Positions 1-33,108 of a DNA stretch of 33,108 nt are shown piece by piece (position 1 is the first letter of the stretch; the number at the start of each line of letters is the position of its first letter). The notes under the pieces were generated by a model. It ran no database searches. It worked only from the letters and a program-made list of their open reading frames with translations, and was not told the origin of the DNA. The stretch is taken from positions 1-33,108 of the forward strand of contig JAFNIT010000013.1 of assembly GCA_017601345.1 (NCBI GenBank), in the 5' to 3' direction. This stretch comes from Candidatus Brockarchaeota archaeon. GTDB lineage: Archaea; Thermoproteota; EX4484-205; JAAOZP01. A program made the position numbers and the translations under genes.

Positions 1-255
1 GCAGCAGGAGGAAGGACAGAAAAACCATTCCTCAAAGCAGGCACAAAGAGAAAACTGATGAGAAGCAGAGGAAGAAAATATCCAATCGTAAGAGGAGTAG
101 CAATGATAAGTGTTTATCACCCTCATGGTGGGGGGCGGCACCAGCATGTGGGTGGTTCTACGTCAGTTAGCCGTAATGCTCCACCTGGTGCTAAGGTTGG
201 TCTGATTGCTCCTAAGAAGACCGGTAGGAAGAAGGTTAGACAAGTATCTGGATAG
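1..255 (+). CDS. rpl2: Ribosomal protein L2 (uL2), C-terminal part, cut by window edge
   Basis: The frame is open from base 1 to the TAG at 253-255, giving the last 84 residues of the large-subunit protein L2, which binds 23S rRNA near the peptidyl-transferase centre. The fragment shows GGRTEKP near its start and the family signature [14 protein letters not shown] followed by SRNAPPG, a typical L2 C-terminal half. The real start lies outside the window; the ATG at 58 in the ORF track is internal. In most archaea L2 is directly followed by S19, but here a reversed gene begins 12 bases after the stop. The first ~37 codons prefer A-ending codons (GCA, GGA, AGA), the rest prefer T-ending ones (GGT, GCT). 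Identification is firm. Confidence 0.95.
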
Positions 256-267
256 AGATTTAAAACA

Positions 268-991
268 TTAATTGTAAAAATCTCTCTGCTGATGGGTTAA
301 ATCTTCGGAAGGAGTTTTAAATATTTTTTCCATCCTCATCTTCTTTCCTTCAGGTTGTATGAGCCATGTCATCCAGCAAAGCTTACGGGCCTATATCCGC
401 AAGTTGAAGCGACTTCTTCAGCTTTCTTGATAAATCCCATATCATCGTTTACAGGCTCTAAGCCAGCTTTAACTAAAATCTCGTTGATCACTCTCTTAAC
501 GATCTTATCAGGCATCACGGTATCTATACCTCCCATCATCCTCAAGTATTGGAATGTGATTAAGCCTACTCCTCCAATCCTTCCAATAGAGTCTTCTCTC
601 CAATTTTCGAGGCTTGCACTTCTCGCCAGGTTCTCAGAGCTGTCTTATCGTCTTTGCTTAGAGCCGTCAAGTAAGAGGCGATTTCCTTAGCGATACTCCA
701 CGACCTCCTATTTCTCCACACGCTTATTAATCCGCTTATATTGGCTTCAGCAAGCTCTCTAAGATTCCTTATCCTTCCACTCTCAACAAACTTTTTGTTA
801 AATTCCTCAACCCTAGGGACAATTGCCGTGAAATAGTTTAAGCCTGTTGAAGTGAAGGCTACGTCAACGACCATTAAGACAACGCTCCCTCCCCACCTCT
901 CTGTTCGTAAACATCTTTCACAATGCTCCTTTAAGCCTGAAACCTTCTGCATATAGTTGTCAACTATTTCTTTCAATATGTGGCGAAGCAT
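268..991 (-). pseudogene. Frameshifted helix-hairpin-helix / DNA-glycosylase-like protein
   Basis: Three minus-strand reading frames join into one coherent protein of about 241 residues. The ATG at 991 opens a frame covering roughly the first 125 residues. A one-base loss near 624-628 (TGGCG where TGGGCG would keep frame) moves coding to a frame reading SLENWREDSIGRIGGVG and LITFQYLRMMGG. A second one-base loss near 380 (GTAAG where GTAAAG would fit) leads to LCWMTWLIQPEGKK and a TAA at 268-270. The GGVG segment followed by a helix and an Asp-rich stretch resembles the helix-hairpin-helix and following region of HhH-GPD DNA glycosylases, but I cannot identify a catalytic lysine with confidence. 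Both lesions are in short homopolymers, so this is either a decaying gene or a gene with sequencing errors. It is convergent with rpl2 and separates it from rps19. Fold assignment is tentative; coding nature is fairly sure. Confidence 0.6.
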
Positions 992-1130
992 TTGATTCTC
1001 ATCAATTAATTACGTTGTGTAATAACCCAACTTCCGGTTTGAATATTTATTATTTAGAACGCATCTCCGGCTATGTTTTTCCAGCTTTAGCTTATAAAAA
1101 GTATATCCTCCAGCTCAGCTTAAGGAAAGA

Positions 1131-1140
1131 TTCTTATATC
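1131..1140 (+). promoter_or_regulatory. TATA-like box before rps19
   Basis: TTCTTATATC is centred about 27 bases before the ATG at 1162, which fits a leaderless or near-leaderless archaeal promoter. A second AT-rich box (CTTATAAAAAG, around 1091-1101) could give a longer leader. rps19 needs its own promoter because the gene upstream faces the other way. Confidence 0.45.
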
Positions 1141-1161
1141 TGGCCTTCATACAAATGATGG

Positions 1162-1572
1162 ATGTCCACGGTTCCCATGTATAGGGGTAAGACGCTTGAG
1201 GAGTTGAATAGTCTTTCGATGAACGAGCTGATAAGGCTCCTCCCAGCCCGTATTAGGAGGACCCTGAAAAGAGGCTTACACCCTGAGAACAGAAAGCTTC
1301 TGGAGAATATTAGAAAGGTCAAGGCTGAGATGGCTAAGACAGGGACTCAGACGAGGAGGATAAGGACTCACAGGAGGGATATGCCGATACTTCCCGAAAT
1401 GGTAGGTTTAACGATAGAAGTTCACAACGGTAAGGACTTCATACCGGTTGAAATAACACTCGACAAAGTCGGACACTACCTCGGCGAGTTTGCGATAACG
1501 AATAAGAGGGTTATTCACGGTAAGCCTGGTGTAGGTGCTAGCAAATCGTCTACTTACGTGCCGTTGAAATAG
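1162..1572 (+). CDS. rps19: Ribosomal protein S19 (uS19)
   Basis: Small-subunit head protein that contacts S13 and the A-site side of the ribosome. The 136-residue product has the archaeal N-terminal extension ([20 protein letters not shown]) and the S19 core with [15 protein letters not shown], the NGKDF turn and a [10 protein letters not shown] segment, ending with a GVGASKSS tail rich in small residues as in archaeal S19. The ATG at 1162 is chosen because it gives the family-typical beginning. The gene is flanked by minus-strand genes on both sides, so it is probably transcribed alone, unlike the usual L2-S19-L22-S3 operon. Confidence 0.96.
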
Positions 1573-1602
1573 GAAAAATAGAAAAAGGTTTTTAACAGAG
1601 TA

Positions 1603-1824
1603 CTACTTACCGGTTTCCTTCCACACGTAGGTTATCCTGTCATCGATAACCAGGTATTCTCCACTCTCCTTAACGGAGAGCATCGGCTTCTTCAGTATTG
1701 TGGCGACCTTTCTCAACCCTTCTAGCGACTTAATATGTGCGACGTAACCGTCCGGGGTTCTCTCGAGCTTGTCGACGTTAACAGCCCTACGTATACTGGG
1801 CTCAGCCTCAACTTCCTTACTCAT
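1603..1824 (-). CDS. Small protein of unknown function (73 residues)
   Basis: I do not recognise this protein. It starts at ATG 1822-1824, is charged (rich in Lys, Glu, Asp and Arg) with no membrane segment, Cys cluster or obvious motif, and has an alternating hydrophobic pattern toward the C-terminus (PMLSVKESGEYLVIDDRITY) that suggests a small beta-rich fold. Evidence that it is real: it fills the only gap between rps19 and rpl22, has the base composition of its neighbours, and has AT-rich sequence upstream (GGCTTAAATTC near 1855-1865) for a promoter. The ORF on the plus strand opposite it does not look like a protein. It is convergent with rps19 and divergent from rpl22; no function is proposed. 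Confidence 0.62.
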   Translation of the reverse strand: MSKEVEAEPSIRRAVNVDKLERTPDGYVAHIKSLEGLRKVATILKKPMLSVKESGEYLVIDDRITYVWKETGK

Positions 1825-1880
1825 TTTTCATCGCTGAGACTCTTGTCCGTGGAGAATTTAAGCCTTCCTTATAGGGTGAC

Positions 1881-1896
1881 AAAATATTTAATAATT
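1881..1896 (+). promoter_or_regulatory. AT-rich promoter candidate for the L22-L30 operon
   Basis: AAAATATTTAATAATT lies 37-52 bases before the GTG of rpl22, in the divergent gap shared with the small minus-strand gene. It is the only strong TATA-like stretch ahead of the long run of overlapping ribosomal genes and so is the best candidate for its main promoter. Confidence 0.45.
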
Positions 1897-1932
1897 AGCG
1901 TCTATTTCTGTCTCGCTCCCGCGAGCTAACCG

Positions 1933-2409
1933 GTGGCGAATTTGCCAAGCTTCAAGTATAGTCTGATGGAGGCGGATAAGTCGCGTTCGGCTAAGGCCAG
2001 TCTCAGAGAAGTTAGAATATCCCCCAAGCACGCGGTAGAAGTAGCTAGGTTCATTAAGGGGCTTAGAATCCCAGAGGCTCGTGATAGGCTTGAGGCTGTG
2101 GTGAGAATGGAGATGCCTGTCCCATTCCGGAGGCATAGGAAAAAGGTTCCTCACAGAAGGGGAATTGAAGGGTTCGACTCCGGAAGGTACCCAGTTAAGA
2201 CTGCCCGTTTCTTCCTTAAGCTAATATCCCAGCTCGAGGCCAATGCAGAGTACAAGGGTCTTTCTCCAGATAGGATGAGGATAATAGGGGTTGTTGTTCA
2301 CAGGGGTAGGAAGTTAAAAAGATACATGCCCAGGGCCTTCGGCAGGGCCACGCCCAGGTTTGAAACGCTTACGCATGTAGAGGCCCTGGCTGTTGAGGAG
2401 GCTGGTTGA
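1933..2409 (+). CDS. rpl22: Ribosomal protein L22 (uL22)
   Basis: Large-subunit protein lining the nascent-peptide exit tunnel. The 158-residue product carries the archaeal L22 beginning (GTG start, LPSFKYS), the ISPKHAVEVARFIKG helix, and the loop-plus-tail region KRYMPRAFGRATPRF that reaches the tunnel wall. GTG 1933 gives the correct family start. It is the first gene of the co-directional run and is followed one base later by rps3. Confidence 0.97.
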   Translation: MANLPSFKYSLMEADKSRSAKASLREVRISPKHAVEVARFIKGLRIPEARDRLEAVVRMEMPVPFRRHRKKVPHRRGIEGFDSGRYPVKTARFFLKLISQLEANAEYKGLSPDRMRIIGVVVHRGRKLKRYMPRAFGRATPRFETLTHVEALAVEEAG

Positions 2410-2410
2410 A

Positions 2411-3061
2411 TTGTCCAGCAGGAGGAAGCTAATATTTTACAAGAGGGTTCTCAATATGGGTAAGCTGCTGCAGCAGATTGACGATTTTCTGAAAGAGTAT
2501 TTAAAGGACGGAGGATATATGGGCTGTAAGGTTCTGAATGTTCCAATGGGTCTTGTAGTAACTATATATACGAGTAAGCCTGGGCTTGTCATAGGTCCAG
2601 ACGGAAGGAGAATTAGGGAGCTTCAAGACATTCTCAAGGAGAAGTTCAACCTTGAGAACCCACAGGTAAACGTAGCTGAGGTTGAGAATCCTGATTTAGA
2701 GCCGCAGCTTGTCGCCCAAATGATATGCAGGGCTCTTGAGAAGGGTGTCAAATACCGTAGGGCGGCTAGGGTTGCTTTACGCAGGGTTGCTGCCGCGGGT
2801 GCAATAGGCTGCGAGATAAGGATAGCTGGTAAGCTTACCACGGATAGGGCTAGATTCGAGAAGTTCAGCTACGGCTACATGCCTGCAGCCGGAGACCCTG
2901 CGATTAAGTATGTCAAGGTAGGTAAGGCAAGTGTTCTATTGCCGCAGGGAATTATGGGTGTCAAGGTAAAGATATTGAAAGAGGCTGTCTTCCCAGATCA
3001 GGTGCAACTGGTCGGAGCCCAGCAGGAGAGTGTTGAAGTTGGCAAGGCTGAAAGCAAGTGA
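2411..3061 (+). CDS. rps3: Ribosomal protein S3 (uS3)
   Basis: Small-subunit protein at the mRNA entry channel. The 216-residue product has the KH domain with the GLVIGPDGRRIRELQ loop, followed by the S3 C-terminal domain (GAIGCEIRIAGKL). I place the start at TTG 2411, one base after the rpl22 stop, because GAGGAG lies about ten bases upstream; the ORF-track start at TTG 2393 would overlap rpl22 and add six residues that do not look like S3. The 3' end overlaps rpl29, which suggests translational coupling. Confidence 0.95.
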   Translation: MSSRRKLIFYKRVLNMGKLLQQIDDFLKEYLKDGGYMGCKVLNVPMGLVVTIYTSKPGLVIGPDGRRIRELQDILKEKFNLENPQVNVAEVENPDLEPQLVAQMICRALEKGVKYRRAARVALRRVAAAGAIGCEIRIAGKLTTDRARFEKFSYGYMPAAGDPAIKYVKVGKASVLLPQGIMGVKVKILKEAVFPDQVQLVGAQQESVEVGKAESK

Positions 3062-3239
3062 GATAAGGGGTATGAGCAGAGAGGAGAGGCTTAAGAAGCT
3101 CCAAGAGTTACGTAACGAGCTAATGGTCGCGAGGATGAGGGCTGCATCAGGGCTTGAGGAAAACACTAAGGCTATCAGGGAGTTGAAACGCGCCATAGCT
3201 AGAATACTAACTGTGGAGAAGGAGGAGGAAAGGAAATGA
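3039..3239 (+). CDS. rpl29: Ribosomal protein L29 (uL29)
   Basis: Small two-helix protein at the tunnel exit that helps dock the signal recognition particle. It reads ARLKASEIRGMSREERLKKL followed by a second long helix, which is the L29 pattern. TTG 3039 is preferred because AGGAGAG lies eight bases upstream and the product (66 residues) then begins like other archaeal L29 proteins; GTG 3030 and TTG 3033 are also in frame. It overlaps the end of rps3 and shares ATGA with the RNase P protein gene that follows. Confidence 0.92.
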   Translation: MARLKASEIRGMSREERLKKLQELRNELMVARMRAASGLEENTKAIRELKRAIARILTVEKEEERK

Positions 3240-3505
3240 GGGCGCCGAGCAATCTTGCATACCATGAGCTAATAGGGCTTCCCGTAAAGGTTCTAAACGA
3301 AGATGGGGGTCTACCAATTCTCTTAGGGAAAGTCGTCTGGGAGACTAAGAATACTCTTGTTATAGTTTCTGAGAAGGGACGGCGCCTCATTATTCCAAAG
3401 CAGCACAAGGTTTTCGTCTTTAAGCTTGGCGATAAAGAGGTCACGCTTAGAGGAGAATCCATAGCGTTCAGGCCCGAGGACAGGACAGGGAGGATGGACC
3501 CTTGA
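3236..3505 (+). CDS. rnp1: RNase P protein component 1 (Rpp29/Pop4 family)
   Basis: Subunit of the RNase P ribonucleoprotein that matures tRNA 5' ends. The 89-residue protein has the Rpp29 Sm-like beta barrel: an NLAYHELIGLPVKV opening, GKVVWETKNTLVI in the middle, and IIPKQHKVFVF near the end. Position between L29 and S17 is the standard archaeal location for this gene. The ATG overlaps the rpl29 stop by four bases. The family and the context agree. Confidence 0.93.
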   Translation: MRAPSNLAYHELIGLPVKVLNEDGGLPILLGKVVWETKNTLVIVSEKGRRLIIPKQHKVFVFKLGDKEVTLRGESIAFRPEDRTGRMDP

Positions 3506-3825
3506 GCTTCCTTAAAGGCCTCGGATTAAAACCTCCGGAGAACAAGTGTGAAGATAAGAAATGTCCTTTCCATGGGAATGTTAGGGTTAGGGGAAGCATA
3601 TTCGAGGGCATCGTGGTTTCTGATAAGATGAAGAACACGGTAGTAGTCATGAGGGAATACCTCCATTACGTTCCAAAGTACAAGCGTTACATGAGGAAGA
3701 GAAGCAGAATCCCGTCCCATAATCCTCCCTGCATTGCCGCTAGGACAGGAGATAGAGTTATAATAGGGGAGACGAGGCCATTAAGCAAGACTGTTCACTT
3801 CGTAGTGCTGGGAAAGGTGGTCTAG
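3502..3825 (+). CDS. rps17: Ribosomal protein S17 (uS17)
   Basis: Primary 16S rRNA-binding protein of the small-subunit body, with an OB fold. The 107-residue product shows CEDKKCPFHGNVRVRG, the archaeal N-terminal block with two cysteines, then FEGIVVSDKMKNTVVV and GDRVIIGETRPLSKTVHF, which are S17 hallmarks. TTG 3502 overlaps the preceding stop (TTGA). Two bases separate it from the ATG of rpl14. Confidence 0.96.
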   Translation: MSFLKGLGLKPPENKCEDKKCPFHGNVRVRGSIFEGIVVSDKMKNTVVVMREYLHYVPKYKRYMRKRSRIPSHNPPCIAARTGDRVIIGETRPLSKTVHFVVLGKVV

Positions 3826-3826
3826 G

Positions 3827-4264
3827 ATGGCAATGAAGAAATCGAGGGCTGTTTCCGCTAAGGGCATTTTAGAGTATAGGTTGCACGGCTCCCGGGGGCT
3901 GCCTGTCGGTGCTAACTTAGTGTGTGCAGACAATTCCGGGGCGAGGGTTCTCAGAATAGTACAAGTGTATAGGACTGGTAGCCGGCTGAGGCGCAGACCC
4001 TCTGCGAAAGTAGGCGACTTAGTTACTGTTGCAGTTAAGAAGGGTACGCCTGACCTTAAGAACAAGCTTATGAAGGCGATAATAATAAGGCAGCGTTATC
4101 CTGTTAGGAGGAGAGATGGGCTTAGAGTCGTTTTCGAAGACAACGCTGCTGTTCTCGTAACCCCTGAGGGTGATATTAAGGGCACTGAGATCAAAGGCCC
4201 CGTGGCTAAAGAAGCTGTTGACCTTTGGCCTAAGCTTTCTGCGCTTGCCTCAATGGTGGTGTGA
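3827..4264 (+). CDS. rpl14: Ribosomal protein L14 (uL14)
   Basis: Large-subunit interface protein. The 145-residue product contains LVCADNSGARVLRIVQV, GDLVTVAVKKGTPDL and the C-terminal block FEDNAAVLVTPEGDIKGT, all conserved in L14. An archaeal N-terminal extension precedes the core. GGATGG places the ATG at 3827 two bases after the rps17 stop. No oddities. Confidence 0.97.
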   Translation: MAMKKSRAVSAKGILEYRLHGSRGLPVGANLVCADNSGARVLRIVQVYRTGSRLRRRPSAKVGDLVTVAVKKGTPDLKNKLMKAIIIRQRYPVRRRDGLRVVFEDNAAVLVTPEGDIKGTEIKGPVAKEAVDLWPKLSALASMVV

Positions 4265-4269
4265 AAAAC

Positions 4270-4617
4270 ATGAACGAGAGACACTTAGCCTACAAGTCCT
4301 CCTCCGTCCACCTTAGTCGTGAGCTTAGGGCAAAGTACGGTTTCAGGAGCCTGCCGATTAGGGCCGGAGACAGAGTCCTCATAATAAGGGGGGACTATAA
4401 GGGTGTTGAGGGTGATGTAAGTAGGGTTGATAGGAATAGGGGGCGTGTCTACATTTCCGGCGTCTATAGGGAGAATGCCCGTGGGGAGCAAAGACTAGTG
4501 CCGATACCCTTGAGCTCCATCATACTTGTTAAAATCGACGAGAAGGATAGGTGGAGACAACGTATCATAGGGAGGAAGCGTAAGCCTGCTACGGAGGTTT
4601 CTGAAAGTGGCGCGTAA
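4270..4617 (+). CDS. rpl24: Ribosomal protein L24 (uL24)
   Basis: Assembly-initiating 23S rRNA-binding protein with a KOW domain. The KOW motif is seen in IRAGDRVLIIRGDYKGVEG, followed by a VYISGVYREN strand pair. ATG 4270 gives 115 residues beginning MNERHLAYKSS; the GTG at 4261, which overlaps the rpl14 stop, is an alternative only three residues longer. A GGTGGTG stretch about eight bases upstream favours the ATG. The end overlaps rps4e by 11 bases. Confidence 0.94.
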   Translation: MNERHLAYKSSSVHLSRELRAKYGFRSLPIRAGDRVLIIRGDYKGVEGDVSRVDRNRGRVYISGVYRENARGEQRLVPIPLSSIILVKIDEKDRWRQRIIGRKRKPATEVSESGA

Positions 4618-5326
4618 AGGAGGGTCGAAGAGCCTCAAGAGGTATGCTGCTCCCACTCCCATGCAGGTAGTTAGCGTCAAGGAGAAGAAGTTTATCACTA
4701 GGCCTGAGCCAGGTCCCCATCGGCTTAAGCTTTCACTACCGCTGCAGGTTGTGGTAAGGGACCTTTTGAAAATAGCTGAGACGGGGAGGGAAGCGAGGAA
4801 TATTATAAAACGCTCTTTGATTCTTGTAGATGGGGTGGTCAGAACATCGCATAAATTTCCTGTTGGTTTAATGGATGTTGTAAGCATTAGGGAGCTTGAC
4901 AAGCATTACCGGATGCTCGTTGACAGCAAGGGTAGGCTGACACCGGTTGAATCCTCCATTGAGGAATCGTCAATGAAGATATGTAGGATAAATAAGAAAT
5001 ACCTTTACCGCGGGAAGATAATGCTTGCCACCGAGGATGGTAGGACTTTTGAAACCTACGATAATTCTCTTAACGTGGGCGGTTCGCTTCTTGTGAAGAT
5101 CCCTGAGGGTACTGTGGTAGATAAGGCTCCGCTTGCACAGGGTTATGTTGCATATGTGTTCTCAGGTAAGCATGCTGGCAGCATCGGTGTTGTGAAATCA
5201 ATCTCCGAATCAAGCCTGCTTCGCGACAGTACTGTTAAAATTGCCATTAACAGTAGGGAGGTAAACACAATTAGAGACTATGTTATGGTAGTCGGGAGGG
5301 AGAAGCCTTGGCTGAGGCTGTTTTAG
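4607..5326 (+). CDS. rps4e: Ribosomal protein S4e (eS4)
   Basis: Archaeal/eukaryotic small-subunit protein with an S4-like RNA-binding region and a KOW domain. The 239-residue product begins MARKGGSKSLKRYAAP, has the S4-like segment IIKRSLILVDGVVRTSHKFPVG, and a C-terminal KOW part (FSGKHAGSIGVVKSI). GTG 4607 sits inside the end of rpl24, and the 3' end overlaps rpl5, consistent with tight coupling. No defect seen. Confidence 0.97.
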   Translation: MARKGGSKSLKRYAAPTPMQVVSVKEKKFITRPEPGPHRLKLSLPLQVVVRDLLKIAETGREARNIIKRSLILVDGVVRTSHKFPVGLMDVVSIRELDKHYRMLVDSKGRLTPVESSIEESSMKICRINKKYLYRGKIMLATEDGRTFETYDNSLNVGGSLLVKIPEGTVVDKAPLAQGYVAYVFSGKHAGSIGVVKSISESSLLRDSTVKIAINSREVNTIRDYVMVVGREKPWLRLF

Positions 5327-5850
5327 AAAGGAGAGAAGAAGGGCATGAGAATCCTATGAGGAGTATTAAGATAGAGAAGGTTGTGGTGAACATATGCCCA
5401 GGTAAGCCAGGTGACCAATTGGAGAAAGCTAAGCAAGTTTTAACCCTTTTGACAGGTATGAAGCCTGCTGAGAGGAGAGCTAGGAAGACCATAAAGGAAT
5501 TCGGAGTCAGAAGACGTGAGGCAATTGCTGCTATCGTTACGCTCAGAGGCAGGAAGGCTGAAGAGTTTCTTTCAAAGGCTTTCAGCGCTATAGGCAGGAG
5601 GATAAAGGCATCAAGCTTCCAAGACGGGGTTTTCAGCTTTGGCGTTAGAGAACATATCCAATTCCCCGGGGTCAAATATGATCCTAAGACAGGCGTCTTC
5701 GGAATGGACGTTTGCGTTAAACTATGTAGGCCCGGTTTCCGCGTCATGTACAGAAGGCGTCGCAGGAGTAAGGTTGGTGCATTTCACAGGATTACAAGGG
5801 AGGAAGCAATAAGCTTCATAAAGGAAAATTTCGGGGTGGAGGTTGTTTAA
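5308..5850 (+). CDS. rpl5: Ribosomal protein L5 (uL5)
   Basis: Large-subunit central-protuberance protein that binds 5S rRNA. It has [20 protein letters not shown] at the start, the [20 protein letters not shown] block, and the C-terminal [19 protein letters not shown] segment. TTG 5308 gives a 180-residue protein whose first ~15 residues are a little longer than usual; ATG 5356 (MRSIKIEKV) is a plausible shorter start with GAGG nearby. It lies between S4e and S14 as in other archaea. Confidence 0.95.
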
Positions 5851-5851
5851 C

Positions 5852-6013
5852 ATGGTTCGTCAAAAACCCAAGAAAAGGACGTTCGGAAAAGGTGCGAGGC
5901 CTTGTATCAGGTGCGGTTCATACGGTCCCATAATAAGACAATACGGTTTGAACTATTGTAGGCACTGTTTTAGAGAAATCGCCCCGATGCTAGGGTTCAA
6001 AAAGTATAACTGA
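5852..6013 (+). CDS. rps14: Ribosomal protein S14, zinc-binding type (uS14)
   Basis: Not in the ORF track because it is only 53 residues. The ATG at 5852 is one base after the rpl5 stop and the frame ends with TGA at 6011-6013. It reads [19 protein letters not shown] and [19 protein letters not shown], giving two CxxC pairs that bind one zinc ion and the short archaeal S14 architecture. S14 sits in the small-subunit head next to S3 and S10. Position between L5 and S8 is standard. Confidence 0.96.
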
Positions 6014-6024
6014 GGTGTGCGGCA

Positions 6025-6417
6025 TTGACTCTCAACGACCCTCTTGCAAATGCGCTGTCGACGCTTCAAAACTCAGACCTTAGGAGGAAAAAGGAATGCA
6101 TAATCTCCCCTGCTTCTAATCTTATAGGACATGTTCTTAAGATACTGCAACAATCTGGATACATAGGAGAATTCGAATTCATTGACGATGGTAAAGCGGG
6201 CTTCTTCAGGGTGCAGCTGATAGGGAGGATAAACAAATGTAGGGCTATTAAACCGAGGTTTCCAACGTCTTATCGAGATATTGAGAAGTTTGAGAAAATG
6301 TTCCTCCCGGCTTACAAGGTTGGATTATTAATCATATCATCCCCCGAGGGTTTGATGACGCATATAGAAGCCAAGAGTAGAAAGATTGGAGGAAGGCTGA
6401 TTGCATATGTCTACTAG
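6025..6417 (+). CDS. rps8: Ribosomal protein S8 (uS8)
   Basis: 16S rRNA-binding protein of the platform. The 130-residue product begins [16 protein letters not shown], contains [20 protein letters not shown] and ends with [19 protein letters not shown], the typical archaeal S8 C-terminal RNA-binding block. TTG 6025 lies 11 bases after the rps14 stop. The 3' end overlaps the rpl6 start. Confidence 0.96.
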
Positions 6418-6979
6418 CGTTATGAATGCTGTTTATGCTGAGAGTGTTGAAGCTATTGAGGGAGTTAGAATGAGCCTTAATGATTCCACTGTAATCGTAG
6501 AAGGACCCCTTGGAAAGTTGTCTAAGGATTTTTCTCATACCGGCTTAAGGCTGATGCTTGATGGAAGTACGCTCAGAATAATATGCACGAAGAAGGGTAA
6601 GAAGTTTAAAGCTCTAGTTGGAACAATTGCTAAGCTTGTCAGAAACATGATGGAAGGAGTACTCTACGGCTACATGGTCAAGCTTAAAATAGTATACTCT
6701 CATTTCCCTGTGACAGTGAAATACGATAAGTCCAGCAACGTTGTCTCTATACACAATTTCTTGGGTGAGAAATCACCCCGATGCTTTAAGGTCCCTTTCA
6801 AAAATATAGACATTAGTGTTTCCGGGCAAGACATAATTGTCACAGGCTTAGATAAGAACGAAGTAACTCAAGTCGCTGCGATGTTCGAGCTGGCTACGAA
6901 GATTAAGGATAAGGATCCGAGGATCTACATAGATGGTATATATGTCGTTGAAAAAAGGTTCTGGAGGCGAGAGGGTTGA
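6407..6979 (+). CDS. rpl6: Ribosomal protein L6 (uL6)
   Basis: Large-subunit protein near the factor-binding stalk base, made of two related alpha/beta domains. Seen here: [16 protein letters not shown] in domain 1, then [20 protein letters not shown] linking to domain 2 with [14 protein letters not shown] and [17 protein letters not shown] 6407 (190 residues) is preferred over the upstream TTG 6401. It overlaps rps8 and rpl32e by a few bases at each end. Confidence 0.95.
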
Positions 6980-7386
6980 ACACCCAGGCTAAGAGGCTTG
7001 TTGCATTGAGGAGAAGACGCAAGAAAACTAAGCCGGAGTTCGTAAGACAGGAGAGTTGGAGGTATGTCAGGCTGGACGAGAGCTGGCGTAAACCCAGGGG
7101 TAAGGACAGTAAGATGAGGCTCAGGTTTAAAGGATGGCCTAAAATAGTCAAAGTAGGATACGGCTCCCCAAGGAAGACTAGGGGGCTACATCCCTCAGGC
7201 CTTAAGCCTATTCTAATCTCGTCCAGACGCGACCTTGAAGAAGCAGGCTCTCCTGAGGGGAAGATACTTGTTTTCTCTTCGAAACTGGGTAGGAGGCTCA
7301 GAGAGGCTTTTGCGAAAGAAGCATTGTCGAAAGGCTTCGCCATAGCTAACTATGAGGCTAAGATTGTTAAGACGGAGGGGGCTTAG
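6976..7386 (+). CDS. rpl32e: Ribosomal protein L32e (eL32)
   Basis: Archaeal/eukaryotic large-subunit protein. The 136-residue product shows KKTKPEFVRQESWRYVRL, SWRKPRGKDSKMRLRFKG, and GYGSPRKTRGLHPSGL, a diagnostic L32e run. TTG 6976 overlaps the rpl6 stop (TTGA). It follows L6 and precedes L19e as in most archaeal spc-type operons. No anomalies. Confidence 0.96.
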   Translation: MNTQAKRLVALRRRRKKTKPEFVRQESWRYVRLDESWRKPRGKDSKMRLRFKGWPKIVKVGYGSPRKTRGLHPSGLKPILISSRRDLEEAGSPEGKILVFSSKLGRRLREAFAKEALSKGFAIANYEAKIVKTEGA

Positions 7387-7823
7387 TGAAGTTGGGTGTT
7401 AAAACAGTCAAGAGGCTCGCTGCTGACATTCTCAAAGTCGGCGAGTCGAGGATATGGATAGACCCTCAGAGGCTTGAAGAAGTGGAGAACGCTGTCACAA
7501 GGGCTGATGTAAGGAGGCTTATTAAAAGCGGCATTATTAAGAAGAGGCCTGCCTCTACTCCGAGCAGAGGAAGGTTTAGGGCTAGGAGCAGTAGGAGGGG
7601 CCCAGGCAGCAAGAAGGGAGCGAAGGGAGCTAGGATATCGGTTACGTGGGTTGAGAAAGTTAGGGCACAGAGGAGGCTTCTCAAAGAACTACGTAGCAGT
7701 AAGGTTATCTCTAGTAAAGTGTACAGAAGGCTATACTTAATGGTTAAGGGAGGCGCGTTTGCAAGCAAAAGGGCATTAATGAACTATGTTCTTTCACTAA
7801 AAGAAAGAGGTGAAGCTGTTTAA
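7386..7823 (+). CDS. rpl19e: Ribosomal protein L19e (eL19)
   Basis: Archaeal/eukaryotic protein forming part of an inter-subunit bridge. The 145-residue product has the typical L19e opening KTVKRLAADILKVGESRIWI, the motif RRLIKSGIIKKRP, a Gly/Arg-rich middle (GRFRARSSRRGPGSKKGAKG) and a helical C-terminus. GTG 7386 shares its first base with the rpl32e stop. It is directly followed by the ATG of rpl18. Confidence 0.96.
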   Translation: MKLGVKTVKRLAADILKVGESRIWIDPQRLEEVENAVTRADVRRLIKSGIIKKRPASTPSRGRFRARSSRRGPGSKKGAKGARISVTWVEKVRAQRRLLKELRSSKVISSKVYRRLYLMVKGGAFASKRALMNYVLSLKERGEAV

Positions 7824-8398
7824 TGGCGAAGTCAGCATCCTACAAGGTTAAGTTCAGAAGGCGCCGTGAGGGCCTTACAGACTACTACCTCAGGACTAAG
7901 CTCCTTAGATCAAGCCTGCCCAGGGTTGTCGTAAGGATTTCCAATAAGCATATCAGGGTATTAATAGTCTCAAGCAAGCCCATTGGAGACATGGTTTTGG
8001 CATCGGCCTTCTCTCAAGAGCTTAGGAAATTCGGTTGGCCCTTCAGTTTCAACAATACTCCTGCTGCATACTTGACAGCCTACCTTGCAGGCCTAAGGTG
8101 TTTGATGAAGGATGTTTCCGAAGGTATTCTCGACGTCGGTTTACACAAGCCTGTTAAGGGCGGTAGGATATACGCTGTCTGCAGAGGTCTATTGGATACA
8201 GGTTTCAAAATCAAGGTTGACGAGTCGATGCTTCCCGAGGAAGGTAGAATAGTCGGTGAGCATATAGTCAACTATTTCAAGGCTTCTGCAGACAGGAGAT
8301 TCTCTAGGTACGTGAGTGAAGGTTTGAATGTTGAGGCCATGCCCAGGATATTCGAGGAGGTTAAGAACAGGATAAAGGAGGCTGTTAAACATGGCTGA
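7823..8398 (+). CDS. rpl18: Ribosomal protein L18 (uL18)
   Basis: 5S rRNA-binding protein of the central protuberance. The 191-residue product begins with KVKFRRRREGLTDYYLRTKL and shows VVRISNKHIRVLIV, TPAAYLTAYLAGLRC and GLLDTGFKIKVDESMLPEEGRIVGEH (in two quoted parts of one region), all matching archaeal L18. ATG 7823 overlaps the rpl19e stop; the end overlaps rps5 by eight bases. Confidence 0.95.
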   Translation: MAKSASYKVKFRRRREGLTDYYLRTKLLRSSLPRVVVRISNKHIRVLIVSSKPIGDMVLASAFSQELRKFGWPFSFNNTPAAYLTAYLAGLRCLMKDVSEGILDVGLHKPVKGGRIYAVCRGLLDTGFKIKVDESMLPEEGRIVGEHIVNYFKASADRRFSRYVSEGLNVEAMPRIFEEVKNRIKEAVKHG

Positions 8399-9050
8399 GG
8401 ACGAGTCTGAAGAACCTGAGGAAGTGATCGAAAAAGTCACTGTAGAGACTCCGCTTATCAGGATGATAAAAGAGGGGAGAGTCTCTACACTGGAAGAAGT
8501 TTTCAGCATGGGTCTTAAGATCAGGGAGCCCGAGGCAATCGACCTCCTGCTCCGTAAGATAAGGGAGGAGGTTATATCAGTCAGCCCAGTCCAGAAACAG
8601 AGTGACGCGGGGGAGAAGACTCGTTTCAGAGCACTCGTCGTAGTAGGTGATGAAGATGGGCATGTTGGAATAGGGTCTGCAAAGGCCAAGCAGGTTAGGG
8701 ATGCGATAGAGAAGGCCGCGAGGAGAGCTAGGCTCAACATGATTCCTGTTCCTCGAGGATGCGGCTCATGGGAATGCAAATGTGGCGAGCCTCATTCTCT
8801 TCCTGCGAAAACCTCTGGGAAAACAGGCAGCGTGACCGTCATGCTCTATCCTGGTCCCAAGGGTCTCGGCTTGGTCGTCGGGGATGCAATTAAGCCGCTC
8901 TTAAGGCTTGCGGGGATTCGGGATGCATGGTCTAAGACGAAAGGATCGACTTCAACAAGCCACTCATTTATCGCAGCAACGTACTCTGCCTTGAAAAAAC
9001 TTTTCATAACAAGCTTCTTGACAACGGAGGCCAGTAGAGTTGGGTCCTAA
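8391..9050 (+). CDS. rps5: Ribosomal protein S5 (uS5)
   Basis: Small-subunit protein involved in decoding accuracy. The 219-residue product has an acidic N-terminus (ESEEPEEVIEKV), the S5 double-stranded-RNA-binding fold around TRFRALVVVGDEDGHVGIG with AKQVRDAIEKAARRA, and a C-terminal domain with SVTVMLYPGPKGLGLVVGD. A Cys-containing insert (GCGSWECKCGEPH) is as in archaeal homologues. ATG 8391 overlaps rpl18 and its end overlaps rpl30. Confidence 0.96.
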   Translation: MAEDESEEPEEVIEKVTVETPLIRMIKEGRVSTLEEVFSMGLKIREPEAIDLLLRKIREEVISVSPVQKQSDAGEKTRFRALVVVGDEDGHVGIGSAKAKQVRDAIEKAARRARLNMIPVPRGCGSWECKCGEPHSLPAKTSGKTGSVTVMLYPGPKGLGLVVGDAIKPLLRLAGIRDAWSKTKGSTSTSHSFIAATYSALKKLFITSFLTTEASRVGS

Positions 9051-9528
9051 AGAGGATTCTCCATTAATAGCCGTGGTGAGAGTCAGAGGTACGGTAAATG
9101 TAACGAGGGATGTGGCAACTACCTTAAGCAAGCTTAGGCTCTTAAGGGTTAACTCATCCACGCTCGTTAGACTAACCCCCTCGATAGAGGGGATGCTGCA
9201 AAAGGCTAAGGATTACCTGATGTGGGGTAGGATAGACAAGAATACACTTCGACTACTATTGTTGAAAAGAGGTAGGCTGCCTGGAAACAAGCGTTTAAGT
9301 GATGAGAATCTATTAAGGTACACGCGCTACAAGTCTCTAGACGAGCTTGTTGAAGCAGTATGGGTAAGCGATTCTCCAAGCCAGGCACTTAAGCCAGTTA
9401 AACCCGTCTTCAGGCTAACTCCCCCGAAAGGAGGGTTTAAAAAGAGCGTTAAGAAACCCGTTAAGAAAGGCGGGATACTTGGAGACTGGGGTGAAAGAAT
9501 AAACAGTATTTTGAAAAGAATGGTATAA
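9040..9528 (+). CDS. rpl30: Ribosomal protein L30 (uL30)
   Basis: Large-subunit protein; the archaeal form is longer than the bacterial one and this product has 162 residues. It carries LIAVVRVRGTVNVTRDVATT, the block LRLLRVNSSTLVRLTPSIEGML and WGRIDKNTLRLLLLKRGRL, then a basic C-terminal tail (GGFKKSVKKPVKKGG). TTG 9040 overlaps the rps5 end. It closes the overlapping run that began with L22; a 42-base gap with a possible promoter follows. Confidence 0.95.
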   Translation: MGPKEDSPLIAVVRVRGTVNVTRDVATTLSKLRLLRVNSSTLVRLTPSIEGMLQKAKDYLMWGRIDKNTLRLLLLKRGRLPGNKRLSDENLLRYTRYKSLDELVEAVWVSDSPSQALKPVKPVFRLTPPKGGFKKSVKKPVKKGGILGDWGERINSILKRMV

Positions 9529-9536
9529 TGCAGAAC

Positions 9537-9546
9537 GTTTAAAAAC
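9537..9546 (+). promoter_or_regulatory. TATA-like box before rpl15
   Basis: CGTTTAAAAAC in the short L30-L15 gap is centred about 29 bases before TTG 9571, a spacing expected for a leaderless archaeal transcript starting L15-SecY. Confidence 0.45.
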
Positions 9547-9570
9547 TCCAATCCCTGCACGTTTCGAGGA

Positions 9571-9990
9571 TTGCCGACTAGACTAAGAAAAACCAGGAAG
9601 ATGCGTGGAAGCCGAACCCACGGCTGGGGTCAAGTAGGGCAGCATAGGAAATCGGGCTCCAGAGGAGGTGTTGGAAGAGCTGGCAGTATGGGCCACAAGT
9701 TCCTGAGCTTCTATAAGGAGGAGAAGGAGAAGGGCTTTGTTAGAAAGGTTCCCAGGGTTACCGGTAAAGAGATAAACGTCGGGGAATTAGATGAGCTCTA
9801 CGGTAAAATAGGAGTTCAGACAGCTGAAGGTCAGAAGCTCATAGACCTTAGTGCACACGGTTACTCTAAGCTTCTTGGTGCCGGAGAGATTTCATCAGCC
9901 TACGTCATTAAAGTTGCTCAATGCAGTGAGAGAGCACGTGCGAAAGTTGAGGCCGCTGGTGGAAAGGTTATCGGACCGGGTGAAGCATAA
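9571..9990 (+). CDS. rpl15: Ribosomal protein L15 (uL15)
   Basis: Late-assembling large-subunit protein with a Gly/Arg-rich N-terminal tail. The 139-residue product begins with PTRLRKTRKMRGSRTHGWGQ, GQHRKSGSRGGVGRAGSMGH and ends with SERARAKVEAAGGKVIGPGE, typical of archaeal L15. TTG 9571 gives the family-typical start. It overlaps the secY ATG by one base, the standard L15-SecY pairing. Confidence 0.96.
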   Translation: MPTRLRKTRKMRGSRTHGWGQVGQHRKSGSRGGVGRAGSMGHKFLSFYKEEKEKGFVRKVPRVTGKEINVGELDELYGKIGVQTAEGQKLIDLSAHGYSKLLGAGEISSAYVIKVAQCSERARAKVEAAGGKVIGPGEA

Positions 9991-11402
9991 TGGGCTTTCT
10001 AGATGCGATGGAGAAGATCGAGCCCTATATTTTCCAAATAGAAGCGCCTACTAGGAAAGTCAGCTTCACAACTAGGCTAGTATGGACCGGGATGGTGTTA
10101 ATCATATACCTAATCATGGGCTATATCCCCCTATACGGCATAGCTAGAGAGCAGGGTGCTGACCCGTGGCTTGCGATGAGAATCATAATAGGGGGTCAGC
10201 AGGGTTCTCTTCTCCACCTCGGCATAGGCCCGATAGTAACCGGTAGTCTACTCGTACAGCTTCTAGCGGGCTCCGGACTAATAAGTTTTGACCCGGGTTC
10301 AGAGTATGATAGGAGAATGCTACAGGTTGCGACGAAGTTGTTTACCGTAGTACTGATAATCTTCTCAGCAGCATCTACTGTTTTCAGTGGAACACTGATA
10401 AGAAATGATATTGGAGCCAGGATAATAGCCATGATGCAACTCTTCATAGCTTCCCTCCTTCTCCTCATGATGGATGAGATTCTTCAAAAGGGCTGGGGCC
10501 TCGGAAGCGGGATAAGCTTGTTCATACTCACGGGGGTTGCTAAGGAGATATGGTTGGAATGCTTAAGCCCACTGGCTCATGCACCAGACGGCTACATGTG
10601 GGGTGTTCTAATATTCTTCTTCCAAAAGGTGTTTACACTCAGCAATCCTCTAACTGGCTTCTTCTACCGCGGTGCACCAACTGTTCCAACTCTTTTCCAA
10701 CTTATTCTAACAATACTCTTTATACTGATACTGATATACTTGGAGAGTGTAAGTATAAATGTCCCGATTTCCCACGGACGTTTCAGAGGGTTTACGAGGG
10801 GTTTTCCAATAAAGCTTCTATACGTTTCGAACATTCCCGTAATATTGACTGCAGCAATATTCTCCAACATAATAATGATAGCTACGTTCTTGAACAATAC
10901 TCCGCTTGTCCAAACGCCCTTGGGCGATATCATAGGGAGGGTGGAGGTTGTTAACAATACCTACGTCCCTGTTTCAGGCTTGGCCAAGTTTGTTTCAGCA
11001 CCTAGGGGTATTGCACGTGCCGCCGAGGAACCGCTGCACGCATTAGGGTACATAGCCATACTTACTCTCTTCAGCTTAGGCCTGTCCATGGTTTGGCTTT
11101 CAGTCTCAGGTATGGATGCGCGCTCTCTCTCAACGCAGCTGGTGGAATCGGACGTGTTCCTCAGGGGCTTCAGGTCTACGCCGAGCATCATAGAGAGCAG
11201 GATAGCTCCCTATATTAATACTGTAGCATTGATCGGAGGATTACTTATAGGGTTAATCGCTGGCGTAGGGGATGTGCTGGGGGTACTGGGTGGCGGCATG
11301 GGTGTGCTACTGGCAGTCGACATTATACAACAATACTACCAGCTCATTCTCAGAGAGACTCTGGAGACCCATCCGGGATTAGCTAGGTTACTCGGAGGAT
11401 AA
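9990..11402 (+). CDS. secY: Protein translocase subunit SecY
   Basis: Channel subunit of the SecYEbeta translocase in the cytoplasmic membrane, which moves secretory and membrane proteins. The 470-residue protein is strongly hydrophobic with about ten membrane segments. The first follows a short amphipathic stretch (VWTGMVLIIYLIMGYIPLYG); the plug region and lateral-gate helices follow with LGIGPIVTGSLLVQLLAGSG and KGWGLGSGISLFILTGV, both SecY signatures. The cytosolic loop (GRFRGFTRGFPIKLLYVSNIP split over the motif) and the C-terminal GGLLIGLIAGVGDVLGVLGG segment complete the family pattern. ATG 9990 overlaps the rpl15 stop. Downstream, the expected archaeal adkA is missing. Confidence 0.97.
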   Translation: MGFLDAMEKIEPYIFQIEAPTRKVSFTTRLVWTGMVLIIYLIMGYIPLYGIAREQGADPWLAMRIIIGGQQGSLLHLGIGPIVTGSLLVQLLAGSGLISFDPGSEYDRRMLQVATKLFTVVLIIFSAASTVFSGTLIRNDIGARIIAMMQLFIASLLLLMMDEILQKGWGLGSGISLFILTGVAKEIWLECLSPLAHAPDGYMWGVLIFFFQKVFTLSNPLTGFFYRGAPTVPTLFQLILTILFILILIYLESVSINVPISHGRFRGFTRGFPIKLLYVSNIPVILTAAIFSNIIMIATFLNNTPLVQTPLGDIIGRVEVVNNTYVPVSGLAKFVSAPRGIARAAEEPLHALGYIAILTLFSLGLSMVWLSVSGMDARSLSTQLVESDVFLRGFRSTPSIIESRIAPYINTVALIGGLLIGLIAGVGDVLGVLGGGMGVLLAVDIIQQYYQLILRETLETHPGLARLLGG

Positions 11403-11413
11403 CTGCCGGAAAA

Positions 11414-11423
11414 CGTTTTATCC
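11414..11423 (+). promoter_or_regulatory. TATA-like box before the DUF106 gene
   Basis: CGTTTTATCC lies about 30 bases before the ATG at 11448 in the 45-base gap after secY; it could start a transcript for DUF106-cmk-L14e-cbf5. Confidence 0.4.
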
Positions 11424-11447
11424 AACCCTCCGGGAGTTGAGGGCAGT

Positions 11448-11894
11448 ATGCAACTCTCCAATATGATAATTGTGACAGCGGTTTCCGCAGCATCTTCGAT
11501 AATAACCAATCTGGCAACCAAGCTCATACTCCACCCTGAGAAAATTAGGGAGAAGTCTGAAACCTTGAAAGCATTTAGAATGCAGCGTGAGGCTGCGCGT
11601 AGGCTTAAAGACAATAAACTTCTCAAGAAGCTTGATAAGCAGAAGTTCTACATTTCTCAACTGGAGAAGGAGGTCTCGTCATTCCAAATGAGGATGATGA
11701 TTATCAACATGCTTCACTTCTGGGTCTTCATCGCTTTAAGCTATTTCCTCCCATTCGGTGAGACAGCAGGCTATTTGTCAGCATCGATTTCAAAAGACGG
11801 AGGTCCCATATCCCTACCACTGGTAATATGGTACTCCATATGTATGTTTTTCTTCATGCTCTTGTTCAGAAAGCTTTTGGGGGTTGCCTTGTAA
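11448..11894 (+). CDS. DUF106 membrane protein (EMC3/TMCO1/YidC-like insertase)
   Basis: Archaeal DUF106 proteins belong to the Oxa1/YidC/Get1/EMC3 superfamily and are thought to assist membrane-protein insertion. The 148-residue product has an N-terminal membrane segment (IIVTAVSAASSIITNLATKL), a long charged coiled-coil region of about 55 residues (RMQREAARRLKDNKLLKKLD), and two C-terminal membrane segments (MLHFWVFIALSYFLPF; LVIWYSICMFFFMLLF), which is the expected three-helix plan. The position after SecY is conserved in archaea and fits a role alongside the translocon. The stop overlaps the cmk ATG. Confidence 0.88.
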   Translation: MQLSNMIIVTAVSAASSIITNLATKLILHPEKIREKSETLKAFRMQREAARRLKDNKLLKKLDKQKFYISQLEKEVSSFQMRMMIINMLHFWVFIALSYFLPFGETAGYLSASISKDGGPISLPLVIWYSICMFFFMLLFRKLLGVAL

Positions 11895-12472
11895 TGTCGG
11901 GTTTAAAACGTCCAAGGCGTCCGATAATAATCCTAACGGGCATGCATGGCGTCGGCAAGTCTACTTACGCGAGACCGCTTGCCGAGGAATTCAACCTCGA
12001 GTACGTTTCGACGGGCATAGTATTCAGGAAGATAGCTAGAGAAAAAGGTCTCACTCTTATCCAATTGTCAGAAATATGCATGAGGAATCCTGAGTTCGAC
12101 CGGGAGATAGACAACGTGACTATTTCACTACTGGAATCGGGAGGCGTTGTACTAGACAGCCTGCTTGCAGGATGGTTCGCAAGAGACGTGGAATCTTTCA
12201 AAATATTCTTAAAGGCTCCATTCGAAATAAGATGTAAGAGGATTGCATCCAGGGAGAACAGACCCTTGGAGGAAATTATTTCCGAGACTAGGGCTAGGGA
12301 GAACTCTGAGAAGAAGAGATTCATGGAATACTACGGGTTCAACATAGAGGATTTGAGCCTCTACGATATGGTTTTAGACACCGGGGTACTATCTCAGGAT
12401 GCTGTGAGTAGAATACTTAAGACGGCTGTCTCAGCCTATTTGGAGGAGAAGTGGGTGGTGGAGAATGCCTAG
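11894..12472 (+). CDS. cmk: Cytidylate kinase, archaeal type
   Basis: Phosphorylates CMP (and dCMP) with ATP in pyrimidine nucleotide salvage. The Walker A motif is GMHGVGKSTYARPLAEEF near residue 18, followed by YVSTGIVFRKIARE and the substrate-site block VVLDSLLAGWFARD, which corresponds to the RLAGW region of archaeal Cmk; a lid-like Arg-rich region (RCKRIASRENRP) follows. ATG 11894 (192 residues), overlapping the DUF106 stop, is preferred; the ORF-track start 66 bases upstream lies inside DUF106. In many archaea L34e sits just before cmk; it is absent here. Confidence 0.9.
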   Translation: MSGLKRPRRPIIILTGMHGVGKSTYARPLAEEFNLEYVSTGIVFRKIAREKGLTLIQLSEICMRNPEFDREIDNVTISLLESGGVVLDSLLAGWFARDVESFKIFLKAPFEIRCKRIASRENRPLEEIISETRARENSEKKRFMEYYGFNIEDLSLYDMVLDTGVLSQDAVSRILKTAVSAYLEEKWVVENA

Positions 12473-12758
12473 GGAAGTGCTACGTCCGGGGAGAATATGC
12501 GTTATAACAAGGGGCAGGGATAAGGGTAAGAAATGTGTCATAGTTAGGCTTGTTGATGATTCCAATGTACTGGTAACAGGGCCTAAAGAGTTGAACGGAG
12601 TCAAGAGGGGTAAGAAAAACATCCTCCACTTAATGCCGCTCAAAGAAACGGTCAGAATAAGAGCGAACTCTAGAGATGAGACAGTTTTAGCAGCTATAGA
12701 AAAGAGCGGATTGAAACAATTCATGACGGAGCTGATTAGGTTTGAGAAATCTCGTTGA
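12465..12758 (+). CDS. rpl14e: Ribosomal protein L14e (eL14)
   Basis: Archaeal/eukaryotic large-subunit protein with a KOW-like barrel. The 97-residue product reads LRPGRICVITRGRDKGKKCV, followed by VTGPKELNGVKRGKKNILHL, the typical L14e core. It is found between cmk and cbf5 as in Crenarchaeota-type gene orders. It overlaps cmk at its start and cbf5 at its end. Confidence 0.94.
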   Translation: MPREVLRPGRICVITRGRDKGKKCVIVRLVDDSNVLVTGPKELNGVKRGKKNILHLMPLKETVRIRANSRDETVLAAIEKSGLKQFMTELIRFEKSR

Positions 12759-13738
12759 TGTCCTGAAGTTCAGGACTATTGTGAAGGAGGAGTATGAAAC
12801 CGACCCGAACTACGGCGAGTATCCGGAGAAAAGGAGTATCCAAAGGCTTCTTAAGCTGGGTATTGTAAACTTGGATAAGCCTCCCGGACCATCGAGCCAT
12901 GACGTTTCATCGACGGTGAAGAAGATACTTGAAGTCGAGAAGGCTGGTCACGCTGGGACCCTTGAAGAAATGGGGAGATCCCGGCGTGTCCGGTGTTTTA
13001 CCGGTTTGCCTCAACGACGCTACTAAGGCTGTTGAATACTTGCATATGATGAGCAAGGAGTACGTGGGGGTCTGCGAAATACATGGCGAGTTTGATGAGA
13101 AGGATTTGAGGAAGTGGGTTGAAAAACTGACTGGAGTAATATATCAGAAGCCTCCGGTAAAATCTTCTGTAAAAAGGACACTAAGGAGAAGGACGATACT
13201 CAATTTTACGATAGAGGATATTGCGGGGAGAAGGTTCTTATTCAGAGTGGTCACGGAGCCGGGTACATACATAAGGAAGCTCCTCCATGACCTGGGCCTC
13301 TTGATGGGCGTGGGTGCTCACATGGTTGAGCTGAGAAGAACAAGGGACGGGTTCCTGAACGAGGAATCTTCATCCACGTTACTTGAGCTTTACACCGCAT
13401 GGTACATGTACTCTAAAGACGGTGACGAGAGGCTCTTGAGGAAAACAATTAGACCGATAGAGGAGGCTCTCAAAGGCTTCCCCTCGATATACATTAAGGA
13501 TAGTGCTGTAGCAGCAGTTGCACACGGTGCACCGCTCGCAGCCAAGGGGGTTTCGAAAATAGACCATCCTCTTACCAAAGGCGACATCGTCTGCATAAAG
13601 ACTTTGAAAGGAGAATGCGTGGGCTTCGGAGTTTTAACAATGGATTCCGACGAGGTTATCTATGCGAAAAGTGGAGTAGTAGCAACTGTCGAAAGAGTCG
13701 TGATGGATAGGAATCTTTATCCGAAGACATGGGGCTGA
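12742..13738 (+). CDS. cbf5: tRNA/rRNA pseudouridine synthase Cbf5 (TruB family), gene interrupted by a 13-nt intron
   Basis: Catalytic subunit of H/ACA guide ribonucleoproteins (with Nop10, Gar1, L7Ae), also able to modify tRNA U55. Exon 1 (12742-12964) encodes an N-terminal extension, KLGIVNLDKPPGPSSHDV and GHAGTL; exon 2 (12978-13738) continues DPGVSGVLPV, then the rest of the catalytic domain (EPGTYIRKLLHDLG) and a C-terminal PUA domain (ALKGFPSIYIKDSAVAAVAH onward). Removing the 13 bases 12965-12977 rebuilds GTLDPGVSG, with the catalytic Asp codon GAT split after its first base, and gives 984 coding bases (327 residues), the usual archaeal Cbf5 length. TTG 12742 is the most upstream good start; GTG 12781 is an alternative. 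The ORF track splits this gene into two ORFs. See the separate intron entry. Confidence 0.92.
12949..12988 (+). other. Bulge-helix-bulge intron (12965-12977) in cbf5
   Basis: The exon-exon outer helix is CACGCTGGGA (12949-12958) with TCCCGGCGTG (12979-12988): 10 bp, one of them G-U. The central helix is CCCT (12959-12962) with GGGG (12972-12975), ending in one G-U. The 5' bulge is TGA (12963-12965) and the 3' bulge AGA (12976-12978). The archaeal splicing endonuclease cuts after the second base of each bulge, which here releases AAGAAATGGGGAG, 13 nt, exactly what is needed to restore frame and the catalytic motif. There is almost no inner helix: only A12966-U12971 could close a GAAA loop, so this is a relaxed motif. 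Confidence 0.88.
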
Positions 13739-13768
13739 ACGCATGTTACATCTTATTTACCGTAAAAA

Positions 13769-13777
13769 CTTTTAAGA
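13769..13777 (+). promoter_or_regulatory. TATA-like box before tRNA-Ser
   Basis: CTTTTAAGA is centred 29 bases before the first tRNA base (13802), the expected distance for an archaeal tRNA promoter. The 63 bases between cbf5 and the tRNA hold nothing else that I recognise. Confidence 0.55.
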
Positions 13778-13801
13778 GCATATGTAACCGAAATAAATCG
13801 G

Positions 13802-13899
13802 GCTGGGGTGGCCGAACCTGGCTAAGGCGCAAGCCTGGAGTAGGACTTGAAAGCTTGTGGCGCTTATGCGCCGTAGGGGTTCAAATCCCCTCCCCAGCG
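13802..13899 (+). tRNA. tRNA-Ser (GGA most likely) with an 11-nt intron at 37/38
   Basis: Acceptor stem GCTGGGG/CCCCAGC (7 bp), D arm with GCC/GGC, anticodon stem CAAGC/GCTTG, long variable arm GGCGC-TTAT-GCGCC, T arm AGGGG-TTCAAAT-CCCCT, and discriminator G at 13899. The long variable arm with discriminator G indicates serine. The anticodon loop is 18 bases, not 7. With an intron TAGGACTTGAA (13841-13851) at the standard position 37/38 the loop becomes CTGGAGA with anticodon GGA (13837-13839). An alternative reading removes 11 bases on the other side and leaves CTTGAAA (anticodon TGA). The canonical intron site and lack of a bulge-helix-bulge for the second reading favour GGA. Mature length would be 87 plus CCA, which is not encoded. 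Confidence 0.88.
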
Positions 13900-13972
13900 T
13901 TTGGAAATCAGGATCTAAGTCGGTTGCTTATAAATGGCTATATGTAACCCAATTTCCTTAATTTGATAATAA

Positions 13973-13998
13973 CGTTTATAACCGTCTCCGTTAAAAAC
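13973..13998 (+). promoter_or_regulatory. Promoter region of the rps13-rps4 operon
   Basis: Two TATA-like boxes, CGTTTATAAC (13973-13982) and GTTAAAAAC (13990-13998), lie 37 and 20 bases (centres) before the ATG of rps13. Either could work with a short leader. The rest of the 114-base gap after the tRNA shows no recognised element. Confidence 0.45.
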
Positions 13999-14013
13999 TC
14001 TAGAGCCTGCTGA

Positions 14014-14487
14014 ATGAGCAATAGGGAGTTCAGGGAGATAGTTAGGATCGCCGGTACGGATTGCGACGGTAAGAGGAAGGTATTGGACGGTCTATCTATG
14101 ATTAAGGGAGTAGGCTGGTCCTTTGCTAGGGCATTATGCATAGCCCTCAACATACCGATGGACACTAGGATGGGCTACTTGACCGATGAGGAGGTTGCGA
14201 GAATAGAGGCTGCTTTAAACAATCCCAAGTCTTTGAAGATTCCATCATGGATGTTCAACAGGAGGATGGATCCCATAAGCGGTGAAGACAAACATCTGAT
14301 AACCTCGGAACTTGAACTCACTCAGAAGATGGATATTGAGAGGATGATTAAGATGAAAAGCTGGAAGGGTATTAGACATTCTCTGGGGCTAAAAGTGAGG
14401 GGACAGAAGACCAGGACAACCGGCAGGACAGGCCCTCCAATAGGTTTCCTGAAAAGCGCTGCCAAGTCCGGTGGCGGAGGGAAGTGA
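14014..14487 (+). CDS. rps13: Ribosomal protein S13 (uS13)
   Basis: Small-subunit head protein contacting the P-site tRNA and S19. The 157-residue product has VRIAGTDCDGKRKVLDGLSM, MIKGVGWSFARALCIALNIP (helix-two-turn-helix region) and the C-terminal tail GLKVRGQKTRTTGRTGPPIG. ATG 14014 is supported by family start MSNREFREIVRI. It is followed seven bases after its stop by rps4. Confidence 0.97.
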   Translation: MSNREFREIVRIAGTDCDGKRKVLDGLSMIKGVGWSFARALCIALNIPMDTRMGYLTDEEVARIEAALNNPKSLKIPSWMFNRRMDPISGEDKHLITSELELTQKMDIERMIKMKSWKGIRHSLGLKVRGQKTRTTGRTGPPIGFLKSAAKSGGGGK

Positions 14488-14494
14488 TCGAGAC

Positions 14495-14986
14495 GTGGGT
14501 GATCCCCGTAGGATAAGGAGTAAGATTCTGCATCCGAAGCATCCGTGGGTTAGGGAGCGCCTGGCCGAGGAACTAATACTGGTTGGAGAATATGGGTTGA
14601 GAAATAAGAGGGAGCTTTGGAGAGCTGCCTCATTCCTGAGGGGTATAAGAGCATCTGCACGCTCATACTTGAGCCTAACTGGTGAGGAGAGGATTAAAAG
14701 AGAGTCCGAGCTCATATCGAGGCTCTACAAGCTCGGCCTCGTTGAAAGAGAAGCGGGTCTTGACGATGTTCTTTCTCTAAACATTTCGAATATTCTAGAA
14801 AGGAGGCTTCAAACAATCGTTTACAGGAAGGGATTAGCTAAGTCTATTCACGCGGCTAGACAGGCGATAGTGCATGGTAAGATCATGATTGGAGACCAAA
14901 TTATACGTTCTCCAAGCTATTTCGTCAAGAGGGATGAAGAGCCTCTGATAAGAATGAAGACAATCGAGGAAACAAGTGCAGCCTAA
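14495..14986 (+). CDS. rps4: Ribosomal protein S4 (uS4)
   Basis: Primary 16S rRNA-binding protein. GTG 14495 gives [18 protein letters not shown], the archaeal S4 N-terminus, with GGAGGG upstream inside rps13; the ORF-track GTG at 14471 adds eight unlikely residues. The S4 RNA-binding domain is seen as [20 protein letters not shown] and [20 protein letters not shown]. The stop codon overlaps the stop of rps11, which is convergent. In most archaea rps11 continues in the same direction. Confidence 0.95.
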
Positions 14987-15378
14987 AACCTCCTTCCCCT
15001 TCTTCCACCAGGCTTCCTCGTCCCATCTGTGGGAATTGGAGTCACGTCCTCGATGGATATTATCCTGAGCTTAGCTCTGGTTAAGGCTCTTATCGCCGCC
15101 TGAGCCCCCTGACCAGGTGTCCTAGACTTTATTCCTCCAGGAGCCCTGACCCTCACTTTGATGGTTTCAATACCTTGCTTCTTCAACGCTTCTGCAACTG
15201 TAGTTGCTGCCATCATCGCGCCATAGGGGCTGCCTCCCAGCCTGTCTGCCTTAACATGCCGGCCTGCTGCTGAAACAGCTAGAGTATAGGCTCCACTGGG
15301 ATCGGTGGCATGCACTATAGTATTGTTGCTGGAAGAATATATTCTTACTACAGCATATTTCTCAGACTCGGTGCTCAC
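14983..15378 (-). CDS. rps11: Ribosomal protein S11 (uS11), inverted relative to its operon
   Basis: Small-subunit platform protein. It reads [20 protein letters not shown], then [20 protein letters not shown] and ends [20 protein letters not shown], all diagnostic for archaeal S11. GTG 15378 (131 residues) is chosen: GAGG lies upstream and a TATA-like TTATTAAC is about 28 bases before it; TTG 15396 from the track is six residues longer. Normally the order is S13-S4-S11-RpoD on one strand; here this single gene is flipped, converging with rps4 (4-base stop overlap) and diverging from rpoD. Confidence 0.95.
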
Positions 15379-15401
15379 GCATAGCCTCTTCCTCAAGGAG
15401 G

Positions 15402-15453
15402 TTAATAAGTGTTCCCCACTCTTTCTGATGCCTGTTTTGCTAACCCTTAAATA
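15402..15453. promoter_or_regulatory. Divergent promoter region between rps11 and rpoD
   Basis: On the minus strand GTTAATAAGTG (15402-15412) is about 28 bases before the rps11 GTG. On the plus strand CTTAAATA (15446-15453) is about 33 bases before the rpoD TTG 15483. Both genes therefore appear to have acquired their own TATA boxes after the inversion. Confidence 0.5.
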
Positions 15454-15482
15454 CTTTGCTTAGAAAAGTTCTCCAGCAGAAG

Positions 15483-16163
15483 TTGAAAGTCGAGGTGCTT
15501 AAGCTAAGCGAAGAGTATTTCGAGGCTATGATAAGCGGATGCTCAGAGGCAATGATGAACGCAATAAGGAGGACGATACTGGAGGAAGTCCCGGTTCTCG
15601 CTATACATGAGGTATTTATTTTCGAAAACCCCGGCCCCATGTTTGATGAAATACTCTCCCATAGGCTTGGCTTAATACCTTTGAAAACCCCTGTTGGCAA
15701 GTATCTTCCAATGGATTCTCCGGAATGTGCTGAGGGATCTGGAGAGAGATGTTTCACTACGCTGAGCCTAGATGTTTCAGCAGGGGACGAGCCTCTCACG
15801 GTCTACGCTAAGGACCTTGAATGTAAGGATGCTGAAGTATACCCTGTTTATGGTAATATTCCGATAACTAAGATCCCTCCTAAAAGCAGGCTTAGGCTGG
15901 AGGCCATCGCCAGAATGGGAAGGGGTAGGATGCATGCTAAGTGGCAGCCTGCATCTTTGGCGACCTATAGCTTTACTGATCAACCAGGTGTTTTCATTTT
16001 CAAATTGGAGTCCACGGGTTCTCTGCCTGCCTTTGAGATTTTTAAACAGGCCCTTGGGATACTGAGGGATAAGTTTAAAACACTTATGGATTCTGTCACG
16101 CTCCTTGGAGTTGAAGAGCAGAACGGTAAGGAGAGTGCTGATGGCGTTGGAGGAGTCGGCTAA
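15483..16163 (+). CDS. rpoD: DNA-directed RNA polymerase subunit D
   Basis: Archaeal counterpart of bacterial alpha and eukaryotic Rpb3; forms the assembly platform with subunit L. TTG 15483 gives MKVEVLKLSEEYFEAMISGC (226 residues), close to the usual start; the track's TTG 15456 would lie on the TATA box. The conserved core shows AMMNAIRRTILEEVPVLAIH and HRLGLIPLKTP, and the central region MHAKWQPASLATYSF. Four cysteines sit in the middle, but the ferredoxin-like Fe-S insert found in several crenarchaeal RpoD proteins is not visible. It leads the L18e-L13-S9-RpoN-S2 run. Confidence 0.93.
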   Translation: MKVEVLKLSEEYFEAMISGCSEAMMNAIRRTILEEVPVLAIHEVFIFENPGPMFDEILSHRLGLIPLKTPVGKYLPMDSPECAEGSGERCFTTLSLDVSAGDEPLTVYAKDLECKDAEVYPVYGNIPITKIPPKSRLRLEAIARMGRGRMHAKWQPASLATYSFTDQPGVFIFKLESTGSLPAFEIFKQALGILRDKFKTLMDSVTLLGVEEQNGKESADGVGGVG

Positions 16164-16452
16164 AGAGTCCAGGTTCTGGAAGAGCGTGGAGAAGATGTTG
16201 TCGAGGCCTCGTAGTAGGAGGGTTGAGGTAAACCTGGGTAAGATAGCGCGCTTAACTAAGCCGGGTGACAGGGTTGTTGTACCTGGGAAAGTCTTAGGCG
16301 GGGGCAATATAGGGCATAGTTTGACGATTGCAGCCCTTTCCTTCTCCTCCGCCGCATTGACCAAGCTTAAGGCTGCTGGATGCACTGTTATGCGGATAGA
16401 TGAGTTCACCAAGATTGAGCGAGACGGCTCAGGGGTGAAAATAATTGTATGA
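16111..16452 (+). CDS. rpl18e: Ribosomal protein L18e (eL18)
   Basis: Archaeal/eukaryotic large-subunit protein related in fold to L15. It shows FWKSVEKMLSRPRSRRVEVN, then NLGKIARLTKPGDRVVVPGK and GKVLGGGNIGHSLTIAALSF, diagnostic for L18e. TTG 16111 (113 residues) is my choice; TTG 16105 is two residues longer and ATG 16141 would cut the first helix. It overlaps the end of rpoD by about 50 bases and the start of rpl13 by eight. Confidence 0.93.
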   Translation: MKSRTVRRVLMALEESAKESRFWKSVEKMLSRPRSRRVEVNLGKIARLTKPGDRVVVPGKVLGGGNIGHSLTIAALSFSSAALTKLKAAGCTVMRIDEFTKIERDGSGVKIIV

Positions 16453-16885
16453 GAAGGTTCTGGTGGTTGATGCCACAAACCAGGTTCTAGGGAGAATGTG
16501 TTCCATGATCGCCAAGAAGCTTCTGGAAGGTTACAGAGTTCACGTGGTCAACGTTGAGAAGGCAAGGATATCTGGTAGCAAGCACAGTTTCACAAGAGAA
16601 TACGTCAAATTCTTAGATATAAAGAGCGTGAGGAATCCTAAGCATACTCCAATACATTACAGGAATCCGGCGACGTATGTCAGAAGCGTAATCAAGGGTA
16701 TGCTTCCCATGGATAAGAAGAAAGGAGCGGATGCCTTCAGGAGGCTGAGAGTCTATGTCGGAAACCCCGGCAACCTGGGAGGTCAGCTGATAAGGTTTGA
16801 AGAGGCTGATGCTACTCGGCTTGGCAGAAGATCGTTCACGCTCTCTGAGCTTAAGGATATCTTCAAGGTTCCGGAGGCTGGTTAG
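16445..16885 (+). CDS. rpl13: Ribosomal protein L13 (uL13)
   Basis: Large-subunit assembly protein. The 146-residue product begins VLVVDATNQVLGRMCSMIAK, includes VVNVEKARISGSKHSFTREY and the block GMLPMDKKKGADAFRRLRVY, matching archaeal L13. TTG 16445 overlaps the rpl18e stop. Two bases separate its end from rps9. Confidence 0.96.
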   Translation: MYEKVLVVDATNQVLGRMCSMIAKKLLEGYRVHVVNVEKARISGSKHSFTREYVKFLDIKSVRNPKHTPIHYRNPATYVRSVIKGMLPMDKKKGADAFRRLRVYVGNPGNLGGQLIRFEEADATRLGRRSFTLSELKDIFKVPEAG

Positions 16886-16887
16886 GT

Positions 16888-17301
16888 ATGCCTGCCCCTA
16901 GGAAAATGCCGCTTATCGTAACCGGTTCCGTGAAAACCTCTGTGGCAAGGGCTGTAGTGAAGCCGGGGTCGGGCAGGATAATTATCAACGGGTTCCCGGC
17001 TGAAAACTGGCTTTACAACCCTTACAGGATGCTTGCTTTAACACCTGTTACGCTAGTACCGGAACAGTTTAAGGAGGTGGATGTGGAAGTCAAGGTTGAA
17101 GGAGGGGGACATGCGTCTCAGGCTAGGGCGGTTATGCAGGTTCTGGCAAGAGCTATAACTAGCTGGACTAGGAGTGCAAGCATAAGGAATCTTTTCAGAG
17201 AATTTGACAGGCATCTTCTATCTGGAGACCCCCGGAGGAAGGAGCCTAAGAAGTTTGGTGGAATAGGGGCCAGAAGAAGGTTCCAGAAGAGCTACAGGTA
17301 G
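16888..17301 (+). CDS. rps9: Ribosomal protein S9 (uS9)
   Basis: Small-subunit head protein whose C-terminal tail reaches the P-site tRNA. Seen here: VTGSVKTSVARAVVKPGSGR at the start, EGGGHASQARAVMQVLARAI in the middle, and the basic end KKFGGIGARRRFQKSYR with the terminal Lys-Ser-Tyr-Arg of the family. The 137-residue length is usual for archaea. It lies in the standard order L13-S9-RpoN. Confidence 0.97.
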   Translation: MPAPRKMPLIVTGSVKTSVARAVVKPGSGRIIINGFPAENWLYNPYRMLALTPVTLVPEQFKEVDVEVKVEGGGHASQARAVMQVLARAITSWTRSASIRNLFREFDRHLLSGDPRRKEPKKFGGIGARRRFQKSYR

Positions 17302-17312
17302 GTGGTTTAAAC

Positions 17313-17537
17313 ATGATGTTTCCGGTTAGATGTTTCACATGCGGCAAGGTCATAGGCCACTTGTGGGAGGAGTACCTTAAAAGGGTTACTGCAGGAGAGG
17401 AGCCGAAGAAAGTTTTGGATTCGATGAACATAACGAGAATATGTTGTAGGAGAATATTTATCTCCCACGTAGAATATATCGATGAACTCATAGCGTACTC
17501 TGGAGGGTTATCATTGGGGGAGGAATATAGGAGATGA
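17313..17537 (+). CDS. rpoN: DNA-directed RNA polymerase subunit N (Rpb10 homologue)
   Basis: Small zinc-binding subunit that helps assemble the D-L platform. It shows PVRCFTCGKVIGHLWEEYLK and, after a helix, ITRICCRRIFISHVEYIDEL: the CxxC and CC pairs are the Rpb10 zinc site. The product is 74 residues from ATG 17313 (ATG 17316 is equally possible). The expected next gene, rpoK, is missing; rps2 begins four bases before its stop ends. Confidence 0.95.
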   Translation: MMFPVRCFTCGKVIGHLWEEYLKRVTAGEEPKKVLDSMNITRICCRRIFISHVEYIDELIAYSGGLSLGEEYRR

Positions 17538-18172
17538 GCACAAGCGGGAGGAGCGGAGAAAGCCTGCTAATACTCAGGACAGAGTACATTGCCGCAGGCG
17601 TCCACATAGGGACTAAGGTTTGCACAACATGTATGAAGCGTTTCGTCAGGTTCACCAGGCCAGACGGCCTTAATCTAATCGAGATATCTCAGACGGATGA
17701 GAAGATAAGGGTAGCGGGTAAGGCTCTTGCAAGATACGAACCCGATGAAGTAGTTGCCGTATCAGGCAAGGACTACGGGAGAACTCCTGTGTTGAAAATG
17801 TGCGAGTACACCGGTTTTAAACCCATCGTAGAAAGGTTCCCGCCGGGCATATTTTCAAATCCTAAGTATGAGGGGTATATCTCTCCCAAGATACTGATAA
17901 TCTCAGACCCGAAGGTTGATGAGAAGGCTATTCGAGAAGCGACTCTGATCGGCATACCTGTAATAGGAATATGTGACACGGACGATTCATGTTCCTTCAT
18001 AGACCTTATAATACCTGCGAACAATAAGGGGCGTAGCTCACTCGCCCTAGTATACTGGCTTTTAACAAGGGAGGTTCTTAGAAACAGGGGCATGCTCTCG
18101 CCCACCGAAAGCTTAAGCGAGAACTTCCATGCTTTTGAAACTAGACTTGAGGAAATCGAGGAGACGATTTAG
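17534..18172 (+). CDS. rps2: Ribosomal protein S2 (uS2)
   Basis: Late-binding small-subunit protein. The 212-residue product has YIAAGVHIGTKVCTTCMKRF, RPDGLNLIEISQTDEKIRVA, and IGIPVIGICDTDDSCSFIDL followed by IPANNKGRSSLALVYWLLTR, all typical of archaeal S2. ATG 17534 overlaps the rpoN stop (ATGA). It is followed by the Memo-family gene after three bases. Confidence 0.97.
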   Translation: MSTSGRSGESLLILRTEYIAAGVHIGTKVCTTCMKRFVRFTRPDGLNLIEISQTDEKIRVAGKALARYEPDEVVAVSGKDYGRTPVLKMCEYTGFKPIVERFPPGIFSNPKYEGYISPKILIISDPKVDEKAIREATLIGIPVIGICDTDDSCSFIDLIIPANNKGRSSLALVYWLLTREVLRNRGMLSPTESLSENFHAFETRLEEIEETI

Positions 18173-18175
18173 CGA

Positions 18176-19021
18176 ATGGTTAGAGTTAGGAAGCCGGCGT
18201 ATGCGGGAAGCTGGTATGAGGGAACTAGGGATAGCCTGTTAAAACAGCTCCAGGGCCTTTTTGAAGGCAGGCTTGGCATCGGAAAGGTGCCGAAGCTCGG
18301 CGAGTATGATCCAAGGCTCGTAGGATTAATCGTCCCTCACGCGGGCTATGTTTATTCCGGGATGGCTGCGACCTGGGCTTACGGTGAGGCGGCTAAGCAC
18401 GGTGCGAGGGATACGGTGGTGGTCATGGGCCCTGACCATCATATGGCTTCAACAGGCTTCGCAACCATGGGTGAGGGTGTTTGGAGAACCCCGCTTGGCG
18501 ATGTTGAAATAGACAGGCAGACGGTCAGCCTTCTTCTAAGCTACGCACCCTTCCTCGAAGACAATCCTTATGCACACTCCTTCGAGCATTCTATCGAACT
18601 ACAGCTTCCCTTCCTACAGTTAATCTACGGAGAATCTTTCAAACTAGTCCCCGTGATAATCCATGATTTCGAGTTAAAGAAGAACATGGAACTGGGAAGA
18701 GCATTGGCTAAGGCTCTGGAAGGGAAGAGGTCTATCGTGCTCGCAAGCTCAGACATGAGCCACTATGTTCCTGCGAAGGAGGCTGAGGAGAAGGATATGG
18801 CGACCATTATGGCAATAGAATCCCTCGACGAGAAGCGCGTGTATTCAGTAGCCTCCTCGTATGAGTCTCTCTGTGGTCTCGGGCCGGTAATTGCCCTAAT
18901 ATCATGCTTAAAGGAGATTGGCTGTTCGAGGGCATCTCTATTGAAATACTACCATAGTGGAGAAGTATCAGGGGACTATAGCGGGGTAGTCGGGTACTCC
19001 TCTATAGCCTTTTACAAGTGA
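18176..19021 (+). CDS. Memo-family protein (MEMO1-like)
   Basis: Member of the Memo family, which has the fold of class III extradiol dioxygenases; the archaeal role is not established, although human MEMO1 binds redox metal ions. The 281-residue protein begins RKPAYAGSWYEG, has VPHAGYVYSGMAATWAYGEA, VVMGPDHHMASTGFATMGEG, SFEHSIELQLPFLQLIYGES and VLASSDMSHYVPAKEAEEKD; the His and Cys residues of these blocks form the metal pocket. It lies between S2 and mevalonate kinase, an arrangement I recall as frequent in archaea, so it may be linked to the isoprenoid genes only by position. Confidence 0.9.
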   Translation: MVRVRKPAYAGSWYEGTRDSLLKQLQGLFEGRLGIGKVPKLGEYDPRLVGLIVPHAGYVYSGMAATWAYGEAAKHGARDTVVVMGPDHHMASTGFATMGEGVWRTPLGDVEIDRQTVSLLLSYAPFLEDNPYAHSFEHSIELQLPFLQLIYGESFKLVPVIIHDFELKKNMELGRALAKALEGKRSIVLASSDMSHYVPAKEAEEKDMATIMAIESLDEKRVYSVASSYESLCGLGPVIALISCLKEIGCSRASLLKYYHSGEVSGDYSGVVGYSSIAFYK

Positions 19022-19027
19022 GGGAGC

Positions 19028-19984
19028 TTGCGGGTATCCTGCAGGGCTCCTGCGAAAGTCATCATCTCTGGGGAACACTCAGTCGTATACGGTTATCCTG
19101 CTCTCGTTGCTGCAGTGAACGTCTACTCCAAGGTTATTATTGAAACAGTCGACGAATTCGGGCCTCATGAAATATGCTCTGAAAAATACGGAATTGGGAA
19201 GGTTATTGGAGGTGCCATATCTGGTCCAGCTGCATTGAAGCCTCTCGCCAAAGTGGTGAGCGCTTTCTGCGAGTCAGAGTCCTTCAGGGGGAAGCTGAAG
19301 ATTCGTGTAAGCTCAGACATACCTCCTGCATCAGGCATGGGTTCTTCAGCATCGATATCAGTGGCATTAGCGTACGCTCTGCTGAAAACCATATACGATA
19401 AGCCTCCTGAAGAAAAGGTTTTCAAGCTTGCGATGGAGGGTGAGAAGATTGCCCATGCTAATCCTAGTGGCGTCGATGTGGCGGCAGCACTTCAAGGAGG
19501 CTTAATACTATTCGTTAAGGACAAGGGTTTTGAAAGACTTGAAGCAGGGAGCGGCATATTCCTCCTCGCCGATTCTGGAATGGAGCGGAGTACTAAGGAA
19601 ATGGTTTCAAAAGTGGCTTCCCTGAGAGAAAAGGAGCCGGACCTCTTTAACATAACAATGACGTCAATAAGCGAAATAACAAATAGGATCGCCAGACTCT
19701 TGGGGAGCGACTTAGTTGAAGCCGGCAGGCTAATGACGCTAAACCATCTCCTGCTTTCCCTCCTCGGTGTTTCAAACAGTAGGCTGGACTCCATAGTTTG
19801 GACAAGCATATCGGCTGGCGCATACGGTGCTAAGCTTACTGGCGGTGGCGGTGGAGGATGTGTTCTTACTTTAGTCGACGAGAAATCTTTAAACGCTGTT
19901 GAGGGAGCATTGCGTAACCTGAATGCTCCCACAAGAATCCTTAGGACAGTTGAAAAGGGAGTTTACATAGAAGAAGTAGATTAG
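19028..19984 (+). CDS. mvk: Mevalonate kinase
   Basis: ATP-dependent phosphorylation of mevalonate to 5-phosphomevalonate in isoprenoid lipid precursor synthesis. GHMP-kinase signatures: CRAPAKVIISGEHSVVYGYP at the start with the mevalonate-binding HSVVYG, SDIPPASGMGSSASISVALA as the ATP-binding loop, SGVDVAAALQGG, and KLTGGGGGGCVLTL near the C-terminus. The 318-residue length fits the archaeal family. TTG 19028 is six bases after the Memo stop, so the two are probably co-transcribed. Isopentenyl phosphate kinase, often next to mvk in archaea, is not found here. Confidence 0.95.
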   Translation: MRVSCRAPAKVIISGEHSVVYGYPALVAAVNVYSKVIIETVDEFGPHEICSEKYGIGKVIGGAISGPAALKPLAKVVSAFCESESFRGKLKIRVSSDIPPASGMGSSASISVALAYALLKTIYDKPPEEKVFKLAMEGEKIAHANPSGVDVAAALQGGLILFVKDKGFERLEAGSGIFLLADSGMERSTKEMVSKVASLREKEPDLFNITMTSISEITNRIARLLGSDLVEAGRLMTLNHLLLSLLGVSNSRLDSIVWTSISAGAYGAKLTGGGGGGCVLTLVDEKSLNAVEGALRNLNAPTRILRTVEKGVYIEEVD

Positions 19985-20346
19985 AAATTTTTCGCATCTC
20001 TATACGATCTCTGGCATATAATCCATACGCCTAGAAAATTCTACATCCATAGTGTTCAAAGCAGAAAGAGGCTTCGGGAGATACTGGTCGCGTGTAATAA
20101 TCCGGTATAAATCAGATTTTTCCCGAATAGCTATTCCAAGCATTTACACAAATCGCCCTGTTTATAACGTAATGTATTAAATCGATTTCAAAAAATGTTA
20201 CCTTGATTGTAATCAGCGAATCCAGGTGATAAACAAGATGCGGAATCACTACTCGTCACCTATGGTTGAGAAGCAGTTTACTCCCTTGAGTCAGGGTTAA
20301 CAGTATTCCTATAAACCTCATCATTTCACGTGTGCTTGGCTAGCTT

Positions 20347-20372
20347 CCAGCAGGTTGGTTAAACCATGCTGG
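20347..20372. repeat. Inverted repeat upstream of the fni promoter
   Basis: CCAGCA (20347-20352) pairs with TGCTGG (20367-20372), and inside them TGGT pairs with ACCA around TAA. It lies just upstream of the TATA-like box of fni, a position where a protein-binding operator could sit. Function is inferred from position only. Confidence 0.4.
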
Positions 20373-20380
20373 CAACAGAG

Positions 20381-20389
20381 TTAAAAACT
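20381..20389 (+). promoter_or_regulatory. TATA-like box before fni, inside a palindrome
   Basis: GTTAAAAAC, centred about 24 bases before GTG 20409, is the core of the palindrome GAGTTAAAAACTC (20379-20391). Spacing suits a leaderless transcript. Confidence 0.5.
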
Positions 20390-20408
20390 CTCGGAGAATC
20401 CTTAAACC

Positions 20409-21512
20409 GTGTCAATTGAAAGCAGGAAGGCTGATCACATCCGTATAGCCTTAGAGAGGGAAGTGTCTTCCAGGATTACCCCGGGATTTGAGGATGTCGA
20501 GCTTATTCACAACGCTGTATGCGAGGTTGATTTTAACGAGATAGATACTACTGTCATGGTGATGGGTAAGAGGCTTAGGATGCCTCTGATCATAGAGGCG
20601 TTGACCGGTGGGACGCCGGAAGCCAAGAGGATAAACATGGGTCTCGCGGAGGTTGCGGAATCAGAAGGCATAGGTATAGGTGTGGGAAGTGTCAGAGCTG
20701 CCTTGGAAGACCAGAGGCTTGTAGACACGTATTCGATCGTTAGGGATAGGGCTCCAAATGCTCTCGTAATATCCAACATAGGGGCTGCTCAAGTTGCTGA
20801 ATACGGCTTAGAATACGCTTTGAAAGCGATGGAGCTGGTTAAAGCAGACTCTCTCGCCATACATTTTAACAAGCTCCAGGAGCTTGTCATGCCTGAGGGT
20901 GAAACCCGTTTCAAAGGATACGTGCAGCATATTGTTGAACTCTCTAAGAGGATTGGCGAAAAACTCTGCCTTAAAGAGACTGGAGCAGGTTTCAGCGGCG
21001 AAGCAGCTATGCTTGCAGAGTCATGGGGCGTGGAATGGGTTGATGTAGCCGGCGCTGGAGGAACCAGCTGGTATGCCGTCGAATACTATCGTGCTAAAGA
21101 GAGGAACGACGAGAAGGCTTCGATGTTGGATGAAGTTTTCTGGGACTGGGGTATTCCAACCGTGGTCAGCATAATCGAATCGAGAATCTGCGCACCCCGT
21201 CTCCGTGTAATAGCTAGCGGCGGGGTTAGGACTGGATTGGACGCTGCGAAGGCGATAGTCCTGGGGGCGAGTTGCGTAGGCATGGCTAGGCCATTTCTAA
21301 TAGCTTTTTCAAGAGGGGGTGTAGCGGAGGCTAGGAGGCTGGTTAAGTCTTTCGAACTCGCATTAAGGTCTACAATGTTCCTCGTAGGCGCTAGAAACAT
21401 TACCGAACTCATGTCAGTGCCTTTCATAGTAAGAGGTAAAACTGCCGAATGGCTTGAACGTAGAGGATTGCTAGAGAAGCTTGCAGGGAGGATGCGCTAT
21501 AAACATGAATGA
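20409..21512 (+). CDS. fni: Isopentenyl-diphosphate delta-isomerase, type 2
   Basis: FMN- and NADPH-dependent enzyme that interconverts isopentenyl and dimethylallyl diphosphate, giving the starter for archaeal lipid chains. The 367-residue protein is a TIM barrel: SRKADHIRIALEREVSSR at the N-terminus, IEALTGGTPEAKRINMGLAE, IGVGSVRAALEDQRLVDTYS, a substrate-site block with HFNKLQELVMPEGETRFKGY, DVAGAGGTSW and the FMN phosphate loop IASGGVRTGLDAAKAIVLGA. GTG 20409 matches the promoter spacing. It overlaps gltX by eight bases. Together with mvk it supplies isoprenoid precursors. Confidence 0.95.
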   Translation: MSIESRKADHIRIALEREVSSRITPGFEDVELIHNAVCEVDFNEIDTTVMVMGKRLRMPLIIEALTGGTPEAKRINMGLAEVAESEGIGIGVGSVRAALEDQRLVDTYSIVRDRAPNALVISNIGAAQVAEYGLEYALKAMELVKADSLAIHFNKLQELVMPEGETRFKGYVQHIVELSKRIGEKLCLKETGAGFSGEAAMLAESWGVEWVDVAGAGGTSWYAVEYYRAKERNDEKASMLDEVFWDWGIPTVVSIIESRICAPRLRVIASGGVRTGLDAAKAIVLGASCVGMARPFLIAFSRGGVAEARRLVKSFELALRSTMFLVGARNITELMSVPFIVRGKTAEWLERRGLLEKLAGRMRYKHE

Positions 21513-23232
21513 CATCATTAGGGAAATAGTTGAAAGGCTGGCGCTTGAAAACGCTGTTTCGTTTAACGGCGTTGCCAAGGCTGAGGCTGTCCTCGGAAAA
21601 CTCCTAGGGTCTAATCCGGAGCTTAGGAGCAGGATTAAGGAGATTATACTGCTTGTAAGGGAGATAACGGAGAAAGTCAATAGCCTTACGCTTACTCAGC
21701 AAAAAGAGCTTCTAAGCAAATTAGGCCCAGTCAAGCCCGTTGAGAAGCCGCTTAAAACAATCGGTATTCCGGAGCTTCCTAAAGCCGAGGGATTTACCAA
21801 GATCACCTTAAGGTTTGCACCTAATCCAGATGGGCCGTTAACACTAGGAAACGCCAGGCCTGCGATACTTTGCGATTACTACGCTAGGAAAACCGGGGGC
21901 AAGCTGATACTCAGATTTGAAGATACCTCGCCGTCCGTTAAACCCCCTCTCAGAGAAGCCTATGAATGGGTTGTCGAAGACCTGAAGTGGCTGGGCATAG
22001 AACCAGACGAGATATACTACCAGTCAGATAGGCTCCCCATATACTATGATTATGCGACGAGTTTTCTGGAAAAAGGGTTTGCATACGTTTGCCTATGTAA
22101 GCCGGGGGATTTCAGGAGCTACGAGCGCGAGGGCAAGCCCTGTCCCCATAGGGATCATGATCCTGCTCTAAACATCAGGCTCTGGGAGAAAATGCTGGAT
22201 GGTACGATGAAGCCTGGGGAAGCCGTGGTTAGAGTTAAAACAGACATGGAGCATCCGAACCCCGCCGTAAGAGACTGGCCTGCTCTAAGGATAGATATTG
22301 CTGAACACCCGAGGATTAGCGGCTTCAGAGTCTGGCCGCTCTACAATTGGTCTTGCGCGATAGACGATTACGAGATGAAGATATCTCACGTTATAAGGGG
22401 AAAGGAGCATTTAACTAATGAAGTGCGTCAATCATACGTATTCCAGTATTTGAATGCACCACAACCGGTTTCAATACACATAGGTCGGGTTGGTCTTGAA
22501 AACAGCGTCCTGAGTAAATCTAAGATCATGAAAGGCTTTTCTCAAGGGTTTTATACGGGGCTTGACGACCCTAGGCTTGGAACACTCAGGGCGTTGAGGA
22601 GAAGAGGGTTCAAGCCAGAGGTTATCAGACGGGTCATACTGGATATGGGTCTTAAAATAACGGAGGCAATGGTTAAATGGGAGAACCTCTATGCTTACAA
22701 CAGGGAAGTCGTAGACTGGAATTCTGAACGCTACTATTTTGTGAAGGACCCTTTCAAACTTGTCGTCAAAAACATGACTAAGAGGGTCGAGGCTAGGCTC
22801 TCCCGTCACCCGAGTAGGCCTGAGCTGGGATTCAGGCCGATTGTAATAGAGCCTCATGAAGGAATGGTTGAGCTACTCGTCTCAGCGGAAGACGTTTGCA
22901 ATACGATGCCAGGTTCAAGGCTGAGGCTCATATCCCTCTTCAACGTTGAAATCGAGAGTGTTGATCGTGAAACCAAACTCGTAAACTCGTTTTTTAAGGG
23001 TATGGAGGTTCCTGAAAAATCCGCTGGAATAAAGCTGATACAATGGGTCCTACCGGAAGATGCTGTTGAAACATGGGTGTTAATGCCTGATGCAAGCTAC
23101 GCGAAGGGTCTTGGAGAATCTTCTCTAAAGAGGCTCCCTCCAGGGAGGATGGTCCAATTAGTCAGATTCGGCTTCTGTGTCGTGGAAAAGGTTTCAGAAA
23201 ATTTTGTTGAGCTGGTTTTCTCCCACCCGTAG
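21505..23232 (+). CDS. gltX: Glutamyl-tRNA synthetase, archaeal type
   Basis: Charges tRNA-Glu (and, in archaea, tRNA-Gln before amidation) with glutamate. ATG 21505, overlapping the fni stop, gives 575 residues; the track's TTG 21481 is inside fni. There is an N-terminal helical extension of about 90 residues, then RFAPNPDGPLTLGNARPAIL (HIGH region, here TLGN), FEDTSP, VWPLYNWSCAIDDYEMKISH, and SVLSKSKIMKG (KMSKS region). The C-terminal beta-barrel anticodon domain follows from about residue 400. This architecture is that of archaeal/eukaryotic class Ic GluRS. Both His of the HIGH motif are replaced, see findings. Confidence 0.94.
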   Translation: MNDIIREIVERLALENAVSFNGVAKAEAVLGKLLGSNPELRSRIKEIILLVREITEKVNSLTLTQQKELLSKLGPVKPVEKPLKTIGIPELPKAEGFTKITLRFAPNPDGPLTLGNARPAILCDYYARKTGGKLILRFEDTSPSVKPPLREAYEWVVEDLKWLGIEPDEIYYQSDRLPIYYDYATSFLEKGFAYVCLCKPGDFRSYEREGKPCPHRDHDPALNIRLWEKMLDGTMKPGEAVVRVKTDMEHPNPAVRDWPALRIDIAEHPRISGFRVWPLYNWSCAIDDYEMKISHVIRGKEHLTNEVRQSYVFQYLNAPQPVSIHIGRVGLENSVLSKSKIMKGFSQGFYTGLDDPRLGTLRALRRRGFKPEVIRRVILDMGLKITEAMVKWENLYAYNREVVDWNSERYYFVKDPFKLVVKNMTKRVEARLSRHPSRPELGFRPIVIEPHEGMVELLVSAEDVCNTMPGSRLRLISLFNVEIESVDRETKLVNSFFKGMEVPEKSAGIKLIQWVLPEDAVETWVLMPDASYAKGLGESSLKRLPPGRMVQLVRFGFCVVEKVSENFVELVFSHP

Positions 23233-23245
23233 TTTCCTCAAGTAA

Positions 23246-23255
23246 GTTTTTATAC
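23246..23255 (+). promoter_or_regulatory. TATA-like box before rpl7ae
   Basis: GTTTTTATAC lies about 46 bases before the rpl7ae ATG; a start about 26 bases downstream would leave a ~20-base leader containing GAGGTG, a possible ribosome site. Confidence 0.5.
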
Positions 23256-23296
23256 CCCTCTTCCAGGGTTTGGACGGGTAGAGGTGCTTAGTTGAA

Positions 23297-23689
23297 ATGG
23301 CTAGGATTACAACAGCTGATTACGAGCCGACTAAGGAGCTTGTGGAAGAGGCGTTAGAGCTGCTGAGGCTGGCAGCGAAAACAGGCAAGGTTAAGAAGGG
23401 CACCAATGAAACCACTAAGGCGCTTGAAAGAGGTATTGCAAAGCTCGCCTATGTGGCTGACAATACTGACCCGGTAGAAGTAGTTCTGCATATACCCCTG
23501 CTCAGCAGGGATAGGAAGATCCCATATATCATCGTCCCGGACAAGAAGCAGTTGGGTGAGGCAGCTGGGCTGGTAAACGTCTCCGCTGCAGCAGTAGCGA
23601 TAATCGACCCTGGGGAGGCGGCTTCCATGCTTGAAAGCCTAGTTAAGAAGATAGAGGCCCTAAGGGCATCAGGCGGGGGCTCCTCTTGA
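23297..23689 (+). CDS. rpl7ae: Ribosomal protein L7Ae (eL8), kink-turn binding
   Basis: Binds kink-turns in 23S rRNA and in H/ACA and C/D guide RNAs, and in archaea also RNase P RNA. The 130-residue protein shows [20 protein letters not shown], the core RNA-binding block, then [20 protein letters not shown] and [18 protein letters not shown]. It can serve the same particles as Cbf5 and Rpp29 encoded elsewhere in this window. ATG 23297 gives the family start. It overlaps rps28e by four bases. Confidence 0.97.
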
Positions 23690-23892
23690 GCGAAGAAGCA
23701 ACTCCTGCAGAGGTTGTCGAACTAGTAGCCAGATCAGGAGCCTCAGGCGAGGTCACGCAGGTTAGGGTAAGAATACTCGCCGGCAGGGACAAGGGAAGGG
23801 TCATACTTAGGAATGTACGCGGCCCAGTTAGGGTTGGGGACATACTAATGCTCAGGGAGACGGAGAGAGAAGCTAGAAGATTCGCAGGGTGA
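23686..23892 (+). CDS. rps28e: Ribosomal protein S28e (eS28)
   Basis: Small OB-fold protein at the mRNA exit region. The 68-residue product has [20 protein letters not shown] and [20 protein letters not shown], the classic S28e sequence. TTG 23686 overlaps the rpl7ae stop (TTGA). It ends with two TGA codons in a row (23890-23895), and the following rpl24e reads on in the same frame. Confidence 0.95.
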
Positions 23893-24072
23893 TGAGCCAC
23901 GCCCACGTTCTTCCAATGTAGCTTTTGCAACGAAACGTTCCCTGCTGGGGAGGGCATAGTGTATGTTAAGAGGGACGGGAGCATACTTAGGTTCTGCAGC
24001 TCCAAATGCTTTAGGAACTTCAAGTTGGGAAGGAACCCTAGGAAGGTAAGATGGGTGGTTAAGGCTAAGTAG
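23892..24072 (+). CDS. rpl24e: Ribosomal protein L24e (eL24), apparent 1-nt frameshift at the N-terminus
   Basis: Zinc-binding large-subunit protein. The frame ending with TAG 24070-24072 reads FFQCSFCNETFPAGEGIVYV, then KRDGSILRFCSSKCFRNFKL and GRNPRKVRW, i.e. the CxxC...CxxxC zinc site and L24e core. That frame has no ATG, GTG or TTG before the zinc site, only a TGA at 23893-23895. An ATG at 23892, coupled to the rps28e stop, is in another frame and runs to TAG at 23919. Deleting one C from GCCCACG (23901-23907) would join them as MSHATFFQCSFC. So the gene either carries a +1 shift, has a base-call error in a C run, or uses a non-standard start. Too short for the ORF track. Confidence 0.8.
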
Positions 24073-24083
24073 GAGTCTGAGAA

Positions 24084-24743
24084 ATGAGGATCGTCATACT
24101 GGGTCCACCTGGCTCTGGAAAGGGAACCTACTCCTCGAGGCTAGCATCAAGGCTCGGAATACCTCACATCTCAACTGGAGACCTCTTTAGGGATGAGATT
24201 AAAAGCGGCAGCGAGCTCGGAAACAATATCTCAAGCTATGTTTCAAGCGGTAGGCTTGTCCCAGACGATGTTGTAAACAGGGTGATGGAGAAGAGACTCT
24301 CAAAAGAAGACTGTAGGAAGGGCTTCATCCTAGACGGCTATCCTAGGACGGTGAATCAGGCGGAGTTCCTAGATGGGATTTCCAAAGTCGATGTAGTCAT
24401 AAACCTGAATGTACCGGACGAGGTAATAGTAAGACGATTATCGTCAAGATTGATCTGCAGGAATTGCGGCGCAATATACAACAAGATTACACTCCCTCCA
24501 AAGATTGATGGAATATGCGACAAGTGCGGCGGAGAACTCTACCAGAGGGAAGACGATAAGCCTGAGATAATAAGAGAGAGAATAGGGATATACAAGAGGG
24601 AGATTGCACCACTATTAGAATACTATCGGAAAAAGGGGATTGTTCTAGACTTTTTCTATGAATCCGGCGGATCCGGAGGGGATGTCTCGCCAGATCAGGC
24701 GGTAGACAATATAATTGAAGCATTGAAAGAATTCTCAGACTGA
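24084..24743 (+). CDS. adk: Adenylate kinase, long form with zinc lid
   Basis: Interconverts AMP + ATP and 2 ADP. The 219-residue protein has the P-loop GPPGSGKGTYSSRLASRLGI, HISTGDLFRDEIK, FILDGYPRTVNQAEF, and a LID domain with CRNCGAIYNK and CDKCGGELYQR, two CxxC pairs that bind zinc. This is the bacterial/mitochondrial-type enzyme, distinct from the trimeric AdkA common in Crenarchaeota. It occupies the place between L24e and IF2 where ndk is often found in archaea. ATG 24084 is 11 bases after rpl24e. Confidence 0.94.
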   Translation: MRIVILGPPGSGKGTYSSRLASRLGIPHISTGDLFRDEIKSGSELGNNISSYVSSGRLVPDDVVNRVMEKRLSKEDCRKGFILDGYPRTVNQAEFLDGISKVDVVINLNVPDEVIVRRLSSRLICRNCGAIYNKITLPPKIDGICDKCGGELYQREDDKPEIIRERIGIYKREIAPLLEYYRKKGIVLDFFYESGGSGGDVSPDQAVDNIIEALKEFSD

Positions 24744-25046
24744 ACAATGCGATTCCCTCTGAGCTGAATAATCCAGATCCGTGTTAATCGGACTCAATCG
24801 TTTTTCCCAAACGTCGCTTTAAGTAGGAAAATACACTTCCGAAAATGTATAAGAATCCTATTGCATCTATGACTTAAGTGGTTAGTAGCTTATACAACTG
24901 TTGTAAGCAATCATTCTAGCATTTTTTTAAGATGATAAAAAGCTATTTAGGCTTCTGTATCTTCTGTGGATTCTCGTCCAATTAGAGTAAGGGATAGAGA
25001 TTAATACTTCTAAACTGTCGATAACCCTGGAGGCCAGCGTAGGATA
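24744..25046. other. 303-base gap without a gene, between adk and infB
   Basis: No credible ORF. There is an imperfect hairpin GCTTATACAAC-TGTTGTAAGC (24888-24908), a T run (24922-24928), and a TATA-like AGATTAATACT (24998-25008) that could serve infB with a short leader containing GGAGG (about 25030). No recognisable structural RNA seen. Confidence 0.55.
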
Positions 25047-26816
25047 ATGGGTGTCAGGGAACCGATAGTAGTTGTCCTAGGCCATGTAGACAGTGGTAAA
25101 ACTTCTCTCTTGGATAAGATACGTGGAACATTCGTGGCAATGAGAGAAGCTGGGGGGATTACTCAACACGTGGGGGCGAGCCTCATCCCTTCTCAAGTAA
25201 TAGTGGATGTTGCTAAGACCCTTAACATAAGGCTGGAGGAAAAGCTTAAGGTCCCTGGGATACTCTTCATAGATACTCCTGGCCACGAAGCCTTCGTAAA
25301 TCTAAGGAAGAGAGGAGGCTCTATAGCCGATTTCGCAATACTCGTAATAGACATTCTTAGGAGCGTTGAGCCGCAGACTGTGGAGTCTCTTGAAATACTA
25401 AGGGTGAGAAAGACTCCCTTCATAGTTGCAGCCAATAAGCTAGACCTCATACCCGGCTGGAAGCCTCAGAAGACGCTAAGCTTCACCCAGTCTTTGTCTA
25501 AGCAGGATGAGAGGGCTAGGCGAGTATTAGATGAGCACTTGTACAAGATTATCGGAGACCTTTCGATGCTCGGGTTCAGGTCTGACAGGTTTGATCGTAT
25601 AACTGATTTCCGTAGGAACGTTGCCATAGTTCCCGTGAGCGCGGTGACGGGCGAGGGTGTTTCGGAAGTCATAGCGGTACTCATAGGTCTTATTCAACAG
25701 TTTCTCATAACCTTGCTTGAATACGGCGAGGGCCCGGGTAGGGGAGTTGTGCTAGAGGTTGTTGAAGAAACCGGAATGGGCACCACTGTTAATGCAGTAA
25801 TATTCGACGGAATATTGAGAAAGGATGATACTATAGTCTTAATGGGTTTAAACAAACCTATCGTCACTAGGGTCAGAGCCTTATTGATGCCTAAGCCGCT
25901 CGATGAGATAAGGGATCCTAGGGACAGGTTTAACCATGTCAACGAAGTAAGGCCTTCCGCAGGGGTAAAGATAGTTGCTCCAGGCCTTGAAGGAGCATTA
26001 CCCGGCTCACCGCTGTTAGTGGCAAGGGGAAATGTAGAGGATGCTGTTCAAAAAATCATGGCTGAAGTCGAGTCTATAAGGATTAGGAGCGGTGAGGAGG
26101 GTGTCGTCGTCAAAGCAGACACGCTCGGTTCGCTCGAGGCGTTAGTGGGCGAGCTTGAGAAGAAGGATATTCCCGTGAGGATTGGAGACATAGGCCCAGT
26201 TTCGGAACGCGATGTGATAGAGGCCTCTGTCTCATCAAAGGATCCTACGCTCAGGGCTCTCCTAGTGTTTAACGTTAGGGTAATGCCGGAGGCTGCGGAA
26301 GAGGCTAGGAAGAGGGGGGTGCCGATTTTCGAAAACAGGATAATCTACCAGCTTGTTGAAGAATTCACAGAATGGCGTAAGAAGGAGAAGCAGAGGGAGA
26401 TGCAAGCCAAGCTTGAGCAGCTCATCCTCCCAGGTAAGATAAGGATACTGCCCAACTACATTTTCAGGAGGAGCAAGCCCGCGATAGTCGGAGTAAAGGT
26501 AGAGGCCGGCGCGGTAAAGCCAGGTTTCCCATTGGTTAATTTGAATGGTGAAAGAATTGGCGTCATACAGCAGATACAAAAGGAGGGGAGATCTCTCCCA
26601 ATTGCTGAGGCTGGGGAGGAGGTCGCCATATCCATACCGGAGGCTATCGTCGGCAGGAGTCTCAAGGAGGATGATGTGCTTTTAGTCGACGTACCCGCTG
26701 GGGATGCTTCCCTAGTTAACAGGGTCTTCAGAAACCAACTTGCTCCTCACTATCTGGAAGCCTTGGAGGAAATTTCAAAGTTGAAGAGAAAGGAGAACCC
26801 GTTCTACGGTCTCTAA
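25047..26816 (+). CDS. infB: Translation initiation factor IF-2 / aIF5B
   Basis: GTPase that promotes subunit joining and initiator tRNA placement. The 589-residue protein has the G domain motifs [20 protein letters not shown] (G1), [10 protein letters not shown] (G2), [10 protein letters not shown] (G3) and [11 protein letters not shown] (G4), then domains II, III and IV, ending with a C-terminal helix ([20 protein letters not shown]). ATG 25047 follows a CTGGAGG ribosome site by about 14 bases. Length and domain order are those of archaeal aIF5B without the eukaryotic N-terminal extension. Confidence 0.96.
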
Positions 26817-26824
26817 AACTTAAT

Positions 26825-26834
26825 GTTTTAATAC
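26825..26834 (+). promoter_or_regulatory. TATA-like box before rps6e
   Basis: GTTTTAATAC is centred about 27 bases before the ATG at 26857 in the 40-base gap after infB; it fits a leaderless start for S6e and the long run that follows. Confidence 0.5.
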
Positions 26835-26856
26835 AGGGCCTATCAGCATACTCAAC

Positions 26857-27201
26857 ATGCCTCCCGAGTTCAAACTGTGCATCGCGGACCCGAAGACGGG
26901 TAAGACGGAGTCTGTAAAGCTGGAGGGGAGTAACGCAGTCCCATTACTAGGCTTAAAGATAGGGAGCATCGTAGATGGTTCTTTAATCGGCAAGTCAGGG
27001 ATTAGACTGATGATAACCGGAGGATCGGACAAGTCTGGGATACCCATGGTCGCCTCGGTTCAGGGCGGCGTGAAGAAGTACATATTGGTGAATAAGAAGT
27101 CTCGTGTTGGAGAAACAAGGGTTAAGATGCTGGTGAGGGGGAACCAGATATCTGAAGATATATACCAGGTTAACATGAAGATAGTTACGGAGGGCGTTTG
27201 A
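26857..27201 (+). CDS. rps6e: Ribosomal protein S6e (eS6)
   Basis: Archaeal/eukaryotic small-subunit protein. The 114-residue product has FKLCIADPKTGKTESVKLEG, LLGLKIGSIVDGSLIG, and ITGGSDKSGIPMVASVQGGV, which are diagnostic for S6e. It lacks the long eukaryotic C-terminal tail, as in all archaea. Its stop overlaps the start of aIF2-gamma by four bases, a conserved pairing. Confidence 0.96.
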   Translation: MPPEFKLCIADPKTGKTESVKLEGSNAVPLLGLKIGSIVDGSLIGKSGIRLMITGGSDKSGIPMVASVQGGVKKYILVNKKSRVGETRVKMLVRGNQISEDIYQVNMKIVTEGV

Positions 27202-28442
27202 AAATCGAGGATTATAGACGCGTACAGCCCTGTCTAAACCTGGGAACCCTGGGTCACGTCGACCACGGTAAGACTACTCTTGTACAGGCTATCACTGGCG
27301 TTTGGACTGCTAAACATAGTGACGAGCTGAAGAGGGGTATAACGATAAAGCTTGGCTACGCAAACTTCAGCGTGTTCCATTGTCACAAATGCCCGCCGCC
27401 TTACAACTATACTACGACGCCGAAATGCTCATGTGGCTCTGAAGCTGTCTTCCAGAGGAAGATAAGCTTCGTCGACTCTCCTGGACATGAGATTCTAATG
27501 ACTACAATGCTTAGCGGCGCTGCAGTTATGGATGCTGCAATATTGGTAATAGGTGCTGACGAGGTTTGTCCTCAACCTCAGACTTACGAGCACCTACTTG
27601 CAGCCGAGATAATGGGTATTAAGAAACTCATCGTTGTCCAGAACAAGATAGACATCGTCTCCAGGGAGAGGGCTTTAAAAAACCTGGAGGAGATTAAACA
27701 ATTCCTCTCAGGGACAAGCTTCAAAGATGCCACCATCGTACCAGTGTCTGCGCAACACAAAGTTAACATAGATATTCTACTTTACGTGATCCAGAAGGAA
27801 GTTCCCACACCTGTCTTCGACCTGAATTCTCCCGCCATGATGATGATAATAAGGTCGTTCGACGTGAACAGACCCGGGACAAGGGTTAGGGATATGCGCG
27901 GAGGTGTCATAGGAGGTTCTATAGTTAGGGGTGAGATAAAAGTAGGCGATGAGTTAGAGATACTTCCAGGTCTAAGGGTTAAGAAAGAAGATACTGTCGA
28001 AACAATCCCCTTAATTACTGAAGTTGTTTCAGTGGGCTTTGACAATGTTTTCGTAGACAAGGTTAGAAGCGGGGGGCTGGTTGGAATAGGAACGACGCTA
28101 GACCCTTCTCTGACTAAGAGCGATATGCTAGTAGGCAACTTGGCTGGTAAGCCGGGTACGCTACCGCCCGTTACCAAGAGCATAACTCTGGAATACAGCA
28201 TGTTCGAGAGAGTGGTTGGGGTAAGGGGTATGGTGAAGAACGAGCCCCTGAGGGTTGGGGAAGTTTTGAACGTAAACGTCGGCTCAGCGCTTACGCAGGC
28301 TACTGTGAAAGAAGTCCGGGAAAACAGGATTAGGCTGGACCTTAAAATACCGGTTTGTGCGGAGAAGGGTCAAAGGGTTGCGGTTAGTAGGCTTTTCGAA
28401 AGACGTTGGAGGCTAATTGGCTACGGTGTTATTGTCGATTGA
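27198..28442 (+). CDS. eif2g: Translation initiation factor aIF2 gamma subunit
   Basis: GTPase core of the aIF2 heterotrimer that brings Met-tRNAi to the small subunit. The 414-residue protein has LGTLGHVDHGKTTLVQAITG (G1), ELKRGITIKLGYA (G2), a zinc-knuckle region with CHKCPPPYNY and PKCSCGSEA, FVDSPGHEILMTTM (G3) and VVQNKIDIVS (G4), then two beta-barrel domains. TTG 27198 overlaps the rps6e stop. The alpha and beta subunits are not in this window. Confidence 0.97.
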   Translation: MKIEDYRRVQPCLNLGTLGHVDHGKTTLVQAITGVWTAKHSDELKRGITIKLGYANFSVFHCHKCPPPYNYTTTPKCSCGSEAVFQRKISFVDSPGHEILMTTMLSGAAVMDAAILVIGADEVCPQPQTYEHLLAAEIMGIKKLIVVQNKIDIVSRERALKNLEEIKQFLSGTSFKDATIVPVSAQHKVNIDILLYVIQKEVPTPVFDLNSPAMMMIIRSFDVNRPGTRVRDMRGGVIGGSIVRGEIKVGDELEILPGLRVKKEDTVETIPLITEVVSVGFDNVFVDKVRSGGLVGIGTTLDPSLTKSDMLVGNLAGKPGTLPPVTKSITLEYSMFERVVGVRGMVKNEPLRVGEVLNVNVGSALTQATVKEVRENRIRLDLKIPVCAEKGQRVAVSRLFERRWRLIGYGVIVD

Positions 28443-28837
28443 TCGTCTTACTGGACTCCAGTGCTCTCCTCGCTCCTTTCGAAACGGGCGTTGACTTCAT
28501 AAGGGGTATGGTTGAACTCGTCGGAGGTGATTTAAAGCTGATGCTACCTTTTGAAACCCTGGTTGAACTCAAGATGCTGAGTATGGGTAAGCCAAAAATA
28601 TCTGGAATAGCTAGGCTGGCGTTGGAAGTTGCCAAGTGCATTAAGGTGCTTCCTCCCACGGGGATGATTTGCGACGATGCTCTGGTTTTCCTCGCAAAAA
28701 CTTATAAATCGGCAGTTGCGACAGCCGACAGCGTGTTGCGTAAGAGGCTCAGGACCCTTGCGATACCTGTTTTTTATCCTGCTGGGGAGGGTAGGATCAT
28801 GGGGGCAGGGTTAGGGGAGATGATGAGAACTGTTTAA
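28439..28837 (+). CDS. PIN-domain protein, Fcf1/Utp24-like
   Basis: PIN domains are Mg-dependent ribonucleases; the family found at this site in archaea resembles the eukaryotic rRNA-processing factor Fcf1. TTG 28439, overlapping the aIF2-gamma stop, gives 132 residues starting IVLLDSSALLAPFETG, where the Asp of LLDSS is the first catalytic acid; FETLVELKML holds a second, and CDDALVFLAKTYKSAVATAD the C-terminal acids. It ends YPAGEGRIMG. The track's start at 28406 lies inside aIF2-gamma. It overlaps the rpoE CTG start. Precise substrate unknown. Confidence 0.85.
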   Translation: MIVLLDSSALLAPFETGVDFIRGMVELVGGDLKLMLPFETLVELKMLSMGKPKISGIARLALEVAKCIKVLPPTGMICDDALVFLAKTYKSAVATADSVLRKRLRTLAIPVFYPAGEGRIMGAGLGEMMRTV

Positions 28838-29411
28838 GATAGTTGAGATTGAAGATGTCGTCAGGATTCCGCCATCTAGACTCGGCGATCCCGTTAGAGA
28901 AGTTTTCAAAAGCGTTCTGAAAGACAGGTACGAAGGCATGGTCATGGAGGAAATTGGATACATTATTCTCCTCGTAGACTATGAATTTGACCCCGTGGGT
29001 CAGATTTATCCTGGAGATGGCCATAGCTACCACAGGGTAAGGGTTAAAGTGCTCACCTACTGTCCTGAGGTTAATGAAGTTGTTGAGGGCAGGGTTGTCG
29101 AAGTCGAGGAGTTCGGAGTCTTCGTAAGGCTCGTTACCACAGATGCGCTGATGCACGTCTCCCAGATAACCGACGACTATATGGATTACAACAGTTCCCA
29201 AGGCATTCTCATAGGTAGGCAGACCAAGCGCATGATTCAGAAGAACGACTGGGTGAGGGCTAGGATAGCAGCAGTCTCCATAGGTAGAGGCGCTATGACG
29301 GACAAGATAGGCTTGACAGCGAGGCAACCCTTCTTGGGGAAGCCGGAATGGATTGAGGAAGACATTAAGAAGCTGGCGGGTGAGAAGCCTAAGCAGGAGG
29401 CTAAGGCCTGA
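28830..29411 (+). CDS. rpoE: DNA-directed RNA polymerase subunit E' (Rpb7 homologue), CTG start
   Basis: Forms the RNA polymerase stalk with subunit F, aiding open-complex formation and RNA binding. The frame extends well upstream of the track's start: FKIVEIEDVVRIPPSRLGDP is the archaeal RpoE' N-terminus, preceded directly by CTG at 28830 and, three codons further up, by a TGA in frame. No ATG, GTG or TTG exists before the conserved N-terminus, so CTG is the likely start, with GGGGAG about ten bases upstream. The S1-like domain follows (VVEGRVVEVEEFGVFVRLVT). Length is 193 residues. It overlaps the PIN gene and the Spt4 gene. Confidence 0.9.
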   Translation: MFKIVEIEDVVRIPPSRLGDPVREVFKSVLKDRYEGMVMEEIGYIILLVDYEFDPVGQIYPGDGHSYHRVRVKVLTYCPEVNEVVEGRVVEVEEFGVFVRLVTTDALMHVSQITDDYMDYNSSQGILIGRQTKRMIQKNDWVRARIAAVSIGRGAMTDKIGLTARQPFLGKPEWIEEDIKKLAGEKPKQEAKA

Positions 29412-29596
29412 TGCCGCTGCGAGCATGCTTAAACTGTAGGATGATAAGCGATTCTTCTAAATGCCCCAATTGCGGGGGCGAGGAGTTTACTCAAGAATGG
29501 ATCGGCGAAGTGTGGGTATTCAATCCTGAGGCCTCTTCGATAGCTAAGCTGATGGGTGCTAGAGTCCCCGGCAGGTATGCGGTGAGGCTTAAATAG
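29411..29596 (+). CDS. spt4: Transcription elongation factor Spt4 (RpoE'')
   Basis: Zinc protein that pairs with Spt5 to keep RNA polymerase processive. The 61-residue product has ACLNCRMISDSSKCPNCGGE, two CxxC pairs for one zinc, then WIGEVWVFNPEASSIAKLMG and GRYAVRLK. ATG 29411 overlaps the rpoE stop, and its own stop overlaps the next gene. RpoE'-Spt4 adjacency is standard in archaea. Spt5 is not in the window. Confidence 0.94.
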   Translation: MPLRACLNCRMISDSSKCPNCGGEEFTQEWIGEVWVFNPEASSIAKLMGARVPGRYAVRLK

Positions 29597-30099
29597 TGTC
29601 TTTAAAGGCAACGGAGGAGACGAGAAAGAGAGTCAGAAGCCCCCTAGGAGTCCTGCTTAAAAAGAGGTCCGAAGTAAAGGATTTACTCAATGGTTTTAAA
29701 GGGTTTCTGATATGCGTCGGAGACATCGTGTCGAAGAAACTTATTGAAATGGGTTTCCAACCCGACCTCTGCATAGTAGACGGGAGGACAATGAGACAGC
29801 CCATACCCGTTACCGAACGTTTGAAGGAAAATAGGAAGGTCTTCAAACTCGTAAATCCTCCTGGGACTATTTCCGAAGATTCCTGGGAGGTAATAAAGCA
29901 GGCGGCTTCCTACTCGAAATCAATAGTCATCGTGGATGGTGAAGAAGACTTGCTGGCTCTCGTAGCCGTCAAATCCGCTCCAGATGGTTCTCTAGTGTTA
30001 TACGGCCAGCCTGGGGAAGGGGTTGTGGCGATAAAGGTGGATGAATCATCGCGTAAAATGGTTTCAGAAATACTTGGGACGATGACCAGTAATGTTTAA
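29596..30099 (+). CDS. GTP-dependent dephospho-CoA kinase (DUF359 family)
   Basis: Members of DUF359 were shown in Thermococcus to carry out the last step of CoA synthesis using GTP. The 167-residue product has SPLGVLLKKRSEVKDLLNG, ICVGDIVSKKLIEMGFQPDL with the GD motif, CIVDGRTMRQPIPV, VNPPGTISEDSWEVIKQA and IVDGEEDLLALVAV; these acidic blocks match the family's active-site region. GTG 29596 overlaps the Spt4 stop. Placement between Spt4 and S24e is common in archaea and links it by transcription, not by pathway. Confidence 0.88.
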   Translation: MSLKATEETRKRVRSPLGVLLKKRSEVKDLLNGFKGFLICVGDIVSKKLIEMGFQPDLCIVDGRTMRQPIPVTERLKENRKVFKLVNPPGTISEDSWEVIKQAASYSKSIVIVDGEEDLLALVAVKSAPDGSLVLYGQPGEGVVAIKVDESSRKMVSEILGTMTSNV

Positions 30100-30116
30100 A
30101 GCCTGATGTAAACGCC

Positions 30117-30485
30117 TTGAGCCCCGTGGTGGAGATAAGGATAGTGAAGGAGTCGAATAATCCCCTCTTAAGAAGGAGGGAGATACTGTTCGAAGTGCCG
30201 CATCCGGGGAAGCCTACTCCGAGCATAGCTGAAGTCAGGCAGACTATTTCAGCGATGAAAGGAGTTCAGCTTGACACCGTCTACATAGTTAGCTTGAAAA
30301 GCATGACTGGAAGACAATCCTCACGCGGGGAAGCGCATGTCTATTATTCTCCGGAACATGCTGCAATAGAGCCGCTTCACGTCAAGATTGCAAACCTTCC
30401 CCCGGATGAGAAGAAAAAGATGAAAGAGGAGATCAGGAAGAAGAAGATGGAGATGAAAGCTAAGGCTGTTGGTGGGAGGAGATGA
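30117..30485 (+). CDS. rps24e: Ribosomal protein S24e (eS24)
   Basis: Archaeal/eukaryotic small-subunit protein. The 122-residue product has [60 protein letters not shown] and a lysine-rich C-terminal helix. TTG 30117 gives the typical beginning. Its stop overlaps the ATG of rps27ae, the usual neighbour. Confidence 0.95.
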
Positions 30486-30643
30486 AGGACTTGATAAAAT
30501 ATTATGAGGTTGACGTCAGCAAGAAGACCGTTAAGCTAAGGAACAGGAAGTGTCCAAGATGCGGCAAGGTAATGGCGTTCCACAAGGAGGTTAAGCCGAG
30601 GTGGCACTGTGGCTCCTGCGACTACACGGAATTTGTAAGGTGA
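30482..30643 (+). CDS. rps27ae: Ribosomal protein S27ae (eS31)
   Basis: Zinc-binding small-subunit protein, the archaeal form without the ubiquitin fusion of eukaryotes. Too short for the ORF track. ATG 30482 overlaps the rps24e stop (ATGA); the frame ends at TGA 30641-30643 after 53 residues. It reads [20 protein letters not shown] and [12 protein letters not shown] (first V read as the preceding Asp-Val pair), with CxxC and CxxC zinc ligands. Kae1 follows after seven bases. Confidence 0.95.
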
Positions 30644-30650
30644 GCCCCCC

Positions 30651-31652
30651 GTGGGGGAGCGTTTAACCTGCATAGGCATAGAGTCAACAGCCCACACTTT
30701 TGGAATAGGAATCGTCAAATACCATCCTTTCCAAATACTCTGCGATGTTAGAAGAGTTTACAGGCCTGTTTCAGGGGGGATACATCCAAGCGAGGCTGCT
30801 AGGCATCATATTGAAAAAGCTGTTGAAGCGCTCGAGGAAGCGATGTCTAGGGTTGACTTGAAACAGGTTGATATAGTAGCATTTGCGAGAGGCCCCGGAC
30901 TTGGCCCATGCCTCAGAGTCGGAGCAGCCTTAGCAAGAATGCTCTCCCTAAAGCTTGAGAAACCCTTGGTGGGTGTAAACCATGCTGCTTCTCACATAAA
31001 CATAGCCAGAGCATTGACGAGGGCTATCGATCCCGTTGTACTATACGTTTCAGGAGGCAACACACAGGTAATTTATGCTTCGGAGGGAAAATACGTAATC
31101 CTGGGAGAGACGGAGGATATTGCAGTGGGAAACCTCATAGACGTCTTCGCCAGAAAAGCTGGCCTAGGTTTTCCAGGAGGACCGAAGGTGATGGAGTTAG
31201 CCTCGAAGTCAAGGAGGCTGTTGAAACTACCCTATAGCGTTAAGGGTATGAACGTCTCCTTCTCAGGCATGTTGACAATGCTTGAGGGGCTTGTGGGTAA
31301 AGAGCCGGTTGAAGACCTCTGCTTCTCGCTTCAGGAAACAGCCTTCTCCATGCTAATAGAGGTTTCGGAGAGGGCGATGGCAATGCTCGGAGTTAAAGAA
31401 TTCATCATAGCGGGCGGAGTCGGAGCCAATGCGAGGTTGAGACAGATGGCTGGGAAAATGTGCGAGGAAAGGAATGCTGTTTTTAAAGACTATCCGATTG
31501 AATATTATGCTGACAATGGAGTCATGATAGCGTGGGAGGGAATAATCCAATATATGCTTGGTGAAAAACTGAATGTGGAGGATTCTATGGTAAAGCCTAG
31601 GTGGAGGATTGTCGATGTTAAACCGCCTCCCTCAGGGCTGTACGAGAATTAG
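30651..31652 (+). CDS. kae1: tRNA N6-threonylcarbamoyladenosine synthase subunit Kae1
   Basis: Catalytic subunit of the KEOPS complex, which places t6A at position 37 of tRNAs reading ANN codons. The ASKHA fold motifs are present: CIGIESTAHTFGIGIVKYHP, the metal-binding HPSEAARHHIEKA, FARGPGLGPCLRVGAALARM, VGVNHAASHINIARAL, LYVSGGNTQVIYASEGKYVI, FPGGPKVMELA and AGGVGANARLRQMAGKMCEE. GTG 30651 fits the family start. The 333-residue length is normal and no Bud32 domain is fused; bud32 instead overlaps its end by 38 bases. Confidence 0.96.
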   Translation: MGERLTCIGIESTAHTFGIGIVKYHPFQILCDVRRVYRPVSGGIHPSEAARHHIEKAVEALEEAMSRVDLKQVDIVAFARGPGLGPCLRVGAALARMLSLKLEKPLVGVNHAASHINIARALTRAIDPVVLYVSGGNTQVIYASEGKYVILGETEDIAVGNLIDVFARKAGLGFPGGPKVMELASKSRRLLKLPYSVKGMNVSFSGMLTMLEGLVGKEPVEDLCFSLQETAFSMLIEVSERAMAMLGVKEFIIAGGVGANARLRQMAGKMCEERNAVFKDYPIEYYADNGVMIAWEGIIQYMLGEKLNVEDSMVKPRWRIVDVKPPPSGLYEN

Positions 31653-32283
31653 AACCCTCTACCAGGGTGCTGAAGCAATAGTAGACTTATGCGAATGGAT
31701 GGGCACTAAGGTAGTTGTTAAGACTAGGATTTCTAAGGGTTATAGGATTAGTGAGCTAGATGATTTTGTGAGAAAGTCAAGGACTGTCAGGGAGGCTTCT
31801 CTCCTCAGCTCGGCTAAGAAAGCTGGAGTTGAAACACCCTTCGTATACCATGTTAACCCCGTTGAGGGATGGATAATAATGAGCTATGTCGAAGGCGAGG
31901 GCCTTAGGAGCCTGCAATATTCAAGCGTCTTTCCCAATCTCGTAAATAGGCTTGGAATGATTGTAGGAAGGCTTCATTCAGCTGGCATAGTACACGGCGA
32001 CTTGACTCCGGCAAACGTGATCCTATCTGGCGATAGGCTCACCCTCATAGACTTCGGCCTAGGAGAATATTCTAACGAGGTTGAGAAAAAAGCTGAAGAC
32101 ATATACACATTGATCTCAAGCCTAACGCCGCTCTCAGATTACGATTCTCTTGTAAAGCTTTTTCTAGAAGGTTACAGGTCCTCAGCCGGAGAATCCGCCA
32201 TCAAAGTCGAGGAGAGGGTTAAAGAAATAGGTAGAAGAGGAAGATATGTGGAGAAAGAGCTTAGACGTCAAACAGAATCATAA
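31615..32283 (+). CDS. bud32: KEOPS kinase/ATPase Bud32 (PRPK family)
   Basis: Atypical small kinase that acts as an ATPase in KEOPS. ATG 31615 gives 222 residues. It has the N-lobe with KVVVKTRISKGYR containing the ATP-binding lysine, the helix ending REASLLSSAKKAGVETPFVY, the catalytic loop IVHGDLTPANVILSG and the metal-binding IDFGLGEYSNEVEKKAEDIY, as in Bud32. It overlaps Kae1, supporting translational coupling of the two partners. Pcc1 and Cgi121 are not in the window. Confidence 0.95.
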   Translation: MLNRLPQGCTRIRTLYQGAEAIVDLCEWMGTKVVVKTRISKGYRISELDDFVRKSRTVREASLLSSAKKAGVETPFVYHVNPVEGWIIMSYVEGEGLRSLQYSSVFPNLVNRLGMIVGRLHSAGIVHGDLTPANVILSGDRLTLIDFGLGEYSNEVEKKAEDIYTLISSLTPLSDYDSLVKLFLEGYRSSAGESAIKVEERVKEIGRRGRYVEKELRRQTES

Positions 32284-32342
32284 ATTCCATTTTACATTTA
32301 GCATTAAATCCTTTTATTCAGCAAAGGAGAATTGTTAATCTA

Positions 32343-32741
32343 ATGGTTGAGAGAAGTAGGGATTGGATGAAACAGGCAGAAAGAGACCTTGAGAATGCAA
32401 AGTATGAAATGAAAGGCGGTTTTTACGAATGGGCTTGCTTTTTGAGTCAGCAAGCAGCGGAGAAAGCGATAAAAGCAGTTTTCCAAAGGCTTAACATGGA
32501 AGCCTTTGGCCATAGCGTTTACGGGCTCCTCGTCAAACTACCGGAAAAATATACGGTCGGTAGAGAACTATTGGAGAAAGCAATGGAATTGGATAAAGCA
32601 TATATACCAACTAGGTATCCAAACTCGATACCGGAAGGAGCTCCCTTCGAGGTTTACACGGAGGGGGAGGCAAAGAGGCTGATTTCCCATGCTGAAGAGA
32701 TCATCGGATTCTGTAAGGGTATTCTATCCGGAAATAGATAG
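32343..32741 (+). CDS. HEPN-domain protein
   Basis: HEPN proteins are small four-helix proteins, many paired with a minimal nucleotidyltransferase in toxin-antitoxin-like modules. The 132-residue product has WMKQAERDLENAKYEMKGGF, FYEWACFLSQQAAEKAIKAV and IPTRYPNSIPEGAPFEVYTE followed by a last helix with AKRLISHAEEI; these are HEPN (PF05168-type) features. The R-x4-6-H motif of RNase-active HEPN toxins is not evident after the Arg-Tyr-Pro segment. ATG 32343 follows AAGGAGA and a TATA-like CCTTTTATTC (32311-32320). It overlaps the nucleotidyltransferase gene by 53 bases. Confidence 0.88.
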   Translation: MVERSRDWMKQAERDLENAKYEMKGGFYEWACFLSQQAAEKAIKAVFQRLNMEAFGHSVYGLLVKLPEKYTVGRELLEKAMELDKAYIPTRYPNSIPEGAPFEVYTEGEAKRLISHAEEIIGFCKGILSGNR

Positions 32742-33060
32742 GGATAGTCTCATCTTAATTCTGAAAGGTGAAATCGAAAAGCTTTCGGAGAGATTACGAG
32801 TAAGAAGTGTGATACTTTTCGGCTCCTACGCTACTGATAGGTATACTCCTGCTAGCGATATCGATTTACTAGTAGTCATTGAAGATGAAGATAAGGAAAA
32901 GGCATATAGCGAGATTTTTAAAAATTTGAAAATAAGCAATCTTCAACTACACCTGTACACATTAAAAGAATATGAGAAAATGAAGGCAAGCGGATCCTTA
33001 TTCATTAAGGAAATAGAGGAAAAAGGAATACCGATTAAAATCAATACCAGAGAAGTTTAA
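32689..33060 (+). CDS. Minimal nucleotidyltransferase (MNT), partner of HEPN protein
   Basis: Small polymerase-beta-type nucleotidyltransferase domain. The 123-residue product has VILFGSYATDRYTPASDIDL, the GS-x10-D-x-D signature that binds metal and nucleotide, at about residues 43-60. The third catalytic acid usually found near residue 95 in a 'vDlv' strand is not obvious; the strand here reads LQLHLYT. ATG 32689 is the track's start; GTG 32707 (VRVFYPEI) and other in-frame codons are possible because the HEPN gene overlaps. MNT partners often modify and silence the HEPN protein. Confidence 0.86.
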   Translation: MLKRSSDSVRVFYPEIDRDSLILILKGEIEKLSERLRVRSVILFGSYATDRYTPASDIDLLVVIEDEDKEKAYSEIFKNLKISNLQLHLYTLKEYEKMKASGSLFIKEIEEKGIPIKINTREV

Positions 33061-33108
33061 AAAGATACTTCCTATACTCGACAAAACAAACCGAATAAAC
33101 TGAAAACT
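33061..33108. other. End of window, nothing recognised
   Basis: 48 AT-rich bases after the MNT stop codon; the sequence ends before any further gene can be seen. Confidence 0.5.

What the first reader, a model, noticed from the sequence alone, without database searches (positions are those of the whole stretch)
12949..12988. A 13-nt intron at the catalytic aspartate codon of cbf5
Seen in sequence: the TruB/Cbf5 signature GTLDPxVSG is broken into GTL in one frame and PGVSG in another. Exactly 13 extra bases separate them. The flanking exons pair in a 10-bp helix (CACGCTGGGA with TCCCGGCGTG), followed by a 4-bp helix CCCT/GGGG and 3-nt bulges TGA and AGA. Cutting after the second base of each bulge, as archaeal splicing endonuclease does, removes AAGAAATGGGGAG and restores GAT (Asp) split after its first base, giving one 327-residue reading frame. 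Known: cbf5 introns of the BHB kind are established in Sulfolobales and Desulfurococcales. Inference: this is a functional intron, and an unusually small one with practically no inner helix (A-GAAA-U only). I cannot confirm from memory that published cbf5 introns sit at this same codon.
Basis: partly seen in the sequence, partly recalled or inferred. Interest (0 to 1): 0.9.

Follow-up and report, generated by a model that had tools for sequence, protein, structure and literature searches.

The report
Tiny spliced intron in archaeal cbf5
The gene for an RNA-modifying enzyme in a hot-spring archaeon (Brockarchaeota) is interrupted by what is almost certainly a real 13-base intron, at a codon where some other archaea are already known to carry one; it is the smallest found here, and the same intron turns out to be far more widespread, reaching the Asgard archaea related to eukaryotes.

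Summary
Cbf5 is split exactly as described. Removing 13 bases (12965-12977) gives one 327-residue Cbf5, scoring 404 bits against 80 and 308 for the pieces. Published crenarchaeal cbf5 introns sit between bases 1 and 2 of this same catalytic-Asp codon, so this is a member of a known intron kind, not a new site; published sizes are 16-44 nt. The lineage is Candidatus Brockarchaeota. All seven genus-level genomes with a readable cbf5 carry the 13-nt intron; the rest of the order has 13-14 nt. The RNA folds as a 10-bp exon-exon helix, 3-nt bulge, 4-bp helix and open 9-nt loop: a relaxed bulge-helix-loop. The genome encodes two types of splicing-endonuclease subunit and RtcB ligase. Pairing columns are complementary far more often in intron-bearing than in intronless genes. 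Beyond the 2009 account: the same intron occurs in Bathyarchaeota, Caldarchaeum, Pelearchaeum and several Asgard lineages, but in none of 57 Halobacteriota genomes with cbf5. Thirteen nt is the shortest among 94 introns; the shortest tend to have the longest exon-exon helices. Splicing is inferred, not shown: no RNA data could be examined.

The parts
12742..12964 (+). cbf5 exon 1 (TTG start, overlaps the end of the upstream rpl14e-like gene; ends with G, first base of the Asp codon)
   Evidence: matches CBF5 profile positions 7-70
12965..12977 (+). 13-nt intron AAGAAATGGGGAG (registers shifted by one base either way give the same spliced sequence)
   Evidence: same length in all seven genus-level genomes with a readable cbf5
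12978..13738 (+). cbf5 exon 2, stop codon included
   Evidence: CBF5 profile positions 70-322
12949..12958 (+). outer exon-exon helix, 5' strand CACGCTGGGA
   Evidence: fold; covariation
12979..12988 (+). outer exon-exon helix, 3' strand TCCCGGCGTG
   Evidence: fold; covariation
12959..12962 (+). central 4-bp helix, exon strand CCCT
12972..12975 (+). central 4-bp helix, intron strand GGGG
12963..12971 (+). 9-nt terminal loop TGAAGAAAT holding the 5' splice site (after G12964)
   Evidence: TG|A or AG|A in 85 of 94 introns
12976..12978 (+). 3-nt bulge AGA holding the 3' splice site (after G12977)
   Evidence: the base after the cut is A in 94 of 94 introns, as the Asp codon demands
12943..12947 (+). 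distal extension of the outer helix, 5' strand GCTGG (pairs with 12990-12994)
12990..12994 (+). distal extension of the outer helix, 3' strand CCGGT

Best explanation
This is a functional archaeal pre-mRNA intron of the bulge-helix-bulge kind in its relaxed, bulge-helix-loop form, in the gene for Cbf5, the RNA-guided pseudouridine synthase. The two exon ends pair in the transcript; a 3-nt bulge and a 4-bp helix between exon 1 and the intron present both scissile bonds to the (alpha-beta)2 splicing endonuclease, which cuts after G12964 and after G12977. The 13-nt intron leaves and the exons are joined, most likely by RtcB, restoring GAT for the catalytic Asp. Shown by sequence: anatomy, conservation, complementary variation, presence of the enzyme genes. 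Inferred: cleavage, ligation and exact cut sites. It is the positional counterpart of the known crenarchaeal cbf5 intron. The most likely history is inheritance from an ancestor older than the Desulfurococcales-Sulfolobales ancestor proposed in 2009, with later losses and shrinkage; that history is inference, and the confidence given here is for the intron, not for the history.
For: Spliced protein: 404.5 bits to NCBIfam Cbf5 (curated cut-off 242) over profile positions 4-318, against 79.8 and 307.7 for the two reading frames; best solved relatives are archaeal Cbf5 (3lwo and others, E about 1e-94). Conservation: 13 nt in G000-G005 and G007, 13-14 nt in the other three families of the order. 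Position: identical to the published one. Structure: MFE z = -4.67. Against intronless genes at the same codons: outer pair 2 forms in 71/94 intron-bearing versus 8/60 intronless genes (p = 1e-14), pair 4 in 83/94 versus 26/60 (p = 4e-9), mean uninterrupted outer helix 3.9 versus 0.7 pairs; pairing exceeds all 1000 re-pairings of strands in intron-bearing genes, not in intronless ones. Examples among 13-nt introns: CACGCTGGGA/TCCCGGCGTG, CACAGCGGGA/TCCCGCGGTG, CACGCGGGGA/TCCCCGCGTG. Enzymes: catalytic EndA alpha closest to Aeropyrum pernix (3p1z, E = 2e-47), with the GPGIDHAP motif (its His is Ala in the 3ajv chain) and a Lys aligned in the loop region linked to relaxed substrates; a second EndA-type subunit lacking that His; RtcB (E = 6e-174).
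Against: No RNA evidence: no transcript reads could be examined and cleavage was not assayed. The exon part of the helix is also constrained by the conserved GHxGTLDP coding sequence, so part of the pairing is coding (outer pairs 3, 8 and 9 form about equally in intronless genes). The cut register is ambiguous by one base either way.
Confidence: 0.95

Rival explanations
1. Programmed ribosomal frameshifting or bypassing: the ribosome skips the 13 bases (or shifts frame) and makes Cbf5 from unspliced mRNA.
For: PMC2738675 notes that earlier crenarchaeal cases were confused with translational frameshifting. The hairpin could act on a ribosome. The present data hold no RNA reads.
Against: The insert varies from 13 to 76 nt in all three phases at one fixed codon, many with in-frame stops, while helix and bulge geometry stays. 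No single ribosomal event fits that. Splicing of the same-site intron was shown by others in Crenarchaeota.
Confidence: 0.02
2. Sequencing or assembly artefact.
For: The window is from a draft genome of about 77% completeness, apparently with two strains in the bin.
Against: The same 13-nt insert with silent and compensatory differences is in seven genomes of the genus, including named independent assemblies L092-L096.
Confidence: 0.003
3. For the history (not for the intron itself): repeated independent insertions at one hot spot. The conserved GTLDP coding sequence (GGGACCCT...ATCCC) can be nearly self-complementary, so introns may have been gained many times at this codon instead of inherited from one deep ancestor.
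For: Presence/absence needs at least 15 changes on the Cbf5 tree, deep branches are poorly supported, and intron interiors differ widely in length and sequence. The exon sequence itself can favour the fold.
Against: The least number of changes is 15 against 39-54 for shuffled labels, so presence follows descent strongly. Phase, position and bulge letters agree throughout; the insert was found only in Thermoproteota and Asgard archaea, which mostly have two separate EndA genes. Intronless genes mostly do not show the complementary exon sequence, so the hot spot is not standing ready in them.
Confidence: 0.35

Closest known systems
Crenarchaeal cbf5 pre-mRNA intron (Watanabe 2002; Yoshinari 2006; Yokobori 2009, PMC2738675)
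   Same: Same gene, same codon and phase (between letters 1 and 2 of the catalytic Asp codon), same cut rule (between second and third bulge base), relaxed BHB structure, hosts with (alpha-beta)2-type endonuclease genes.
   Different: 13 nt instead of 16-44; no inner helix, with a long exon-exon helix; host outside Desulfurococcales and Sulfolobales; splicing not demonstrated here.
Archaeal tRNA introns of the bulge-helix-loop kind (PMC6379350, PMC12397907)
   Same: One bulge plus one loop instead of two bulges; substrates of broad-specificity endonucleases.
   Different: In an mRNA, not in a tRNA; helix made partly of coding sequence.
[quoted passage not shown]
   Same: BHB processing of an archaeal mRNA by the splicing endonuclease.
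   Different: Untranslated region, different gene, euryarchaeon.

Membership tests
[quoted passage not shown]
   published position
Archaeal cbf5 pre-mRNA intron | Removal restores a complete Cbf5 | tested here: met
Archaeal cbf5 pre-mRNA intron | BHB-like structure at the exon-intron borders with cuts after the second bulge base | tested here: met
   relaxed form with a loop in place of the 5' bulge; register ambiguous by one base; cutting itself not tested
Archaeal cbf5 pre-mRNA intron | Published length range 16-44 nt (a description of known cases, not a defining requirement) | tested here: not met
   13 nt; the published range is stated
Archaeal cbf5 pre-mRNA intron | Host has a hetero-oligomeric splicing endonuclease | tested here: met
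   catalytic alpha-like and His-less second subunit as separate genes; assembly of the enzyme not tested
Archaeal cbf5 pre-mRNA intron | Intron absent from mature mRNA | not testable with these tools
   no RNA reads available
Canonical bulge-helix-bulge (strict BHB) intron | Two 3-nt bulges flanking a 4-bp helix, closed by helices on both sides | tested here: not met
   one 3-nt bulge and a 9-nt loop; no inner helix
Relaxed bulge-helix-loop (BHL) intron | One bulge missing or merged in a loop, central helix kept | tested here: met
   definition

The most novel reading that the evidence does not exclude
The intron at the catalytic Asp codon of cbf5 is one very old intron, present in the common ancestor of Thermoproteota-type and Asgard archaea (so on the line that led to eukaryotes), lost many times, and trimmed in Brockarchaeota and a few other lines to a 13-nt limit where a long exon-exon helix takes over from the missing inner helix.
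Probability: 0.45. Interest if true: 0.72.

Novelty: new member of a known kind. Interest (0 to 1): 0.55.

Why it matters
Protein-coding introns are nearly unknown in archaea: a 2020 paper still names cbf5 in Crenarchaeota as the only other reported BHB intron of this sort (PMC7714728). The window adds a new lineage and a smaller size. Following it showed the same intron in about half of a sample of Thermoproteota and in several Asgard groups, which conflicts with the published proposal that it arose in the ancestor of Desulfurococcales and Sulfolobales. That makes its age, repeated loss and possible role as a brake on Cbf5 (a proposal of the 2009 authors) testable by comparison. It also gives a natural series for asking how small an endonuclease-spliced intron can be. 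Practically, a gene finder that ignores introns will split cbf5 into two frames in many of these genomes.

Tried and rejected
Reading intron status from the PF01509 table alone was rejected: split matches also occur in intronless genes; a profile of the spliced N-terminus (A2) separated the cases cleanly. The independent-pairs test of short intron against long outer helix found only 3 usable pairs, so that link is suggestive, not proven. Two Asgard genomes first counted as intron-bearing (G097, G125) were removed: their Asp codon is intact and the insert lies elsewhere. Second, intron-bearing copies in G160 and G129 were not counted as Asgard: the G160 copy groups with Bathyarchaeota, so it is probably a contaminating contig, and the G129 copy is a long branch. 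The inner A-U pair was rejected. A literature search for cbf5 introns outside Crenarchaeota found none in the open library, judged from titles, abstracts and a few papers opened; subscription papers were not searchable. The Caldiarchaeum genome paper I wished to check was not held.

Full report
What is there. The + strand of 12742-13738 encodes Cbf5 in two frames. One frame reads GHAGTL; another reads PGVSG downstream. Thirteen extra bases lie between. Removing 12965-12977 gives 327 residues with GAT (Asp) at the join. That protein scores 404.5 bits against NCBIfam Cbf5 (cut-off 242), while the pieces score 79.8 and 307.7, and it aligns without a gap at the junction to solved archaeal Cbf5. 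Unspliced, translation would stop after 94 residues.

Structure. RNAfold of 12943-12994 gives a 10-bp exon-exon helix, a 3-nt bulge AGA on the 3' side, the 4-bp CCCU/GGGG helix and an open 9-nt loop UGAAGAAAU; z = -4.67 against shuffles. So the intron is a relaxed bulge-helix-loop form, not a strict BHB. Excising 12964-12976, 12965-12977 or 12966-12978 gives the same mRNA (sequence inspection); the published rule, cut between second and third bulge base, selects 12965-12977.

Which organism. The nearest named relatives of this cbf5 are labelled Candidatus Brockarchaeota (L093, L095), with others in the same group deposited as Crenarchaeota or Thaumarchaeota (L092, L094), 79-90% identical in exon 2. 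The genes around it look like the usual archaeal ribosomal cluster (by inspection).

Conservation. All seven genus-level genomes with a readable cbf5 (G000-G005, G007) have 13 nt; no cbf5 match was found in the eighth, G006. In the rest of the order, G010 and G011 have 13 and G008 and G009 have 14. Two other families also have 13 nt (G016/L027; G220/L206). No intron shorter than 13 was seen among 94 distinct ones.

Is the pairing selected, or only coding? The exon part of the helix is coding sequence, so intronless cbf5 genes are the right control. At the same positions, outer pair 2 forms in 71 of 94 intron-bearing and 8 of 60 intronless genes; pair 4 in 83/94 and 26/60; the uninterrupted outer helix averages 3.9 against 0.7 pairs. 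Each pair of the central helix forms in 90-94 of 94. Re-pairing strands between genes lowers pairing in intron-bearing genes (0 of 1000 reach the observed value) and not in intronless ones. The Leu codon before Asp is CTA in 76/94 intron-bearing but 7/60 intronless genes. These are counts over related sequences, so the p-values are not strict, but the contrast is large.

Size and helix. Introns of 13-14 nt have outer helices of 8.3 pairs on average and almost no inner stem; introns of 32 nt or more have 2.3 outer and 7.7 inner pairs. This suggests that the exon-exon helix replaces the inner helix in the shortest introns. Only three independent contrasts exist, so it remains suggestive.

Machinery. 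The genome encodes a catalytic EndA subunit closest to Aeropyrum pernix alpha (3p1z, E = 2e-47) with the GPGIDHAP motif, whose His is Ala in the 3ajv chain, and with a Lys (residue 42) aligned to the Lys in VEKPRG of A. pernix. I take this as the conserved Lys of the Crenarchaea-specific loop, which confers relaxed specificity; the residue assignment is from my own knowledge. A second subunit type lacks the catalytic His. RtcB ligase is present. The review states that only (alpha-beta)2 and epsilon2 enzymes efficiently remove relaxed-motif introns.

Distribution. A profile of the spliced N-terminal 132 residues separates the states cleanly. In 158 sampled Thermoproteota genomes with a match, my hand count is 78 with and 79 without the intron and one unclear; 14 of the 78 have in-frame, stop-containing introns, all read directly. 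In 114 Asgard genomes with a match, 13 carry it (G061, G063, G064, G084, G085, G095, G101, G102, G108, G116, G117, G123, G143), leaving out doubtful second copies in G160 and G129. Named examples: Jordarchaeia L105, L109, L133; Sigynarchaeota L128; Freyarchaeota L135; Bathyarchaeota L110, L136, L137, L145, L148, L165; Caldarchaeum L157, L159 (14 nt); Pelearchaeum L102, L121; Terraquivivens L111. These names are as deposited. None of 57 Halobacteriota genomes with a match has it; one, G334, has a gene broken by about 1 kb, not examined. The 40 sampled Thermoproteota and Asgard genomes, with or without the intron, mostly have two EndA genes, so the (alpha-beta)2 enzyme is a common background, not a sufficient cause. 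DPANN and other archaeal phyla were not surveyed.

History. On a Cbf5 tree of 154 rows, presence/absence needs 15 changes, against 39-54 for shuffled labels. The trait follows descent, but the deep tree is weak and gain cannot be told from loss there. A single old origin with many losses is my preferred reading; repeated gain at a favourable site is the serious rival. Either way the 2009 inference of origin in the ancestor of Desulfurococcales and Sulfolobales does not cover these cases. I found no open paper that already says so, but subscription literature was not searched.

Verdict. A known kind of intron, correctly read by the first stage, in a new lineage and at the smallest size seen here; the wider distribution is the more interesting result.

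Noticed in passing
L175 (G097) and L182 (G125): Two Asgard genomes lack the Asp-codon intron but have a roughly 42-nt, stop-containing in-frame insert at another cbf5 site, between INLD and KPPGPTSHE, with BHB-like pairing (CTGG-ATA-GCTTG ... CAAGC-CCAG) kept by a one-sided change between the two. A candidate second cbf5 intron site.
   Followed up: partly
L041 (G012): Cbf5 seems interrupted by an intein-like stretch after GTYIRKLC (about 800-aa open frame). Other Asgard cbf5 frames of 856-902 aa (G097, G124, G125, G128, G179) may be similar.
   Followed up: no
G000:C5:276-533 and G000:C11:265-522 (L061, L060): Two diverged copies of the second EndA subunit, each next to the same neighbour gene, both at contig ends; relatives have one. 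The bin probably mixes two strains.
   Followed up: partly
window 13802-13899: tRNA gene directly after cbf5 with an 18-nt anticodon loop, i.e. a likely 11-nt intron; by eye a tRNA-Ser, read as TGA or GGA depending on where the intron is placed. ARAGORN finds no tRNA near cbf5 in seven relatives.
   Followed up: partly
window 5119-5154: The only other place in the window with the same pairing rule (36-nt 'intron', 10 outer and 4 central pairs), inside the ORF 4607-5326 (rpS4e-like); probably chance.
   Followed up: no
G160:C57 (L186): An Asgard bin holds a second, intron-bearing cbf5 that groups with Bathyarchaeota: likely contamination of that public bin.
   Followed up: partly
L025/L137 (G053): The longest intron seen, 76 nt, at the same cbf5 codon in a Bathyarchaeota bin; beyond the published 44-nt maximum.
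   Followed up: no
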